Origin: Sphingopyxis sp. 2PD
GTDB lineage: Bacteria; Pseudomonadota; Alphaproteobacteria; Sphingomonadales; Sphingomonadaceae
Assembly: GCF_005503695.1 (NCBI RefSeq)
Contig: NZ_SCMU01000007.1
Coordinates: 1-64,000 of the forward strand
Direction: 5' to 3'
Length of the DNA stretch: 64,000 nucleotides
Part shown: positions 1 to 64,000 of the stretch, piece by piece
Numbering within the stretch: position 1 is the stretch's first letter
How the letters are laid out: each line of letters begins with the position of its first letter
Translations under genes and position numbers: made by a program
The notes under the pieces: model-generated
Told to the model about the DNA's origin: nothing
Seen by the model: the letters and a program-made list of their open reading frames with translations, nothing else
The model's database searches: none

Positions 1-63
1 GGCAAGGGTCAGCGCAAGACCCAGGACGATTGCCCCCATCACCAGCCCGCCCGCCCGGCCCAT
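1..63 (-). CDS. Partial unknown gene downstream of traG
   Basis: Only the first 21 codons are in the window. They start with ATG at 61-63, one base beyond the TGA of the traF-traG fusion, so the gene is probably translated in the same operon. The visible part is hydrophobic (MGRAGGLVMGAIVLGLALTL), consistent with a signal peptide or first membrane helix. No family can be named from this fragment. In related conjugative elements the gene after traG is usually a CopG-type regulator or trbB, and this N-terminus looks like neither. Confidence 0.45.
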   Translation of the reverse strand, partial: MGRAGGLVMGAIVLGLALTLA

Positions 64-64
64 C

Positions 65-1978
65 TCAATTGCCCTTGCGGAAGCGGCGGAAGCGCTCGCG
101 GCCTTCGGCCTCGGCGGCCGCCGCGCGCGCGGCATCGAGCATCTCGGCGCGGCCCGCCGCCTTCGCTTTCGTCTCCATCGGCTGCTGTACCCGGTCGGCC
201 ATCCAATCGTGGCCGGCGGGAAGACCGCGACCGGGTGCGGGCGGCGGAATGACGCGGCCGGCCAGGCGCCGGTCGCCATAGTAGCGCGCCTTCTTGGCCC
301 GGATCGGTGCGAGGCCGGCGGCCATCACGATCTCGTCGTCCGGGGGGAGCTGCATGACTTCGCCGGGGGTGAGCAGCGGCCGGGCGGTTTCGGTGCGCGA
401 CACCATCAAATGGCCGAGCCAGGGCGAGAGCCGATGGCCGGCATAATTCTTCATCGCGCGTTGCTCGGTCGCAGTGCCAAGCGCATCGGAAATCCGTTTG
501 GCGGTGCGCTCATCGTTCGTCGCGAAACTGACCCGGACGTGGCAATTGTCGAGGATCGCATTGCTCTGGCCATAGGCCTTCTCGATCTGGTTGAGCGACT
601 GGGCGATCAGAAAGGCCTTGATGCCATAGCCCGCCATGAAGGCGAGCGCGCTTTCGAAGAAATCGAGACGTCCGAGCGCGGGAAACTCGTCGAGCATGAA
701 CAGCAGCCGTTGCGACCGTGCCTTGGGATTCAGCTCCTCGGTCAGCCGCCGCCCGATCTGGTTGAGGATCAGGCGCATGAGCGGCTTGGTCCGGCTGATA
801 TCGCCGGGCGGCACCACGAGGTAGAGCGAGACCGGGCGCTCGCTTCCGATCAGGTCCGCGATGCGCCACTCGGAATGTCCCGTGACCTTGGCGATCACCG
901 GATCGCGATAAAGACCGAGGAAGGACATGGCGGTCGACAGCACGCCGGACCGCTCATTCTCGCTCTTGTTGAGCAGCTCCTGCGCCGCCGCGGCGACGAC
1001 CGGGTGGACGCGATCTCCCAAATGGCTGGTGGTCTTCATCCGGTGGAGCGTCGCCTCGATCTTGCGCTCGGGGTTCGACAGAAAGGCCGCGACACCGGCA
1101 AGGCTCTTTTCCTCCTCGGCGTAGAGAACATGGAGGATCGCGCCGACGAGCAGGGCGTGGCTTGTCTTCTCCCAGTGGTTTCGGCGCTCGAGGCTTCCTT
1201 CGGGATCGACCAGCACGTCGGCGACATTCTGCACATCGCGTACTTCCCACGCGCCGCGCCGGACTTCGAGGAGCGGATTATAGGCGGCCGATGCGGGGTT
1301 GGTCGGATCGAAGAGCAGCACCCGGCCATGCTTTGCGCGAAAGCCCGCAGTGAGCTGCCAGTTCTCGCCCTTGATGTCATGGACGATGCAGCTCCCCGGC
1401 CAAGTCAGCAGGGTCGGCACCACGAGGCCGACGCCCTTTCCGGATCGGGTCGGCGCGAAGCAGAGGACATGCTCGGCGCCATCGTGACGCAGGTATGTTC
1501 CGGCCATGCGCCCGAGAATGACGCCATCGGGGCCGAGCATGTTGGCAGCCCGTATCTCACGCTCCTGCGCCCAGCGTGCCGATCCGTAGGTCTCGGCCCG
1601 CCGGCGCTCGCGCGCACGCCACACCGACATGCTGATCGCGACGACAACCGACAGCAGCCCGCCCGACGCGGCGATCGCGGCACCGCGATAGAAGATCGGC
1701 GGCGCATAGGCGTCGAAGGCAAACCACCACCAGAAGAAGGCGGGCGGGGGATAGCCGCGCACCGCGAGGCGCGTCGCGACCGCCTCGGGCGGGTGGAAGA
1801 GGATGAGGTCGCCGACCTCGGGATCGGCGCCGACATCGACGCGGTAGAAGCCGATCGGAACGCTCGGGCTCGCGTTCCAGATGAGGCGCGGTTTCGGCGC
1901 GAGCGCTGCCGCCGCGACGAACAGCCCCGCGAAGAGCGTAGCGCTCGCCGCGGTTGCGCGGAACCAGCGGCGGTTCAT
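65..1978 (-). CDS. traG: TraF(N-terminal)-TraG/VirD4 fusion coupling protein
   Basis: TraG/VirD4 is the inner-membrane ATPase that brings the relaxase-DNA complex to a type IV secretion channel. From residue ~77 to the end (637 aa) this is a full TraG: membrane segment near 80-120, Walker A APTRSGKG at 175-182, and Walker B ending MLDEFPALGR. Residues 1-76 are instead the start of a TraF-type S26 signal peptidase: one membrane helix, then N-A-S-P-S-V-P-I-G-F-Y with the likely nucleophile Ser39, and no catalytic lysine part. The two meet in frame at G-Y-P-P-P near base 1750. The usual traF end, and any genes normally between traF and traG (a relaxase in related elements), are missing, so this looks like a deletion scar. 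The ATG at 1976-1978 overlaps the DUF2840 stop (ATGA). A longer reading from 2161 is possible in frame but would replace the DUF2840 remnant. No other T4SS genes are seen. Confidence 0.85.
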   Translation of the reverse strand: MNRRWFRATAASATLFAGLFVAAAALAPKPRLIWNASPSVPIGFYRVDVGADPEVGDLILFHPPEAVATRLAVRGYPPPAFFWWWFAFDAYAPPIFYRGAAIAASGGLLSVVVAISMSVWRARERRRAETYGSARWAQEREIRAANMLGPDGVILGRMAGTYLRHDGAEHVLCFAPTRSGKGVGLVVPTLLTWPGSCIVHDIKGENWQLTAGFRAKHGRVLLFDPTNPASAAYNPLLEVRRGAWEVRDVQNVADVLVDPEGSLERRNHWEKTSHALLVGAILHVLYAEEEKSLAGVAAFLSNPERKIEATLHRMKTTSHLGDRVHPVVAAAAQELLNKSENERSGVLSTAMSFLGLYRDPVIAKVTGHSEWRIADLIGSERPVSLYLVVPPGDISRTKPLMRLILNQIGRRLTEELNPKARSQRLLFMLDEFPALGRLDFFESALAFMAGYGIKAFLIAQSLNQIEKAYGQSNAILDNCHVRVSFATNDERTAKRISDALGTATEQRAMKNYAGHRLSPWLGHLMVSRTETARPLLTPGEVMQLPPDDEIVMAAGLAPIRAKKARYYGDRRLAGRVIPPPAPGRGLPAGHDWMADRVQQPMETKAKAAGRAEMLDAARAAAAEAEGRERFRRFRKGN

Positions 1979-2199
1979 GGCGCGATCGCCTTGCGCTGGA
2001 GCCATGCCCGGTGCCGCTCCGGACCATAGGGCCGGAACGGCAGTCCGGCGGCGATATGGCTGCCGATGTGGCGCCAATGATCGGGCGCCGTCTCGCACGG
2101 GTCGAGCCCGTCGGCCTCGATCGCATCGATCGCCGAGAGCACCTGCTGGACCTTCGGCCAACCGTCGACGCGGAGCAGGATGTCGCCTCCGGGACGCAC
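1975..2199 (-). pseudogene. DUF2840 remnant, 5' truncated
   Basis: The 74 codons from GTG 2199 match the C-terminal half of the DUF2840 family, which sits just before traF in Tn4371-like and sphingomonad conjugative elements. The recognisable part begins Y-V-R-P-G-G-D-I-L-L-R and runs through W-P-K-V and D-H-W-R-H-I. The family is about 160-180 aa, so roughly the first half is gone. The in-frame codons upstream of 2205 are a glycine run and other unrelated residues with no start. The 4-base overlap with the traF start is the normal arrangement. I infer a second deletion in the same conjugation module. Confidence 0.65.
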
Positions 2200-2339
2200 G
2201 TAAGCATGAAAGTCACGAGCGTCCTCCCTGGGGACGCGCTCTCCACCACCACCACAGCGCGGTCTGCACCGTCAATCTAGCAGACAGCCGCCCGCGACGG
2301 AACCGGAACTGGAACCATCGCGGGGCAAATTTTGCGGGC

Positions 2340-2504
2340 TCAGCGGTTGAACGGGTCATATTCGCACACGATGTGTTCGGGGTCGCCGTCGAACTCTTCG
2401 ATGGGCATCACCGCATAGCCTTTTGTCGTTTCGATAAGGACGATGATCGTCATCATCGTGCGGGCGAGGCTCCAGCCGAGCGATTGAGCGGTGGAAAGCG
2501 GCAT
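2340..2504 (-). CDS. Small conserved hypothetical protein (54 aa)
   Basis: This short gene starts at ATG 2502-2504, seven bases after a good ribosome site (AGGACAGGAG); the in-frame ATG at 2606 has no such site. The product has one hydrophobic stretch near residues 9-22 (W-S-L-A-R-T-M-M-T-I-I-V-L-I) and an acidic tail ending E-Y-D-P-F-N-R. Proteins of this kind occur beside DUF736/DUF2840-type conjugation genes in sphingomonads, but I know no function for them. It probably belongs to the decayed conjugative module. Confidence 0.55.
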   Translation of the reverse strand: MPLSTAQSLGWSLARTMMTIIVLIETTKGYAVMPIEEFDGDPEHIVCEYDPFNR

Positions 2505-2822
2505 GGGTTTGGCTCCTGTCCTTTCGGAGCGGGACCGTTCCCGCTCGACAGTCGCCCCGCCGGCCGGGGGCGGGCCGCAATCACCGCAGCAAGGCTGCGG
2601 CCGCACGCGAAGCGTAGCGGACCCTTCACGGGTTGATTGAAGGAGGCCCGGCTTCGAGCCCAGGGATCAGCGGCTATCGAGAGCGGGTATGGTTTCGCGG
2701 GGACTGGAGGCCCTTGCGCCTTCCTCCCGGACCACAATCTGCGTGCGCCGTGGCCCCTGTAGTGGGACTTGGCGATCGTGCCTCTCCACACGAGGTTGCT
2801 TGCCTTCTGCCTTGGGTAGGGG
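2505..2822. other. Gene-free divergent intergenic region
   Basis: This region lies between the small minus-strand gene and dmeR. No reading frame with a convincing start and ribosome site was found. It should hold the promoters for both neighbours; the only clear site is the dmeR operator at its right edge. Confidence 0.5.
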
Positions 2823-2837
2823 TAGGGGGTATCCCTA
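2823..2837 (+). promoter_or_regulatory. DmeR (RcnR/CsoR-type) operator overlapping the dmeR start
   Basis: TAGGGGGTATCCCTA is an inverted repeat (TAGGG and CCCTA around GGTAT) of the G/C-tract type bound by RcnR, FrmR and CsoR regulators. It covers the only purine-rich ribosome site (AGGGGG) and the first base of the ATG. A bound repressor would therefore block both transcription and initiation. A second partial G tract (TAGGGG) lies just upstream. Confidence 0.6.
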
Positions 2838-3112
2838 TGGCACATCTTTCAGGCGATAATTCCGAACTCATTGCGCGCGTCCGCCGCATCAGCGGACAGG
2901 TTGGCGCGATCGAGCGAGCGCTCCAGTCGCAAGCGCCGTGCGCCGAAGTCCTGCATCTTGTTGCGGCAGTCCGCGGCGCGGTCGCCGGGCTCATCGAGGA
3001 AGTGATCTCCGATCATCTCGAGGAGCATGTCTCGCGCCCGGGGCTGACCGACGCCGAGCGCGCGGCCGGTGCCGAGGAGTTGCTCACCGTTATCCGCCGC
3101 TACAGCAAATAG
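2837..3112 (+). CDS. dmeR: DmeR/RcnR-family Ni/Co-sensing repressor
   Basis: This 91-aa all-helical repressor is from the CsoR/RcnR/FrmR (DUF156) family, which leaves its operator when metal binds. The metal fingerprint is complete for RcnR: His3, Cys35, His60 and His64, the positions used for nickel and cobalt in E. coli RcnR. A copper CsoR would have Cys-His-Cys, and FrmR would lack His3 and His64. The ATG at 2837 is chosen because family proteins begin a few residues before the first helix and because it sits on the operator. The upstream in-frame start at 2633 would translate the operator. The dmeF gene starts nine bases after the stop, so the pair is an autoregulated operon. Confidence 0.88.
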   Translation: MAHLSGDNSELIARVRRISGQVGAIERALQSQAPCAEVLHLVAAVRGAVAGLIEEVISDHLEEHVSRPGLTDAERAAGAEELLTVIRRYSK

Positions 3113-3121
3113 GATCGCATA

Positions 3122-4084
3122 ATGGCCACTACCCCCATCGCGGACGCGCGTGTCCACGATCATATGTTCCTGGGCGCGTCACATGACGAGAATGCCCGGC
3201 GCACGCTGCTCGTCGTCGTTTTGACCGCGCTGATGATGGTCGGCGAGATCATCGCCGGCTACATCACGGGATCGATGGCGCTGCTCGCCGATGGTTTCCA
3301 CATGGCGACGCATGCCGGTGCCCTCGGCGTGGCGGCGATCGCTTATGGTTATGCGAAGCGCAATGCGCACAACGCGGCCTATAGCTTCGGAACCGGCAAG
3401 GTCGGCGATCTCGGAGGATTTGCCTCGGCGATGGCGCTCGGGCTTGTTTCGCTCGGCATCGGCGTCGAAGCGGTGTCGCGACTGTTCAATCCGACCAACG
3501 TCGCTTTTCTCGAGGCGACTGTCGTCGCGGCGGTTGGCCTTGGCGTAAACATTGCGAGCGCCTTCCTGCTGTCGGGCGGGCATCACCATGGTCATGGGCA
3601 CGGACATCACCATGGTCATGGCCATGGCCATGGCGACGATCATCATCACAACCATGGGCCAATGGCGCAGAGCGGCGACAATAATCTGCGCTCGGCCTAT
3701 GTGCATGTGCTTGCCGATGCGTTGACGTCGGTGCTCGCCATCGCAGCCCTGCTTGCGGGACGCTATCTCGGATGGGTGTGGATGGACCCCGTAATGGGGA
3801 TCGTCGGCGCGATCGTGATCGCGCGCTGGTCGTGGAGCCTGATGCGCGACACGGCCGCGGTCCTGCTCGACCGGAGCGACGATCATGTGGCGGAGGAAGT
3901 CCGCGAGCTGGTCGAGGCGCCCGGCGATGCCCGGATCGTCGATCTTCACGTATGGCGCCTCGGACCCGACGCGCATGCCGCGATCGTCAGCGTCGCCGGG
4001 CCTGCCGGTCTCACCGGCGCGGCGATCCGCGAGCGCCTCGCGCCGGTCCACGAGCTGCGTCACGTCACGATCGAGTGCAACTGA
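3122..4084 (+). CDS. dmeF: CDF-family Co/Ni efflux transporter DmeF
   Basis: This is a cation diffusion facilitator of 320 aa that exports divalent metal from the cytoplasm in exchange for protons. About six membrane helices are visible. The helix-II metal motif is in A-D-G-F-H-M-A-T-H, with a partner motif in V-L-A-D-A-L. A histidine-rich cytoplasmic loop (about residues 156-180, repeated H-G) lies between helices IV and V, and a C-terminal domain follows. The N-terminal H-D-H-M-F-L-G and F-H-M-A-T-H-A signatures are those of the DmeF branch (cobalt/nickel), which fits the RcnR-type sensor upstream. Confidence 0.88.
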   Translation: MATTPIADARVHDHMFLGASHDENARRTLLVVVLTALMMVGEIIAGYITGSMALLADGFHMATHAGALGVAAIAYGYAKRNAHNAAYSFGTGKVGDLGGFASAMALGLVSLGIGVEAVSRLFNPTNVAFLEATVVAAVGLGVNIASAFLLSGGHHHGHGHGHHHGHGHGHGDDHHHNHGPMAQSGDNNLRSAYVHVLADALTSVLAIAALLAGRYLGWVWMDPVMGIVGAIVIARWSWSLMRDTAAVLLDRSDDHVAEEVRELVEAPGDARIVDLHVWRLGPDAHAAIVSVAGPAGLTGAAIRERLAPVHELRHVTIECN

Positions 4085-4087
4085 GCG

Positions 4088-4261
4088 ATGCGTTCGCCCT
4101 GCATCGAATTATGTGCGTTCGACGGTCGGACGGGCTGGTGCCCCGGCTGCGGCCGCACCCAGTCCGAATGCCGGAGCTGGAAGAAGGCCTCGCCATTCCA
4201 GCAGCGCAAGCTGGCCTCGGAGCTTCCGCGCCGATTGGCGAAACTCACGCAGGAAAAATGA
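4088..4261 (+). CDS. DUF1289 small Cys-rich protein
   Basis: This is a 57-aa protein of the DUF1289 family. Conserved features visible are S-P-C-I-x-x-C, then W-C-P-G-C-G-R-T, then E-C-x-x-W. The five cysteines (5, 9, 18, 21, 28) probably bind a metal ion or an Fe-S cluster, which is inference. The ATG is four bases after the dmeF stop, so it is likely co-transcribed, although DUF1289 genes usually occur alone and nothing ties this one to nickel or cobalt. The ribosome site is weak. Confidence 0.78.
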   Translation: MRSPCIELCAFDGRTGWCPGCGRTQSECRSWKKASPFQQRKLASELPRRLAKLTQEK

Positions 4262-4291
4262 CGGCCCCGCCCGAAGGCGGGGCCGCTGGGG

Positions 4292-4612
4292 TCAGCTCGG
4301 CGGGTTCCAGATAAGCACCTTCTTCATCGGATCGTCGCCGGGCGCGTTCGCGATATTCGCGTAGATCGTGCCGAATTCGGGGGCCGAAAGGGTGACCGAG
4401 ACATATTCGGTGCCGTTCGACTGCGACGTGCGGGTCCAGCCGGCGCCGACCTCGTAGCCGTTCTTGCGCGCGATCACGCGGAAGTCGGGCTCATTGTCCT
4501 TCACCTTGCGGCCGTTCGGGACGATCGCGATCGGCGCGGTGACCAGAAGGGTCGTCAGCGTGCCTTCGAAGCTGCCGTCGGCCTTGACGGTGAGATTTGC
4601 GATGGTGGCCAT
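4292..4612 (-). CDS. DUF736 protein, copy 1
   Basis: This is a 106-aa DUF736 protein, a small beta-rich family common on conjugative elements and plasmids of alphaproteobacteria; the function is not established. The signature M-A-T-I-A-N-L-T begins the protein, followed by the F-x-G-x-L-T-T and G-A-G-W-T-R-T stretches. The ATG at 4610-4612 follows AAGGAGA. A GGGATGGTCCC element sits upstream and is shared with the second copy at 27205. It is an independent marker that this DNA derives from a mobile element. Confidence 0.85.
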   Translation of the reverse strand: MATIANLTVKADGSFEGTLTTLLVTAPIAIVPNGRKVKDNEPDFRVIARKNGYEVGAGWTRTSQSNGTEYVSVTLSAPEFGTIYANIANAPGDDPMKKVLIWNPPS

Positions 4613-4617
4613 GTCGT

Positions 4618-4660
4618 GTCTCCTTGGGTTGCTCGGGACCATCCCCGATGGCGCCGACCG
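4618..4660 (-). promoter_or_regulatory. Conserved 5' leader of DUF736 copy 1
   Basis: Read on the minus strand, the leader has GGGATGGTCCC (a GGGA/TCCC hairpin with a TGG loop), then GAGCAA, then AAGGAG and the start codon. The same order and nearly the same hairpin precede the second DUF736 gene. It could be a translation-control hairpin or a protein-binding site. Confidence 0.4.
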
Positions 4661-4702
4661 AAGGGCCCGCGAGCCGCCGTCACCGAGCGGTACGCGAGGG
4701 CG

Positions 4703-4719
4703 AACCCCCGCAGGGGGTT
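4703..4719 (-). terminator. Hairpin downstream of dnaE2
   Basis: AACCCCC-GCA-GGGGGTT is a perfect 7-bp stem about 80 bases after the dnaE2 stop. It has no clear T run, so it may be a weak or factor-assisted terminator. Confidence 0.35.
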
Positions 4720-4798
4720 GACGGCATGAGGCGAGCCGAGGCCCGCAGTCAGGCAGCCAAGGAGGGAGTGGTCCTGCAACCGGAGCATTTGGCCACCA

Positions 4799-8004
<3,206 letters not shown>

Positions 8005-8008
<4 letters not shown>

Positions 8009-9810
8009 CCGAACACGCCGTGCATGTACCAGCTGAGGTCACCCGTCTTGTCGGTGATCGCGTCGCCGCGGCGGAAGAGCCAGAAGCGCTCGCCGCTTGT
8101 CGCCTCGACCCGGAAATAGTCGCGAACCGCCCACATCTCGCCCGGGCGGCGCCACCATTCGCCATGGATGCGCTCGGGGCCATCGCCTGCGACCACCGCA
8201 TAGCTCCGCCCGCGCCACGCGAAGCGGCGCGGCGGATGGTCGGGAAGCAAGGCGACGACGCCCGACAGCGCCTCGGGCCGCGCGAGCATCCGGATCGGCC
8301 GCGGCCAGACGGGCCAGCCGGCAGGCTGGGCCAAAGGCCCGGCGCGCACGATCGCGCGCTCGGGGACATCGCTTTCGATCGCGGACAGGCGGAACAGCGC
8401 GGCATCGCCGGCGCGGCCGGCCAGCGCATCGACGAGCGGAGCGAGGTCGGGCGCCTGGCGTGCCGTGTTGAGCACGGCGGCGATCGCCTCGGGCGCCAGC
8501 GCTTCGACCTGCGGCGCCGCGAGAACCATCGTCTCGATCCCGAGCCCCGGCTCGATCCGGTCGATCCGGAGCCTGAACAGGCGCAGCAGATGTTTCGCAT
8601 CGCGCGTCGCGCGCGCCGTGCCGACGGTGACGAACTGCGCGCCCATGTCGAGCCGGTCGCAGCGCAAGACGAGGCTCCGCACGCCAAGACTGCGCTCGCG
8701 CAGCGCGAGCACGAGATCGCCGAGCAGGTCGGCGATGACCTGCTCGATCGCCTCGGCGGTCCCGATCGGCTCGAGCAAGGAACGGCGCGCCTCGGGCATG
8801 TCGAACGGGACGACGGGCACGATCGGCTCGGGTACGAACCCTCGCGCCTGGTCGAGCCGCTCGACCGCGCCGCGCCCGAGCCGCCGGGCCAATGGCCCGC
8901 GCGGCATCGGATAAAGATCGGCGATCCGCTCGATCCCGAAGCGCGCCGCCGCGGCGAGCGCCTCCGGCGCCAGCCGGAGCGCCGCCAGCGGCAAAGGCGC
9001 CAGCGCCTCGCTCTCGCCTCCTTCCGGCAAGATCCGCACGCCCGCGCCGCCATCGCGTGCGAGCGCGTGAGCGGCGCCGGGCGTGCCGGCGATCGCGACA
9101 CGCGCGGTGAAGCCGAGGCGCCGTAGAAAACCGAGCAGACGCGCCGCGAAACGCTCTTCGCCGCCGAAGAGATGCGTCGTGCCCGACAGGTCGAGCCACA
9201 GCCCGTCGATGCCCGACACTGCCGCCGTCGGCGTCCAGCAGCGGGCGGCGTGGAGCGCAAGGCGATCGAGCCACGCGCGATCGGCGTCGGGTGCGGCATC
9301 GAGTATGTCGAGATCGGAGACCAGCGCGCGGGCATGGGCGGCCGCCATGCCGGGCACGAGGCCGAGATCGAGCGCCGCCGGACAGGCGGCGGTCACGACG
9401 TCGCGCTGGCCGGTTCGCGCGACGACGATCGTCGGACGGAGGCCCCAGAGCGGCGGCAGCGGCGCAGCGATCCCGCCCGACGTCCCGTCGTCCGAGCGCA
9501 ACGCCCGGAACACCGGTGCGGCAGCTTCGCTCCGCCGTCCGAGCTCGCGCATCGTCGGTCGCTGGTGCGCCGGGAGGGCGTCGAGCGACGGCTCGCCGGA
9601 GTGCGTGCCTTGCGCCCAGCGCGCGCCCGGACGCCAGCCGCCGCCGCGCGGCACCGAACAGGTGCCGGGATTGTCGTCGACAGGCTCGGGGAAGCGCGGA
9701 CCCGCCCGCGCCCGATCAGGCGGCGTGCCCGAATGCGACGGTGTCCGTTCTGCCCGGCGCAACCGCTCGATCGGCAGTTGCGGCAGGAAGAGCGAGGCGA
9801 CCCTGGTCAT
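8005..9810 (-). CDS. imuB: ImuB, Y-family polymerase-like mutasome hub
   Basis: ImuB is a catalytically inactive Y-family relative that links ImuA, DnaE2 and the beta clamp. The protein begins [18 protein letters not shown], the typical ImuB start. It also has [11 protein letters not shown], an S-L-L-E-P-I-G little-finger region, and the C-terminal [10 protein letters not shown] and [12 protein letters not shown]. At 601 aa it is longer than many ImuBs, mostly through a low-complexity insert at about residues 23-110. The ATG follows GGAGG by six bases. It lies inside imuA: the genes overlap by 95 bases, with conserved residues in both frames. Confidence 0.93.
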
Positions 9811-10504
9811 CGCACGCCTCCAGTTCGAGGGAAAAAGGCGGCCCGCCGCGCTGCCGGACCAGCTCGACATTCCAGCGCCCGCGCCCGACGCCGGGCGAGG
9901 CGAGGCGGCCCGACGACAAGGTGCCGATGCGCCAGCGGGTCATTGCGAGCGACGGATCGGCGAGCGGGCATTGGCCATAACGCCGGTACCGGCGATAGAG
10001 GATCATCGGCGTGTTGCCCTCGGATGCTGCCAGTTGCAGCCGGCGCGTCGCGGTCTGATCGGCCGCTTTCACTTCGGCAACGACGCAGGCGAGCGAACCG
10101 TCGCGCAGCGCGTCCTCGCACAGCGCCAGCAGTTCCTTGTCGGTCCTGCCTTGAGCATAGAGCACGCGGTCCGGACCGAGCCCCGCCTGTTCGAGACCGG
10201 GGGCATAGAGATCGAACCGCGTCAGCGCCCAGAGCGCCGACACGTCGGGCGCCGCCGCGAAGCGCGACGCGATTCCAGCCGCGAAGAGCGTTGCCGCAGC
10301 GTCATCGCTCCAGCTTGCCGAGGCGCCCGTGACCTCGTGCAGGCCTGCGCCATCGAGCCCGCCGCCAGCGAGAAGATGATCGACCGGCCCGACGCCGAAC
10401 GGCAAGACCGGCCCGCGCGAGGCGGCTACACGCGCCACCGCCGCGCGAAGCACGTCGATATCTCTGGCACTTGGCCGAGGTGCAGATTGGGGCGTCGTGC
10501 TCAT
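9716..10504 (-). CDS. imuA: ImuA, RecA-like mutasome protein
   Basis: This is a 262-aa RecA/SulA-like protein that acts with ImuB and DnaE2 in damage-induced mutagenesis. Visible features are V-L-P-F-G-V-G-P-V-D, G-L-H-E-V-T-G near residue 55, and the C-terminal R-W-N-V-E-L-V-R-Q-R-G-G. The start at 10504 is chosen because it lies 20 bases downstream of the SOS box; the in-frame extension to 10933 would cross the box and antisense cytochrome b561. It is the first gene of the imuA-imuB-dnaE2 operon, with LexA control expected. Confidence 0.92.
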   Translation of the reverse strand: MSTTPQSAPRPSARDIDVLRAAVARVAASRGPVLPFGVGPVDHLLAGGGLDGAGLHEVTGASASWSDDAAATLFAAGIASRFAAAPDVSALWALTRFDLYAPGLEQAGLGPDRVLYAQGRTDKELLALCEDALRDGSLACVVAEVKAADQTATRRLQLAASEGNTPMILYRRYRRYGQCPLADPSLAMTRWRIGTLSSGRLASPGVGRGRWNVELVRQRGGPPFSLELEACDDQGRLALPAATADRAVAPGRTDTVAFGHAA

Positions 10505-10523
10505 GGGAAATATCGACTCAAAT

Positions 10524-10538
10524 GTTCCCTTTATGTTC
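10524..10538 (-). promoter_or_regulatory. LexA (SOS) box of imuA-imuB-dnaE2
   Basis: GTTC-CCTTTAT-GTTC matches the alphaproteobacterial SOS consensus GTTC-N7-GTTC exactly. It ends 20 bases upstream of the imuA start codon. The rest of the interval to cytochrome b561 (10539-10726) has no gene. Confidence 0.88.
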
Positions 10539-10726
10539 CACCGAGTCAAAGGGCGCGTCAAGCGGGCCGCGACGAACCGCCGGGAATCGGTGCGCGCCTT
10601 CCGCCCGGCCTCTGTAAAAGCGAAACAAATTGGGCTCATGATCGTGACGGCTGCGTCCTGCTGACGGAACGAGGATCGCCGCCAAAGCATTGGAAGACCG
10701 GTGACGGACCTATTGCGAGGCGAATC

Positions 10727-11284
10727 ATGCGTGAGAATCACAGCCGCTATTCCACCGTCTCGATCGTCCTGCACTGGACGATCGCCATCCTGATCATCGC
10801 CAATGCCACCTTTGGCGGCTGGATGGAGGACGCCTCGGACAGCGAGAAACTTGGCTATTATCATCTGCACAAATCGGTCGGGATCACGATCCTCGCGCTC
10901 AGCATTATCCGGCTCGGTTGGCGCTTCGGCCATCCCTGGCCGGCCTTCCCCGGCGGCATGCCGTCATGGGAACGGATGCTCGCGCGCACGACCCATGTCC
11001 TCTTCTATGTGCTGATGATCGGCGCCCCGCTTCTCGGCTGGGCCGCAGCGTCGGCGGGCGGGGCGCCTGAAGTGCCGCTTTACGGCGCCGTGCCCGCGCC
11101 CAATCTTCCGCTACCGCTGAACGAGGATCTCGCCGAAGAGCTCGGCGACATACACAAGCTGATGGTGAAGGCCATTTACGTCGTGCTCGCGCTGCATGTT
11201 CTCGGCGCGCTCAAGCATCATTTTTTCGACAAGGACGAAGTGCTCCACCGGATGCTGCCGCTGTTTCGCAATCCGCGCGGCTGA
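10727..11284 (+). CDS. Cytochrome b561 family protein
   Basis: This is a 185-aa four-helix inner-membrane diheme cytochrome b of the YodB/CybB type, thought to pass electrons from quinol to periplasmic partners. Candidate heme ligands are the His in V-L-H-W-T-I, Y-H-L-H-K-S-V-G, T-H-V-L-F-Y and the final A-L-H-V-L-G region. The R-L-G-W-R motif after helix II and the C-terminal L-F-R-N-P-R-G are typical. It stands alone, convergent with the DUF1810 gene 12 bases away. Confidence 0.85.
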   Translation: MRENHSRYSTVSIVLHWTIAILIIANATFGGWMEDASDSEKLGYYHLHKSVGITILALSIIRLGWRFGHPWPAFPGGMPSWERMLARTTHVLFYVLMIGAPLLGWAAASAGGAPEVPLYGAVPAPNLPLPLNEDLAEELGDIHKLMVKAIYVVLALHVLGALKHHFFDKDEVLHRMLPLFRNPRG

Positions 11285-11296
11285 CACGCGTCGGCG

Positions 11297-11734
11297 TCAC
11301 GGCATGCTGTCGTCGCGGCTGAGCAGGCCGAGGGTGCGCTCATCGCGCTCGCCGCCGAACCAGCGGATGAGCGCGGCGGAGAAGAGCGGCCGCCGGCTCA
11401 CGGCCTCGAACAATGTCAGCGATGAACGCAGCTTGACGGCGTCGACCTCGCCGAAGACCGCCACCGGGTCGCTTGCCGGCAGGTCCTGGATCGCTTCGAC
11501 GCATTCGGCATAGCGCGCGCCGAGAAGCGGATGGGCCAGATAGGCCCGCGCCTCATCGGCTCCCGCGAGACCGTAGAGCTTCGACGTCGCGCTTCGGCCA
11601 AGGCCTGCCAGCTGCGGGAATATGAACCACATCCAGTGCGAGCACTTCTTGCCGCGGCGAATCTCGCCGAGCGCGCGCGGGTAGATTTGCTCTTGCGCGG
11701 TCACGAACAGATCGAGTCCCTCTTCGTTCGTCAT
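11297..11734 (-). CDS. DUF1810 family protein
   Basis: This 145-aa DUF1810 protein has the family signatures F-V-T-A-Q-E near the start, then G-K-K-C-S-H-W-M-W-F-I-F-P-Q, then Y-L-A-H-P-L-L-G-x-R-Y and the D-x-x-K-L-R-S-S-L-T-L-F stretch. No biochemical role is established to my knowledge. Its ATG overlaps the stop of the SRAP gene upstream by four bases. It therefore belongs to the SOS-box transcript and would be expected to rise after DNA damage. Confidence 0.82.
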   Translation of the reverse strand: MTNEEGLDLFVTAQEQIYPRALGEIRRGKKCSHWMWFIFPQLAGLGRSATSKLYGLAGADEARAYLAHPLLGARYAECVEAIQDLPASDPVAVFGEVDAVKLRSSLTLFEAVSRRPLFSAALIRWFGGERDERTLGLLSRDDSMP

Positions 11735-12348
11735 AAGGCAAGAGCGCCTTGTGCAGGCGGCTTACCATATACCTGCGTCACCTCGAGGCTGCCTTCGGGA
11801 AGCCATTTCAATATGTCCTCGGCCGGAACGCGCGGATCGAGCCAAGCGGCCCATTGATCGCGTGGCAGCGGAATGATCTGGCGATGGTGATAGGGTGCGA
11901 TGTCGGGACCTGCGTCCATGGTCAGGAGGCTGAAGGCTTCGCCGACATGGCTGTCGCGCCAGACGCCGGCCATGCAGAACCAGCGATGGTCCTTCAGCGT
12001 GAACAGCCACTTGTCGAGCCGCTTCTGCGCAGGGTCGGTGGGATCGGTGAACTCATAGAAACCGTCGCAGAGGACGAGGCATCGCTGCATGCCGAGATCG
12101 CGGCGCTCCGAGCGCACATTATAGACCGGTTTGCCGCCCTGTCCGGGCCAGCTCCAGCGCCGGTTGACGAGCGATCCGGCGGCGGCGCCGTCGCTGCTCT
12201 TCACGATCGGCGCTGTATCGGTGATGCGGACATCCTCGCGCGCCGGCACGTTCGGTGCGCCCTCGGGCATGTCGATCTTGATCTGGAGGTTGTCGAAGTC
12301 CTCGGCGATCGACGCGATGTCAATTTCGAGCCGATAATCATTGCACAT
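11731..12348 (-). CDS. SRAP family protein (YedK/HMCES-like)
   Basis: SRAP proteins protect abasic sites in single-stranded DNA by forming a covalent bond through Cys2, then release it. This 205-aa protein has all four active-site elements: Met1-Cys2-Asn-Asp, Asn in V-Y-N-V-R-S-E, Glu in C-D-G-F-Y-E-F, and His in A-P-Y-H-H-R-Q-I-I-P. It is divergent from a second SRAP-like gene, and the pair shares one SOS box 36 bases upstream of this start. It is co-transcribed with DUF1810. Confidence 0.9.
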   Translation of the reverse strand: MCNDYRLEIDIASIAEDFDNLQIKIDMPEGAPNVPAREDVRITDTAPIVKSSDGAAAGSLVNRRWSWPGQGGKPVYNVRSERRDLGMQRCLVLCDGFYEFTDPTDPAQKRLDKWLFTLKDHRWFCMAGVWRDSHVGEAFSLLTMDAGPDIAPYHHRQIIPLPRDQWAAWLDPRVPAEDILKWLPEGSLEVTQVYGKPPAQGALAL

Positions 12349-12383
12349 GCGCGTCGGCCCCCTCGCCCTTGCGACTCAACATC

Positions 12384-12398
12384 GTTCCCATTATGTTC
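12384..12398. promoter_or_regulatory. LexA (SOS) box shared by two divergent SRAP genes
   Basis: GTTC-CCATTAT-GTTC is an exact GTTC-N7-GTTC box between the two SRAP-family genes, and the spacer closely resembles that of the imuA box (CCATTAT against CCTTTAT). It ends five bases before the proposed start of the right-hand gene. Confidence 0.85.
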
Positions 12399-12403
12399 CA
12401 CAT

Positions 12404-12916
12404 ATGGGTATCGCGCCAACCCCTTTCGATCCCGACGCCCCGAGCGGAGGCGTGCAAGCGCTCGTCCGGCGCAATCCCGACAATATGACCGAGATCGAAA
12501 TGGTCAAAGCGGTTTGGGGTTCCGACCCGCGGTTTAGCGACGGGATCAATTATCGTTTCGTGCGCGCCGAGGGCCGCGCCTTCCCGGCGCGCCGCTGCCT
12601 GATCCCGGCGTCCGAGTTTCGCATGGGAACCGGCGATCACCGCTACCGGGTGACGCTCGACAGCGGCAATTTCTTCTATCTCGCCGCAGTGTGGGACCCG
12701 CCACTCGCCGACTGGCCGCTGTCCTACCGCATCCTCACCATCCCGGCGGGCGCCGATGTCATTCCCTATCAGTCGCGCCACGGCGTGATCATCCAGCGGC
12801 GCGACGCGAACCATTGGCTCGACGGCAGCCTGCCGAACGAGCTGCTGTTCGAGGAACCGCCGCGTCGCACGCTGTTCGTTGAGCCTTTGCGCAAACAGGC
12901 GGAACTTCCGCTCTAG
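12404..12916 (+). CDS. Divergent SRAP-like protein lacking Cys2
   Basis: This 170-aa protein is related to SRAP through R-R-C-L-I-P-A, then A-V-W-D-P-P and L-T-I-P-A-G-A-D-V-I-P and R-H-G-V-I-I. The nucleophile Cys2 is absent, since the start reads M-G-I-A-P-T-P. The usual G-F-Y-E-W is replaced by S-E-F-R-M-G, so the catalytic Glu is not at its normal place. An Asn (G-I-N-Y-R-F) and a His remain. It may bind but not cross-link abasic DNA, which is inference. The start is uncertain: ATG 12404 sits five bases after the SOS box with no ribosome site. ATG 12341 lies before the box, and ATG 12485 is a shorter option. Confidence 0.72.
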   Translation: MGIAPTPFDPDAPSGGVQALVRRNPDNMTEIEMVKAVWGSDPRFSDGINYRFVRAEGRAFPARRCLIPASEFRMGTGDHRYRVTLDSGNFFYLAAVWDPPLADWPLSYRILTIPAGADVIPYQSRHGVIIQRRDANHWLDGSLPNELLFEEPPRRTLFVEPLRKQAELPL

Positions 12917-13132
12917 GTCATGATGTCGCCGGCCCGCAGGGCCCGAACAACCGCACTCTTGGCGAGCCCGCAGCGGGGCGGCGTGCGATGCGCTCCCGTG
13001 CCTAGCCGCCGCCCCGCAAGGATAGCGAGCCGAGTGTGCCGCGCGGCCAAAACAAAAGTGCGACCCCTGGCCGAGCCTGCGAGGCCAGAGCGCGCTCATC
13101 AGATGCCGCGCCCGACATGCCGCCGCGCGGCC
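12917..13132. other. Gene-free interval
   Basis: No supported gene lies between the SRAP-like gene and the HU hairpin. The sequence is very GC-rich with short inverted repeats. Confidence 0.5.
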
Positions 13133-13157
13133 GTCCCGCCGGGCACGCCGGCGGGAC
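13133..13157 (-). terminator. Hairpin terminator after the HU gene
   Basis: GTCCCGCCGG-GCACG-CCGGCGGGAC is a perfect 10-bp stem eight bases after the HU stop. It lacks a T run but its position fits termination of this monocistronic gene. Confidence 0.6.
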
Positions 13158-13165
13158 GTACCGGC

Positions 13166-13441
13166 TCAGCCGTTCAGACGATCCTTGACGGCCTTCGCGG
13201 CGCCGAAGGTCAGCTTCTTCGAAGCCGCAATCTGGATGGTTTCGCCAGTCGAGGGATTGCGGCCTTCACGCGCGGCCGATTCCTTGACCTTGAACTTGCC
13301 GAAGCCGTTCACCGAGACTTCGTCGCCCTTGGCGGCGGCGTCGGTGATCGCAGCGAAAACGGCATCGACAGCCTTCTTCGCATCGGCCTTGCTCAGACCA
13401 AGTGCGGTTGCGACGCTGTCCGACAGTTCGGCGTGGTTCAT
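13166..13441 (-). CDS. HU-family DNA-binding protein
   Basis: This is a 91-aa nucleoid protein that binds and bends DNA as a dimer. It starts M-N-H-A-E-L-S-D-S-V-A, followed by V-S-V-N-G-F-G-K-F-K-V. The beta-arm R-x-G-R-N-P-S-T-G-E-T-I is intact, and the C-terminal helix A-K-A-V-K-D-R-L-N closes the fold. The ATG at 13439-13441 follows AAGGAGATGATTTT (AAGGAG, correct spacing); the in-frame upstream start at 13552 would add unrelated residues. It may be chromosomal or carried by the element. Confidence 0.93.
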   Translation of the reverse strand: MNHAELSDSVATALGLSKADAKKAVDAVFAAITDAAAKGDEVSVNGFGKFKVKESAAREGRNPSTGETIQIAASKKLTFGAAKAVKDRLNG

Positions 13442-13581
13442 AAAATCATCTCCTTGAGCGGCCGGAAGGATCCCGGCCGGGCGGGCGCTATAGCGCCGCG
13501 GACGGATCGGCGCCATCTGCGCCGCGCCAAGGCGCGGCACGGCGAGTTGCACTCGGTGGCGGCGTGCGGCAGTAGCGGCGG

Positions 13582-14487
13582 ATGCTTCCCCACCGCCTCA
13601 TCGCATCCGCCCTGCTCCTGCTGGCTGCCGCCTGCTCGCCCGCGACCTCCGCACCCGCGAACCCGTCTGCTCCATCGAAACCGCTCAAGCTTGCGAGCTG
13701 GAACCTGGAATTTCTCGCCGCGAGGAACGGCGAAGGCTGCAACCCCAGGGATGACAGCGATTATGCCGCGATGCGCCGCATCGTCGACGACCTCGACGCC
13801 GATGTGATCGCCTTTCAGGAGGCCGAGAATGAGACCGCCGCGGCGCGGGTCTTCGACCCCGCCAAATATGTCGTGATCATGGAAGCGCGGAAGGGCGCGC
13901 CGGGCGGCACCTGCGGCGGCAAGTTCCCGTCGCAGACGGTGATCCGCCAAGCGGTCGGTTTTGCGATCCGCAAGGATATGGCCTTCGATCGCCATGCCGA
14001 TGTGACGTCGCTGATGCGCGGCAACGAACAGCTTCGCTCGGGCGTCGACATCACGCTCCGCCCCGAGGGCCGCACACCGATCCGCCTTCTCGGCATCCAC
14101 CTCAAGTCAGGCTGCTTCTCCGGGAACGAGGCGAAGGCCTGCCCCATATTCCAGGACCAGATTCCGGCGCTCGAAGCCTGGATCGACGCGGCCGCCGCCG
14201 GGCCCGAGCGCTTCGCGGTGCTGGGCGACTGGAACCGGCGGCTCGCGCTTCCCGGCGACGCGATCTGGACTAAAATCGACGATGGCGATCCGGCCAACGC
14301 CGATTTGATGCTCGCCGACGCGGGCCAGCCGCCGGCCTGCGATCCGCGTTACGACAGTTTCATCGATCATATCGTGCTCGACCGGCGCGCCGCCGCCGAC
14401 CGGACGGGGTTCAGCGAAACGCTCTATGCGCCCGGCGAGAAGCATTATTCGGACCACTGCCCGATCGCGGTCACGCTGCGGCGATAG
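13582..14487 (+). CDS. Endonuclease/exonuclease/phosphatase-family lipoprotein
   Basis: This is a 301-aa exported protein of the DNase I-like (EEP) fold. The signal ends in a lipobox L-A-A-A-C with Cys18. The fold motifs are S-W-N-L-E-F, I-A-F-Q-E-A-E-N (catalytic Glu), G-I-H-L-K-S-G, G-D-W-N-R (Asp-x-Asn), D-H-I-V-L, and the final S-D-H-C-P-I-A-V with the catalytic His. The substrate cannot be read from sequence: extracellular nucleic acid or a phosphoester are both possible. It stands alone. Confidence 0.82.
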   Translation: MLPHRLIASALLLLAAACSPATSAPANPSAPSKPLKLASWNLEFLAARNGEGCNPRDDSDYAAMRRIVDDLDADVIAFQEAENETAAARVFDPAKYVVIMEARKGAPGGTCGGKFPSQTVIRQAVGFAIRKDMAFDRHADVTSLMRGNEQLRSGVDITLRPEGRTPIRLLGIHLKSGCFSGNEAKACPIFQDQIPALEAWIDAAAAGPERFAVLGDWNRRLALPGDAIWTKIDDGDPANADLMLADAGQPPACDPRYDSFIDHIVLDRRAAADRTGFSETLYAPGEKHYSDHCPIAVTLRR

Positions 14488-14603
14488 AAAAATTCCGGGC
14501 CTCGAAGTAGCCCACGGAACCATCGCGCGCCCGGCACGTTTCACTTACCTGTCCAGACGAAAGAATGGCAGAATTTGATCGCATCTTCGGATGCAATCTA
14601 GGG

Positions 14604-14633
14604 AAGCCCCGCTGCAGCGATGTAGCGGGGCTT
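14604..14633. terminator. Bidirectional hairpin terminator
   Basis: AAGCCCCGCT and AGCGGGGCTT form a perfect 10-bp stem around a 10-base loop. It lies between the EEP lipoprotein gene and the small convergent gene at 14698 and could end either transcript. Confidence 0.55.
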
Positions 14634-14697
14634 ACCATTTCCGCTCCGCAGATATGCGGGCGCCATGCCGCAGGCGAGAAGCCAAGCGGCCCGACGA

Positions 14698-14826
14698 TCA
14701 TTCTGCGTCAGGCACGTCCTCGACACTTTCCCGACCGTCGTCATCAGGAAGGGGAACCTGCTCCGGAACTTGCTCGGGGCCGGTCGGGGGAGAATCGGGA
14801 TGCGGGTCGGGCGGTGCGCTTGCCAT
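14698..14826 (-). CDS. Small Pro/Asp/Glu-rich protein (42 aa)
   Basis: The reading frame starts at ATG 14824-14826, five bases after AGGAG, and encodes 42 residues that are almost all Pro, Asp, Glu and small residues (M-A-S-A-P-P-D-P-H-P-D, then E-Q-V-P-E-Q-V-P). It has no membrane segment and is probably disordered. I recognise no family. Real coding is supported only by the ribosome site and biased composition. A longer in-frame reading to 15099 would overlap the ATPase gene and is unlikely. Confidence 0.5.
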   Translation of the reverse strand: MASAPPDPHPDSPPTGPEQVPEQVPLPDDDGRESVEDVPDAE

Positions 14827-14998
14827 GACAGCTCCTATGGACGTTGCCACTGGGAAACGGCCGGCAAGTCCTGCGGTTCCGGCGAGCCCGAGCCGCCCTG
14901 CGATCAGGCCGCAGGCCCCGGCACAAAATAGATCCAAAATGGTTTGATCTGGCGGCGGCACTTCCGTTTCCCCCCTGTTGACGATAGCGTGCCGCGCC

Positions 14999-17962
14999 AT
15001 GACCGTGGGGGAAGAGGAATCGATCGGACCGGGATCGTTGTGGCTGCGATGGGATCCGCACGTCCACGCCCCGGGCACGATCTTCAACGACCAGTTCAAG
15101 GGCGATTGGGAAGCCTATCTTGCCGCGATCGAGGGTGCGACGCCGGCGATCCGTGCGCTCGGTATTACCGACTATTACGGGCTTGAACTCTACAAGGAGG
15201 TTCGCGCGCGCAAGGAGCAAGGTCGCCTCAAGGACTGCGACCTGATCTTTCCGAATATCGAGCTTCGGTTCAGCGTGGGAACCGCGCGGTCGTGGATCAA
15301 CGCCCATCTGCTCGTCTGCCCCGACGATCCCGATCATATCGAGCAGCTCACGCGCTTCCTTCAGCGCCTGACCTTCAAGACCACGACCGACACCTTCGCC
15401 TGTAATCCTTCGGAGCTGATCCGCCTGGGACGTTCGCTCAATTCCGAGCTGACCGATGATCGTTCAGCGCTTCGCCACGGCTCCGAACAATTCAAGGTAA
15501 GCTTCGATCAGCTCCGTGAAGAATATAAGGGGATGAGCTGGGCGCAGGAGAATATCCTGATCGCGGTCGCCGGCGCGAAGGGCGATGGGACATCGGGACT
15601 TCAAGATGGCGCAGACCAAGCTTTGCGCCAGCAGATTGAACATTTTGCTCACATCATGTTCGCGTCGAGCCCGGCGCAACGTGAATTTTGGCTCGGCCGA
15701 AAAACCAGTCGCGAGCATATCTGCGAGACCTACGGCGGGCTCAAGCCCTGCATGCACGGCAGCGACGGGCATTCTGTGGAACGAACGGGCGCGCCCGATG
15801 GCGACCGCTATACCTGGATCAAAGGTGCGGCGACATTCGACGGACTGAAGCAGGCCTGCATCGATCCCGAGGGCCGCGCTTACGTCGGGACCGAGGCGCC
15901 GCCCGCAGCTGCGCCGTCTGAGACGATCCACCGTGTGACCCTGACGAATGCGCCGTGGGCCCCCAATTCGGTGATCGATCTCAACCCGGGCCTCGTCGCG
16001 ATCATTGGTGCGCGCGGGTCCGGCAAGACCGCGCTGGCCGACATGATCGCAGCGGGCTGCGATGCCCATGCCGACCAGCTCCCTATGCAGTCTTTCCTGG
16101 TTCGGGCGAGCGAATATCTCGACGATGCGACGGTGAAGCTCGATTGGGGCAATGGCGTTGTCACCGAACGCGGCCTCGATAATGCCGCGGCGGCATGGGA
16201 CGGCTACGCCCGCGCTCGATACCTGACACAGCAGTTCGTGGAATCGCTCTGCTCACCGGAGGGAATGACCGATGGCCTGCTGTCGGAAGTCGAGCGCGTG
16301 GTCTTTGACGCCCACAGCCCGACCGAGCGAGAGGGCGCGGTCGATTTTGCGGACCTTCGCGACCTCAAGGCAGCCCGGTTCCGCGAGGCGCGACGCCGCG
16401 AAGAACAGAAGCTCGAGGAATTGTCCGACCGGATCAACATCGAGCTCGAGAAGCAATCTCAGATCGTGGCCATTCGGAAGCAGGTCGACGAGAAGAAGCT
16501 CAAGATCACCCAGCTCACCGAGGACCGCGGCAAGCTTGTCCGCAAAGGCAGCGAGGACCGGATCAAGCGCCTCGAGGCCCTGACCGAGGCGGCAAACGAA
16601 GTGCGCGCACGGGTTAGGCGCCTGACCAATCGCGAGCAGAAGTTGCTACTCGTCCAGGACGAGGTTTCGGACTTCCGGACCCATCAGGCGCCCGAAAATC
16701 TGCGCGATGCGCAAGAGCGCCACAAGGATGCCGGCATAGCCGGAGAGGCGTGGGACCCGTTTCTGACGCAGTACAGCGGCAATGTGGACGGCATCATCAA
16801 CGACAACCTGTCCTCCACCCGGAAGAACCGTGACGGGTGGCGCGGGATCGATATCGCAATCACCGATCCAGCGACCCCGCTCATCGCCGACGATGCCGAT
16901 CTGACGAGACTTCCCCTTGGCCGGCTCGATGCGGAAATCCGGCGGCTCGGCGATATCATAAACGTCGACAAGGAAACACGCGAACGGTTCAATTCCCTGT
17001 CGACGAAAATCACGACCGAGACCGAATTGCTCTCGGTCCTGCAGGACAAGCTGAAGGACTATGAGGGCGCAGAGGAGCGCGCCAAGGGCCTGCCTACGGA
17101 AAGGCAGTCAAGCTACCGGCGGATCTTCGAAGCGGTGTTTTCGGAACAGCAGGTCCTCAACGACCTTTACGCACCCATCCGGGCGCGAATGGACGAGACG
17201 GGCGGGACGCTCGGGAAGCTTGCATTCACCGTCACCCGCCGAGCAGACATGGCGGAGTGGGCAAAGCGCGGCGAGGATCTGCTGGACCTTCGCCGACAGG
17301 GCCCGTTCCGCGGCGAGGGCAAATTGCTCGAGGCCGCGAATGACGAGCTTCGCGGCGTTTGGGAGAGTGGGACCGCCGAAGAAGTGACCGAGGCGCTCAA
17401 AGACTTTCGCCAAAAATATCAGAACAGCTTCTTCGAACATGCTCTCGCACAGCGCAGCGATGCCGCCGCATTCCGCGGCTGGCTCAAGCTGTTCGCGCGC
17501 TGGCTCTATGGCACCGATCATATCGAAGTCCGGTACAGCGTCGATTATGATGGGGTCGACATCCGCAAACTTTCGCCGGGCACGCGCGGCATCGTACTCC
17601 TGCTGCTGTACCTCGCGCTCGACAACGCAGATGAGCGGCCGCTGATCATCGATCAGCCCGAGGAAAATCTCGATCCCAAGTCGATCTATGATGAACTCGT
17701 CGGCCTGTTCCTCAAGGCCAAGGCGAAGCGCCAGGTCATCATCGTCACGCATAACGCCAATCTGGTGATCAACACCGACGCCGATCAGGTCATCGTTGCA
17801 TCGGCCGGCCCGCATCCGGGGGATGGCTTGCCCGAGATCGCCTATGCGAGCGGCGGCCTCGAAGATGCACCGATCCGCAAGATGGTCTGCGACATTCTCG
17901 AGGGCGGGGAACATGCGTTTCGCGAGCGCGCACGGCGCCTGCGCGTTCGCCTGGAGCGTTAG
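14999..17962 (+). CDS. TrlF-like protein: PHP domain + SMC-like AAA ATPase
   Basis: This 987-aa protein resembles the TrlF-like ATPases. The N-terminal PHP-type phosphoesterase part has D-P-H-V-H at 19-23, G-I-T-D-Y-Y near 55-60, and H-G-S-D-G-H at 253-258. The ATPase part has Walker A G-A-R-G-S-G-K-T at 337-344, a long charged coiled coil from about 450 to 640, and an ABC-type signature L-S-P-G-T-R-G near 858. Walker B I-I-D-Q-P-E-E-N-L-D is at 883-892, followed by an H-loop V-T-H-N-A-N-L-V. The architecture of SMC-like ATPase joined to a hydrolase suggests DNA- or RNA-linked defence or repair; that role is inference. ATG 14999 is used, although neither it nor the in-frame TTG 14978 has a clear ribosome site. 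It is first in an apparent three-gene operon. Confidence 0.82.
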   Translation: MTVGEEESIGPGSLWLRWDPHVHAPGTIFNDQFKGDWEAYLAAIEGATPAIRALGITDYYGLELYKEVRARKEQGRLKDCDLIFPNIELRFSVGTARSWINAHLLVCPDDPDHIEQLTRFLQRLTFKTTTDTFACNPSELIRLGRSLNSELTDDRSALRHGSEQFKVSFDQLREEYKGMSWAQENILIAVAGAKGDGTSGLQDGADQALRQQIEHFAHIMFASSPAQREFWLGRKTSREHICETYGGLKPCMHGSDGHSVERTGAPDGDRYTWIKGAATFDGLKQACIDPEGRAYVGTEAPPAAAPSETIHRVTLTNAPWAPNSVIDLNPGLVAIIGARGSGKTALADMIAAGCDAHADQLPMQSFLVRASEYLDDATVKLDWGNGVVTERGLDNAAAAWDGYARARYLTQQFVESLCSPEGMTDGLLSEVERVVFDAHSPTEREGAVDFADLRDLKAARFREARRREEQKLEELSDRINIELEKQSQIVAIRKQVDEKKLKITQLTEDRGKLVRKGSEDRIKRLEALTEAANEVRARVRRLTNREQKLLLVQDEVSDFRTHQAPENLRDAQERHKDAGIAGEAWDPFLTQYSGNVDGIINDNLSSTRKNRDGWRGIDIAITDPATPLIADDADLTRLPLGRLDAEIRRLGDIINVDKETRERFNSLSTKITTETELLSVLQDKLKDYEGAEERAKGLPTERQSSYRRIFEAVFSEQQVLNDLYAPIRARMDETGGTLGKLAFTVTRRADMAEWAKRGEDLLDLRRQGPFRGEGKLLEAANDELRGVWESGTAEEVTEALKDFRQKYQNSFFEHALAQRSDAAAFRGWLKLFARWLYGTDHIEVRYSVDYDGVDIRKLSPGTRGIVLLLLYLALDNADERPLIIDQPEENLDPKSIYDELVGLFLKAKAKRQVIIVTHNANLVINTDADQVIVASAGPHPGDGLPEIAYASGGLEDAPIRKMVCDILEGGEHAFRERARRLRVRLER

Positions 17963-18001
17963 TCTCGATATTTTGCACGGGCTCAAGGGGGAGCAAAACC
18001 A

Positions 18002-18787
18002 ATGAGGAAAATCATTCTGGCTGCGGCGCTGATTTGCGCGCCGGGACTGGCGCAGGCGCAATCGGGCTGTGCAGCCTATACGGGCACCATGGTGCAGCCC
18101 CAGACCTTCGACCAGGCTATCGCGTCCATCAAGCCCGTCGCGCCGAAGGACGAATTCGAGACCAGCGATGCATACCGCGCCCGGCTCGCAGCAGCGGGCG
18201 GCTCCGGCCCCCTCATCATCTCGAAGAAGATCGAAGGCGCGGAATATCTGGCCTATAATGCCGATCTCGGAGCCTTCGAGGTGAAGTCCTACCTGTTCGA
18301 CAATACGAACTTCAGCGCTTGGGACACCTTCTATTATGCAAAAGTCGAAAGTCCGAAGGCCAGCACCCTCAGCAACCTCGACGTGACGATTTCGAGCAGC
18401 GAGGTCACGACCGGCACCTATTCCGCGCAGAATGGCTTCGGGGCGAAGGCCACCATCAGCAAGATTACCCGGACCGAGAACGCGATCTTCGAGGGTGAAC
18501 CGGCGCGCTATGGCGAAGAGCTTTTCATCGCCAACAAGGGTGGGGTCATCGGGACCATCCCCATGAGCGTCGCCGAAGCGCAAGCCTTCAAACCCCAAGC
18601 CAAGATTGCCTTTGTTGTCGTGCCGAAGCTCCCGAATGTCGTTCGCGCCACCTACCCCTATGGCAAGACGACGATCAGCAATCCGACCGATATCACGGTG
18701 AATTCGACGGTCCTGGTCGCCGACATTCAGTGCGGCCTGCTCATGGACGGGACGAACAAGGTCGTCGCAGCCTTCACGACACGATGA
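18002..18787 (+). CDS. Exported protein of unknown function
   Basis: This 261-aa protein has a clear Sec signal peptide (M-R-K-I-I-L-A-A-A-L-I... cleaved after A-Q-A). The mature part is beta-rich and serine/threonine-rich, with two cysteines (Cys23 and one in D-I-Q-C-G near the end) that could form a disulfide. I do not recognise the family. It starts 39 bases after the TrlF-like gene, with a ribosome site AAGGGGGAG, and its stop overlaps the start of the STAND gene (ATGA). An exported protein inside a defence-like operon is unusual, and its role there is unknown. Confidence 0.78.
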   Translation: MRKIILAAALICAPGLAQAQSGCAAYTGTMVQPQTFDQAIASIKPVAPKDEFETSDAYRARLAAAGGSGPLIISKKIEGAEYLAYNADLGAFEVKSYLFDNTNFSAWDTFYYAKVESPKASTLSNLDVTISSSEVTTGTYSAQNGFGAKATISKITRTENAIFEGEPARYGEELFIANKGGVIGTIPMSVAEAQAFKPQAKIAFVVVPKLPNVVRATYPYGKTTISNPTDITVNSTVLVADIQCGLLMDGTNKVVAAFTTR

Positions 18788-21720
18788 CCGCGTCAGAAGA
18801 TCCCGGAGACAATTCCGGTCATAATGCGGCCGATCACCGCGCGGAGGATGAGGCAGAACGCCCACAGCCGCCGGTCGACGAACTCCTCGTTCTCGACGAG
18901 CGCCAACTCATCCGGATCGAGGCCGTACACAGGGGTTTCCTCTACCAGCATCTTTTCGCGGCAGCGTGCCTTCTCCTCGCGGGAAAGGCGGGAGCCGAAC
19001 ATATCATCGTCGAGCGGGACGAGGACATTGAAGTCCAGCTTCCGGACGCCCGTATCTATGCGCAGGTCAAAACGCGGCAGGACGTCCTCAATCCCAGTGA
19101 TATTTCAGGAGCACTAGAGCGTTTCGAGGACATACGTGCGGATCATCAGAACGGCCTGCGAGCTGGCGACGCGAGATTCGTGATCGCGACGAATGCGCCT
19201 CCGTCGCCAGCCCTGCTCAAGAAGATTGCCGCGGATGACTGGCCTGACGATGTCGAGCTGCATTGGCCAGGCGGTCCTGAGCCCTCCGACAATTGCCTGC
19301 CTCGACCTGCCGACAATGTTGCCGGTATGGCTGCATATTGCTCGGATCTCGCGGCGCAGCTGCCATTCGGGTTGCTCAGGCCGGAGACGCTGACCTGGAA
19401 GCTGGCCGCCATGGTCATGCTCGCATCCGCTGGCACGCCTCCGCGCGAGGATCACAGTTTTTCCCGCGAGGAATTGCCGGACCTGTTCGAGCAGCTCGTG
19501 GTCCAGATGCAGCAGCTTCCGGCGCCGCCCCCGGTGTACCGCGCCCAGGTCGACGAACCCGCCCTGCTAAGTGACCAGCCCGTCCGCATCATAGCGGGAC
19601 TTTCGGGCTCGGGGAAAACCGCCTGGATGGCCGAGGCCGCGGTCCATGCTGCGCTCCCGGTCACCTATCTCGACGTTGGGGACACGCCGGGACCCGCGCT
19701 CGCGTCAGCGGTAGCGCGCGAAGTGGCGGCGAAGATGTTCGGTCGCTCCAACGACAAGCTCGGCGAAATTCTTCTGCCGGGCGCGAGCGGATTGGACATG
19801 GTGAGCGCGCTGAGCATCAAGCTCGGCGAAGACGGCCTTCACGCGGCTGTCGTCATCGATAACAGCCACCGCATTCCCGCGGCCGATATAGAGGCGCTGG
19901 TAGCACGGGGCCCCAATCTCCGATTTGTCCTGCTGAGCCAACCGGGTCGGCACATCGCCGAACTCGAAGCAGGACTAGATATTCAAGCCGAGACTCTGAA
20001 CGGCTGGGACGAAGACACTATCGCGGCGGCAGTTCAAGATGCTGGTTGCCGTGCCGATTTCGGCGATTGCGAGCGGCTATCCAGAATTACCGGAGGCCTG
20101 CCATTTTATGTACTCAATGCGGCGACGATCGCGGCGCGCGAATATGGCGGCGACATTAGGGCCTTTTGTACGGATATCGAGCAGCAGACCAATATCGTCG
20201 AGACGGCTCAAGAGATTATCCTGAGGCGCGCGTTCGAAGGCTTGCCGCCGGTCGACAGAGAAACGATCGCGGTCCTGAGCCTCGCCGATGTCGCGCTCTC
20301 ACGGGACGAAGCCAGTGCCTTGCTTCAAGCCGCATGCGACATCGACGCGAAGGCGGCCACGGCCCGGTTGCGCGCGCTTCCCGCAACGGGTGCGCTGGAA
20401 TTATTCGGGAATAGCGGCCTAAAAATTCACGACGCGGTGAGGATACTCGGCAAAGCGGACGTCTCGGCAAAGGGTCAGGACTTCGAGCAGAAAGCCTTGG
20501 GCTCGCTGCAGCGGGTCATCGTAAGCTCGATCCGGACCAACTGGAGCCTCGCGAAGTTAGGACTGCTCATCCGTCTGTTCGGGCTTCTCGGTCAGGCGAG
20601 AATATTGGTGCAGTTTGCCACAGACGAATTGTTCCACGAACTCGGGGTCTGGCCGGAAATCGAACCCTATCTGCTGACGATCGCGGCCGATCCGAACGGA
20701 GATGCCGAGACAAGGCTGTGGGCGCTCGACGGCCTGGTCTTCAATGATCTGCGCGAGGGAGATTATGAGGCCGGCCGGGAGCGGGTCGACGAGATGGAAT
20801 CGCTGCTGAGGGCGAACGAGCTCGGCGACGAGGAGTGGATGGCCTGGGGCATGAAGCGGATGTTGCTCTTGTCCGAGCTTGGCGACATTGATGGCGTCCG
20901 GGCCATGCTTGACGAAGTTTCGGATCGACTTCCCGACCAGCCCGAACATCTGCGCGTGTTTCGCTACAATCGCGCCCTCGCCCTCTTCAAGCTCGGCGAC
21001 AACGATACAGCGGTAAGTGAGGCACTCGCCCTCATCGGCGAATATTATCGGGAGCTCGGGATCAGGCCCGACGATGTGATAGGACGGAACGCCCCCGAAC
21101 TTCGGGAGCTTCTTCCCAAAGACGAAGATCTCACCGATCGGCTGAAACATCTGGCAGACAGTCACGATCTTTTCGCGCAGGCCTTGGGCCGGAAGAGCCA
21201 GCGATCTACTCTCGCACGCATCCATGCGATGAAATTCTACGAACTGTCGCAATCCTACCAGTCATTCGTCCGGGTTGGTCTCGATCTTGTCGAAGAACTG
21301 GTCTGGGTGAACGACTTCATAAGCGCCCGCGAGGCCTTCGAACGGAACATCTTCCCCATCTTGCAAGGCGCGGGCCTCGCGGGGCCCGTTCTCGAAGCTC
21401 GCGCTCTATATGCGGTGGTTCTTGCGTACTGCGGCGACCATGATGCGGCGGCGAACGAGGTCGAGCGGCTGCTGCCGTTCGAGGATGCGATGGATCCGAA
21501 CCATCGCGCGGCATTCCAGGAGCAGAAGGCCATCATTCGCGAGGTTCGGCGCAAAGGCGGTCCCCCGCAGCGACAGGTTGTGATTCCTGCCCCTTTGCAG
21601 GCGCTGTTCGATCAGCGTCGCGGTGCCCCCAGGGAGGTTGAGCCGAGGAAAAAGGTCGGCCGCAACGAAAAATGTCCCTGCGGTTCTGGCAAGAAATACA
21701 AAATCTGCCACGGGCGATGA
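18784..21720 (+). CDS. Cap4-like nuclease + STAND-type ATPase + helical repeats + SEC-C
   Basis: This is a 978-aa multidomain protein. Residues ~45-150 resemble the DUF4297/Cap4 nuclease family: aromatic-rich helix G-F-L-Y-Q-H, acidic E-D-I-E-V-Q at 80-85, and Q-V-K-T-R at 94-98, the D/E-x-QxK pattern. Residues ~265-480 form a P-loop ATPase with Walker A G-L-S-G-S-G-K-T at 272-279, a hydrophobic strand ending V-V-I-D-N-S-H, and a G-G-L-P-F-Y STAND/AAA motif. Residues ~560-920 are TPR-like helical repeats. The end is a SEC-C zinc motif (C-P-C-G-S-G-K-K-Y-K-x-C-H). Nuclease-STAND-repeat proteins are known antiphage sensors (Avs type); this protein's role is inferred from that. The start overlaps the previous stop (ATGA); an in-frame start at 18730 is less likely. 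Confidence 0.82.
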   Translation: MTASEDPGDNSGHNAADHRAEDEAERPQPPVDELLVLDERQLIRIEAVHRGFLYQHLFAAACLLLAGKAGAEHIIVERDEDIEVQLPDARIYAQVKTRQDVLNPSDISGALERFEDIRADHQNGLRAGDARFVIATNAPPSPALLKKIAADDWPDDVELHWPGGPEPSDNCLPRPADNVAGMAAYCSDLAAQLPFGLLRPETLTWKLAAMVMLASAGTPPREDHSFSREELPDLFEQLVVQMQQLPAPPPVYRAQVDEPALLSDQPVRIIAGLSGSGKTAWMAEAAVHAALPVTYLDVGDTPGPALASAVAREVAAKMFGRSNDKLGEILLPGASGLDMVSALSIKLGEDGLHAAVVIDNSHRIPAADIEALVARGPNLRFVLLSQPGRHIAELEAGLDIQAETLNGWDEDTIAAAVQDAGCRADFGDCERLSRITGGLPFYVLNAATIAAREYGGDIRAFCTDIEQQTNIVETAQEIILRRAFEGLPPVDRETIAVLSLADVALSRDEASALLQAACDIDAKAATARLRALPATGALELFGNSGLKIHDAVRILGKADVSAKGQDFEQKALGSLQRVIVSSIRTNWSLAKLGLLIRLFGLLGQARILVQFATDELFHELGVWPEIEPYLLTIAADPNGDAETRLWALDGLVFNDLREGDYEAGRERVDEMESLLRANELGDEEWMAWGMKRMLLLSELGDIDGVRAMLDEVSDRLPDQPEHLRVFRYNRALALFKLGDNDTAVSEALALIGEYYRELGIRPDDVIGRNAPELRELLPKDEDLTDRLKHLADSHDLFAQALGRKSQRSTLARIHAMKFYELSQSYQSFVRVGLDLVEELVWVNDFISAREAFERNIFPILQGAGLAGPVLEARALYAVVLAYCGDHDAAANEVERLLPFEDAMDPNHRAAFQEQKAIIREVRRKGGPPQRQVVIPAPLQALFDQRRGAPREVEPRKKVGRNEKCPCGSGKKYKICHGR

Positions 21721-21730
21721 TCGCGAGCGG

Positions 21731-22447
21731 CTAGAGTCGGTCGTAGATGGCGTTCGGCAGAAGTTTCATCAGGCCAGCGACGAGCCACCAGCGTTTGGTG
21801 ACATAGGCATGAGACTTACGGGCGCGGATGGCGCCGTAGATCTGCTTCGCCGCCTTTTCAGGCGAAGCAACCCAGAAGAGTCCGTCACCCTTCGCCATCG
21901 CGGTGTCGACGAAGCCGGGCCGCACGTCGGTCGTTGCAATCGGCAGGCCCCGGCGCGCCATGTTCTGGCGTAGCGCCTCCATATAGTTGGAGACGAAGGC
22001 CTTGGACGCATTGTAGGCAGGCGCGTCGCCGCTTCCCCGCAATCCCGCGATCGACGAAATGGCCACCAGATGCCCCGTGCCTTGGGCGATGAAGTGCTGC
22101 ATGCCGATATTGGCCGCGGCCGCGAAACCTTCGACATTCACCGCGATGGTCTCGCGTTCCGCCTCCCAGACAAGATCGGCATTTATGTGGCCGACCCCGG
22201 CACTGATCACCAGCAAGTCGAGCCCGCCAAGCCGCTCGATCAGGGCGGCGAGTCCGCGTTGCATCGCGGTCGTGTCGGCCACGTCGAACGCCTCGTAGAT
22301 TATCGAACCGGAAGAATTGCCAGCGAGATTGGCGAGCAGGTCGCGGCGCCGACTGGTGACGCCAACCGAATAGCCATGATGCGAGAGCAGCATCGCCAGC
22401 TCTCGGCCGATCCCTGAACTCGCGCCGACTATGATCGCTTTGTTCAC
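21731..22447 (-). CDS. Short-chain dehydrogenase/reductase
   Basis: This is an SDR of 238 aa. The dinucleotide-binding motif G-A-S-S-G-I-G is near residues 7-13, and T-S-R-R-R suggests NADP preference. It also has I-S-A-G-V-G (NNAG equivalent), catalytic Ser-Ser in A-I-S-S-I-A-G, and Y-N-A-S-K at the active site. The C-terminal R-K-S-H-A-Y-V-T-K-R and hydrophobic tail resemble sphingomonad SDRs acting on lipid-like substrates; the substrate is unknown. The likely start is GTG 22445-22447, directly before N-K-A-I-I-V-G-A; the ATG at 22546 would add 33 non-homologous residues overlapping the AbiEii gene. It is not an obvious member of the defence set. Confidence 0.8.
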   Translation of the reverse strand: MNKAIIVGASSGIGRELAMLLSHHGYSVGVTSRRRDLLANLAGNSSGSIIYEAFDVADTTAMQRGLAALIERLGGLDLLVISAGVGHINADLVWEAERETIAVNVEGFAAAANIGMQHFIAQGTGHLVAISSIAGLRGSGDAPAYNASKAFVSNYMEALRQNMARRGLPIATTDVRPGFVDTAMAKGDGLFWVASPEKAAKQIYGAIRARKSHAYVTKRWWLVAGLMKLLPNAIYDRL

Positions 22448-22499
22448 GGGCAAGCTCTTGGAATGCGCCGGAACGAAACTGCGATCACAGCCTTCGTCA

Positions 22500-23408
22500 T
22501 CAGATTTCGAATGCCTTGAGGAAGTCGGCCATAATTTCCGCGGCATGTCGCTGCCGCAAGATCCGGGCGTTCAGCAGATCGGGGTCGGCCGAGACATCGG
22601 CTTCGTCGTCTTCGAAACTTGCCACGGCGACGGGCCCGTCGCGCAAATAGCTCTCGTCGGGATTGGGATCGCGGAAGCGAGCCGCCATGCGAGTAAGAGC
22701 CTCGCGTATCGCCTCGGCATGCGGACCGGTCAGTGCAGCCGCGAATGCGGATTGCGCCGCGCCGACGCCACCTTCCAGATTCTCGATGCAGTAGATCAGG
22801 TCGTGCGCATCCTTGCGCTCGAACCTCTGATCGAAAGCAAAGGCCTTGAGACAGGTGAAGGTGACGATATCAGCGTAGCGCACGACCTCGGTGGCACGGC
22901 CCTTACCGTTCAGCAGGTCCGCCGTGATTTCGACGGTCCCGTGATGGTCGAACACCATGGAAGCGTGGGGGATGTTCAACGCCGAGACATTTCCGTCCGA
23001 AGGAAGTTCCTTTACCTTGCCGCCTCCAAGTTCCGGCGAGTCCGCCAGAAACTCGAGGATCATCGTCGTGCCGTCCTCGATCTCGGCGCGCCACCGCCAG
23101 GATTGCTTCGCACCCTTTTCATTCTCGGCGCGCTCGAAGTTCATCGCCTTTAGATTTTCTTCTAGCGTACTGTAGGCTTCGGTCGTCGTGAGGATTCCGA
23201 CGTCGACGACGATATCGACGTCACCCGTGCCCGCATGTTTCGGGACTTTCGGCGGCCTGGCGGTCACGAGATAGCGCGGCGCGAGTCCGCCGACGAGAAA
23301 GACCGAATCCTTCCATGGTCCAAGCCCGCGCAGGAGCGTGACCAGTACGCGCTCGCACGCGTCGGTGACCATGTCCTCATAGCCGCTGATCGTCTGTGGT
23401 TTGGGCAT
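22500..23408 (-). CDS. AbiEii-like nucleotidyltransferase toxin
   Basis: This 302-aa protein has the nucleotidyltransferase core of AbiEii-type toxins: V-F-L-V-G-G-L-A-P-R-Y-L near residues 36-47, then G-T-G-D-V-D-I-V-V-D near 60-70 with the two metal-binding aspartates. AbiEii toxins cause abortive infection or growth arrest; some transfer nucleotides to tRNA. A later R-K-D-A-H-D-L-I-Y helix fits the family. It is encoded directly after the antitoxin with a one-base overlap (TAATG), the standard order of type IV AbiE modules. The second domain is divergent, so the exact substrate is unknown. Confidence 0.75.
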   Translation of the reverse strand: MPKPQTISGYEDMVTDACERVLVTLLRGLGPWKDSVFLVGGLAPRYLVTARPPKVPKHAGTGDVDIVVDVGILTTTEAYSTLEENLKAMNFERAENEKGAKQSWRWRAEIEDGTTMILEFLADSPELGGGKVKELPSDGNVSALNIPHASMVFDHHGTVEITADLLNGKGRATEVVRYADIVTFTCLKAFAFDQRFERKDAHDLIYCIENLEGGVGAAQSAFAAALTGPHAEAIREALTRMAARFRDPNPDESYLRDGPVAVASFEDDEADVSADPDLLNARILRQRHAAEIMADFLKAFEI

Positions 23409-24505
23409 TATTTATCCAGACATTCGCTACGGAGGTGCATCGCCAATTCACGGGAACGGCCGGACGCCTGGAGCAGGTCGAGATAGACCTGCAGCGGCGG
23501 CGCATAGCAGACGCCATCGATCCGTTGGCCGACCGCGACATCGCGCCGGCTCTTCGCCTCGATGATACCGAGATTCCACCCCTCCGCCACGGGCCGGGCG
23601 TCGAGATTGAGCAGCGCCTCGATCAGCTTCTGCCCGGGCTCGATCCGGCAACGAAGCTGCGAGATGGAAGAAAGATAGGGGGCATAGATTTGAGCGGCTA
23701 CCTCGCCGGTGACCGCATAGGCGGCTTTCGCCTCGTCGCACGCCTGATCAAGGCGCAGCGCCAGCGCCAGTGCGTCACTCCCTTTCGGGACATAGTAACG
23801 CCGCACTGTCGGCGCCTTCTGATCGCTCGCATAGCTGGTCCAAGCTTCGAGAAGGGGCCGTGCGGCGCGCAATCGACGCTGTTTCGACGGACCCGCCCCC
23901 TGCACATCCACCCACTCGCGCCGTTCGAGTTCCGTGAGGGTCTCGGAAGCCGTAGCGGGCGATACGCCGCTCGCATCGGCGAGATCCTTCACGCCCAGCC
24001 AGTCCTGCCGCCTCTCATAAATTTCATGGAGTGCGCGCGCCTTTTGCCCCTGAAAAATGGAATCGAATTTCTTCGTCCCTTTTTTCGGAGCCGGTTTATC
24101 GAGAAATATGAATGCCTTTTTCCCCGGAATATAAAGCGAGCCTCCGAGGTCGTAATATCCGACGCGCTCTTCCCGAAAAATCTCTCGAGCGCCCGGCGAG
24201 ATCGCACGGGCGACAAAAAAAGGAATGATTTCCCGGTCGTCACCGGAATTGCTGAGATGGGCCTGATTATTCCGAAGCTGCCAGATTGCTTCGCGCACAT
24301 CGCGCGGAAAAAGCTGCGCCTTGATTTCGACAAGCAATAAGAGCGGCTGGCGGCCGATATATGCGCCGATCAGGGCGTCGGCGCGGCCGCGAGGCCCGAT
24401 TTCGACCTCATATCGCTCGATTTGCGCGTGCGACTGCGGCAGCGCCAAAAGCGCCTCCAAAAGCGCATCGAGCAATTCGCGCTGAGAATTTTCAAATTCG
24501 GCCAT
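23408..24505 (-). CDS. AbiEi-like antitoxin with winged helix and a nuclease-like N-domain
   Basis: This 365-aa protein is the upstream partner of the AbiEii-like toxin. A winged-helix domain is visible around residues 150-190 (L-A-D-A-S-G-V-S-P-A-T-A-S-E-T-L-T-E-L), as expected of an autorepressing AbiEi antitoxin. The first ~110 residues look like a PD-(D/E)XK fold: Asp43 in R-A-D-A-L-I-G, then V-E60-I-K62 in L-L-L-V-E-I-K-A-Q. Whether this is an active nuclease or a structural remnant is unknown. The upstream DNA is AT-rich and probably holds the promoter. Confidence 0.68.
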   Translation of the reverse strand: MAEFENSQRELLDALLEALLALPQSHAQIERYEVEIGPRGRADALIGAYIGRQPLLLLVEIKAQLFPRDVREAIWQLRNNQAHLSNSGDDREIIPFFVARAISPGAREIFREERVGYYDLGGSLYIPGKKAFIFLDKPAPKKGTKKFDSIFQGQKARALHEIYERRQDWLGVKDLADASGVSPATASETLTELERREWVDVQGAGPSKQRRLRAARPLLEAWTSYASDQKAPTVRRYYVPKGSDALALALRLDQACDEAKAAYAVTGEVAAQIYAPYLSSISQLRCRIEPGQKLIEALLNLDARPVAEGWNLGIIEAKSRRDVAVGQRIDGVCYAPPLQVYLDLLQASGRSRELAMHLRSECLDK

Positions 24506-24668
24506 ATTTTGTGCCCAGCAAAAATCACCCTAAAAGTGAATATTCGGAAAAACCTTGATATTTGCTGCGCAGAAAATTTGCATTAAAAAAATGGAAAAAA
24601 TTTCATCTGAAATCTGGAAAGCGTCGAAACTGGCAACGCTCCGGTGGCGTCAACGAAGGATTTTGGCG
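24506..24668. other. AT-rich intergenic region
   Basis: This gap is far lower in GC than the rest of the window, with A and T runs at 24538-24613, including a small dyad next to a run of A (T on the minus strand) at 24595-24613. The dyad could be a weak terminator for the PIN gene, and the rest the promoter of the AbiE pair. The base shift suggests recent acquisition. Confidence 0.45.
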
Positions 24669-25745
24669 TCACCGCGCCTCGAGGGTGATTTCACGCCTGC
24701 TGAACTGAGATGGCAATTTGATCTCGATATCGCCCGATGTGATAGCCCAATCGGTCGTCACCAAGGCTGGCTCTTCGCCACTATCGTCCTCGGACACCAG
24801 CACCTCAACATAAATAGCCGCGCTGGAAGTTGGACGAGCATGGTAAGTCCGAATATCCAAATCAGGCTCTCCCCGCCGCGAGATGACATACTCATGACCC
24901 GTCTCACGAACGTCGGCTTCGACCTCAGCCAAGACTTCGACCTCAAGGACAAAATCCTGTCCCTCCTCGGATTCGTCGACGAGAAACACGCTCGAAATCT
25001 CAAGATCGAAGAACTCGACATCTTCAACCTCGATATCGACACGGCGCGGACGATAGGAGTTAAGGCGTGCCCTCAGCCTTTCGAGCAGGGACGCGTCTCC
25101 ACGGACATGCGCTTCAAGACGCTTCACCAACTGGGCTGACGCCAGAGCCAGCGAGAGAAGCTGGGCAACGGAGTCCAATTGGATCAGATCGTCCCGTCCC
25201 TCGCAGAATTTCACCAGGTCCGGATCCTTGCCAACCACATATATTCTGGGTCGACCGGGCCGGATCCAGGCGAGGAGGCTCGACAGCACAAAGGCGTCCG
25301 GAAACTCGCTCTTTTTTTTGCCCTCCCCAAAGGGCGCAGCACCAGCAAAATAATCGTCAAAAATCGCTTTGTGATCGGCAACAACGGGGATTTCGGTAAA
25401 TTTTGCTGTCGCTAGGAATTCTCGAAAGCGCGCGTGAAGCAGTGCCTTCCGATCGGCTGGATCGGTATCACCAAAGGGACCGCTTTCTCCAAGCTGGCCA
25501 AAAATCGCGCCGTGCTTCTTCGCTGCTGCTTCCGCCTCCGCCAGCGCTTCCGAAAGTCTCGCTTCAACCTCCCGCGTGGTGATGGAAGTCGTGATCGGCT
25601 CGAGCGTGCTCTTCGACGCTAGATCGATCAGGCTGGACCAAGTTCGCGATTGCCAGTCGAGACCCGCCGCACGAAAAGCCTCGGTATCGATGAAAGCATA
25701 TGGTGTGACGAGGCGCTGTCCGCGCGGTGCTGGTGGTTCGCTCAT
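24669..25745 (-). CDS. PIN-domain protein (DUF4935 type)
   Basis: This 358-aa protein begins with a PIN-like nuclease fold of the DUF4935 group: A-F-I-D20-T-E-A-F-R holds the first acidic residue, a helical region with conserved acidic residues follows, then F-P-D-A-F-V-L-S-S-L and I-Y-V-V-G-K-D-P-D-L with further aspartates. This is consistent with a metal-dependent RNase active site. The last ~130 residues are an acidic beta-rich domain I do not recognise. It is a single gene on the minus strand inside the defence-like island, with no partner antitoxin visible. Antiviral or stress RNase activity is inference. Confidence 0.7.
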   Translation of the reverse strand: MSEPPAPRGQRLVTPYAFIDTEAFRAAGLDWQSRTWSSLIDLASKSTLEPITTSITTREVEARLSEALAEAEAAAKKHGAIFGQLGESGPFGDTDPADRKALLHARFREFLATAKFTEIPVVADHKAIFDDYFAGAAPFGEGKKKSEFPDAFVLSSLLAWIRPGRPRIYVVGKDPDLVKFCEGRDDLIQLDSVAQLLSLALASAQLVKRLEAHVRGDASLLERLRARLNSYRPRRVDIEVEDVEFFDLEISSVFLVDESEEGQDFVLEVEVLAEVEADVRETGHEYVISRRGEPDLDIRTYHARPTSSAAIYVEVLVSEDDSGEEPALVTTDWAITSGDIEIKLPSQFSRREITLEAR

Positions 25746-25954
25746 CGTTGCAAACTAGCTTTTGCGACGGATTTCCTCAATCGTTCCCTTGAGCCTCGCC
25801 GCCCAATGCGACGCTTGAGAGAGAGCTAAGAATGGCGCAAAACTGGCTCACATAGGCCGATGGACGGAGAACTAGCCTCAATTTGGTTCTAAATCTCAAA
25901 TCGCCACTGCATGGACCGGGTCGCCGACGCTAGAGTTGATCGTCGGAGGTGACG

Positions 25955-26185
25955 ATGATCATTTTCAAGATGCTGGCGATCGCCAGCCTGACGATCCTGA
26001 CAGCATGTGCTCCGCCGGAGCCACGCAGCGTTCAATATTTCGAGGCCAATCTCGATGAGGCACGCGACGTCGTCCAAAGCTGCACGGCGGGCGACAAGCG
26101 CGGCGATGAATGCAGCAATGCCAATGTCGCGGTCGAGACTGCCGAGGGAAAGGCCAAATTCGAGCGGTTCCGCGGGAAAAAGTAG
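25955..26185 (+). CDS. EexN-like entry-exclusion lipoprotein
   Basis: This is a 76-aa exported lipoprotein with a signal ending L-T-A-C (lipid Cys18). The mature part has the small Cys-containing pattern of EexN proteins: Y-F-E-A-N near 30, V-Q-S-C, and D-E-C-S-N-A-N. EexN reduces entry of a second copy of a conjugative element. The ATG at 25955 follows GGAGG by five bases. There is no T4SS gene cluster nearby, so it looks like an orphan from an element. Confidence 0.6.
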   Translation: MIIFKMLAIASLTILTACAPPEPRSVQYFEANLDEARDVVQSCTAGDKRGDECSNANVAVETAEGKAKFERFRGKK

Positions 26186-26191
26186 CGGGTC

Positions 26192-27121
26192 TCAACCTGC
26201 CTGACGCGCTGTTGTCTCAAGCTCAGCGATGCGGTCACGGCAAATAGTCTCGACGATACCGGCGAGATGCTGAACCCGCGCGCCGAGCCATTCCAGTTCG
26301 TCGGCGGTGATCGCGTAATGCTTCGAATAGCGCGCCTTGATGTACGCTTCCTTCAACTTTTCGAACCGCGACCGGTCGGCCTTAACTTCTCGCGGCCATG
26401 CCTCGATCAATCGATCATCGATCCGCTCGGCTTGGGTGCGCAGGAAAACAAGATTATGGATGTGCGGCGTGTGGAAAGTGCATACCAATAAGATGCAGTG
26501 GTAATATCGTTCCGTCGCCTGATGAAGCTGAAAGGCCGCATTGTTCAACCAACCTGCAGCGACAGCGCTTCGATAGTGATGAAGAAACTGCGCTCCGCTA
26601 GGATACCACTCATCAAAATACTCGCGCGCCATCTCGAGCGCCGCATGCGGCGTCATCGGCTTGGGTTCTGCGAGCTCCTTCCCGTCGGCCTCGTACAGCG
26701 CGATCCCGTCACGAGCGACGTCGATGAAGAAATAGCGACCCTGCGTCAGTCCGGCATTCACCTCGTCGAGACTGTGAACGATGAAATTCACCGGCGTGCG
26801 GAGCCGCTTCGTTACCGACAGCTCACGAATGAGCCGGTCGTCGAGCTTCGACCAATAGTCCGCCCGATCGGTCAGCCGCTTGTCGTTGACGATGATCAGC
26901 AGGTCATAGTCCGACTGATAGCCCTTCGCCGTGTGCGGCTCGTCGACCCACCCACCCCGTGCATAGCTGCCGTAGAGGATGATCTTGGAAATCCGGCCCT
27001 TGCGCTTCCAGTCCTGCGTCGCGAGCGCCAGCGCATCCTCGAATTCCTCGAAGATGATCTCGACGACGCGCTCGATCTCGCGTTGCTTGTGCGGGGGAAG
27101 ATGTTCGAGGCTGCTCTGCAT
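26192..27121 (-). CDS. MNT nucleotidyltransferase-HEPN fusion protein
   Basis: This 309-aa protein joins the two halves of an MNT-HEPN toxin-antitoxin pair in one chain. The N-terminal half is a minimal nucleotidyltransferase with L-Y-G-S-Y-A-R-G-G and S-D-Y-D-L-L-I-I-V (the GS...DxD motif). The C-terminal half is a HEPN helical bundle (R-Y-Y-H-C-I-L-L, then H-T-P-H-I-H-N-L). In two-gene pairs the MNT partner AMPylates and silences the HEPN RNase; here the two would be fixed together. The start is ATG 27119-27121. The longer in-frame reading to 27751 runs through the antisense of the DUF736 region and is unlikely. Confidence 0.78.
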   Translation of the reverse strand: MQSSLEHLPPHKQREIERVVEIIFEEFEDALALATQDWKRKGRISKIILYGSYARGGWVDEPHTAKGYQSDYDLLIIVNDKRLTDRADYWSKLDDRLIRELSVTKRLRTPVNFIVHSLDEVNAGLTQGRYFFIDVARDGIALYEADGKELAEPKPMTPHAALEMAREYFDEWYPSGAQFLHHYRSAVAAGWLNNAAFQLHQATERYYHCILLVCTFHTPHIHNLVFLRTQAERIDDRLIEAWPREVKADRSRFEKLKEAYIKARYSKHYAITADELEWLGARVQHLAGIVETICRDRIAELETTARQAG

Positions 27122-27204
27122 TGGGGTCACCCTAACAAGGTGGCGGCACCCTTGCACCCGGAAGATTGTTCCGATGCGCAAGGATGCCGCAAGATGGCCG
27201 CCGC

Positions 27205-27528
27205 TCAGTCGGCGGGTGTCCAGATGATCGCGAAAACATCGTCGCGATCCTGCCCCGCGGCCCGCCCGAGATTGGCGTAGATGCGCCGCGGCCCGAACTC
27301 GGGGGTCGCGAGCGAGAGCGAGACATAGGGACGCCCCGATTGCTCGGCGACGCGAATCCAGCCGGCTCCGATCTCGACGCCATCGGACCAAACGCGATAG
27401 TCGGGCTGCACATCGCTCGCCTTGCCGCGGTTGGGGCGTATCTCGATCGGTGCCTTGATCGACAGCGTGATGAGCTGGCCCACAAAGCCCTTCTCGATGC
27501 TGCCGCTGACGATGCCGATGCTCGCCAT
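27205..27528 (-). CDS. DUF736 protein, copy 2
   Basis: This 107-aa DUF736 protein is clearly divergent from the copy at 4292. It shares the G-A-G-W-I-R core and the T-P-E-F-G ending motif with I-Y-A-N-L, but starts M-A-S-I-G-I-V-S-G. ATG 27526-27528 follows AGGAG. Two unlike copies in one window suggest that DNA from more than one mobile element has met here. The function is unknown. Confidence 0.85.
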   Translation of the reverse strand: MASIGIVSGSIEKGFVGQLITLSIKAPIEIRPNRGKASDVQPDYRVWSDGVEIGAGWIRVAEQSGRPYVSLSLATPEFGPRRIYANLGRAAGQDRDDVFAIIWTPAD

Positions 27529-27566
27529 GTCGATACTCCTGCTGATTTGCCCGGGACCATCCCGGG
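27529..27566 (-). promoter_or_regulatory. Conserved 5' leader of DUF736 copy 2
   Basis: On the minus strand CCCGGGA-TGG-TCCCGGG is a perfect hairpin at 27550-27566, followed by CAAATCAGC, AGGAG and the ATG. The same GGGATGGTCCC core and spacing precede DUF736 copy 1. Confidence 0.45.
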
Positions 27567-27897
27567 CGTGCAGCCGGGCGGGTCGGCGGCTTGAGGCGCT
27601 TGCGCACCCGAAGGGCCGAAGCGCAGCGGAGGAGTGAGGCTACGCCTCGCTTGCGCGGGCGCCGCCGCCGACCAGATTGGCGGAGCGCTCTTGGGTGGGA
27701 CCGGTCGAACTTCGAAAATGGAAGAGCGATCAGGGCGAGCGATCGCGCCAAGGATATGACGAAGCCGAAAAGGGAGCTGCATCGATACGGATGCTTCCCG
27801 GCCTCGTCGCGGCGATATATAGGCCTGCTCTATCGGGCGTGGTTCTTCTGAAGGCACGCGCTCGACGGTCGTAACTCTGCTGAACAGGATCGTGTCG

Positions 27898-28824
27898 ATG
27901 CCGTGGCCCAAAGGTACGCGCGCCCTCGTGCTGCACAATGCAAAGGCGCGGCAGGGCGAGCAGGCGCTCGTTCCCGTTCGCGAGCGCCTCGCTGCCGGCG
28001 GCCTTCTGGTGACGGTCGAGCCGTTCGAGAGCTTGCCCGAAATTGCACGCGACGTGACACGCTTGCATCAGACCGCCGATATCATTGTCGTGTGCGGCGG
28101 CGACGGTTCGATCTCATCCGCCGCGCCCGCGGTGATCGAGAGCGGCCTGCCGCTGGGAATCATTCCCGCCGGAACCGCGAATGACTTGGCGCGCACCCTG
28201 TCGATCCCGCTCGACTTCGCGGCGGCGGCCGACGTCATTGTCGAGAGTCACAGCCGACGGATCGATGTCGGCATGGTCAATGGCCATGCCTTCTTCAATG
28301 TCGCGAGCATCGGGATCAGCAGCGAACTTGCGCAGAAGCTCGACCCGGCGATCAAGAAAAGGTTCGGCCGCCTCGGCTATGCCGTCGCCGCGCTGCGGGT
28401 CATCCTGGCTGCCCAGCGGTTCCGGGCGAGGATCAGGGAGAAGGGCGAGTCGAGGACCGTCAGCACCTATCAGGTCGCGATCGGCAACGGGCGTCTCTAC
28501 GGGGGAGGTAATGTCGTAGAAGAGAATGCCGCGATCGACGACGGCACGCTCGATCTTTATAGTCTCGAGGTCAAAAACCTCTGGAAGCTCGCCCTCATGC
28601 TTCGCGCCTTCCGGTCCGGCACGCATGGCGCGTGGAAGGAAGTGCGCACCGCCAAATGCGTCGAGTTCGATATCGAGACGCGGCGGCCGATGCCGGTGAA
28701 CACCGACGGTGAGATCGTCACCGCGACGCCTGCGCATTTCCGCGTCTTGCCTCGAGCGATATCGGTGCTCGCCCCGTGCGAATGCCCGACCACCGCACGG
28801 CAATTCCCGCTCTACCATCACTGA
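27898..28824 (+). CDS. Diacylglycerol kinase-family lipid kinase
   Basis: This is a DAGK/YegS-type lipid kinase of 308 aa that phosphorylates a membrane lipid with ATP. The motifs visible are L-H-N-A-K-A near the N-terminus, V-V-C-G-G-D-G-S-I-S (nucleotide-binding GGDG), I-I-P-A-G-T-A-N-D-L-A-R, and the later D-G-T-L-D-L-Y and N-T-D-G-E elements. ATG 27898 is preferred because it lies eight bases after AGGA; GTG 27892 is in frame but too close. It stands alone and has no evident link to the neighbouring mobile-element genes. Confidence 0.85.
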   Translation: MPWPKGTRALVLHNAKARQGEQALVPVRERLAAGGLLVTVEPFESLPEIARDVTRLHQTADIIVVCGGDGSISSAAPAVIESGLPLGIIPAGTANDLARTLSIPLDFAAAADVIVESHSRRIDVGMVNGHAFFNVASIGISSELAQKLDPAIKKRFGRLGYAVAALRVILAAQRFRARIREKGESRTVSTYQVAIGNGRLYGGGNVVEENAAIDDGTLDLYSLEVKNLWKLALMLRAFRSGTHGAWKEVRTAKCVEFDIETRRPMPVNTDGEIVTATPAHFRVLPRAISVLAPCECPTTARQFPLYHH

Positions 28825-29027
28825 CCGAGCGAAGGCCCAGCGCAGTTGCGGCTGCAGCGTGCGGCGACGATTTTCAGTCGTTCGAAATGGCTCTGTGACA
28901 TCGCGCCGCGCGGACGTCCAAAAATCGTCTCGTTAAGTATTTGAAAAATTTGAGTTCATATCGAAGGTTGAAAAACGAGGAGGCACAGGGTAGTTAAATT
29001 AATAAATTAAGCAGTGTGACATCGACC
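28825..29027. other. AT-rich upstream region
   Basis: No gene is seen here. The right half is AT-rich and has a TTGAAA element followed 17 bases later by TAGTTA, a possible promoter for the 29028 gene. Confidence 0.3.
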
Positions 29028-30686
29028 ATGACCACCATCGCGCAATATCTTTCAGAGCATGGCCCATCGCGCTCGTCGCTGATTGTCGAGGCGCTCGTCG
29101 CTGCCGGAGCGAGCCCAGAGGCAGCGCGCCAGCGCGTCGCTCGGGTCGCAAAACCGATACGCCGCTTTCCAGTCCCGATGCTGCCCAAGCGCGAAGCCTT
29201 TCTCTATCTCGACAAGGATCGGAACAGCGAACGCTTCTGGCAGAATTTCATTCGCGACATGCGCGCGACCAATTCGGTCTTCGCTGCATCGGTCGATGGC
29301 ATGATCGCACGCGGCGGCCTCATCCGTGCCGACCAATTCGCGTCGATCAGCGGCGCGACGGTCATCCCGCAGCGCGGACAGCTGCCGGTCGAGACGGTCG
29401 CGCAACGCCTGATCGCCGCAGGGTTCATCAAGGAAATACATAATATCGACCACGGCCGATGTTTCGAGCTCGCGCCGTCGCTGGCTTTCGGCACGCCTGC
29501 CGGACTAAGGGCCCGCGACCTCACAGAGGGGATTCTGCTCGACGGAATGCGCGAATGGGCGAGGAAGATCGGATTTGCGAGCTACAATCTGATCCGCATC
29601 CGCGGCGACGAAGAACTCCAGCCCATCGGCCCCTTCGCCTTCGATTTCGCCGGCCCGAGCTACCTGCTTCCGCTCCAGGGTCCCGGCGGCAAGCCCGGCT
29701 TCATTGTCGCCGACGTGTTCGCTGAGGGGCGGCTTACCGCCGACGAAATCCAGTTCTTCATCCGCAAGGCGAGGATGCTCAAGGCGACCCTCAAGAATAT
29801 CGGGGTGTTGTCGATCATTGTCGCGGAAGAATTTACCGGCGAAGCAATGAAGGCTGGCCATGCCGCGGGCGTGATGCTCGCCACGCCGAAAGATCTGTTC
29901 GGCAAACGGGTTGGGGTGGCGATTGCGTCACTATGCGAAGTCCTAAAAAATGCCGCCAAATATGCATCGTCCAGTCCTGAGCGGCTCACATACCTCCTCG
30001 ACAATTTGCTCGACATCGAGGGACGCAGCCTCAACCTGCGCGGCATCCTATTCGAGTTAGTGGTCGGCTACCTCGCCCGGCGAAGCGCTATCTCTATCGA
30101 TATGGGGGTTACCGCGCGAAATCCTGCGACCGGCCAGACCGCGGACATAGACGTTCAGGCCATCACCCAGCAGTCGAGCGCGGTGACAGCGATCGAATGT
30201 AAAGGCAAAGAGCCCGGCGGATCACTGTCGCGCGCTGAGGTCGAAATCTGGCTCAAAAAGATTCCGATCTTTCGTGCGCACTATGCGAACCATGCCGCCC
30301 TACGAGAAGCCGAACATCGCTTCGAGATATGGACGAGCGGAACGATCGATGCCGACGCTCTCTATCTTCTCAAGGAAGAAAAGGCCAAGCGGTCCAAGGC
30401 GCCGATTGACTGGAAGGACGGGGATGCGGTTCTTGCGTTGGCGCGTGCCGGAAAGGAAAAGGGTATCGCCGACGCGCTCAACCAACATTTTTTCAAACAC
30501 CCGTTCGCCGAGGTCGGCAAGACGCTCGCGGCCGAAAATCCTCCAGAGTTCAATTTCCCGTCGTTCATGATGCCTGCTTTCAAGCCAGACACGGGACCCG
30601 GCCCCTCGGGGCTGCCCGCCCTTCCCGACCTTTCGGGGATGGTCACCGAATGCTCACTCGACGACGAACTAAAGGGCGCGAAATAG
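29028..30686 (+). CDS. Orphan protein with PD-(D/E)XK nuclease-like domain
   Basis: I do not recognise this 552-aa protein as a named family. The N-terminal ~60 residues look like a helix-turn-helix fold (H-G-P-S-R-S-S-L-I-V-E-A-L and A-R-Q-R-V-A-R-V). Around residues 330-400 there is a restriction-endonuclease-like pattern: D373-I-D375-V-Q, then A-I-E390-C-K392-G-K, the D...ExK catalytic arrangement. The C-terminal tail is Pro-rich. The GTG 29016 is also in frame, and neither start has a strong ribosome site. Its size, lone position and AT-rich promoter region suggest an acquired nuclease, possibly a single-gene defence or a transposon-linked factor. The function is inferred only. Confidence 0.68.
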   Translation: MTTIAQYLSEHGPSRSSLIVEALVAAGASPEAARQRVARVAKPIRRFPVPMLPKREAFLYLDKDRNSERFWQNFIRDMRATNSVFAASVDGMIARGGLIRADQFASISGATVIPQRGQLPVETVAQRLIAAGFIKEIHNIDHGRCFELAPSLAFGTPAGLRARDLTEGILLDGMREWARKIGFASYNLIRIRGDEELQPIGPFAFDFAGPSYLLPLQGPGGKPGFIVADVFAEGRLTADEIQFFIRKARMLKATLKNIGVLSIIVAEEFTGEAMKAGHAAGVMLATPKDLFGKRVGVAIASLCEVLKNAAKYASSSPERLTYLLDNLLDIEGRSLNLRGILFELVVGYLARRSAISIDMGVTARNPATGQTADIDVQAITQQSSAVTAIECKGKEPGGSLSRAEVEIWLKKIPIFRAHYANHAALREAEHRFEIWTSGTIDADALYLLKEEKAKRSKAPIDWKDGDAVLALARAGKEKGIADALNQHFFKHPFAEVGKTLAAENPPEFNFPSFMMPAFKPDTGPGPSGLPALPDLSGMVTECSLDDELKGAK

Positions 30687-30761
30687 CCTCGCGGTCCGCA
30701 GGAATTTGACTCGATCTGGACCTATCTCCGCACAGCCGGCTTGCAAGCGACAGGGGCAAAG

Positions 30762-31271
30762 CTATGCTTTGAGGTGCATCGGGCAGGCGTTGTGCACATA
30801 TCCGCTCTTGCGGTCGCGCCTCTTCAGCCAGTTGTCATAGCGTCGTGCGACGCGCTGGGAAGCAAGGGTGTCGTCGAACCAGCAATCCAGGATGAGCACG
30901 GCGCAGCGCGCGACGCGCGACGCCTCGCGCAATGCTCTCGGCAAATTCTCCGTATGATGTGCGACATAATCGAGCGTCACGACGTCGAAACTGCGGTCTT
31001 CGAATGGCAGCGCTTCGGCACGACATGAAATGACGTCCAAACCCCGGGATCGCGCGCGGACGCAAGCTTGGGTTTCCGGCTCGATCCCGACAGTGCGGGC
31101 GATGCCCGCTTCGCGCGCTGCGACGAGAAGATCGCCCGTGCCGCATCCGACGTCGAGTAAGGTTGCCGGCTTGAGAGCGACAATTTCGTCGAGCAATTGG
31201 CGCTTATATTCCCCATGGGGACGGGCGGCGGACGAACGCTTCGTGGACTGGATCATCATGGGTAGGCGCAT
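30762..31271 (-). CDS. Class I SAM-dependent methyltransferase
   Basis: This is a 169-aa methyltransferase with the Rossmann signature L-L-D-V-G-C-G-T-G-D (motif I), I-E-P at motif II, L-P-F-E-D-R-S-F-D-V-V-T-L (motif III/IV) and the following Leu-rich helix. The acceptor substrate is unknown. It is divergent from the AraC-type regulator, and the intergenic dyad at 31315 suggests that the regulator controls it. The start may be 31271 or the internal ATG at 31259. Confidence 0.8.
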   Translation of the reverse strand: MRLPMMIQSTKRSSAARPHGEYKRQLLDEIVALKPATLLDVGCGTGDLLVAAREAGIARTVGIEPETQACVRARSRGLDVISCRAEALPFEDRSFDVVTLDYVAHHTENLPRALREASRVARCAVLILDCWFDDTLASQRVARRYDNWLKRRDRKSGYVHNACPMHLKA

Positions 31272-31314
31272 AAGGTCTCCGTCGATTGCGAAGACGATGC
31301 TGAGCGTTGGAGAC

Positions 31315-31342
31315 TATGTCCGATAGATGATATCAGGACATA
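31315..31342. promoter_or_regulatory. Dyad operator between methyltransferase and AraC genes
   Basis: TATGTCC-N14-GGACATA is a perfect 7-bp inverted repeat ending one base before the AraC-type start codon. Its place between divergent genes suggests an autoregulatory site. Confidence 0.5.
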
Positions 31343-32113
31343 ATGAATTCACTATCCGACAAGAATGCTCCTTCGGTCTCGATCGAGGTGGAACGAGCCA
31401 CATTCCATGCACGAAGCATCGGGGAGTGGCACCGGCACCCAGTAGTCCAACTGATATACCCGAGCAGGGGGGTCATGATATTGCACACCCGTGAGGGACA
31501 ATGGGTCGTTCCGCCCCAGCAGGGCGTTTGGCTGCCCGCGGACCATGAGCATCGCGTCGAGACCTCGGGCGGTTTCGAGATGTACAGCATATATTGTTTC
31601 GGCAGCATTCTACGGAGGCTGCCGAAAGAAGCCGGGCTAACTTCCGTGAGCCCCTTGATGCGCGAGATCATTTTTGCGGCCGCAGGCACGGGCGCAGGGG
31701 CGCGTCAGCGGCATCTGGCCTTCCTCTTCGCCGACGAGATGGCGTTGAAAATATCGCCTGCCCTGACGATCCCGTCGGTCACAGCGCCCCGTATCGCGCA
31801 AATCGCCGCGGCACTCGATCGCAATCCCGGCGACCGGAGGAGCCTCGAAGCCTGGTCGGAGCAACTCCATATCTCGAGCCGAAGCCTTGCGCGGCTGTTC
31901 CAACGCGATACCGGAACAGGCTTTACCGCGTTTCGGAACCAGATTCGGCTCAAGGCCGCGCTCTTGCGGCTGGCGCAGGGCGAGGCGGTCACATCGATCG
32001 CGCTCGAACTCGGTTTTGGGACGGCGAGTAACTTTATCCGCTCGTTTCGCGAACTGACCGGTGTAACGCCGGCACGCTACTTTCCCGATCGCAAGCGGAA
32101 TCGAGACAATTAG
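31343..32113 (+). CDS. AraC-family transcriptional regulator with cupin sensor
   Basis: This 256-aa regulator has an N-terminal cupin domain (W-H-R-H-P-V-V-Q-L-I-Y near 30-40, then V-W-L-P-A-D-H-E-H-R-V) and a C-terminal AraC double helix-turn-helix (L-H-I-S-S-R-S-L-A-R-L-F-Q and A-L-E-L-G-F-G-T-A-S-N-F-I-R-S-F). This NimR-like layout often controls a divergent enzyme or exporter; here the divergent gene is a methyltransferase. The ligand is unknown. Confidence 0.85.
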   Translation: MNSLSDKNAPSVSIEVERATFHARSIGEWHRHPVVQLIYPSRGVMILHTREGQWVVPPQQGVWLPADHEHRVETSGGFEMYSIYCFGSILRRLPKEAGLTSVSPLMREIIFAAAGTGAGARQRHLAFLFADEMALKISPALTIPSVTAPRIAQIAAALDRNPGDRRSLEAWSEQLHISSRSLARLFQRDTGTGFTAFRNQIRLKAALLRLAQGEAVTSIALELGFGTASNFIRSFRELTGVTPARYFPDRKRNRDN

Positions 32114-32203
32114 TCTCCCGCTCTCACCGAGAGTGGCTTGGCGCGCAAGTTTTTGCGCAATCGGCGCGTGACATTCTGTTTTACCTAGCTGGGAGTCGGC
32201 GAA

Positions 32204-32217
32204 GTTGTATAGACGAC
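32204..32217 (+). promoter_or_regulatory. HutC-like operator half at the GntR/HutC gene start
   Basis: GTTGTATAGACGAC is an imperfect dyad similar to the HutC-family core TTGTATATACAA, two bases before ATG 32220. It may serve autoregulation. Confidence 0.35.
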
Positions 32218-32219
32218 TT

Positions 32220-33011
32220 ATGAACCCTTCGCTCACTCGAAAATCCCCCGCTTCAGAATCTCGGCCCCGCGAGGCAACCCGGCCGCCCGAAGAGACGGGA
32301 GGCGAGGTGATGCCCCGGTACGTCGCCATCAAGCAAAGCATTTGCGATGCAGTGCGGGACGGCCGCCTCAACCCAGGAGACCGGGTGCCGTCGGAAGCGG
32401 AGCTGGTTCAGCAGTTCGACGTTTCGCGGATGACCGCGAACCGCGCTCTACGCGAGTTGCAGGCGGCGGGCGTCGTCGTGCGGCGCGCCGGCAGCGGATC
32501 GTTCATCGCAGAGCCAAAGCCGATCGGCCAGATGATTGAAATCCGCAACATCGCCGAGGAAATCCGGGAGCGCGGTCATGCGTACCGCGCCCGCGTGATC
32601 CAGAACCGCGAAGAGCGCGCCAATGTAGAGACGGCGCCGCTGCTCGAGGTGTCCGTGGGCACGAAATTGTTCCATTCGATCATCGTCCATCACGAAGCCG
32701 AATTTCCGATACAGATAGAAGAGAGGTTCGTTCTCGCGTCGATCGCCCCCGACTATGGCACGCTCGACTTCACGCGGATGACACCAAATGAATATCTGAC
32801 GCGCATTGCACCGCTCGAACGGGTCGAGCATCGCGTTTGCTCGACGATGCCCGACGAGCGGATGCGCGGCATGCTGGGATTGTCCGACGGCGAACCGGTG
32901 CTCCAGATGACGCGCCGGACTTGGAGCCGCTCGCGCCTTGTGTCGCATGCCTGGCTGACACACCCCGGAACACGCTTCGAGCTGTCAGCCGCCTTTTCGA
33001 TCGACGATTGA
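32220..33011 (+). CDS. HutC-subfamily GntR transcriptional regulator (UTRA)
   Basis: This GntR-family repressor of about 263 aa has a winged-helix start (Y-V-A-I-K-Q-S-I-C-D, then L-N-P-G-D-R-V-P-S-E-A-E-L, then S-R-M-T-A-N-R-A-L). It is followed by a UTRA ligand domain (E-E-R-F-V-L, A-P-L-E-R-V-E-H-R-V). These features are those of HutC, the urocanate-responsive repressor of histidine use. No hut genes are nearby. A strong HutC-type operator lies instead on the TonB receptor promoter at 37218, so the likely targets are the TonB receptor and PepSY genes. TTG 32205 is in frame, but ATG 32220 is preferred. Confidence 0.85.
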   Translation: MNPSLTRKSPASESRPREATRPPEETGGEVMPRYVAIKQSICDAVRDGRLNPGDRVPSEAELVQQFDVSRMTANRALRELQAAGVVVRRAGSGSFIAEPKPIGQMIEIRNIAEEIRERGHAYRARVIQNREERANVETAPLLEVSVGTKLFHSIIVHHEAEFPIQIEERFVLASIAPDYGTLDFTRMTPNEYLTRIAPLERVEHRVCSTMPDERMRGMLGLSDGEPVLQMTRRTWSRSRLVSHAWLTHPGTRFELSAAFSIDD

Positions 33012-33017
33012 GGCCGG

Positions 33018-33752
33018 TCAGCCGGTGCGGGTGACCACGACCGGCTTGCGGCGCCGGCGCAGCCAACGGAAGTCGGCTTTGCTGAAGCTTTTGAACAGCA
33101 GGTAGAAGCCGGTTCCCGACAGCCATAGTACACCGAAGGCGACGAAAATGATCAGCGGGTGGTTGAAGCTCGACCGGTTGATATAGTCCATATTGTGGAG
33201 CATCCAGAAGAAGTCCCATGTGCGCCAGGTATCGCCGCGCATCACGAGAAAGCGGGCGGTATCGAGCGAGACATAGGCGCTGCTGTTCTCGTCGTCCGCG
33301 AAATCGACGCGCCACATCGCCCCCTCATGATCGCGCGATTCGAGGTTCGGCTTGGCGATTACGCTCACCTCTCGGATCGGCGCCTCGTTCATCATGGAGG
33401 CGACTTCGCGCGCCATGGCCTCGTCGACCCGGATGTGCTCGCCGCTTGTCGCGTCGACGAGACGGACGCCTTTTGCGGAGCGCACTTCATAGACCGGCCG
33501 GGTTCCGAGATCGCGAAGGATCACGCCCGTGACAGGTTCGCCGCGCGGCAGGGCCGCCACGTCGAAATATTCCCCCGGTGGCAGTGGATGCGCATGCGAC
33601 ATCCCGCCGCCGTGCCCGCCGACCTTATCCTTGTCGAGCAGCGCCATCACCGATCCGCTGAGCGCCCAGAGCAGGAACTGGAGACCCAGGATCAGCCCGA
33701 CCCATTTGTGGATGCGCCGGAAGAAGAGCGGCGTCAGTCGGATGCGTTTCAT
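33018..33752 (-). CDS. PepSY-domain membrane protein 1
   Basis: This 244-aa inner-membrane protein has the short PepSY-TM form: an N-terminal helix with R-I-H-K-W-V-G-L-I-L-G-L-Q, a large periplasmic PepSY-like part, and a helix near residue 205 after W-M-L-H-N-M-D-Y. The paired histidines (H-K-W and M-L-H) suggest heme binding, as in siderophore-linked ferric reductases; that is inference. Start ATG 33752 overlaps the previous stop (ATGA). With its paralogue and the TonB receptor it forms one operon. Confidence 0.8.
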   Translation of the reverse strand: MKRIRLTPLFFRRIHKWVGLILGLQFLLWALSGSVMALLDKDKVGGHGGGMSHAHPLPPGEYFDVAALPRGEPVTGVILRDLGTRPVYEVRSAKGVRLVDATSGEHIRVDEAMAREVASMMNEAPIREVSVIAKPNLESRDHEGAMWRVDFADDENSSAYVSLDTARFLVMRGDTWRTWDFFWMLHNMDYINRSSFNHPLIIFVAFGVLWLSGTGFYLLFKSFSKADFRWLRRRRKPVVVTRTG

Positions 33753-34453
33753 GCCTGCTTCCTCTTGCGGCGTTTGAAGGACCAGATCAGCAACCACGCC
33801 CCGCTGATCGCCATCGCGAAGACGCTCCAGGTCGCGACGCGGAGCAACGGGTTGTTGACGTCGGTCCGCTCATCATAGTCCATGATGTGGAGCATCCACG
33901 CGAAGTCGAACACGCGCCACAATGCGTGCCGGCGCGAGATAAGCTCACCGGTCGTCGGCGACAGATAGAGCGTCGGGCGGTTCCAGCCCTCGAACTCGAC
34001 CTGCCAATAGGGCGGCTTGCGCGACTGCATTTCCTGTGGCGCTTCGGTCAACAGCCGCACCGACACGATCTTGCCGTCGCCGGTGTAGATGCGCCGCGCC
34101 TGCTCGCGGACCTGGGACTCGGTAAGCGCAGGCAGCGGCGCACCCGAGCGGGCATCGAACAGCCGCGCCCCTTCGGGAGTTTCAGCGCGCCAGACGGGGC
34201 GATCGAAGAACCGCTGCAAGCGAACCTCGGACGCACCGGGCGCGGCCGCAACGATCCGCGACGGCGGCGCGAGGCCCGCGAGGTCGAAGGGCTGAACCAT
34301 CGGCGCGCGCACGAGATGGTCGCCATGGATGGTGTCGATATGCACGACCACCATGTAGAAGCCGGTCAGCGTCCAGAGCAGCGCCTGGACGCCGACCACC
34401 AAGGCCAGCCATTTATGCGTTCGCCGGACGAGCAGCGGCCAACGGATCGCCAT
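33749..34453 (-). CDS. PepSY-domain membrane protein 2
   Basis: This is a 234-aa paralogue of the downstream gene, with the same design: R-R-T-H-K-W-L-A-L at the start, W-M-L-H-I-M-D-Y before the last membrane helix, and an Arg/Lys-rich tail. Two such proteins after a TonB receptor are typical of sphingomonad receptor operons and may reduce or process the imported metal complex. It starts 12 bases after the TonB receptor stop. Confidence 0.8.
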   Translation of the reverse strand: MAIRWPLLVRRTHKWLALVVGVQALLWTLTGFYMVVVHIDTIHGDHLVRAPMVQPFDLAGLAPPSRIVAAAPGASEVRLQRFFDRPVWRAETPEGARLFDARSGAPLPALTESQVREQARRIYTGDGKIVSVRLLTEAPQEMQSRKPPYWQVEFEGWNRPTLYLSPTTGELISRRHALWRVFDFAWMLHIMDYDERTDVNNPLLRVATWSVFAMAISGAWLLIWSFKRRKRKQA

Positions 34454-34464
34454 ATCGATTACCC

Positions 34465-37170
34465 TCAGAACGCGGTGCGGAAGCCGACGTAGAAACGCCG
34501 TCCGAGCAGGTCATAGGTCATCGTGTCGGTGTTCGCATCGGTGAAGCTCTGGATATAGGGCGCCTTGCGATCGAAAAGATTGTCGACACCGACCTGGAAC
34601 CGGGTCTTCTCGTCGATTTCGAAAGCGACCTGGAGATTGTGGTAGAAGACATTCGGCGTGCTGTAGCCGATGTCGCCGGGGGCCGCATTGAAGTCGGTCG
34701 CCTTGCCGATCCACTGGGTCGACCAGGTCGCGCTGACCCCGTCCTTTTCAGCGGTCAGCACGCCATAGCCGCGCCATTTCGGATAGCCGCCATTGCCGCC
34801 GCCGATAAAGCCGTCGAAGTCGATCGGCGCGCCGCCGGGGAAAGGCAGGACCACATATTTGTTGAGATAGGTCACGTTGACGTCGAGCGAGACGTTCACG
34901 CTGCCGATGTCATTGTTGTAAACGAGACCCAGATCGAGGCCGTTCATTTCTTCGCGGCCCGTGTTGATCGGTTGCGCGGAGAGGAAGGTAACCTCGCCGG
35001 TCAACGGGCTGCGGGTAAAATCTTCGCAGAAGGGATGCGAAAGATTCTGGCTCGCATAACAAATGCTGAGCTTTGTCGAGCCCGGAATAGCACGGATCGC
35101 ATCCTTGATCTTGATGTCGAACCAGTCGGCAGTGAGCGAGAGTCCCGGAACCAGTCCCTTCGGTGAAATCACCGTCCCGACGGTCCAGGTCGTCGAGCTT
35201 TCGGGTTTCAGATTCTCGTTGCCGCCGACCGTTGTCAGGATCGTTGTACCGAGCTGAACATAATTGGCCGGCACGCCCGACGCCTGACAATTGGCGATCA
35301 GTGTCGCATTGCCGCTGGTCGAATAGCGCGAGCAGGGGTCGGTGGTCGTCAGATTGCCCTCGGAGACGCCGCCGAACAATTCGGGGACGTTCGGAATGCG
35401 AAAGCCGGTGCCGTAGGTGCCGCGCAGGCGGAAGCTGTCATTGATGACCCAGTCGACGCTCCCCTTGTAGTTCCAGTCGCTGCCGAACAGGTCGTAGTTC
35501 GAGTAGCGAACCGCGCCGTCGAGGGTAAGCGACTGGAAGAAGGGTGTGTCGGCCAGAACGGGCACCGACAGTTCGAGATAGGCTTCCTTCGCCGTGCTCG
35601 TTCCGGAGATCGGATCCTGCTGGTTGGTGTTGGCAATACCGAGCACCGTCAGCGGATCGGGATCGCGCCAACCCTTTTCCTTGCGATAGACGACACCCGC
35701 CGCGAAGGAGACGGGGCCTGCGGGCAGCTTGAAGAGATCGCCGTTGATATCGGCGGTGACCGTCGCAAGCTCGTTGCCGCCGCGGTCGCGCGACGTGAAC
35801 AGGATATAGTCGAGAACCTCCGGGGTCAGGTCGCCGAACCCGAGATAGTCGGCGCAGGGGATCGTGGCACCGGCAGCAAGACTGCACTTGGTCGTATCGA
35901 GGGAATTCGCCACTCGCTCGAGATTGGCGATGTTGGTCGAACCATCGACCGCGGTGTTGCGGCCGAAGGCGCCCGCGATTTCCCATCCCCAATCGTTAGA
36001 GAGCTTGCCGCGGAGGCCAAACGTACCCTGCCAGGTATCGGTTTCCTGGAAGAATTGGCGCGGGCCGGGCTCGGCGAGGCGGCGCTGGATGAGGACGATA
36101 TTCTGCCCCGTCGGATTGGTGGGATTGCTCGCCGCGATCGAGAGGTTGCGCAGCGTTCCGGGCGTCGCGATCTGATTCGACTTGCGGAAGGTGTAAAGGA
36201 ATTCGCCGAACGCCTCGATATTGTCAGTGATGTCATAGTCGGCGAAAAACGCCGTGCTCACGCGCTCGACCGGGCTCACCGCGTTGAGGAACGGGTTCGA
36301 GTTGAAGTTGTGCTTGGCAGCGCTGTACGGCTCGAAGAAGTTGCCGTTACCGCCCAGCACCTGATTGAAGTTGATCTGCTGGCCGTTCGGCAGCACCGCG
36401 CGGCCGCCGATCGTCGAGGCGCTGTTCACGCAGCTCAGCATGCCGGGCGTGGTTTCGGCAAGCGAGCAAGGCGCGCGCGTTGCCATATTGACCGCGCTCG
36501 TCTTCTGATAGGTGACCGCCGCCATGAAACCGCCGCGATCGTTGCGGACGCCCCACAGGAGGTCGGCGGTGAAGTCCGAGCCATCGCCCTTTTCGGTGAT
36601 GCCTTGGCGCACGCTGAGGCCGAGGCCTTCATAGTCAGTGCGGGTCACGAGGTTGACCACGCCCGCCATCGCGTCGGCGCCATAGATCGCCGAGGCGCCG
36701 TCCTTGAGCACATCGGTGCGCGCGAGCGCCGCGACCGGGATCATGTTAAGATCGGGCGAGGAGTTCGCGCCGGTGCCGCCCGCGACGAGGCGGCGGCCGT
36801 TGAGCAGAACAAGCGTGCGCTTGATGCCGAGACCGCGCAGGTTCACCTGCGCCGTGCCATATCCATTGTTCGCCCAATAGGCGGAGGTCTGGTTGCCTGC
36901 GAAGCCGGCGTTGGCGGGAAGGCGCTGCAGCACCGTCTCGATATTGACGACGCCGGTGTTCTCGATCTGCTCGGCCGACACGACGGTCGCGGGGCCGACG
37001 CCCGCGAGATCCTGGCGACGAATGCGCGAGCCGGTCACGACGATGTCCGATCCGTTCGGAGCATCCTCCGCGGCGGGTGACTGCGTCGCAGCATCGCTCT
37101 GCGCGAGCGCTGGCGTTGCAAAGGTCGCGACCGCTGCGGCGCTGGCGAGCAAAATTGTCCTGGTCATCAT
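34465..37170 (-). CDS. TonB-dependent receptor 1
   Basis: This 901-aa outer-membrane receptor has a signal peptide ending A-L-A-Q, a TonB-box-like region (D-I-V-V-T-G-S-R-I) and the plug domain with R-T-L-V-L-L-N-G-R-R-L and A-S-A-I-Y-G-A-D-A-M-A-G-V. A 22-strand barrel ends in R-R-F-Y-V-G-F-R-T-A-F. The asparagine-rich loops are typical of sphingomonad receptors for peptides, sugars or small organic compounds, and the ligand is unknown. The promoter carries a HutC-type operator, which points to an amino-acid-derived ligand. It is first in an operon with two PepSY genes. Confidence 0.92.
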   Translation of the reverse strand: MMTRTILLASAAAVATFATPALAQSDAATQSPAAEDAPNGSDIVVTGSRIRRQDLAGVGPATVVSAEQIENTGVVNIETVLQRLPANAGFAGNQTSAYWANNGYGTAQVNLRGLGIKRTLVLLNGRRLVAGGTGANSSPDLNMIPVAALARTDVLKDGASAIYGADAMAGVVNLVTRTDYEGLGLSVRQGITEKGDGSDFTADLLWGVRNDRGGFMAAVTYQKTSAVNMATRAPCSLAETTPGMLSCVNSASTIGGRAVLPNGQQINFNQVLGGNGNFFEPYSAAKHNFNSNPFLNAVSPVERVSTAFFADYDITDNIEAFGEFLYTFRKSNQIATPGTLRNLSIAASNPTNPTGQNIVLIQRRLAEPGPRQFFQETDTWQGTFGLRGKLSNDWGWEIAGAFGRNTAVDGSTNIANLERVANSLDTTKCSLAAGATIPCADYLGFGDLTPEVLDYILFTSRDRGGNELATVTADINGDLFKLPAGPVSFAAGVVYRKEKGWRDPDPLTVLGIANTNQQDPISGTSTAKEAYLELSVPVLADTPFFQSLTLDGAVRYSNYDLFGSDWNYKGSVDWVINDSFRLRGTYGTGFRIPNVPELFGGVSEGNLTTTDPCSRYSTSGNATLIANCQASGVPANYVQLGTTILTTVGGNENLKPESSTTWTVGTVISPKGLVPGLSLTADWFDIKIKDAIRAIPGSTKLSICYASQNLSHPFCEDFTRSPLTGEVTFLSAQPINTGREEMNGLDLGLVYNNDIGSVNVSLDVNVTYLNKYVVLPFPGGAPIDFDGFIGGGNGGYPKWRGYGVLTAEKDGVSATWSTQWIGKATDFNAAPGDIGYSTPNVFYHNLQVAFEIDEKTRFQVGVDNLFDRKAPYIQSFTDANTDTMTYDLLGRRFYVGFRTAF

Positions 37171-37217
37171 AGCGAAACCCCCTGATGGTTGGCTGATTCC
37201 CCTCAGAGAGCATCAAA

Positions 37218-37248
37218 TGTATATACAGGTCAATAGGAATTTATTGAA
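37218..37248 (-). promoter_or_regulatory. TonB receptor promoter with HutC-type operator
   Basis: On the minus strand a possible -35 TTCAAT (37243-37248) and -10 TATATA (37220-37225) are separated by 17 bases. The -10 lies inside a perfect palindrome TGTATATACA (37218-37227), the core of HutC-subfamily operators, so binding of the regulator would block the polymerase. A good ribosome site (AGGGGG) precedes the start. The rest of 37171-37455 has no gene. Confidence 0.6.
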
Positions 37249-37455
37249 TCATATCAATTGGTTATGAAGTAAATTCCGGGCGCACGATACCTACTAGATA
37301 CGCACCCCAAAGCTCTACCCCTCATCAATTTTGAAATTTTTTCCGGCCTGAGCCTTTTCGCGCAAGGAGCCGGCGGGCCCCTCCCTCGGCTTGCTTATGA
37401 AATGACATGATTAAGTGGGTCGGCACAGCTTGGGGGCGCGACCGACTTGAGCCGC

Positions 37456-38208
37456 TCAATGCGAAAGTATCTGTTCGAGAAAGGTCCGTGCGCGCTCGCT
37501 TTTCGGCGCGGCGAAAAAATCTGCCGGCCTTGCGTCTTCGATGATCTGGCCCTGATCCATGAAAAGCATGCGATCGGCCGCCTCGCGCGCGAATCCCATT
37601 TCGTGCGTCACGCACACCATCGTCCGTCCTTCGCCGGCAAGGGACGTCATCACATCGAGTACCTCCTTGATCATCTCGGGATCGAGCGCCGATGTCGGCT
37701 CGTCGAAGAGAAGAATCCGGGGCTCCATCGCCAGAGCGCGGGCTATCGCGGCCCGCTGTTGCTGCCCTCCCGAGAGCTGCCCCGGATATTTGCCCGCCTG
37801 GTCGCCAATCCTCACCTTGTCCAAATAGGATATGGCGCGCGCCTCCGCCTCCGGAAGAGACAAGCCGCCGAGCAGGACGGGCGCGAGGGTGCAATTCTCC
37901 AGCACCGTCTTGTGCGGGAACAGATTGAACTGTTGAAAGACCATGCCGACGGCGCGGAGCGCCGCAACGGCCTCCCGCGACGCGTCGGTTATCCTGGTTC
38001 CCTCGATCAGGACGGCACCGGAGTCGGGCACCTCGAGCCTGTTCATGCAGCGAATGAGCGTCGATTTGCCGGAGCCTGAAGGGCCGCAAATCACGATCCG
38101 CTCGCGCGGGGCGATTTCGAGGTCGATCGAGCGGAGGGCATGATAGGCGCCATAATATTTGTCGACCTGCCGCAAGCTGACGGCCGCGTGGCCCGAGGCG
38201 TCGGTCAT
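37456..38208 (-). CDS. aapP: Amino-acid ABC transporter ATP-binding protein (AapP/GlnQ type)
   Basis: This 250-aa ATPase of polar amino-acid uptake has Walker A G-P-S-G-S-G-K-S near 43-50, the Q-loop in F-Q-Q-F-N-L-F-P-H, the signature Q-L-S-G-G-Q-Q-Q-R, Walker [13 protein letters not shown] and H-loop V-C-V-T-H-E. It is the last gene of the aapJ-aapQM-lyase-aapP operon, and its ATG overlaps the lyase stop (ATGA). Confidence 0.9.
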
Positions 38209-39452
38209 GACGCCTGCCCCCGGCCGCGGAGCGCTCGTACCCGCGCGAAGGCTGCGGCGAGGTCGGCGATCAGATCCTGCGGCGCTTCGAGGCCGGCGTG
38301 AATGCGGATCAGCGCCCCATCTGCCTCGCCATTGGGAAAATCGCGGATCGGAGCGGGCCACGCCGGAACCGCGAGACTTTCGAAGCCGCCCCAGCTCGAA
38401 CCGAGCTGGAATAGCGAGAATTCGTTGAAAAAGGCGCTGGTTTCGGGCGGGGTCAGGCCATCGAGCTGAACACCGAACAATCCGGAAGCACCGGTGAAAT
38501 CCCGCTTCCAGATTGCATGGCCGGGGTCGGCGGGATGAGCCGGATAGCGGACCGCAACCACTTCGGGTTGCTGGGCGAACCATTCGATCAGCGTCGCTGC
38601 GGTGCGCTGGTGGCGTTCAAGGCGCGCATCGAGCGTCCTGATGCCCCGGTGGACCAGATAGCAATTGTCGGGACTCGCGCAGTTGCCCCAGCGCGCCGCC
38701 GCGTCCTTGAGCTGGCGGTAGACGGCATCGCTGGCCGCCGTCATCGTGCCGAGCAGACAGTCGGAGTGCCCCGAGAGATATTTGGTTGCCGAAGCAAGCG
38801 AGATGTCGACGCCATGGGCCAAGGGCTTGAAGAAGAGCGGCGTGGCCCAGGTGTTGTCGAGAGCGGTCAATATGCCCCGGCTGCGCGCAACCGCCGCGAT
38901 CGCGGGCACGTCGATCATATCGAATGTCTGCGAGCCCGGGGTCTCCATATAGATGAGCCGGGTGTTGCTGCGGCACAGCCCGGCAATCTCCGCTCCGATA
39001 TCGGGCCGGAAATATTCCACCTCGACCCCGAAACGCGCGAGAACGTCGGTCAGAAACTTGCGGGTCGGCCCATAGACGCAGTCCGCGACGAGCAGATGGT
39101 CGCCCCCGGCCACGAAAGCCGTGAGGGCTAGCGCGATTGCGCTGGTTCCGGACGAGGTGATGACGGTCGCGCAGCCGCCTTCAAGTTCGCTGACAGCCTC
39201 GGCGAGCGCAAAGGTCGTTCGCGTTCCGTACAGGCCATAGATGACCTCATCGTAGAGACCCTGGTGCCGGTCCATATAGGCCTCGACGCTGTCGTAGATA
39301 ATGGTGGAGGCCCGGTCGACGGGCGGATTGATGAGGCCCCGCTGATCGCACGGACGGGGACCGCCGTGCACGGCACGCGTCGGATCCTGCCAGGCGCGCC
39401 CTTTCGGGCTTGCCGGCTCCCCGGGCCATTTTCTGTCGTGATTATCCTGCAT
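38205..39452 (-). CDS. Cystathionine beta-lyase-like PLP enzyme
   Basis: This 415-aa enzyme of the Cys/Met-metabolism PLP family cleaves C-S bonds of cystathionine-like substrates. The lysine motif is in [13 protein letters not shown], with the N-terminal Y-G-L-Y-G-T-R-T and the C-terminal [11 protein letters not shown] as in MetC. The gene lies between the fused permease and AapP with overlapping ends (11 bases with the permease, 4 with aapP). The imported amino acid is therefore probably a sulfur compound such as cystine, cystathionine or a conjugate; that link is inference. Confidence 0.88.
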
Positions 39453-41634
39453 AGTTTAGTTTCCGTTCGATCTTCATGCTGAGCCGGGACAGGGAGAAAC
39501 AGAGGAGGAAAAAGATTGTCCCGGTAAAAAGATAGGCTTCGGCGAAATAGGGTCGCCATTGCGCCTCGACGTAGGAGAGGCGGGTCGTCTGCAACAAATC
39601 GAAGACGCCGACGATGAGGACGAGCGTCGTGTTCTTGACCTCGCTGATCGAAGTGTTGACCAGCCCCGGCACGCTGACTTTCAGCGCCTGCGGCAACAGG
39701 ATATGGCGCCGCGCCTGCCATTTGGTGAGGCCAAGAGCATGCGCGGCCTCGGCTTGCCCGACGGGAACCGCCAGCAGGCCGCCCCGGATGACCTCGGCCA
39801 TATAGGCGGCAGTGAAGAATATGAGCGCGAGCTGGACGCGCGGCAGGCTGTCGATCGAGAGATAGGAGGGCACGAACAGCGGGAACAGGACCGCAGCGAG
39901 GAAGAGCACTCCGATCAGCGGCGTTCCGCGAACCAGCTCGATGAAGGCGACGCTCGGCCAGCGAATGCCGCGCCGCGCCGACCTGCGGCCGAACGCGAGG
40001 AGTATAGCCAATGGAAAAGCGCCGACCACCGCAAGGCTCGCGAGCAGCAATGTGACCGGCAGGCCGCTCCACTTCTCCATCGGGACATAGGAAAGGCCCG
40101 CGAATCCTCCTCGTAGCAGAAGTACCGCCACGGCGATTGCGCCGAGCCAGACAAGCCCGAGGCGGCTGCGCCAGAATCGCGGGACGAAGGAGAAGGCAAG
40201 GCATGACAGCAGCGCGGCCGCCGCTGCTGCGGACCGCCACTGCTCGGCTTCGGGATAGGTGCCAAACAATATCAGCCGCGCATTTTCGCGGAGGAATGGC
40301 CAGCAAGCACCGCTGGCCAAACGGCAATCGGCCGCGCCCCCGGCGAAGGTCGCGTCGAACAGCAGCCACGAGAGCCCCTTGCCGGCGAAAGCCGCGGTCA
40401 TGGCGAGGATCGCGATGGTGAGTATCGACTGGCGTCCTCCTCTGAACAGATTGCGCCGTATCCACGACGGCCAGGCGGTCGCCGAGCGCAGCGGAAAGGG
40501 TTCGAGGGGCGCCGACTGGATGCTCCGGCCGGGCTGCCCGGCGACGCTCCAGCCCAACTGGCGGGCATAGAGGCCGGTGACGAACGACAAGGATAGCGAA
40601 AGCAGCAGGAAGGTCGCGACGATCAGGCCGACGCCCTCGATCGCCTGCCCTGTCTGACTGATGACGGTATCGACCACCGAGACAAATTCGGGATATCCGA
40701 TCGCGACCCCCAGGGAGCTGTTCTTGATCGTGTTGAGATGCCAGCTCGTCATCGGCGGTATGGCGATGCGCAGCGCTTGCGGCATCACGATCCGTCCCAT
40801 TGTTTGCGCGGGCGACAGGCCGAGCGCTTTGGCGGCCTCGCTCTGCCCTGCGGGAACGGCGAGGATCGCGCCGCGGAATATCTCGGCCAGATAGGCCGAG
40901 GCATAGACCGAAAGGCTGGCGACCAGCGTCAGAAACTCCGTGGAGAGCGACAATCCGCCGACGGTTCCGAAGCGCCCCGCCCGCGGCAGATCGATCCCGC
41001 CCCACAGCAAGAGCGGCACCAGGGAGATGCCGGCGAAGGCCAGCGCAGTGCGCGTGCGAACGGCTCCTCGCCGCACGGCACCCAGCAGGATCGCACAGGC
41101 GACGATCGCGATGAGAAAGACCGGCCGTCCCGGATCGGCCAAGGAGAGCGCGGGGAGGTGCAATCCCCGATTATCGAGGTCGAACGGTCCGACGGCGCCC
41201 GGGCCGGGTCCGGGCAGACCGAACAGCAGCGCGGCGTACCAGACGAACATCTGGAGCAGCAGCGGAATATTGCGAACCAGCTCGATATAAAGGCCGGAGA
41301 GCCTCGCAAGCAGCCAGTTGGACGACAGGCGCGCCATGCAGACCGCGAGGCCGAGCAAGGTCGAGAAGATGATGCCGAGCGCCGATATCAGGAGCGTGTT
41401 GAGAAGACCCACCGCCAGCGCCGCGGCATAGGAATCGCCCGGCGCGTAAGCAATCAGCGTTTCGCCAATCGCGAAACCCGCCCGGTCGAACAGGAAACCG
41501 AACCCCGTCCGGATGTTTCGGTCCGCGAGATTGTCCGCCAATGTCGCAAACAGGCCGTAGGCGACCACAAGCCCGCCCGCGATCAGCAGCCAGGGTAACG
41601 CAGCGATGGCAAGCCGCCTGTGTTTATGAGTCAT
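39442..41634 (-). CDS. Fused AapQ-AapM amino-acid ABC permease
   Basis: This single 730-aa protein contains two permease halves that are normally separate. The first half (about residues 1-370) has the AapQ pattern with I-E-L-V-R-N-I-P-L-L-L-Q, A-A-K-A-L-G-L and N-T-I-K-N-S-S-L-G. The second half (about 405-730) has I-E-L-V-R-G-T-P-L-I-G-V, A-A-H-A-L-G-L and E-V-K-N-T-T-L-V. Each half has its own EAA loop for the ATPase. There is no stop or frameshift between them across a 30-residue linker (S-I-Q-S-A-P-L-E-P-F). The binding protein gene precedes it (ATGA overlap). Confidence 0.88.
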   Translation of the reverse strand: MTHKHRRLAIAALPWLLIAGGLVVAYGLFATLADNLADRNIRTGFGFLFDRAGFAIGETLIAYAPGDSYAAALAVGLLNTLLISALGIIFSTLLGLAVCMARLSSNWLLARLSGLYIELVRNIPLLLQMFVWYAALLFGLPGPGPGAVGPFDLDNRGLHLPALSLADPGRPVFLIAIVACAILLGAVRRGAVRTRTALAFAGISLVPLLLWGGIDLPRAGRFGTVGGLSLSTEFLTLVASLSVYASAYLAEIFRGAILAVPAGQSEAAKALGLSPAQTMGRIVMPQALRIAIPPMTSWHLNTIKNSSLGVAIGYPEFVSVVDTVISQTGQAIEGVGLIVATFLLLSLSLSFVTGLYARQLGWSVAGQPGRSIQSAPLEPFPLRSATAWPSWIRRNLFRGGRQSILTIAILAMTAAFAGKGLSWLLFDATFAGGAADCRLASGACWPFLRENARLILFGTYPEAEQWRSAAAAAALLSCLAFSFVPRFWRSRLGLVWLGAIAVAVLLLRGGFAGLSYVPMEKWSGLPVTLLLASLAVVGAFPLAILLAFGRRSARRGIRWPSVAFIELVRGTPLIGVLFLAAVLFPLFVPSYLSIDSLPRVQLALIFFTAAYMAEVIRGGLLAVPVGQAEAAHALGLTKWQARRHILLPQALKVSVPGLVNTSISEVKNTTLVLIVGVFDLLQTTRLSYVEAQWRPYFAEAYLFTGTIFFLLCFSLSRLSMKIERKLNYAG

Positions 41635-42701
41635 CGCATCGGCAACGGGTAGATCAGCCCGCCGTCCCGATAGAGCTTATTCTGTCCGCGTTCGACGCCG
41701 AGCGGCGTAATGTGCCGGTCGAAGATTTCGCCATAATTGCCCGTCGCCTCGATCGCGCGATACGCCCAGTCATCGTCGAGGCCGAGCGACTTGCCGAATC
41801 CGGGCAGGCCGCCGAGCATCTTGCGCACTTCGGGGTCACGCGAGGCCATGCGCATGCGCGCTGCATTCGCGCGGGTGACCCCCATTTCCTCGGCAGCAAA
41901 GAGCGCGTTCAGCACCCATTTGTTGATCTCATACCATTGCTCGTCGTCGCTGCGCACGACGGGACCTACCGGCTCCTTGGTGAGTCGTTCGGGCAGCACA
42001 ACATAATCGTCCGGATGCGCGGTATCGGCGAGACGGATCACGGTCAGCGTGAAGGCATCGGTGGTCATCGCGTCGCACCGCCCGGCAAAGAAGGCGAGCT
42101 TGGCTTCCTCGGGATTCTCGAACACGACCGACTGGAAACGCAGCCCCTTGCGCTCGAAATATTCGGCGGTGTTGAGTTCGGAGGTCGTCCCCTTGGTGAT
42201 GCAGATCGATGCGCCATCGAGATCCGTCGGAAGCCGCACACCCGATCGCCGGGGCACCAGGAAGCTCTGCCCGTCATAATACATGGTGCCGACGAAATTC
42301 ACCCCGAGGTCGGTGTCGCGCGTCAGCGTCCATGTCGTCGTCCGCGACAGGACGTCGGCCTCGCCCGTCTGCACGATCGTGAAGCGCTTGTTCGAGGCGA
42401 CCGGCATGAACCGGACCTTGCGGGCATCGCCGAGGACCGCAGCGGCGAGCGCCCGGCAGTAGTCGACGAAGAACCCCTGCCAGCGCCCGCGCTTGTCGAG
42501 ATAGGACATGCCGAGCTGCCCCGTATGAATTGCGCAATTGAGCGTTCCGCGCGCGCGAATCCGCGCAAGCGTCGATCCCTTCGCCGCGGCGATTTCATGC
42601 CCACCGGTGCCGGCGGGCTCGCGGCCGCAGCCGCCGAGTAACAGGGCGCCTGCGGCGAGCAGCGCCGGTAACCAGCGGCGCGATGCGTGCGACCTATTCA
42701 T
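41631..42701 (-). CDS. aapJ: General amino-acid ABC transporter binding protein (AapJ-like)
   Basis: This exported lipoprotein of about 356 aa captures amino acids for the fused permease. The signal ends L-L-G-G-C; the family features are A-R-G-T-L-N-C-A-I-H, G-F-F-V-D-Y-C-R-A-L-A-A-A, S-R-T-T-T-W-T-L-T-R-D and A-T-G-N-Y-G-E-I-F-D-R. ATG 42701 starts a normal signal peptide (M-N-R-S-H-A-S-R-R-W); ATG 42728 adds nine residues. It is divergent from a LysR gene and is the first gene of the operon. Confidence 0.88.
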   Translation of the reverse strand: MNRSHASRRWLPALLAAGALLLGGCGREPAGTGGHEIAAAKGSTLARIRARGTLNCAIHTGQLGMSYLDKRGRWQGFFVDYCRALAAAVLGDARKVRFMPVASNKRFTIVQTGEADVLSRTTTWTLTRDTDLGVNFVGTMYYDGQSFLVPRRSGVRLPTDLDGASICITKGTTSELNTAEYFERKGLRFQSVVFENPEEAKLAFFAGRCDAMTTDAFTLTVIRLADTAHPDDYVVLPERLTKEPVGPVVRSDDEQWYEINKWVLNALFAAEEMGVTRANAARMRMASRDPEVRKMLGGLPGFGKSLGLDDDWAYRAIEATGNYGEIFDRHITPLGVERGQNKLYRDGGLIYPLPMR

Positions 42702-42756
42702 AAACGAGGCTTTCAATGCTAGCGCCATAAGAAATAGCTATAGGGAGCGATGTCCG

Positions 42757-43662
42757 ATGAACCTGCGTCACCTCGAAGCCTTCAGGGCCGTGATGCTCTC
42801 GGGATCGGTCACCCAGGCCGCGCAGTCGCTCAACCTGTCGCAACCCGCGGTGAGCAAGATGCTTGCCGAGCTCGAGCATCAGCTGGGCTTTCAGCTCTTC
42901 CTGCGTTCGCGCGGCAGCGCGCTCACCGTGACGCCCGAAGCCGACGCCTTTTTCTACGAAGTCGAGCGGAGCTTCTCGGGCATTGCGGCCCTGAAGCGGG
43001 TAGCGGAAGACATCCGCAACATGGCGACCGGCACGCTCCGGATCGCCGCCCTTCCGGCGCTCGCGGTCAGTTTCCTGCCGCGTGTGATCGCGGCCTTTCG
43101 CGAGACACATCCCGGCGTCACCGTTCAGCTCCAGACCCGCAGTTCCTCGACGGTGCGGCAATGGATGGCGAACCAGCAGTTCGACATCGGGCTCGCGACG
43201 CCGGCGCGCGAATTGCCCGGCATAAGGATGGAGCGCTTCCTGCGCTGCCCCGGCGCCTGCGTTCTCCCTGCCGGCCACCGCTTGGCCGTCAAGGACGTCA
43301 TCCGGCCGGCCGATCTCGAGGGCGAGCCCTTCATTTCGCTCGCGCTCGAGGACGGCGTGCGTCACCGCATCGACCGCATTTTCGAGGACGCGGGCGTCCA
43401 CCGCGAGATGGTCATCGAAACCCAATATGCGATGACCATCTGCGCGCTTGTCATGCAGGGGGTCGGATGTTCGATTCTCAACCCCGTGACCGCAGCGGAT
43501 TATGCCGAGCGGGGCCTTACGGTCCGTGATTTCGCGCCGGAGGTCCATTTCGAATATATGCTCTTCACGCCGAAGTTGAGGCCGATGTCCCAAGTCGCTG
43601 CGGCCTTTATCGCGGTGCTCGAATCCCACCGCGACGCGATGTTCGGCTCCGACGCCAGCTGA
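42757..43662 (+). CDS. LysR-family regulator of the amino-acid uptake operon
   Basis: This 301-aa LysR protein has a helix-turn-helix with S-G-S-V-T-Q-A-A-Q-S-L-N-L-S-Q-P-A-V-S-K and a periplasmic-binding-like effector domain (A-L-P-A-L-A-V-S-F-L-P). It is closest in pattern to NocR/OccR-type regulators of opine and amino-acid use. It starts 56 bases from aapJ on the other strand with a shared promoter, so it most likely controls aapJ-aapQM. A ribosome site AGGGAG precedes the ATG. The effector is probably the imported amino acid. Confidence 0.85.
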   Translation: MNLRHLEAFRAVMLSGSVTQAAQSLNLSQPAVSKMLAELEHQLGFQLFLRSRGSALTVTPEADAFFYEVERSFSGIAALKRVAEDIRNMATGTLRIAALPALAVSFLPRVIAAFRETHPGVTVQLQTRSSSTVRQWMANQQFDIGLATPARELPGIRMERFLRCPGACVLPAGHRLAVKDVIRPADLEGEPFISLALEDGVRHRIDRIFEDAGVHREMVIETQYAMTICALVMQGVGCSILNPVTAADYAERGLTVRDFAPEVHFEYMLFTPKLRPMSQVAAAFIAVLESHRDAMFGSDAS

Positions 43663-43698
43663 AGACACAAGACGCCGCACGGCCCTCACGGCCACCGA

Positions 43699-46170
43699 TC
43701 AGAAGGAGGCGGTCGCGCGGACGTACCAGAAGCCCCCGTTGAACCCCGTCGGCGCGAAGCGGAGATATCGGATCCCGTTGTTGATCTGGGATTGCCGCGC
43801 CTCGACGTCGGGGTAATTGTCGAAGATATTCTCGCCGCCGACCGCGAGCTTGAGCATGTCGCTAACCTTGTAGGACAGCTCGAGATCGACCAGCAGTTCG
43901 GCGCCGCCCGTCTGGTCGGCAGCCGGTGCGGCGCCATAGTCGGTCCATTTGCCATAATAGTTCGCGCGCGCGACGAAGCCGAAGCGCTCGCCCGCATAAG
44001 TGAAGGACGCATTGCCCTTCCACTTCGGAACGAAGCCCTCGAGTTCGAGCAGCCGCTCGCGGTCCGCAGTGATCACCGGCGAGGCCTTGATGACATCGGT
44101 TTTGGTATAGTTGCCGTTGAGGCCGAGCGTGGCCTTGCCGTCGCCGAGGTCGAAGCCCACGGTGAGCACCGCATCGACGCCCTGGGTGCGGCTGTCGAAG
44201 GAATTGGTGAAGAAGCTCACCTGCTGGAAGGAATCCCCACCGGGAATGCCAAGCGCCGCGAGCTGCGCACGCTGCGCCGGGGTGAGATTGAAATTGCCCG
44301 ATACGGCGATCCGGTCTTCGACCTTGATGTTGAAATAGTCGAGCGTGAAGGTGATGCGATTGGAGGGCTTCACCACGATGCCGCCGGCGACGTTGAACGA
44401 ATTCTCGGGCCGAAGCGGCGTCGCGCCGAAGAATTGCGCCACCGGATTGTTGGGCGCGATAATGCCTGCGGTCAGCGGCGCCCCGGTTATCGAGTCGATG
44501 TTGGTCTGGACCTGCGAGGCGTTCGACTGGCCCGGCGTCGGCGCCCGAAAGCCGGTGTTGACCGATCCGCGCACCGCGAAGACGTCCGAGAAATCATATC
44601 GCCCGTTGATCTTCCAGGTGAATTTCGAGCCGAAGTCCGAGTAATTCTCGTAGCGGCCGGCAAGGCCGAACTGGAGCGCGTCGGTGAGATTGCCTTCGAG
44701 CGACGTATAGGCGGCCCAGTTGCTGCGCGCGAACTCGCCCGCCTGGATGGGACTGAAGCCCGGGAAGCCGTTCGAGCCGACCGGCAGTCCGACGCGGTTT
44801 CCGGTATCGGGATCGATGACCGACGCGAAAGGACCAACCTGCCATGATGCGATGTCGCCGGCCGTGATCTCATATGTCTCGCGCCGATACTCGAGACCGC
44901 CTGCAAGCGTCAGCGGATCGGAGGTGCCGATCGCGATGGGGTAAGTGAGATCGAGATTGAAAGCGAGTTCGCGCTGCTCGAGCTGCCCCGGCTTGAAGGA
45001 GGTCGGCGACGCGAGGCCAAGCGACGGATTGACCGTATTTTCGATCCGGTAGGAAGCATGGTTCTGACCATAGGAAGCGCTGAGGTCATAGGTCAGGCCC
45101 GAGGAGAATTCGCCCTTGAGGCCGGCCGCCAGCGCCGCATCGGTCACCGTGGCACCGAAATCCGGGGTGAAACCGCCGGGAAAGAGCTGGCGGAAGCTGA
45201 ACCGCTGTCCTCCGGGCGTATTGGTGAGCGGAATCGAGGTGGAAATGAAGCTGGCATCGGGGTTGCGGTAAAAGAAGGCCGTCGTGCCGCGGCTCCAGCT
45301 ATAGTTGCCGAAGGTGTAGAATTCCATCTCCTCCGACAGTTCGATGCCGGCATTGACGAAGATGCGCGCCGCCTCGGATTCGGGATTTCCCCAGCGCTGC
45401 GCCGGGACCGGGACATCCTGAACGCCGGCATCGATGAGCGCCTGCGCGTCGGGACGCTGAATGCCGCGCGACGTCGTGCTGGCGTTCACATATTCGCCGC
45501 TGATGTTGACGAAACCGGCGTCGGTGAAGGGAAGCCCGACATTGCCCTGGACGAGGAAATCCTCGCCGTCGCCCTTATAGAATTGGCCATAGCGGGCGAT
45601 CAGCAATCCGCCTTCGCGGTCGCGGCGCAGACCGAAATTGAGGACGCCGGCGATCGCATCCGATCCATAGAGCGCCGACGCGCCGTCACGCAGAACCTCG
45701 AGCTGGCCGATCGCGATCGACGGGATCGCCGAAAGATCGGGTCCCTGCGATCCCCGGATATAGGGAACATTGGTGAACTGGACCGTCGCGCCGCGATGGC
45801 GCCGCTTGCCATTCACGAGCACCAGCGTCTGGTCCGGCGGCAGGCCGCGCAGCGAGAAAGGCCGGGTAAAAACGGCGCCGTCGTTGCTGACGAGGCGCTG
45901 GACATTGAGCGACGGGACCTCGGTGCGCAGGAGATCATTCATGTCGGCCGTGCCCTTTTCGAGCAGTTCGGCACCGGTGATGATGTCGATCGGCTGAGCG
46001 GAATCGGCCGCCTTGAGATCGTTCCGCCGCGTACCCGTCACGACGATTTCGCCCTGCGACGCGCCTGGCCCCGGCGCCTCTTTGGCGTTATCCTGCGCGA
46101 AGGCGGCGGCGGCCGACATGCCTGCCAGGACGGCGATAATCGAGCCACTCGTGCGAAGCAATTTTCTCAT
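43699..46170 (-). CDS. TonB-dependent receptor 2
   Basis: This 823-aa outer-membrane receptor has a signal peptide ending A-A-F-A-Q, a TonB box near G-E-I-V-V-T-G-T-R-R, a plug with S-A-L-Y-G-S-D-A-I-A-G-V and a barrel closing G-F-N-G-G-F-W-Y-V-R-A-T-A-S-F. It lies directly after the LysR gene, convergent with it. The ligand is unknown; its place beside the amino-acid operon suggests the same compound class, but no shared operator was found. Confidence 0.92.
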   Translation of the reverse strand: MRKLLRTSGSIIAVLAGMSAAAAFAQDNAKEAPGPGASQGEIVVTGTRRNDLKAADSAQPIDIITGAELLEKGTADMNDLLRTEVPSLNVQRLVSNDGAVFTRPFSLRGLPPDQTLVLVNGKRRHRGATVQFTNVPYIRGSQGPDLSAIPSIAIGQLEVLRDGASALYGSDAIAGVLNFGLRRDREGGLLIARYGQFYKGDGEDFLVQGNVGLPFTDAGFVNISGEYVNASTTSRGIQRPDAQALIDAGVQDVPVPAQRWGNPESEAARIFVNAGIELSEEMEFYTFGNYSWSRGTTAFFYRNPDASFISTSIPLTNTPGGQRFSFRQLFPGGFTPDFGATVTDAALAAGLKGEFSSGLTYDLSASYGQNHASYRIENTVNPSLGLASPTSFKPGQLEQRELAFNLDLTYPIAIGTSDPLTLAGGLEYRRETYEITAGDIASWQVGPFASVIDPDTGNRVGLPVGSNGFPGFSPIQAGEFARSNWAAYTSLEGNLTDALQFGLAGRYENYSDFGSKFTWKINGRYDFSDVFAVRGSVNTGFRAPTPGQSNASQVQTNIDSITGAPLTAGIIAPNNPVAQFFGATPLRPENSFNVAGGIVVKPSNRITFTLDYFNIKVEDRIAVSGNFNLTPAQRAQLAALGIPGGDSFQQVSFFTNSFDSRTQGVDAVLTVGFDLGDGKATLGLNGNYTKTDVIKASPVITADRERLLELEGFVPKWKGNASFTYAGERFGFVARANYYGKWTDYGAAPAADQTGGAELLVDLELSYKVSDMLKLAVGGENIFDNYPDVEARQSQINNGIRYLRFAPTGFNGGFWYVRATASF

Positions 46171-46314
46171 GGTCCCCTCCCATTTGCGAAAGCTCTCGGC
46201 TTCGCCACCGAGCTATCTTCGCGGCCTTGGCATGACCAGAAATAATCACCACTCATCGCTATAAACGAGATGGTTATTCCATATGGTTATATCTCTCGCT
46301 GCGGCATCGAGCAG
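46171..46314. other. Upstream region of TonB receptor 2
   Basis: No gene is seen here. The interval is AT-rich at 46230-46295 and has two GGTTAT direct repeats at about 46273-46291. Confidence 0.4.
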
Positions 46315-46407
46315 CGCCCGACCGCGCGGCATGCCGGGCGCGGCGATGCCGGACACTTCGCGCAGCTTGTCCTCGACCGCCCGGGCGACATGCCGCGTCG
46401 GCACATG
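46315..46407 (-). pseudogene. DUF411 gene fragment
   Basis: Thirty codons read H-V-P-T-R-H-V-A-R-A-V-E-D-K, then V-S-G-I-A-A-P-G-M-P-R-G. This matches the C-terminal part of the intact DUF411 protein 400 bases away (H-V-P-M-R-H-V-A-R, then I-A-V-P-G-M-P-R-G). The upstream half with the Cys-x-Cys-Cys motif is missing. It looks like a leftover of a second copy or of a duplication in the cluster. Confidence 0.6.
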
Positions 46408-46411
46408 CTCC

Positions 46412-46759
46412 TTATTTTTTGTCCATATCGTGCCCGGCATGAGGATCGGGTTCGGGTTCGACAGGTTTCGGCGCTTCCGGCGCGGCCTTTGCCCGCGGCG
46501 GCACAGCGGCCTTCGCGGCGGGTTCTTGCTTGGGGCGGGATTTCTCCGGAGGCATCGCTTCTTCGGTCGGCGCCGCCGGGGCAGACGCGGCGGGCGGCTC
46601 GTCCGCTACGGGCATGGTCTCGACCATTGCGGGCGGCTCACCGGCAGTGACCTCACTCTGTTCCGGTGTGACGTCGCTCTGCTGCGCGGGCTCAGTGCCG
46701 CATCCTGCCAGAGCAAATATCAGCGCGGCGGCGCTCGCTAGGGGAATGAATCTCGTCAT
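46412..46759 (-). CDS. Proline-rich lipoprotein with metal-binding tail
   Basis: This 115-aa lipoprotein has a signal ending F-A-L-A-G-C, a low-complexity Pro/Ala/Glu body and a C-terminus D-P-H-A-G-H-D-M-D-K-K with His and Met ligands typical of copper-binding tails. ATG 46759 follows AGGAG; an in-frame ATG 46789 is possible. It has no known family, and its place at the edge of the copper cluster suggests periplasmic copper handling. Confidence 0.65.
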   Translation of the reverse strand: MTRFIPLASAAALIFALAGCGTEPAQQSDVTPEQSEVTAGEPPAMVETMPVADEPPAASAPAAPTEEAMPPEKSRPKQEPAAKAAVPPRAKAAPEAPKPVEPEPDPHAGHDMDKK

Positions 46760-46785
46760 ATCTGTCTCCTCTTCGTGTCGGCAGG

Positions 46786-47310
46786 TCATGCGCGGAATTC
46801 AGAAACCTTGCCGTCGCTGCCGAATGCCATCACTTCGAATGCGTCCGCGCTTCCGTCCGGCATTTCCATTCCCGGAGAACCGCGCGGCATGCCGGGCACG
46901 GCGATTCCGCGAATGTCGCGTGGCTTGTCGTGGAGGAGTCTCGCAACATGCCGCATCGGCACATGACCCTCGATCGCATAGCCGCCGATCACGGCCGTGT
47001 GGCACGACGCCAGCTGGCCAGGCACACCATATCGCGTCTTTACGGCGGCCATGTCAGCGCGGTTCTCGACAGTCACATCATAACCGGCCTTGCGTGCGAT
47101 ATCCGCCCAAGCTTCGCAGCAGCCGCATTCGGGATCGCGATAAACGAGCATTCGCTTGGGGCTGGACGTCTCGGCGCCCGGCGCGGGCGCCGCGCCATTC
47201 TTATCGCTGGTCGCCGCCGGGCCCGAGGCAGAATTGCATGCCGCAAGCGCCATCCCCGATCCGACCGCAATCAGGCCGAAAAGATGACGGCGCGTCATCA
47301 GATTTTTCAT
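46786..47310 (-). CDS. DUF411 periplasmic copper-related protein
   Basis: This 174-aa protein has an export signal with a lipobox-like A-L-A-A-C. The DUF411 core has D-P-E-C-G-C-C-E-A-W (Cys-x-Cys-Cys), C-H-T-A-V-I, G-H-V-P and G-I-A-V-P-G-M-P-R-G-S-P-G-M-E-M. These residues are thought to bind copper in the periplasm. The gene starts two bases before the DUF305 gene ends, in one block. It is common next to copA/copB in sphingomonads. Confidence 0.85.
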   Translation of the reverse strand: MKNLMTRRHLFGLIAVGSGMALAACNSASGPAATSDKNGAAPAPGAETSSPKRMLVYRDPECGCCEAWADIARKAGYDVTVENRADMAAVKTRYGVPGQLASCHTAVIGGYAIEGHVPMRHVARLLHDKPRDIRGIAVPGMPRGSPGMEMPDGSADAFEVMAFGSDGKVSEFRA

Positions 47311-47311
47311 G

Positions 47312-47755
47312 TCATTTCCTCGCGAGAATGGATTTCATCTGTTCGATTTCGGCCGCCTGCCCCGCGATGATGCCGCGGCAGAGTTCGCGTATCTCGGCAT
47401 CTTTGAGAGAAGCCTGTTCACACATGAGGATCGCGCCCGAGTGATGCGGGATCATCGAACGCAAGAAGGCCGTGTCGCCGATCGTCGTCTGTGTCCGGAT
47501 GAGCCCGAAGCTCCCGAAGAAGGCAACTGCCGATCCCAGCAGCAGGAACGTATTGAGACGTTTCGACGGGAACATGCCCGGCATTGCGACGATCATCAGC
47601 ACGACCATCGGCGAGACCATCATCAGCGTCATGTAGAGCATGTTGAGATTATTGTAGAAGCTCGAGAGGCGGTCGATCATGACGAACATCACCAGATACA
47701 TGATGACGCCGCTGACGATCGTCTGCAGCGCGAGGCTGCGATAGGCTGGTTTCAC
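47312..47755 (-). CDS. DUF305 membrane protein
   Basis: This 147-aa protein has membrane helices near residues 5-25, 37-57 and 67-90, then a DUF305 C-terminus with M-I-P-H-H-S-G-A-I-L-M-C and the closing helix. The HHS/Met-Cys motif is a plausible copper site. GTG 47753-47755 is chosen because GAGGAG lies seven bases upstream; the in-frame ORF reaches further without homology. Confidence 0.8.
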   Translation of the reverse strand: MKPAYRSLALQTIVSGVIMYLVMFVMIDRLSSFYNNLNMLYMTLMMVSPMVVLMIVAMPGMFPSKRLNTFLLLGSAVAFFGSFGLIRTQTTIGDTAFLRSMIPHHSGAILMCEQASLKDAEIRELCRGIIAGQAAEIEQMKSILARK

Positions 47756-47793
47756 GGCATTTCTCCTCGACGTGTCGCCACCCCGCGAAACTT

Positions 47794-49005
47794 CTAGAAC
47801 CAGGCCCGCACCCCCATCACGAAGCTGACGCCGCTCGCATCCTCGCCCGCGGCGCGGGCAAAACGCGCGGTATCGCCGACCTTGCGCGCCCATTCGACGC
47901 CGACATAAGGCGCGAATTCCTTCACGACCTCGTAACGCAGGCGAAGCCCGAGCTCGAAATCCGAAAGCCCCGAACCAACGCCGGTCTCGGGGACATCCTG
48001 GAGCGCAAAATTGACCTCCGCCATCGGCTGGAGGATCAGTTTCTGGGTGATGCGCTGGTCGTAATAGCCTTCGAGCCGGGCGAGCAGATCACCCTTGTTC
48101 GAAAGAAACAGCGCGCCCTCGACTTCGAACCAATAGGGGGCGAGCCCCTCGAAGCCGATCGTCGCATAGGTGCGGTCGGGGCCGGGCCCAAGATCCTGCC
48201 TGATACCCGCCTGCGCGTTGAAATAGGGTCCGATCGCCCGGCTGTAGAGCGCCTGTACCTCGGCGCTCTCGATGCCTTCGCCGAACACGCCCTCGCCTTC
48301 GCTCTTGATCGTCAGCCGGTTAATGTCGCCGCCGTACCAAGCCTCACCGTCCCAGCGGAACCCGTCGCGGCCCTTGCGCGCCTGATATTCGGCAAGGTTG
48401 AAGCTGATGAAAGCGATGGTCTGCGCACCATTCTCTTTCATCATGTCGTGGCGCGAATGCTCCATTTCGGCTTGGGGATAAATGCGATCGGCATACCAGT
48501 CGCCGGGAGGCGCAGGCGCGGTAGCATCGCCCGGCGGCAAATCGGTGCCGCTAGCGCTGCTCGTGGTCGCCATGCCTTCCATTCCCGCCATCGCGTCCGC
48601 AGATCCGCCCTTCGGGGTGCAATGGCCCATTTTGGCATGTTCGGGCGGGCAATCGGGATCGGACGGCTGCGGTGCGCCATGATCCATCGCACCCATGTCC
48701 GAAGCGCCCTTGCCTGGAGCTTCCGCCTCAGGCGTACAATGACCCATCGCCGCATGTTCGGGCGGGCAGCTTGAAGCCTCGGGTTCCATGTCCATGCCCT
48801 GCATGTTCCCATGGTCCATCTGCTCCATCGACCCTTCGGCGGGCGCTTCGGGCGCGGACTGCGCTACGGGTGCTGGCGTTGGCGAGGGAGCGGGTGTCGG
48901 CGCGGGCGCCGCACCATGCATCGAATGATCCATCGACTGCGCCGCGGCGGGCACAGCAAAGGCCAGCGGGGCGATACCCGCGAGGAGAAGCGCGACCCGG
49001 GTCAT
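47794..49005 (-). CDS. copB: CopB, copper-resistance outer-membrane protein
   Basis: This 403-aa protein has a signal peptide, a Met/His/Pro-rich region (about 20-150) with M-D-H-G-N-M-Q-G-M-D-M and two C-P-P-E-H-A-x-M-G-H-C-T-P motifs. A beta-barrel end follows from about 165 (D-W-Y-A-D-R-I-Y to G-V-R-A-W-F). CopB binds copper in the outer membrane. It starts by overlapping the copA stop (ATGA), and its Cys-containing motif is shared with CopA. Confidence 0.9.
   Translation of the reverse strand: MTRVALLLAGIAPLAFAVPAAAQSMDHSMHGAAPAPTPAPSPTPAPVAQSAPEAPAEGSMEQMDHGNMQGMDMEPEASSCPPEHAAMGHCTPEAEAPGKGASDMGAMDHGAPQPSDPDCPPEHAKMGHCTPKGGSADAMAGMEGMATTSSASGTDLPPGDATAPAPPGDWYADRIYPQAEMEHSRHDMMKENGAQTIAFISFNLAEYQARKGRDGFRWDGEAWYGGDINRLTIKSEGEGVFGEGIESAEVQALYSRAIGPYFNAQAGIRQDLGPGPDRTYATIGFEGLAPYWFEVEGALFLSNKGDLLARLEGYYDQRITQKLILQPMAEVNFALQDVPETGVGSGLSDFELGLRLRYEVVKEFAPYVGVEWARKVGDTARFARAAGEDASGVSFVMGVRAWF
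48614..48651 (-). repeat. Copy of the CPPEH-GHCTP coding repeat in copB
   Basis: This encodes C-P-P-E-H-A-K-M-G-H-C-T-P. The same 13-residue unit is found at 48731 in copB and 49614 in copA, with DNA identity between copies well above what codon choice would need. Confidence 0.7.
48731..48770 (-). repeat. Second copy of the CPPEH-GHCTP repeat in copB
   Basis: This encodes C-P-P-E-H-A-A-M-G-H-C-T-P. It shares the core GTTCGGGCGGGCA and the AATG/CCCAT stretch with the other copies. Confidence 0.7.
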
Positions 49006-50843
49006 TCGCCGTCTCCCTTCGGACGGACGCTGACGACGCGCATCATCCCCGCGTGCATGTGATAGAGAAGGTGGCAATGGAACGCCCAGTCGCCGAGCGC
49101 GTCGGCGGTGAAATCGAAGCTCGCGATGCCGCCCGGCTGGACAAGCACCGTATGCTTGCGCGGCGACCGGTCGCCCTTGCCCGTCACCAGTTCGAAAAAA
49201 TGGCCGTGGAGGTGGATGGGGTGGCTCATCATCGAATCGTTGATGAGGTTGATCCGCACGCGCTCTCCCTCGATGAAGGGGATGGGCTCGTGATAGTCGG
49301 ACATCTTGATGCCGTCGAACGACCACATGAAGCGTTCCATATTGCCGGTCAGATGGATGTCGAGCGAGCGCGAGGCGGCGCGGGTATCGGGGTTGCGCTC
49401 GAGCGCGACAAGGTCATGGTAGGTCAGCACCTTGTGCCCGACATTCTCCAGTCCCTGCCCCGGCTCGCCCATGCGATCCATCGGCATCGGCGAGATCGTC
49501 TGAACGCTGGGATCGCGCTTGACCTGCGGCGCGACACTGAAGTCGCGCATGCTGTGCTGCATGCCTCCGCCAGATCCATGATCCATGCCCGCCATCGCGC
49601 CGCTTTCCCCCGCTGGCGTACAATGGCCCATCTTGGCATGTTCGGGAGGACAAGAAGGGTCGCTCGCCGGCATGGGCATGGCGCCCATATCGCCGCCCGA
49701 ATGGTCCATACCCGCCATCGCGCCGCCCGACATGTCGCCCATGCCCATGTCCTTCATGGTCGCGAGCGGCCGTTCGCGGAGCGGCGGCACCTCGGCGACC
49801 ATGCCAGCGCGCGGTGCGAGCGTCGCGCGTCCCATGCCCGAGCGGTCATTGGCCTCGGCAACGAGCGTATAAGCACGGTCCTCGACCGGGGTCACGATGA
49901 CGTCATAGGTTTCGGCGACCGCGATCTGGAACTCGTCGATTTCGGTCGGCACGACATTGAGCCCATCAGCCTGGACGACGGTCATCCTGAGGCCCGGGAT
50001 ACGGACGTTGAAGATCGTCATCGCCGACGCATTGACGATGCGCAGGCGTACCCGCTCGCCGGGGCTGAAGAGCGCGGTCCAGTTGTCGCGCGGACCATGG
50101 CCGTTGACGAGGAAGGTGTAGGTCGAACCATTGACGTCGGCGACGTCGGTCGGGTCCATCCGCATCTTGCCCCAATCGATCCGCTCCTTGAGCGGTTGAT
50201 CCTTGCCGGCAAGCAGGCCCGCCAGCGTCTGGCGCTGCATGTTGAAATGGCCGGGATTGACCTTGAGCTTGCGGAAGATCGCCTCGGGCGACAATTGACT
50301 GTGGTCGGACAGGACGACGACATGCTCGCGGTCGTAGCCGATCGGGTCGGCGCCCGCGGGATCGATGACGATCGGGCCATAATGGCCGAGCTGTTCCTGA
50401 AGCCCCGAATGGCTGTGATACCAATAGGTCCCCGATTGAACGACCGGGAATTCATAGACAAACTTCGAGCGCGGCTTGATCCCGGGGAAGCTGACGCCGG
50501 GCACGCCGTCCATCTGGAACGGCAGGATCAGGCCGTGCCAGTGAATCGAGCTGTCCTCGTCGAGATCGTTGACGACGGTGAGGCGCGCGTTTTGTCCCTC
50601 CTTCAGCCGGACGAGCGGCGCGGGCACGGTGCCGTTGATCCCGATCGCGCGACTGACCTTGCCGTCGATGCGCATCGTCTGGCGCGCGATGCGCAGCGTT
50701 ATGTCATTGCCGGATACGGTCGGAAGCGGCGCGGTGATGCCGGACGACACCGGCTGGGCCCAGGCCGGGAACCATGCGGCCATCGCCGCAGCAGCCCCTC
50801 CACCCAAAGCTCCACTGACGAACCGACGCCTTTCCATCTGCAT
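49002..50843 (-). CDS. copA: CopA, multicopper oxidase of copper resistance
   Basis: This is a 613-aa periplasmic multicopper oxidase that oxidises Cu(I) and sequesters copper. It has a Tat signal (E-R-R-R-F-V-S-G). The copper sites are H101-W-H103-G, H143-S-H145, H-P-I-H-L-H-G-H and H-C-H-L-L-Y-H-M-H. A Met/His-rich loop (M-G-M-G-D-M-S-G) also carries the C-P-P-E-H-A-K-M-G-H-C-T-P unit shared with CopB. copB follows with an ATGA overlap. The promoter lies in 50844-50956. Confidence 0.95.
   Translation of the reverse strand: MQMERRRFVSGALGGGAAAAMAAWFPAWAQPVSSGITAPLPTVSGNDITLRIARQTMRIDGKVSRAIGINGTVPAPLVRLKEGQNARLTVVNDLDEDSSIHWHGLILPFQMDGVPGVSFPGIKPRSKFVYEFPVVQSGTYWYHSHSGLQEQLGHYGPIVIDPAGADPIGYDREHVVVLSDHSQLSPEAIFRKLKVNPGHFNMQRQTLAGLLAGKDQPLKERIDWGKMRMDPTDVADVNGSTYTFLVNGHGPRDNWTALFSPGERVRLRIVNASAMTIFNVRIPGLRMTVVQADGLNVVPTEIDEFQIAVAETYDVIVTPVEDRAYTLVAEANDRSGMGRATLAPRAGMVAEVPPLRERPLATMKDMGMGDMSGGAMAGMDHSGGDMGAMPMPASDPSCPPEHAKMGHCTPAGESGAMAGMDHGSGGGMQHSMRDFSVAPQVKRDPSVQTISPMPMDRMGEPGQGLENVGHKVLTYHDLVALERNPDTRAASRSLDIHLTGNMERFMWSFDGIKMSDYHEPIPFIEGERVRINLINDSMMSHPIHLHGHFFELVTGKGDRSPRKHTVLVQPGGIASFDFTADALGDWAFHCHLLYHMHAGMMRVVSVRPKGDGE
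49614..49652 (-). repeat. CPPEH-GHCTP repeat in copA
   Basis: This is the third copy of the metal-binding unit, inside the Met-rich loop of CopA. Confidence 0.7.
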
Positions 50844-50956
50844 ATTCTTTCCGACCGTTACTGACTGTTCCTAAAGCTATACGCAGGCGGCACGCCTGCC
50901 CCTCAATAAAAATGCCGGACGATGAGGAGATGCCGCCTGAACGAGCGGTCGAACCC

Positions 50957-51541
50957 TCAACCCTCGGCGCTCGCAGATGTTCCCGCGAGCAATTCCCGGA
51001 GCCTGGTCCGCGCTCGATAGAGGCGCGTTTCGACTGTTTTCTCGCTGACCCGCAAAATGACCGCTGTTTCGGCCTGGCTGACCTCGTCGACACCGCGGAG
51101 GAGCAACACTTCGCGCAAATTCTGCGGCAGCTGATCGATCGCCCCGCGAACCCTGGCGAGCTCTCGCCTGTCGGTCGCCGCGGAATCGGGCCCAGGACCA
51201 TCGCTTGCTACGTGATGCGCATTTTCGAGCGGGAGCGCGCGGGAGAAAAAGGCGCGCACCTTTCGCCGTCGTGCCCAGTCGCGACATTTGTTGAGCGCGA
51301 TACGGGCGATCCATGTGCGGAAGGGGCGTTCGCCATCATAGCGATCGAGCGCCGAAAAGCCGGAGACGAACGTCTCCTGCGTCAAATCCATCGCCTCGTC
51401 GGCATCGCCGATCTGCTTTACGATGAGCCGGTAGACGCCCGTTTTGTAACGGCGCAGCAACTCGCGATAGGCGTCTTCGCGGTGCGCGCGCGCAAAGGCC
51501 GCCAGATCCTGGTCGCTACATTGCGATAGGTCGGCGCTCAC
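50957..51541 (-). CDS. ECF sigma factor (CnrH-like)
   Basis: This is a 194-aa ECF RNA polymerase sigma factor. Region 2 has D-L-T-Q-E-T-F-V-S-G-F and F-R-T-W-I-A-R-I-A-L-N-K, and region 4 has L-P-Q-N-L-R-E-V-L-L-L-R-G-V and V-S-E-K-T-V-E-T-R-L-Y-R-A-R-T-R-L. It is the last gene of a three-gene operon with a CnrX-like sensor and a CnrY-like anti-sigma, the order seen in cnrYXH of Cupriavidus. It overlaps the sensor stop by four bases. Targets probably include the copA promoter just downstream. Confidence 0.9.
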   Translation of the reverse strand: MSADLSQCSDQDLAAFARAHREDAYRELLRRYKTGVYRLIVKQIGDADEAMDLTQETFVSGFSALDRYDGERPFRTWIARIALNKCRDWARRRKVRAFFSRALPLENAHHVASDGPGPDSAATDRRELARVRGAIDQLPQNLREVLLLRGVDEVSQAETAVILRVSEKTVETRLYRARTRLRELLAGTSASAEG

Positions 51542-51975
51542 CGCGCATCGGCGGTCAGCGCCTTGACCACGCTTTTGTCGAACATTTCCGCTTGATCGGG
51601 GTTGAGAACCCCGCGCATCGCGAAGAGATGCTGGAGCGTTTCCTTCTGCAATGTCCCCATCACCTCATGCGTCTCGTCGATCGCCTCGGTGACGCGCGGT
51701 CCATAGCCATGCTCGGCTTCGATCGCCTGCGCGAGCCGGACATTGGCGGCGCGCATCTCGAGTTCGAGCGCCTGGCGGCGACCGGCGAAGTCGGCTTCGA
51801 TCCGCTCGAGTTTCTTTTCCTGCTCCGGGGTCAGGTCGAGTTGGCCGTGGAGAAGCGCATGAAGTTCGGTTTCGCTGGCTTTGGGCGCATCGGCTACCAG
51901 ACGGCCGATGAACACGCCGGCAATCGCCGCGGCGAAGGCAATGAGCCCCAAGAGAAGAAGACGGCGCGACGGCAT
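51538..51975 (-). CDS. CnrX-like periplasmic metal sensor
   Basis: This 145-aa membrane-anchored sensor has one N-terminal helix (residues 5-24), then a helical hairpin. The metal ligands of CnrX (His42, His46, Glu63, His119, Met123) are all present at H39, H43, E60, H116 and M120, with exactly the same spacing. In CnrX these bind Ni or Co and start release of the sigma factor. The sensor is encoded between the anti-sigma and sigma genes. Confidence 0.88.
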   Translation of the reverse strand: MPSRRLLLLGLIAFAAAIAGVFIGRLVADAPKASETELHALLHGQLDLTPEQEKKLERIEADFAGRRQALELEMRAANVRLAQAIEAEHGYGPRVTEAIDETHEVMGTLQKETLQHLFAMRGVLNPDQAEMFDKSVVKALTADAR

Positions 51976-51977
51976 CG

Positions 51978-52244
51978 CTACTGTACATCCAGCAAGGTGG
52001 AAGGCACCAATGCGCTAGGCGGGCCGAATGGGGTCAGGGGGCTTGCCGCGACCGCCGGCTGGGAAATCGCACTCCCCGCAAAGACACCGCCGCCGAGCGA
52101 GACAAAGGCCGCGAGCGCCATCAGGCGGCGCATCGCTACCGCTTCGCGCCGGCGGATCGCCAATGCGCCCATGATGCGATCATCGAGCGCATCGAGCGCT
52201 GCGGGCAGATCGATCCTGTTCAAAATGCGAAGCTCCTTATCCAT
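51978..52244 (-). CDS. CnrY-like anti-sigma factor
   Basis: This 88-aa protein has a cytoplasmic helix (L-N-R-I-D-L-P-A-A-L-D-A-L-D-D-R-I) followed by one membrane helix (about residues 42-62) and a short periplasmic tail. That layout is of the CnrY type: it holds the sigma factor at the membrane until the CnrX-like sensor binds metal. The sequence is not strongly conserved, so the call rests on gene order and form. ATG 52244 follows GAAGAGACG. Confidence 0.7.
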   Translation of the reverse strand: MDKELRILNRIDLPAALDALDDRIMGALAIRRREAVAMRRLMALAAFVSLGGGVFAGSAISQPAVAASPLTPFGPPSALVPSTLLDVQ

Positions 52245-52315
52245 CGATCGTCTCTTCAAACCTTTCCATCATTGTACATACGCGCCGAAGCGCCTCACCC
52301 CTCACACCAGAATAT

Positions 52316-52327
52316 TATTCCGGAATA
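52316..52327. promoter_or_regulatory. Palindrome between the anti-sigma gene and copC
   Basis: TATTCCGGAATA is a perfect 12-bp palindrome in the divergent promoter region. A second dyad, TCCTGC-N6-GCAGGA at 52347-52364, sits closer to copC. Either could be a regulator site. Confidence 0.4.
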
Positions 52328-52387
52328 TTTGAGGGCCATGCCGATATCCTGCGTATTAGCAGGACAGACACGCATTTGGAGGTGTTC

Positions 52388-52771
52388 ATGTTCAAGTCTC
52401 TTCTCCCCTCTGCAGCGGCGGCTTTCGCTCTGCTTCTCATGCCGGCCACGGCAAGCGCGCACACCAAGCTCGTCAGCTCGACGCCCGCCGCCAATTCGAC
52501 CGTTTCGAAGGTCACGTCGGTCAATCTTCAGTTCAACGAAAAGATCGTCGCCTCGACCCTCAAGACCGAGCTGGTCATGACCGGCATGCCCGGCATGGCC
52601 AATCATGCCCCGATGAAGGTGCCTTACTCGTCGATGATGGGCAAAGAGGGCAAGTCGGCGATGCTGATGCTCAAGCGGCCGCTGACAGCCGGAACCTACA
52701 AGGTCACATGGTCGGCGGCGGGCGCTGATACCCACCGCATGGGCAGCGAATTCAGCTTCACCGTAAAGTAA
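52388..52771 (+). CDS. copC: CopC, periplasmic copper-binding protein
   Basis: This 127-aa copper carrier has a signal peptide ending T-A-S-A and a mature start H-T-K-L-V-S-S-T-P-A with the N-terminal His that binds Cu(II). It also has a Met-rich stretch (M-T-G-M-P-G-M-A) and the closing D-T-H-R-M-G-S-E-F-S-F-T-V. ATG 52388 is used because GGAGG lies five bases upstream. copD follows by six bases. Confidence 0.92.
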   Translation: MFKSLLPSAAAAFALLLMPATASAHTKLVSSTPAANSTVSKVTSVNLQFNEKIVASTLKTELVMTGMPGMANHAPMKVPYSSMMGKEGKSAMLMLKRPLTAGTYKVTWSAAGADTHRMGSEFSFTVK

Positions 52772-52777
52772 AAGACG

Positions 52778-53746
52778 GTGGGGGACCCCGTTCTGATCGG
52801 CATCAGGTTCGCACTTTATGCGGACCTGATGCTCATCGCCGGCCTTGCTGCGTTCCCGCTTTTTGCGCTGACACGGAGCGAACGCCTTGCGCCGCAGTCG
52901 ATGATGGCCTCGATCTGGCGCGCAGAGCGATGGCTCTGCGCCGCCGGACTGCTTCTCTCCATCTTGGGGATGGGCGTGCTCGCGGCTTCGATGCAGGGTG
53001 TGGGGCTCCTCTCCCTGGAACTCCAGCCTTTTTGGGACCTTGTTCGCGAGACCGAGGTCGGCACAGCCTGGGTCTACCGGAGCGCAGCGCTGCTGCTCGC
53101 GCTGGGAGTCGCGATCTGGATGGTCCGCTGGCCGACAACTTCGGCCGCCGTACTCGCGGCCGCGGGCTCGGTGGCCGTCGCGAGTCTGGTCTGGTCCGGC
53201 CACGCCGGCGCGACCGAAGGCGCCGCAGGCACCGTGCACCGGATCAGCGACATCTTGCACCTGATTGCAGCGGCGGTCTGGATCGGCGCGATCGGCGCCT
53301 TCCTGATCCTGATCTCACCACGTCGTGTCCGCGAATGGCCGGGCGGACTCCAAATTGCGGCGCGGAGCCTCGATCAATTCTCGCGCGTCGGTACGATCTG
53401 CGTCCTCGTCATCGCCGCCACCGGCCTCGTCAACAGCCAGATGATCGTCGGCGCCGAGAATCTCGGCCGTTCCCTCGGCTCGCCCTATGGACAATTGCTT
53501 CTCGCCAAGCTTGCGCTGTTCGGACTGATGCTGGCGCTCGCGGCGGCGAACCGCTGGCGGCTGACCCCGGCGCTCGCGGCCGCCGTCCCGGGGACCGATA
53601 CCGACAATGTCGACGCCGACCCCGACCTCGCGATTGCAGCCATGCGCAGAAGCCTCATCATCGAAGCGTCGGCCGCGCTCGCCATACTCGCGCTGGTTGC
53701 CTGGTTCGGTACGCTCGAACCCTTCGTCACCGCCGATCCGGTTTGA
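52778..53746 (+). CDS. copD: CopD, inner-membrane copper transport protein
   Basis: This 322-aa protein has about eight membrane helices of the CopD/YcnJ type and accepts copper from CopC. Conserved parts are V-W-S-G-H-A-G-A and D-I-L-H-L-I-A-A-A-V-W-I-G-A with histidines in membrane segments. Translation starts with GTG 52778 and is probably coupled to copC. Confidence 0.88.
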   Translation: MGDPVLIGIRFALYADLMLIAGLAAFPLFALTRSERLAPQSMMASIWRAERWLCAAGLLLSILGMGVLAASMQGVGLLSLELQPFWDLVRETEVGTAWVYRSAALLLALGVAIWMVRWPTTSAAVLAAAGSVAVASLVWSGHAGATEGAAGTVHRISDILHLIAAAVWIGAIGAFLILISPRRVREWPGGLQIAARSLDQFSRVGTICVLVIAATGLVNSQMIVGAENLGRSLGSPYGQLLLAKLALFGLMLALAAANRWRLTPALAAAVPGTDTDNVDADPDLAIAAMRRSLIIEASAALAILALVAWFGTLEPFVTADPV

Positions 53747-53778
53747 CCCCAAGCACCGCCTCTTGGTCGGGTTCGATC

Positions 53779-54468
53779 ATGCTCGGGACCGGCTGGGCGC
53801 TCATTGACGCGCGCATCGGGAGCAGCCGTCCCCATAACCATGTGGCGCACCAGATCAGCCTCGCCATCGAACGCGACCTCGAAATTTCCGGTGATGCCGA
53901 CCTGATAGTTCCCGCCGGACACGCCATTGCGATAGCGTCGCATGTCCGGCACCGCCTCGGGCCGCCGGGCGCCCTCGTGCGGTCATTTTATCTCGACCCG
54001 CTTTTTCGTGCCGGCACCCGGCTGTCCGCCGGATCGGCGCCTGTCCTGTTGACGCCGATAGAGACAGCCGGACTAGGTGACATCGCAAGCGGCGCGGACG
54101 CGAAGCGCTGGGCGTCCGACTATCTCGACCGCTCGCAGGCGCGTCCGGTGGATGCCCGCCTGTCCGAAGTGCTCGCGGCCCCTGACGATTTGTCGACCGC
54201 GCGCGCCTTGGCCGACGTCGCCTGCCTTTCGCCCTCGCGCCTCCGCGAAATCGTCAGCCGCGACTTCGGCGCGCCTCCGGCCAAATTGCTGCAATGGCTC
54301 CAGCTTCAACGCGCCGTGCGGACGCTGGTCGGCGGCGGAGGTCTTGCCGACGCCGCGGCGGCGGGAGGCTTCGCCGATCAATCGCACTTCACGCGCCGCT
54401 GCGCTCAATGGCTAGGCGTGACGCCTTCGGCCGGCCTTAGTGCCTTCGCGTTCGAAATCGTGCCCTGA
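53779..54468 (+). CDS. AraC-like regulator
   Basis: This 229-aa regulator has an N-terminal cupin-like part (H-N-H-V-A-H-Q-I-S-L-A-I, P-A-G-H-A-I-A) and an AraC helix-turn-helix (D-V-A-C-L-S-P-S-R-L-R-E-I and A-A-G-G-F-A-D-Q-S-H-F-T-R). It sits directly after copD. A TTG at 53743 overlapping the copD stop (TTGA) is an alternative, translationally coupled start. Regulation of the copCD cluster is likely but not shown. Confidence 0.75.
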   Translation: MLGTGWALIDARIGSSRPHNHVAHQISLAIERDLEISGDADLIVPAGHAIAIASHVRHRLGPPGALVRSFYLDPLFRAGTRLSAGSAPVLLTPIETAGLGDIASGADAKRWASDYLDRSQARPVDARLSEVLAAPDDLSTARALADVACLSPSRLREIVSRDFGAPPAKLLQWLQLQRAVRTLVGGGGLADAAAAGGFADQSHFTRRCAQWLGVTPSAGLSAFAFEIVP

Positions 54469-54605
54469 GCCGGATGCGCCTCGCACCGCGTCGCCCCGGC
54501 GAAACATTCAAGACTGCCGCGCCTGTTTGCCCTTAAGCGTCTCGTCGAGACCGGCGATTGCGGCCGCAATCCGGCGGCAAGCCAAAGCGTCGAAAGGAGA
54601 CGGCC

Positions 54606-55283
54606 ATGCCCGACCCGAAACCCGTAGCAAGATCCTACACGCCAGCGGCAGGATATCACTTCCTGACGCCCTTTTATGATTTCGGCGTCGCGGTGACAAC
54701 GCGCGAGCGCGTGTGGCGCGACCGTCTCGTTCGCCATATGGCGCTCGGCGAGGGTGACGTCATTCTCGATATCGGCTCGGGTACGGGAAATCTTGCGCTG
54801 GCGATCGCTCGCCATAGCCGGGACGTCCGCTATCTTGGTTTCGACCCCGACGAGGCAGCGACGCGAATTGCCCGAACGAAGACCGCGCAGATTGTTCCAC
54901 CGCCGGAGTTTCGAGTTGGCTTTTTCGCGGCTTCGGCGATCGATGACTGGCCCCCGCCTGCCAAGATTGCGATCTGCCTCGTCCTTCATCAGGTCGGGCT
55001 TGAGGAAAAGGCACGTCTGCTACGCGAGGCCCGGCAGGTGCTCGCGCCGGGCGGCAAACTCTATGTTGCCGACTATGGGGAACAGCGCAGCCGCCTCATG
55101 CGGTTGTTGTTCCGCCTCACGATCCAGCAGCTCGACGGCGTCCAGGACACCCAGCCCAACGCCGATGGATTGCTCCCGGTGCTGATGAGAGAGGCAGGCT
55201 TTTGCGATGTTCGCGAGCTTGAGACGTTCCGCACGCCAACCGGTGCGATCGGGATCATCGAGGCCCGAAAGCCCGGGACCTGA
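54606..55283 (+). CDS. Class I SAM-dependent methyltransferase
   Basis: This is a 225-aa methyltransferase with motif I I-L-D-I-G-S-G-T-G-N-L-A, motif II F-D-P-D, and motif IV/V in A-P-G-G-K-L-Y-V-A-D-Y-G. The start follows AAAGGAGA. It lies between the copper regulator and the P-type ATPase; similar methyltransferases often sit in metal-resistance clusters, but the substrate is unknown. Confidence 0.82.
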   Translation: MPDPKPVARSYTPAAGYHFLTPFYDFGVAVTTRERVWRDRLVRHMALGEGDVILDIGSGTGNLALAIARHSRDVRYLGFDPDEAATRIARTKTAQIVPPPEFRVGFFAASAIDDWPPPAKIAICLVLHQVGLEEKARLLREARQVLAPGGKLYVADYGEQRSRLMRLLFRLTIQQLDGVQDTQPNADGLLPVLMREAGFCDVRELETFRTPTGAIGIIEARKPGT

Positions 55284-55341
55284 CGGCACGGGGCAAAGAA
55301 AATCCAAGGGATAACCGCTCTTCTTGCGTATCGATAGAAGC

Positions 55342-55358
55342 GGCTCCATTCTGGAACC
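55342..55358 (+). promoter_or_regulatory. Imperfect dyad upstream of the copper ATPase
   Basis: GGCTCCA-TTC-TGGAACC is a 7-bp inverted repeat with one mismatch, 92 bases before the ATPase start. It could be a metal-regulator site (MerR or ArsR type). Confidence 0.3.
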
Positions 55359-55449
55359 GCCAGGAACGACGCCAACGGCGAACTCGACCGGTGGCGTTTG
55401 GACCGCCCCGCCGCGAGGCGGGCATCCGACACATACGGGAGCGGCGGCG

Positions 55450-57771
55450 ATGCACGATCATCAGGGCGCAGAAAAAGGCAGCGGGAGCACGACTGATCCG
55501 GTCTGCGGCATGATGGTCGATCCGGCCACCACACCTCATATCGCGACGCATAGCGGCAAGCATCACTATTTCTGCAGCGCAGGCTGCCTCGCCAAATTCG
55601 AGGCCGATCCCGATCTTTATGCCGCAAAACGCGAGCCGGCCGCAGCCGATGCACCCGAAGGCGCCATCTGGACCTGCCCGATGCATCCCGAGATCCAGCG
55701 CGCCGGCCCCGGAAGCTGCCCGATCTGCGGCATGGCACTCGAGCCCGTCATGCCGACAGCATCGGGCGGCCCCAGCGAAGAATATCGCGATATGCGGCGG
55801 CGCTTCTGGATCGGGCTCCTTCTCGCACTCCCGGTGGTTGCGCTCGAAATGGGCGGCCATCTGACAGGCCTTCATCAATTTGTCGGTCGCCAGACGAACA
55901 ACTGGACCCAGATGTTGCTCGCGACTCCCGTCGTTCTATGGGCGGGCTGGCCCTTCTTCGAGCGCGCGTGGCTCTCAATCCGCAACAAAAGCCTCAACAT
56001 GTTCACCCTCATCGCGATGGGGACCGGGGTCGCGTGGGGCTACAGCATGATCGCGGCGATCGTCCCCCAAATCTTTCCGGCTGCGTTCCGCGCCGATGAT
56101 GGCTCGGTCGCGGTCTATTTCGAGGCGGCGGCGGTCATCACGGTGCTGGTGCTACTCGGGCAGGTGCTCGAACTCAGGGCCCGCGAAACGACGAGCGGCG
56201 CGATCCGCGCGCTCCTTGACCTCACACCGAAGCTCGCCCGGCGCGTCCGCAGCGATGGAAGCGACGAGGAGGTCGCGCTCGAGGACGTCGCGGTCGGTGA
56301 CATGCTACGCATCCGTCCGGGCGAAAAAGTCCCCGTCGATGGCATCGTCGTAGAAGGCCGCGGCACGGTCGACGAATCGATGGTCACGGGCGAATCGATG
56401 CCGGTGACCAAGGCGGCCGGGGCGGCGCTGGTCGGCGGAACGATCAATCAAACGGGCGGCCTGCTCATGCGCAGCGAGAAGGTCGGGCGCGACACGATGC
56501 TCGCGCGAATCGTACAGATGGTCGCCGATGCGCAGCGCAGCCGCGCGCCGATCCAGCGTCTCGCCGATGCCGTTTCGGGCTGGTTCGTGCCCGGCGTCAT
56601 CGTCGTCGCCATTGCCGCTTTCGTTGTCTGGTCGCTTCTGGGCCCCGTGCCCGCCATGGCCTATGGCCTTATCGCCGCCGTCTCGGTGCTCATCATCGCC
56701 TGTCCCTGCGCGCTCGGCCTCGCGACGCCAATGTCCATCATGGTCGGCGTGGGGCGCGGCGCCGAAGTTGGCGTGCTGATCAAAAATGCCGAGGCGCTTG
56801 AGCGGATGGAGAAGGTCGACACGCTCGTCGTCGATAAGACCGGGACGCTGACAGAAGGCAGACCCTCGGTCGTCGCCATCGAAGTCGCCGAAGGGTTCGA
56901 GGAAAACGACCTCCTCCGGATTGCCGCGAGCCTTGAGCGCAGCAGCGAACATCCATTGGCCGCCGCAATCGTCAAAGCGGCGGAAGACCGCGCCCTCGCG
57001 CTCGTCGAGCCATCGGGAGTCGACCAGCCGGTCGGCAAGGGCATCGTCGGGGTCGTCGACGACAAGGCGATCGTCCTCGGCAATGCGAACTTTCTCGAAG
57101 AATATGACGTCGATCTGGGCGCACTCGCCGAGGCGGCTGACCGGCTTCGTACAGACGGTGCAACGGCGATCTACATCGCGGTCAGCGGCAAGGCGGCCGG
57201 CGTCATCGCCATCGCCGATCCGGTCAAGGAGACGACGGGCGACGCACTCGCGGCGCTGCGCGAAGCCGGAATCAAGGTCATCATGCTAACCGGCGACAAT
57301 CGCGTCACCGCCGAGGCGATCGCGCGGCGCCTCGGCATCGACGACGTCGAGGCCGATGTCCTCCCCGACCAGAAGAGTGCGGTCGTGCAGCGGCTGCGCG
57401 AAGAGGGCCGGATCGTCGCCATGGCCGGCGACGGGGTAAACGACGCCCCCGCGCTCGCCGCCGCCGACGTCGGCATCGCGATGGGTTCGGGAACCGATGT
57501 CGCCATCGAAAGCGCGGGTGTGACGCTACTGCGCGGCGACCTTCTGGGCATCGTGCGGGCGCGGCATCTCAGCCATGCGACGATGGCGAACATCCGTCAG
57601 AATCTCTTCTTCGCTTTCGCCTATAATGTCGCCGGGATTCCCGTCGCTGCGGGCGTGCTCTATCCGATTTTCGGACTATTGCTCTCGCCGGTCATTGCCG
57701 CCGCTGCAATGGCACTCTCGTCCGTCAGCGTCATCGCCAATTCTTTGCGGCTGCGCTTTGCCAGAATCTGA
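55450..57771 (+). CDS. Copper-exporting P1B-type ATPase
   Basis: This 773-aa ATPase pumps Cu(I) out of the cytoplasm. The N-terminus has no HMA domain. It has a YHS domain (about 15-62: D-P-V-C-G-M, C-S-A-G-C) and a metal-binding stretch (W-T-C-P-M-H-P near 75, then C-P-I-C-G-M). The core has T-G-E-S, the metal motif C418-P-C420, the phosphorylated Asp462 in D-K-T-G-T, S-E-H-P and G-D-G-V-N-D-A-P. The in-frame ORF begins at 55324, but ATG 55450 follows GGGAG and gives the expected N-terminus. Confidence 0.92.
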
Positions 57772-57823
57772 TCGAAACCACCGGAGGCACTCGTGAAGTG
57801 TCGGCACAACAAGGGGAAATGAT

Positions 57824-58300
57824 ATGAGACGACTGACGATTACAGCAATCGCATTGGCCATGCTGGTGGCCGTCCCGGCTCAGGCGACCGAGCCTGCGGA
57901 TTATCAGGGCGCGGCGGCAGCGCTCGCGCAGTATAAATCGGCGATGGAGAAACTGGACCTGACCGGCGTCGAGGCCCTCTTTTCGCCAGACGCCCAGATA
58001 TTCGAGTCCGGCGGCGTTGAAGGGAACTTCGCCCACTATCGCGACCATCACATGGGTCCCGAACTCAAGGAATTCAAATCCTTCACCTTCCGCAATTACA
58101 AGATTTCGGTTCGCGGCGAAGGAAATATCGCGATCGCAACCGAGACCTACAGCTTCTCGATTGTGCTCGCGAGCGGCGAGACCATCGAACGGGATGGCGT
58201 CGCTACGAGTGTCCTCAAACAGGACAACGGAAAGTGGCAGATCTTCAATCTCCACAGCTCCTCACGCAAGCCGAAGGTGCGGCCGGCGGGTGGCATCTGA
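57824..58300 (+). CDS. Exported NTF2-like (SnoaL/DUF4440) protein
   Basis: This 158-aa exported protein has a signal peptide ending A-Q-A-T. The NTF2-like fold has A-A-A-L-A-Q-Y-K-S-A-M-E-K-L-D near its start, then L-F-S-P-D-A-Q-I-F-E-S-G-G and G-K-W-Q-I-F-N-L-H. It follows the copper ATPase with AAGGGG before the ATG. The precise role is unknown; similar genes are found in sphingomonad copper clusters. Confidence 0.75.
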   Translation: MRRLTITAIALAMLVAVPAQATEPADYQGAAAALAQYKSAMEKLDLTGVEALFSPDAQIFESGGVEGNFAHYRDHHMGPELKEFKSFTFRNYKISVRGEGNIAIATETYSFSIVLASGETIERDGVATSVLKQDNGKWQIFNLHSSSRKPKVRPAGGI

Positions 58301-58358
58301 GCGGGCAAAAAAGGGGCTAGTCCTCACGATCTCTCCGAACCCACACCTAGCAGGACGC

Positions 58359-58529
58359 ATGAGCCCGAGCGGGTGTGGGCACCCTGAAATGGCTCGTCGC
58401 GGCAAGTACGGAAACGCCTGCCTCGTCTGTGACAAGGGCAAAGCTGTTGGGGTGCGTATCATCTGTTGCACAGCCGCCGCATTGCGTTCGGCTGCAAAGC
58501 TCAAGGCCTGTTATGCGGGAGATAGATAA
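58359..58529 (+). CDS. Possible small Cys-rich protein (56 aa)
   Basis: The reading frame encodes 56 aa with cysteines at 6, 21, 24, 36, 37 and 51 (G-C-G-H-P, then C-L-V-C-D, then I-I-C-C). Its TAA stop overlaps the cytochrome start by one base (TAATG), a coupling usually seen between real genes. AGGA lies just upstream of the ATG with short spacing. Third-position GC looks lower than in the neighbouring genes, so it may be chance. No family is recognised; a metal-binding role would be guesswork. Confidence 0.4.
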   Translation: MSPSGCGHPEMARRGKYGNACLVCDKGKAVGVRIICCTAAALRSAAKLKACYAGDR

Positions 58530-59158
58530 TGGAGCGATTTCGAACTTTCGATTTCCGAAAGCATATGCCGAGCGTGACGTTCACGCTGCTGGCGGTTGCC
58601 CTGATAGCGGGCGCGGGTGCGATCACCGTCTATCTCGGCCTATATAATATAGCGGCCGATGCCCCCCATAACCGGCTGACTTACAGCGTCATCGAAACAT
58701 TCAGGGAGAAGTCCATCGCAGCGCGATCCGGATCGATCGCGGTGCCGGCAGATTTGGCGGCTCCGGCGCGGATCGCGTCGGGCGCAGGTCTCTATACCGA
58801 GATGTGCAGCGGCTGCCATCTCGCGCCCGGGATGGAAAAGACCGAAATGAGTCAAGGGCTGTATCCGCAAGCGCCCGTCTTGTTCAAAGGTTCGGAACGT
58901 TCGGCTGCGGAGCAATTCTGGATCATCAAGCATGGCATCAAGATGACCGCCATGCCGGCCTGGGGGAAAACGCATGATGATCGTCTCATCTGGGATATGG
59001 TCGCGTTTGTCCGAAAACTCCCTGGCCTGTCGCCGGCACAATATCAGGCTATTACGCAGAATGCGCCAATGGACCATGACGCGATGATGAAGGGCATGAC
59101 AGAGGCGGAAGGCGCGAGTCAGAAACCAAGCGGAGCGGGCGAACACGCAGGGCACTGA
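58529..59158 (+). CDS. Membrane-anchored cytochrome c with metal-binding tail
   Basis: This 209-aa protein has one N-terminal membrane helix (15-37) and a class I cytochrome c domain. The heme motif is C93-S-G-C96-H97, and M-T-A-M-P-A-W-G holds the axial Met. The C-terminus has Met and His (M-D-H-D-A-M-M-K-G-M, then G-E-H-A-G-H) as in the copper proteins upstream. It probably passes electrons in the periplasm, possibly to CopA or to the respiratory chain. Confidence 0.82.
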   Translation: MERFRTFDFRKHMPSVTFTLLAVALIAGAGAITVYLGLYNIAADAPHNRLTYSVIETFREKSIAARSGSIAVPADLAAPARIASGAGLYTEMCSGCHLAPGMEKTEMSQGLYPQAPVLFKGSERSAAEQFWIIKHGIKMTAMPAWGKTHDDRLIWDMVAFVRKLPGLSPAQYQAITQNAPMDHDAMMKGMTEAEGASQKPSGAGEHAGH

Positions 59159-59343
59159 GGTCGTCGACAATTATGCAGCGCCGGGCGTGAACGGGCTCGT
59201 TTCGACCTTCCATTCCCGCCCACCTTGCCGGTGGGACGGAAGGTTTCGCCTTTCGCTAAGGGCCGGATCGAGCGAACTGTCTTGGCCGGCAAGCCGCAGG
59301 TGGAAAACAGCAATTCGGAATGGATCAAGCGGGGGCTATAAAC

Positions 59344-60621
59344 ATGAAGCGCGATCTTGTTCGCGAACTGATCGAGCGCTGGCGCGGCGATTCCGGCTCG
59401 ACCTATCAAAGCTGGTTCCTGTGGGAGGAACGACTGAAGAATTTTCGGTCGATCAGAAGAGGAATCTCGCAGGTCGTCGCCGAAATTGAGGCCGGCACCT
59501 TCGGAGCGGCATATCGGGGCTCGTCATTGGAGATCATTGTTCATTCAATCGCCGAGCAACGACAGATTTTCAAAGGTGCGGATCATGCTTTCTTGTGGAA
59601 GCCCAAACTCCGAATCCCGGACATCTACGAGAACGCCGACAATCAACGAGCTTTTGGCAGACTTCTTCACCATTGCTCCTGTTGCGATACCGCCGAGGAG
59701 GTCGTCGCCGGGATCCTCGCAATCGACAGACAGAAGATCAAGGGGTTGGGTCCTGCGGTAGCCAACATTCTCTATTTTCTGCATCCCACCCTTGTGCCTC
59801 CGTTCAATACGGCAATCGTAAAGGGCTACAACGCGCTGACGGGTGCGAATGTGAAGCTTGGCAGCTGGGAGCATTTTCTCGCGATGCGCGCGGGCATTCT
59901 GGATCTCAACGATTGCTACCGGGATCTTCTCTCCAACGATTTGGGCGCGATAGGAGGGCTGCTGTTCGATATCGGATCGGGACGGTTTCCAGCCCCACCG
60001 CTCAGCGGTTCGAGCGAAAATGCTCGCGATTGGATGGCCTTGCTGAATGAAACGCGCTCACAGTCCGACAAGTTCGATAAGGGGCTTGCAAATCAGAAAG
60101 AGAGCGACCGGACGCATAGCGAAGTCCAATCCTGGCTTCGGGACCTCGGCCTTGCACTTGGATATGACGTCTGGGTAGCGGCAAATGACCGGGGGCGCCT
60201 TCATGAGGGTGTACCGCTCGGGTCTCGATGCCTCGATAGCTTGCCGCATGCCATCGCAACCGCTCAAGGAAGCGATGCCATAAGACTGATCGACATCTTA
60301 TGGCTCGAGCAATCGACGGCTACGGTCGCGGCGGCATTCGAAGTCGAGCATTCGACATCCATTTATTCCGGAATTGTCCGCATGCTTGATCTCGCGCTGA
60401 GCAGCGAGAATCTTCATTTGTCGACGCCACTTTTCCTGGTTGCACCCGATGCGCGAGAAGCCGATGTCCGCGCTCAGCTCCGACGCCCGGCTTTCAGCCG
60501 GATCGGTGATCTCGACATTTCCTACCTGCCCTACGCCGAGCTCGAACAGAACAGGGTCGCCATTGCCCGCTTCGGTACGGGCCTGAAGGCGATCAAGGCG
60601 ATCTCCCATCCATTGCCGTGA
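59344..60621 (+). CDS. Putative nuclease with HhH-like and PD-(D/E)XK-like parts
   Basis: This 425-aa protein is not a family I can name. Around residues 133-165 a helix-hairpin-helix-like stretch (K-I-K-G-L-G-P-A-V-A-N-I-L-Y-F-L) recalls DNA glycosylases and DNA-binding HhH folds. The C-terminal part has D317 in L-I-D-I-L-W-L, then E333-V-E335-H in A-A-A-F-E-V-E-H. That pattern is close to a PD-(D/E)XK nuclease core with Glu in place of Lys, followed by Y-S-G-I-V-R-M-L-D-L. It stands alone next to the copper cluster. A DNA-cutting or restriction role is inference. Confidence 0.65.
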   Translation: MKRDLVRELIERWRGDSGSTYQSWFLWEERLKNFRSIRRGISQVVAEIEAGTFGAAYRGSSLEIIVHSIAEQRQIFKGADHAFLWKPKLRIPDIYENADNQRAFGRLLHHCSCCDTAEEVVAGILAIDRQKIKGLGPAVANILYFLHPTLVPPFNTAIVKGYNALTGANVKLGSWEHFLAMRAGILDLNDCYRDLLSNDLGAIGGLLFDIGSGRFPAPPLSGSSENARDWMALLNETRSQSDKFDKGLANQKESDRTHSEVQSWLRDLGLALGYDVWVAANDRGRLHEGVPLGSRCLDSLPHAIATAQGSDAIRLIDILWLEQSTATVAAAFEVEHSTSIYSGIVRMLDLALSSENLHLSTPLFLVAPDAREADVRAQLRRPAFSRIGDLDISYLPYAELEQNRVAIARFGTGLKAIKAISHPLP

Positions 60622-60928
60622 GGCAGCCGACGACGCGTAGGCCTCCGAAAGCAGTTGGTCTTTGCATCCTCGCGGCGTCACAGGGAAAGCCGGGCATCGA
60701 AATCGCGCGCGCTACCGACGTTCAGGATGGGACTAGCCCGTATCTGTTCGTGCCATCTTACTGTCCGGCTCATCGTGCCATCAGCAGGGCCGTTCAAGTA
60801 ACGGCGCCGGTGAGAACAGGGACATATCATGTCCTGCGTTCAGAGGAAGTATTCCCCCCGGGCGCAAGCGCCCAGGGGGACCGACGACCGTAGGGGAGTC
60901 GCCGGGGGACCTCGCAGGACGAGGAACC
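60622..60928. other. Gene-free interval with hairpins
   Basis: No supported gene is seen. It contains a perfect dyad GGACAT-ATC-ATGTCC at 60820-60834 and the terminator hairpin listed separately. Confidence 0.45.
60853..60880 (-). terminator. Hairpin after TonB receptor 3
   Basis: A strong stem (GGGCG/CGCCC plus TCCCCC/GGGGGA, one mismatch between them, CAAG loop) lies about 50 bases after the receptor stop. It has no T run. Confidence 0.5.
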
Positions 60929-63043
60929 TCAGAAAAAGTAGCGCAGCTGCAATCCGTACTGGCGCGGCTCGCCGTAGATGTAGAGCGGAAGAGTAGGGTT
61001 CGAGACACCCGTCGCGTCCGTCCCGATCGTACTATAGCTCACATAGCGCTCGTTGGTGAGATTTCGGCCATAAAGCGCAATTTCCCACGCTTCGCTCGCC
61101 GGCTGCCATGCGACACGCCCATTTATAAGGGTCGTGGCGTTTCCGGAAAAAAGCGGATTGTTGCTGGGCTTGAAAAAGATGCTGTCGCGCCAGGAGATAT
61201 CGGTCCGTAATGTCAGCATTCCGCCGCCCAGGGAGGCCTTATATTCTCCGCCGAGAGTGATGTTCCACTTCGGCGCGTTCGGCAGCCGCTTGCCCTTGAG
61301 GCTTGCGCCGACGTCGTCAAAATAGACATCGTAGCGCGCATCGAGATAAGCGATCGTGGATGTAAGCGTCAGGCGATCGAACGGCCGTGCCATCAGTTCC
61401 GCTTCAACGCCCTTGATCGTCGCCTTGCCGGCGTTGGTGGTACTGGCAACGCCATTATTATACTCGACCACCTGAAGATTGGTGTAATCATAATAGAAGG
61501 CCGAAAAATTAGCTCGAAGCCGGCGATCGAGGAGCGTCGACTTCAAGCCGACTTCGTAGCTCCAGACATACTCCGGGAGGAAAGGCCGCCCGTCTCCCAG
61601 CTGGAATCCACCCGATTTGAACCCGCGGGTTGCCGACGCATAAGCCATGACGTCATCGGCAAGGTCGTAATCGATCCCAATTTTCGGAGTCCAGGCGGTC
61701 CAGGATGATTTGGGCTGACCGGCATCGACCTGATTTCCGTTCAGCAGGACACGATATCCGAAATCCTTTTTTTCGTATGAGTATCGAAGCCCTCCGGTCA
61801 ATCGCAGGCGGTCGATGAGTTCGTAGCTTGCTTGTCCGAAGAGCGCGAATGCATTCGTCGTATTGTTTTCCGGGATCGCGAGCCGACGACCCGGTTCGAT
61901 GATCCGTATTTCGTCGTTGCCCTTTTCATTCAGATAGAATGCTCCGACGATCCAGCGCAGCTTGTCCGCATCGTTGTTGAGAAGTTGGAACTCTTGCGTG
62001 AAACTGCGGGAACGTTCGTAAAATTCGATATCGCGGAGGAAGAGGTCAGTCGAGTCAACGTCGAGCGCCTGGACGACCTTGCTCTTGCGCAGCGCCGTAA
62101 TCGAGCGGAGCGTGACCGGGCCGCCGTCCCAGTTCATGGTCGAGGACACGCCCCAGGCATCGACATCGTAACGCGGCAGGCGGTCGAGTGCGGCCTCTTT
62201 GTCATTGGCCGGGATCGTCGCCCCCGCATCGACGAAGCCTTGCGGATAAAAGGGCCGAACAGACCGCGCGCCGGTCTCGCGATCACGGCTGGCATCCGCC
62301 CGCAACACGATCTCAAGACGGTCGCTCGCGTCAATCGCAAGCGTCAGTCGTCCAGCGAGATTATCTTCGTTTTGGTATCGCCGTCCCGAGACGACGTCGC
62401 GGTAGATGCCGTCGCGCTGGTTGGCAAGCAAGGTGAGGCGGCCTCGGACGCCCGCTCCAAGCGGTCCAGAAATCGTGCCGCTCAGCGAGCGCTTCTCGTA
62501 ATTTCCGACGGTGAGTCCCAGCGCGCCAGTCAAATCCTCCGTAGGCATTTTGGAAATGATGTTGAGTGTGCCGCCGGCGGAGTTGCGACCGAAGAGAACG
62601 CCTTGCGGTCCGCGCAGCACCTCGATGCGTTCGACGTCGAACAAATCCTGATAGCTTGTGGTCGGGCGCGAGATGTAGACGCCGTCATAATGGACTGTCG
62701 TGCTGGGGTCGGTCGCAACGCCGAACGCCGAGGTGCCAATTCCACGAATATTGATGATCGCCATGGAATCGTTGGTGATCGACACGCCCGGCACAAAAAA
62801 TTGGAGGTCTTCGACGTTTGATATGCCCGTTGCCGTAAGCGCCTCGCCGGTCATCGCTGTCACCGAGACGGGAACGGACTGCAGATTTTCCTCGCGCTTC
62901 TCCGCCGTTACGATGATCTCGGCGAGGCCGTCCGACTGGGCTTCCTGAGCCTGCGCGGGAAACGCGACCGCCACCGCAATCGCCGCCATCGAGCTTCGCT
63001 GCATTGCGCGCTTCGTCGACGAATAACAGTATAATTTGTTCAT
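60929..63043 (-). CDS. TonB-dependent receptor 3
   Basis: This 704-aa outer-membrane receptor has a signal peptide ending P-A-Q-A-Q, a TonB box near A-E-I-I-V-T-A-E-K-R-E-E-N-L-Q-S, and the plug with V-L-R-G-P-Q-G-V-L-F-G-R-N-S-A-G-G-T. The barrel ends G-L-Q-L-R-Y-F-F. The plug signature is of the broad sphingomonad iron-complex/FecA-like group, and the ligand is unknown. The start at 63043 follows AGGGGAAG. It is the only gene between the putative nuclease and the CueR-like gene. Confidence 0.9.
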   Translation of the reverse strand: MNKLYCYSSTKRAMQRSSMAAIAVAVAFPAQAQEAQSDGLAEIIVTAEKREENLQSVPVSVTAMTGEALTATGISNVEDLQFFVPGVSITNDSMAIINIRGIGTSAFGVATDPSTTVHYDGVYISRPTTSYQDLFDVERIEVLRGPQGVLFGRNSAGGTLNIISKMPTEDLTGALGLTVGNYEKRSLSGTISGPLGAGVRGRLTLLANQRDGIYRDVVSGRRYQNEDNLAGRLTLAIDASDRLEIVLRADASRDRETGARSVRPFYPQGFVDAGATIPANDKEAALDRLPRYDVDAWGVSSTMNWDGGPVTLRSITALRKSKVVQALDVDSTDLFLRDIEFYERSRSFTQEFQLLNNDADKLRWIVGAFYLNEKGNDEIRIIEPGRRLAIPENNTTNAFALFGQASYELIDRLRLTGGLRYSYEKKDFGYRVLLNGNQVDAGQPKSSWTAWTPKIGIDYDLADDVMAYASATRGFKSGGFQLGDGRPFLPEYVWSYEVGLKSTLLDRRLRANFSAFYYDYTNLQVVEYNNGVASTTNAGKATIKGVEAELMARPFDRLTLTSTIAYLDARYDVYFDDVGASLKGKRLPNAPKWNITLGGEYKASLGGGMLTLRTDISWRDSIFFKPSNNPLFSGNATTLINGRVAWQPASEAWEIALYGRNLTNERYVSYSTIGTDATGVSNPTLPLYIYGEPRQYGLQLRYFF

Positions 63044-63689
63044 TATGCTTCCCCTGTTTCGAAGAACTGCCCTTTCGCGCAGCCCAAATGAGTTTCGGGG
63101 AAGTCGAGGACAAAAACATGCATGCCCGGAAACCGCTGCTTACGGCTTCCGAGTTCAAGCACCCAACATCCCCTACTGACATTGATTACGCACCAGAACG
63201 ACTCATCCCTCAAAAATGGTTCGGGCGACGTAAAACCATCGGAATTGGGCTCCCCGATTTGTTCAGATCGCCAGGATGAAGTTGATCCGGAACGCCCAAA
63301 GGCTCCTTCCTTCATCCAGAAGCGGCGCTTTTCGCTTCTGCCCCTCGTCGGAGCCTTGGTCGGCGCCGTGCACGTGACGCAATCGCTCGCTTGACCCTAT
63401 GGTCAGGTCTTCCCCGTGGAAGCCTATTTGTTCGCTCTGATGCCGGTCCTAGCCGCGGAGATTCGATGGCGCCTGACCCAGGCACTTCGGACGGCCGTCG
63501 CAACTCCGGACGCGGCAGCGGCGAGACACTGCGGCTGCGATCCGCGCTAGCCTTCAGCTCGATGTCGCAGCCGGAGTTACCATCCCATCGCTTGTAGCCG
63601 GGATGCTGGAACCATTTGCGACCGATTGACACCAGTTTGAGGGAGGTGAGACGGGCCGTCAGCACCATCCGCCCCCAAGACCAGTCGGG
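63044..63689. other. Gene-free interval
   Basis: Reading frames here are short, lack good starts and match nothing I know. A perfect 8-bp stem CAGAAGCG/CGCTTCTG (8-base loop) is at 63317-63340. A short hydrophobic in-frame stretch just after it may be a decayed gene, but this is weak. Confidence 0.4.
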
Positions 63690-64000
63690 CTAGATCTGCT
63701 CGAACGCCGCTATGATCGGGCAGTGGAGCGTGTCGGCGGCAGCGCATTGGCGCGACAGGCCCATGAGCGCGCGCCGCGCCACATCGAGTTCGGCGATCGT
63801 CTTTTCGATCGCCGCGATGCGCGCGTCGGCCAGTTCGCGCGCTCGCGCGCGATCGCTCGACGCGTCGAGTTCGAGCAGTTCGGCGATCTCGGTGAGCGTA
63901 AATCCCGCTGCCTGTGCCGATTTGATGAAGCGCAGACGGCGCAGAACCGCCTCGTCGTAACGCCGGACTCGGCCTTCCGACGGGGCGCTGGCCGACTGAG
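63690..64000 (-). CDS. CueR-like MerR-family regulator (partial)
   Basis: The last 102 codons of a MerR-type regulator are present; the N-terminal helix-turn-helix is outside the window. The visible part begins in the DNA-binding wing (G-R-V-R-R-Y-D-E-A-V-L) and has the long dimer helix. The metal loop is C-A-A-A-D-T-L-H-C-P with seven residues between the cysteines, as in copper sensors of the CueR type. The position of the third MerR cysteine is Ser, also as in CueR, so copper or silver is favoured over mercury. Confidence 0.8.
   Translation of the reverse strand, partial: QSASAPSEGRVRRYDEAVLRRLRFIKSAQAAGFTLTEIAELLELDASSDRARARELADARIAAIEKTIAELDVARRALMGLSRQCAAADTLHCPIIAAFEQI

Follow-up and report, generated by a model that had tools for sequence, protein, structure and literature searches.

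Introduction

The CnrYXH system is the textbook example of a periplasmic nickel and cobalt sensor acting through a sigma factor, and a locus in Sphingopyxis sp. 2PD raises the question of which metal such a module detects when its neighbors are copper resistance genes. The window, which is the whole stretch of 64,000 nucleotides that was analyzed, lies on a contig (C51) of the 3.58-Mb host genome and carries a putative anti-sigma factor, a CnrX-like sensor and an ECF sigma factor beside a set of cop genes. The preliminary description of this DNA offered two alternatives, a sensor that responds to copper or copper resistance that is induced by nickel and cobalt. The present analysis favors the first of these and argues against the second, based on the predicted promoter targets, the conserved copper linkage and two residues of the sensor (H103 and M106); a CnrYXH-type trans-membrane switch controlling a copper regulon, with copper as the signal, is assigned a probability of about 0.77.

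Organization of the locus

The anti-sigma factor, the periplasmic sensor and the ECF sigma factor are arranged in one operon in that order, as in a CnrYXH-type module, with the sensor stop overlapping the sigma start on the minus strand (51541 versus 51538). Both the extent of the module (50957-52244) and its cnrYXH order had been given correctly beforehand, and the copA, copB and copC neighbors named at that time are borne out by profile matches, with copD also present (Table 1). The copC and copD genes diverge from the genes for the anti-sigma factor, sensor, sigma factor, CopA and CopB. The start of copB was set at MTRVALLL, overlapping the copA stop, and the anti-sigma reading frame as listed opens at a TTG codon at 52259 (93 aa), with the start at 52244 being more likely because the relatives begin with M-D/E-E-L. 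Beyond the window, at about 64-103 kb of the same contig (loci L191 and L192), lies a further metal-resistance stretch containing three RND pumps of the CusA/CzcA family, one other RND pump, a CDF-like protein and a P-type ATPase.

Table 1. Genes and predicted promoter elements of the copper-linked module within the window.
Feature	Position	Strand	Basis or remark
Two PepSY_TM proteins after the TonB-dependent receptor at 34465-37170	34453-33749, 33797-33018	-	
TonB-dependent receptor, predicted regulon member	34465..37170	-	PF00593/PF07715/PF03929; motif upstream
Sigma-type promoter TGAGGG-N16-CGTAT of the TonB-dependent receptor at 34465-37170	37298..37324	-	
DUF411 protein, 3' of copB, probable copper-locus accessory	46786..47310	-	PF04214; recurs in relatives
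DUF305/CopM-like protein, 3' of copB	47312..47893	-	PF03713; NF049983 CopM below cut-off
copB, outer-membrane copper resistance protein	47794..49005	-	PF05275, 303 bits
copA, multicopper oxidase	49002..50843	-	TIGR01480, 812 bits (cut-off 479)
Sigma-type promoter TGAGGG-N16-CGTAT of copA, between sigma and copA	50879..50905	-	
ECF sigma factor, CnrH-like, 194 aa	50957..51541	-	39.8% identity to CnrH over 181 aa
Periplasmic metal sensor resembling CnrX, 145 aa	51538..51975	-	PF13801; pentad H39 H43 E60 H116 M120 plus clade-specific H103, M106
Putative CnrY-like anti-sigma factor	51978..52244	-	CnrY-like in position, size and its one hydrophobic stretch
Sigma-type promoter TGAGGG-N16-CGTAT of the anti-sigma-sensor-sigma operon	52278..52304	-	
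Sigma-type promoter TGAGGG-N16-CGTAT of copC-copD	52330..52356	+	
copC, periplasmic copper-binding protein	52388..52771	+	NF033814, 101 bits (cut-off 95)
copD, copper membrane protein	52778..53746	+	NF033808, 288 bits (cut-off 195)
Second TonB-dependent receptor, predicted regulon member	60929..63043	-	PF00593/PF07715; motif upstream
Near-match TGAGGG-N16-CGTAA before the second TonB-dependent receptor	63186..63212	-	

The putative anti-sigma factor consists of a short N-terminal cytoplasmic part, one transmembrane helix and a periplasmic tail ending in PxxLL. It has no match in Pfam or NCBIfam and no direct blastp match to CnrY, though its size, topology and C-terminal PxxLL are the same. Most copper-linked copies end in A-P-[ST]-x-L-L, CnrY ends in SPFGLL and the cnr copies of the Caulobacteraceae type in SPSNLL, and the sensor may make contact with this tail. 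The sigma factor ends in RLRELLAGTSASAEG and is without a Cys-rich tail.

The sensor and its CnrX-type ligands

The sensor belongs to the Metal_resist family (PF13801, 67.5 bits, cut-off 29.2), and it has no Metal_resist paralogue elsewhere in the host genome. Its matches among PDB sequences include NccX as the best (4clv, E 4.9e-18) and CnrX (E 7.3e-16), the alignment with both being free of gaps over residues 33-141, with an overall identity to CnrX of 33%. With a constant offset of +3, residues H39, H43, E60, H116 and M120 correspond to H42, H46, E63, H119 and M123 of CnrX, so that the earlier claim of all five ligands at identical spacing holds; a chance match of the ligands was ruled out, as the whole domain aligns without gaps. 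An AlphaFold model built with 38 sequences (mean pLDDT 81) has CnrX as its best fold in the PDB (Foldseek 2y3d, target-normalized TM 0.89, E 3.8e-6), and NccX was matched as well. The five residues are thus the ligand set of CnrX, but calling them a nickel and cobalt set was too strong, since the title of PDB entry 3epv names CnrX in its apo and copper-bound forms and the pentad is therefore not specific to these two metals.

Distribution and linkage to copper genes

The sensor occurs in 82 of 200 Sphingomonadaceae genomes, representing 57 of 96 genera, and sequences 97-100% identical to that of the window are found in many Sphingopyxis genomes. It was also detected in 92 of 199 genomes of a Caulobacteraceae-type family and in 9 of 300 genomes of a Cupriavidus-type family, where the family labels are inferred from Caulobacter and Cupriavidus plasmid records carrying the same types. 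In both the Sphingomonadaceae and the Caulobacteraceae, most homologues repeat the arrangement of the window, in which copC and copD are divergent from a series of anti-sigma, sensor, sigma, copA and copB genes. For 209 sensors the neighborhood was read, and copA or copB lies nearby in 165 cases, copC or copD only in 8, a Cus-type pump or copper ATPase in 10, cnr or ncc pumps in 15 and none of these in 11. The copper linkage is maintained across dozens of genera, and the loci from the Cupriavidus-type search are all linked to cnr or ncc. An accidental neighborhood is ruled out by linkage in over 160 loci.

Mobile elements also carry sensors of the CnrX-like family. PLSDB contains 79 such plasmid records, dominated by sphingomonad plasmids, and 40 of the 79 are predicted to be conjugative, suggesting that the sensor module may travel between strains. 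Two loci (L049 and L224) each have two sensor copies that face opposite ways a few kilobases apart, and in L049 these form two sensor-sigma pairs.

A His/Met signature of the copper-linked sensors

Two further residues of the sensor, H103 and M106, were overlooked in the preliminary description; they are specific to its clade and missing from CnrX. With the copper or nickel class of each sensor assigned from its neighboring genes, both residues are present in all 166 distinct copper-linked sensors, and the corresponding positions are E and A in all seven distinct cnr- or ncc-linked sensors, a comparison between sequences that are related by descent rather than independent and that includes only these seven from the nickel and cobalt side. 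The same two groups have Q/Q and E/H, respectively, at positions 52 and 128. The invariant residues of the 166 copper-linked sensors are H103, M106, H116, Q52, Q110 and Q128. The pentad is complete in all seven cnr- or ncc-linked sensors and nearly always complete in the copper-linked ones, the exceptions being H39D in five, H43L in two, M120V/I in two and E60D in one; some copper-linked sensors thus lack a CnrX ligand, yet H103 and M106 are always kept.

The sensor tree is in agreement with this division. All cnr- and ncc-linked sensors, including the Caulobacteraceae-type members, form one clade (support 0.915), and the window sensor falls outside this clade tied to the cnrCBA and nccCBA pumps and is linked to copA, copB, copC and copD instead. 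Genome G888 contains two copper-linked sensors with H/M and a cnr-linked sensor with E/A, a coexistence which indicates that residues 103 and 106 follow the linked pump and not the host. In the model, H103, M106, H116 and M120 are all carried by the helix of residues 93-123, and H103 and M106 are separated from H116 by an estimated 15-20 Å along the helix axis (at 1.5 Å per residue, not a measured geometry). This distance makes a second site more likely than membership in the pentad site, and the two residues might also be mere structural markers of the clade. A third sensor subtype in Caulobacteraceae-type genomes (L292-L298) has lost the CnrX ligands (e.g., H/M/E/Y/V), and its position 103 is occupied by Q or E, with no copper or cnr genes recognized beside it.

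A shared promoter motif and the predicted regulon

The element TGAGGG-N16-CGTAT has exactly four matches in the host genome, all of them within the window, and shortening the -10 part to CGTA adds one more, before the second TonB-dependent receptor. A reversed control pattern gives one match to the CGTAT form and two matches to the CGTA form in the whole genome, shuffled versions of the window give 0.03 expected matches versus the four observed, and the probability of five sites randomly falling in one 26-kb stretch is about 1e-8. When one mismatch is allowed, the genome contains 15 matches versus 13 for the reversed control, and since these numbers are nearly equal the extra matches are mostly noise. 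As judged by the motif, one promoter type would serve both the operon of the sigma factor and the resistance genes next to it.

The same element recurs in the relatives. The 166 copper-linked loci (2.73 Mb) contain 374 matches, compared with 0-2 for the four control patterns. Of the 190 upstream matches, 184 have a spacer of 16. Allowing one mismatch, the motif precedes the anti-sigma gene in 119 of 134 sphingomonad loci and lies in the gap between sigma and copA in 106 of 134, almost only with a spacer of 16. The perfect motif is missing at a given site in over a third of the loci, and the sites of the Caulobacteraceae type are weaker. In Cupriavidus, the cnrY and cnrC promoters read GAGGG-N17-CGTA, with a spacer one base longer, and both depend on CnrH (PMC9045368), a similarity by which TGAGGG-N16-CGTAT looks like the -35 and -10 elements of this sigma family. 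Its position before the operon, copA and copC, repeated at the same places and with the same spacer in the relatives, suggests that the sigma factor very probably drives the cop genes.

Matches outside the core promoters extend the predicted regulon, as they precede homologues of TonB receptors (20), copC (11), copper P-type ATPases (5), copA (5) and DUF305 proteins (3), with 35 of these 82 matches located before reading frames unmatched to the query set. The receptor at 34465-37170 has homologues of 60-96% identity with the same motif in 20 other copper loci, often directly after copB, and its substrate is possibly a copper chelate. A 96% identical homologue of the second receptor (locus L007) also has the motif. 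In locus L126, 5.4 kb upstream of the sensor, and in locus L131, 2.1 kb upstream, the motif stands before the gene for a small His/Cys/Met-rich protein (MHHHMSAEMQQCMDACHHCHVTCLSM...), likely an additional regulon member. This Cys/His-rich protein resembles a copper-storage protein and has no Pfam match in its first 50 residues. Nickel and cobalt pumps were considered as extra targets and rejected, with several RND pumps encoded within 50 kb, no perfect motif near them and no perfect copy in the metal-resistance stretch beyond the window.

Copper as the probable signal

The gene order, the fold, the ligands, the H103/M106 signature and the promoter motif with its targets are supported by comparison at the level of sequence and model, and they are consistent with a switch of the following kind. 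At rest, the ECF sigma factor would be held at the membrane by the small membrane-bound anti-sigma factor, working like CnrY, and by the periplasmic sensor. Periplasmic copper, the presumed inducer, would bind the sensor at the CnrX-type His/His/Glu/His/Met site, at a second site formed by H103 and M106, or at both, and the copper-bound complex would release the sigma factor. The freed sigma factor would then read the TGAGGG-N16-CGTAT motif and start transcription of its own operon, copA(-copB), copC-copD and one or two genes for TonB-dependent receptors.

The presence of the full CnrX pentad in nearly all copper-linked sensors counts against a reading in terms of copper only. Together with the identical spacing and the shared fold, it could mean that the sensor has remained a genuine CnrX responding to nickel and cobalt, with the cop genes as its targets owing to the co-occurrence of the metals. 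This is unlikely, however, as the motif matches of the host genome precede copper genes and TonB receptors and none was found before a nickel or cobalt pump, and as the cnr-linked sensors form a separate clade distinguished by E and A at positions 103 and 106. Furthermore, H39, H43 or M120 is lost in some copper-linked sensors, and Met123 of CnrX is needed for signaling and zinc binding without it is silent (PMC7689651).

A broad periplasmic sensor of metals (Cu, Zn, Ag, Ni and Co) or of envelope stress, with the cop genes as a common output, would account for the crystallization of CnrX with nickel, cobalt, zinc and copper, as given in PDB entry titles, and for a predicted regulon that includes TonB receptors. 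It is likewise improbable, given that the recognized motif matches outside the core promoters are mainly before copper genes and TonB receptors, that zinc-bound CnrX is described as non-functional (PMC7689651), and that H103 and M106 are invariant in the copper-linked sensors. Although the host genome encodes further ECF sigma factors, it is very improbable that another sigma factor or regulator reads the motif and the cassette is a mere neighbor, because most relatives have the element in front of the sigma operon itself and it accompanies the cassette from species to species, the nearest other ECF sigma factors of the genome are just 26-36% identical to that of the window, and a similar element is found at the CnrH-dependent promoters.

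As for the origin of metal choice under copper sensing, a tentative possibility is that it is set by a second His/Met element found only in the copper branch (H103 and M106, possibly with E71 and H89) and not by the five ligands. The CnrX site would then be kept for signaling while copper is captured elsewhere, and the change of one base in the promoter spacer would separate the two sigma systems.

The module is apparently an undescribed copper-linked variant of CnrYXH, as the open-access papers searched contain no account of a CnrX-type system linked to copper. If relatives of CnrYXH in two large families do control copper resistance, the five shared ligands do not account for metal specificity, and natural pairs within the family, some of them in a single genome, could be used to locate its determinant. 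It would also explain how copAB and copCD could be controlled by an ECF sigma factor and not by a CopRS-type pair in many sphingomonads and Caulobacteraceae. Generic annotations in databases, for example "periplasmic heavy metal sensor", give no hint of the copper link, and the name "nickel sensor" transferred from CnrX would mislead.

Comparison with known systems

The closest known system is CnrYXH of Cupriavidus metallidurans, which responds to nickel and cobalt and controls cnrCBA. The two share the gene order, the fold, the five ligands, an ECF sigma factor with 40% identity, a small anti-sigma factor with one transmembrane helix and a C-terminal PxxLL, and the promoter half-sites GAGGG and CGTA. 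They differ in the predicted targets, which are copAB, copCD and TonB receptors instead of cnrCBA, in the promoter spacer (16 versus 17), in an anti-sigma factor that is not alignable to CnrY by blastp, and in the sensor residues H103, M106, Q52 and Q128, which are E, A, E and H in CnrX. NccYXH, which responds to nickel, cobalt and cadmium and controls nccCBA, shares the same features and provides the best PDB sequence match to the sensor; the differences are those noted for CnrX, with the ncc- and cnr-linked sensors forming one separate clade.

The usual regulators of copABCD are the two-component systems CopRS and CusRS. In contrast, control of the cop genes here is apparently exerted by an ECF sigma factor, and the host genome has no CopR/CusR-type regulator matching TIGR01387 above the curated cut-off. 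SigF-NrsF of Caulobacter crescentus is likewise an alphaproteobacterial ECF system and has a regulon that is induced by copper, chromium and cadmium; its anti-sigma factor is NrsF, pcoAB is absent from the listed SigF regulon and no CnrX-like sensor is mentioned (PMC8224329). CorE of Myxococcus xanthus is a copper-dependent ECF sigma factor with linked copper genes, among them one for a multicopper oxidase, and it senses copper itself via a Cys-rich C-terminal extension with no anti-sigma control (PMC10141476). The sigma factor of the window resembles CorE in this linkage but differs in being without the Cys-rich extension and in being accompanied by a sensor and an anti-sigma factor.
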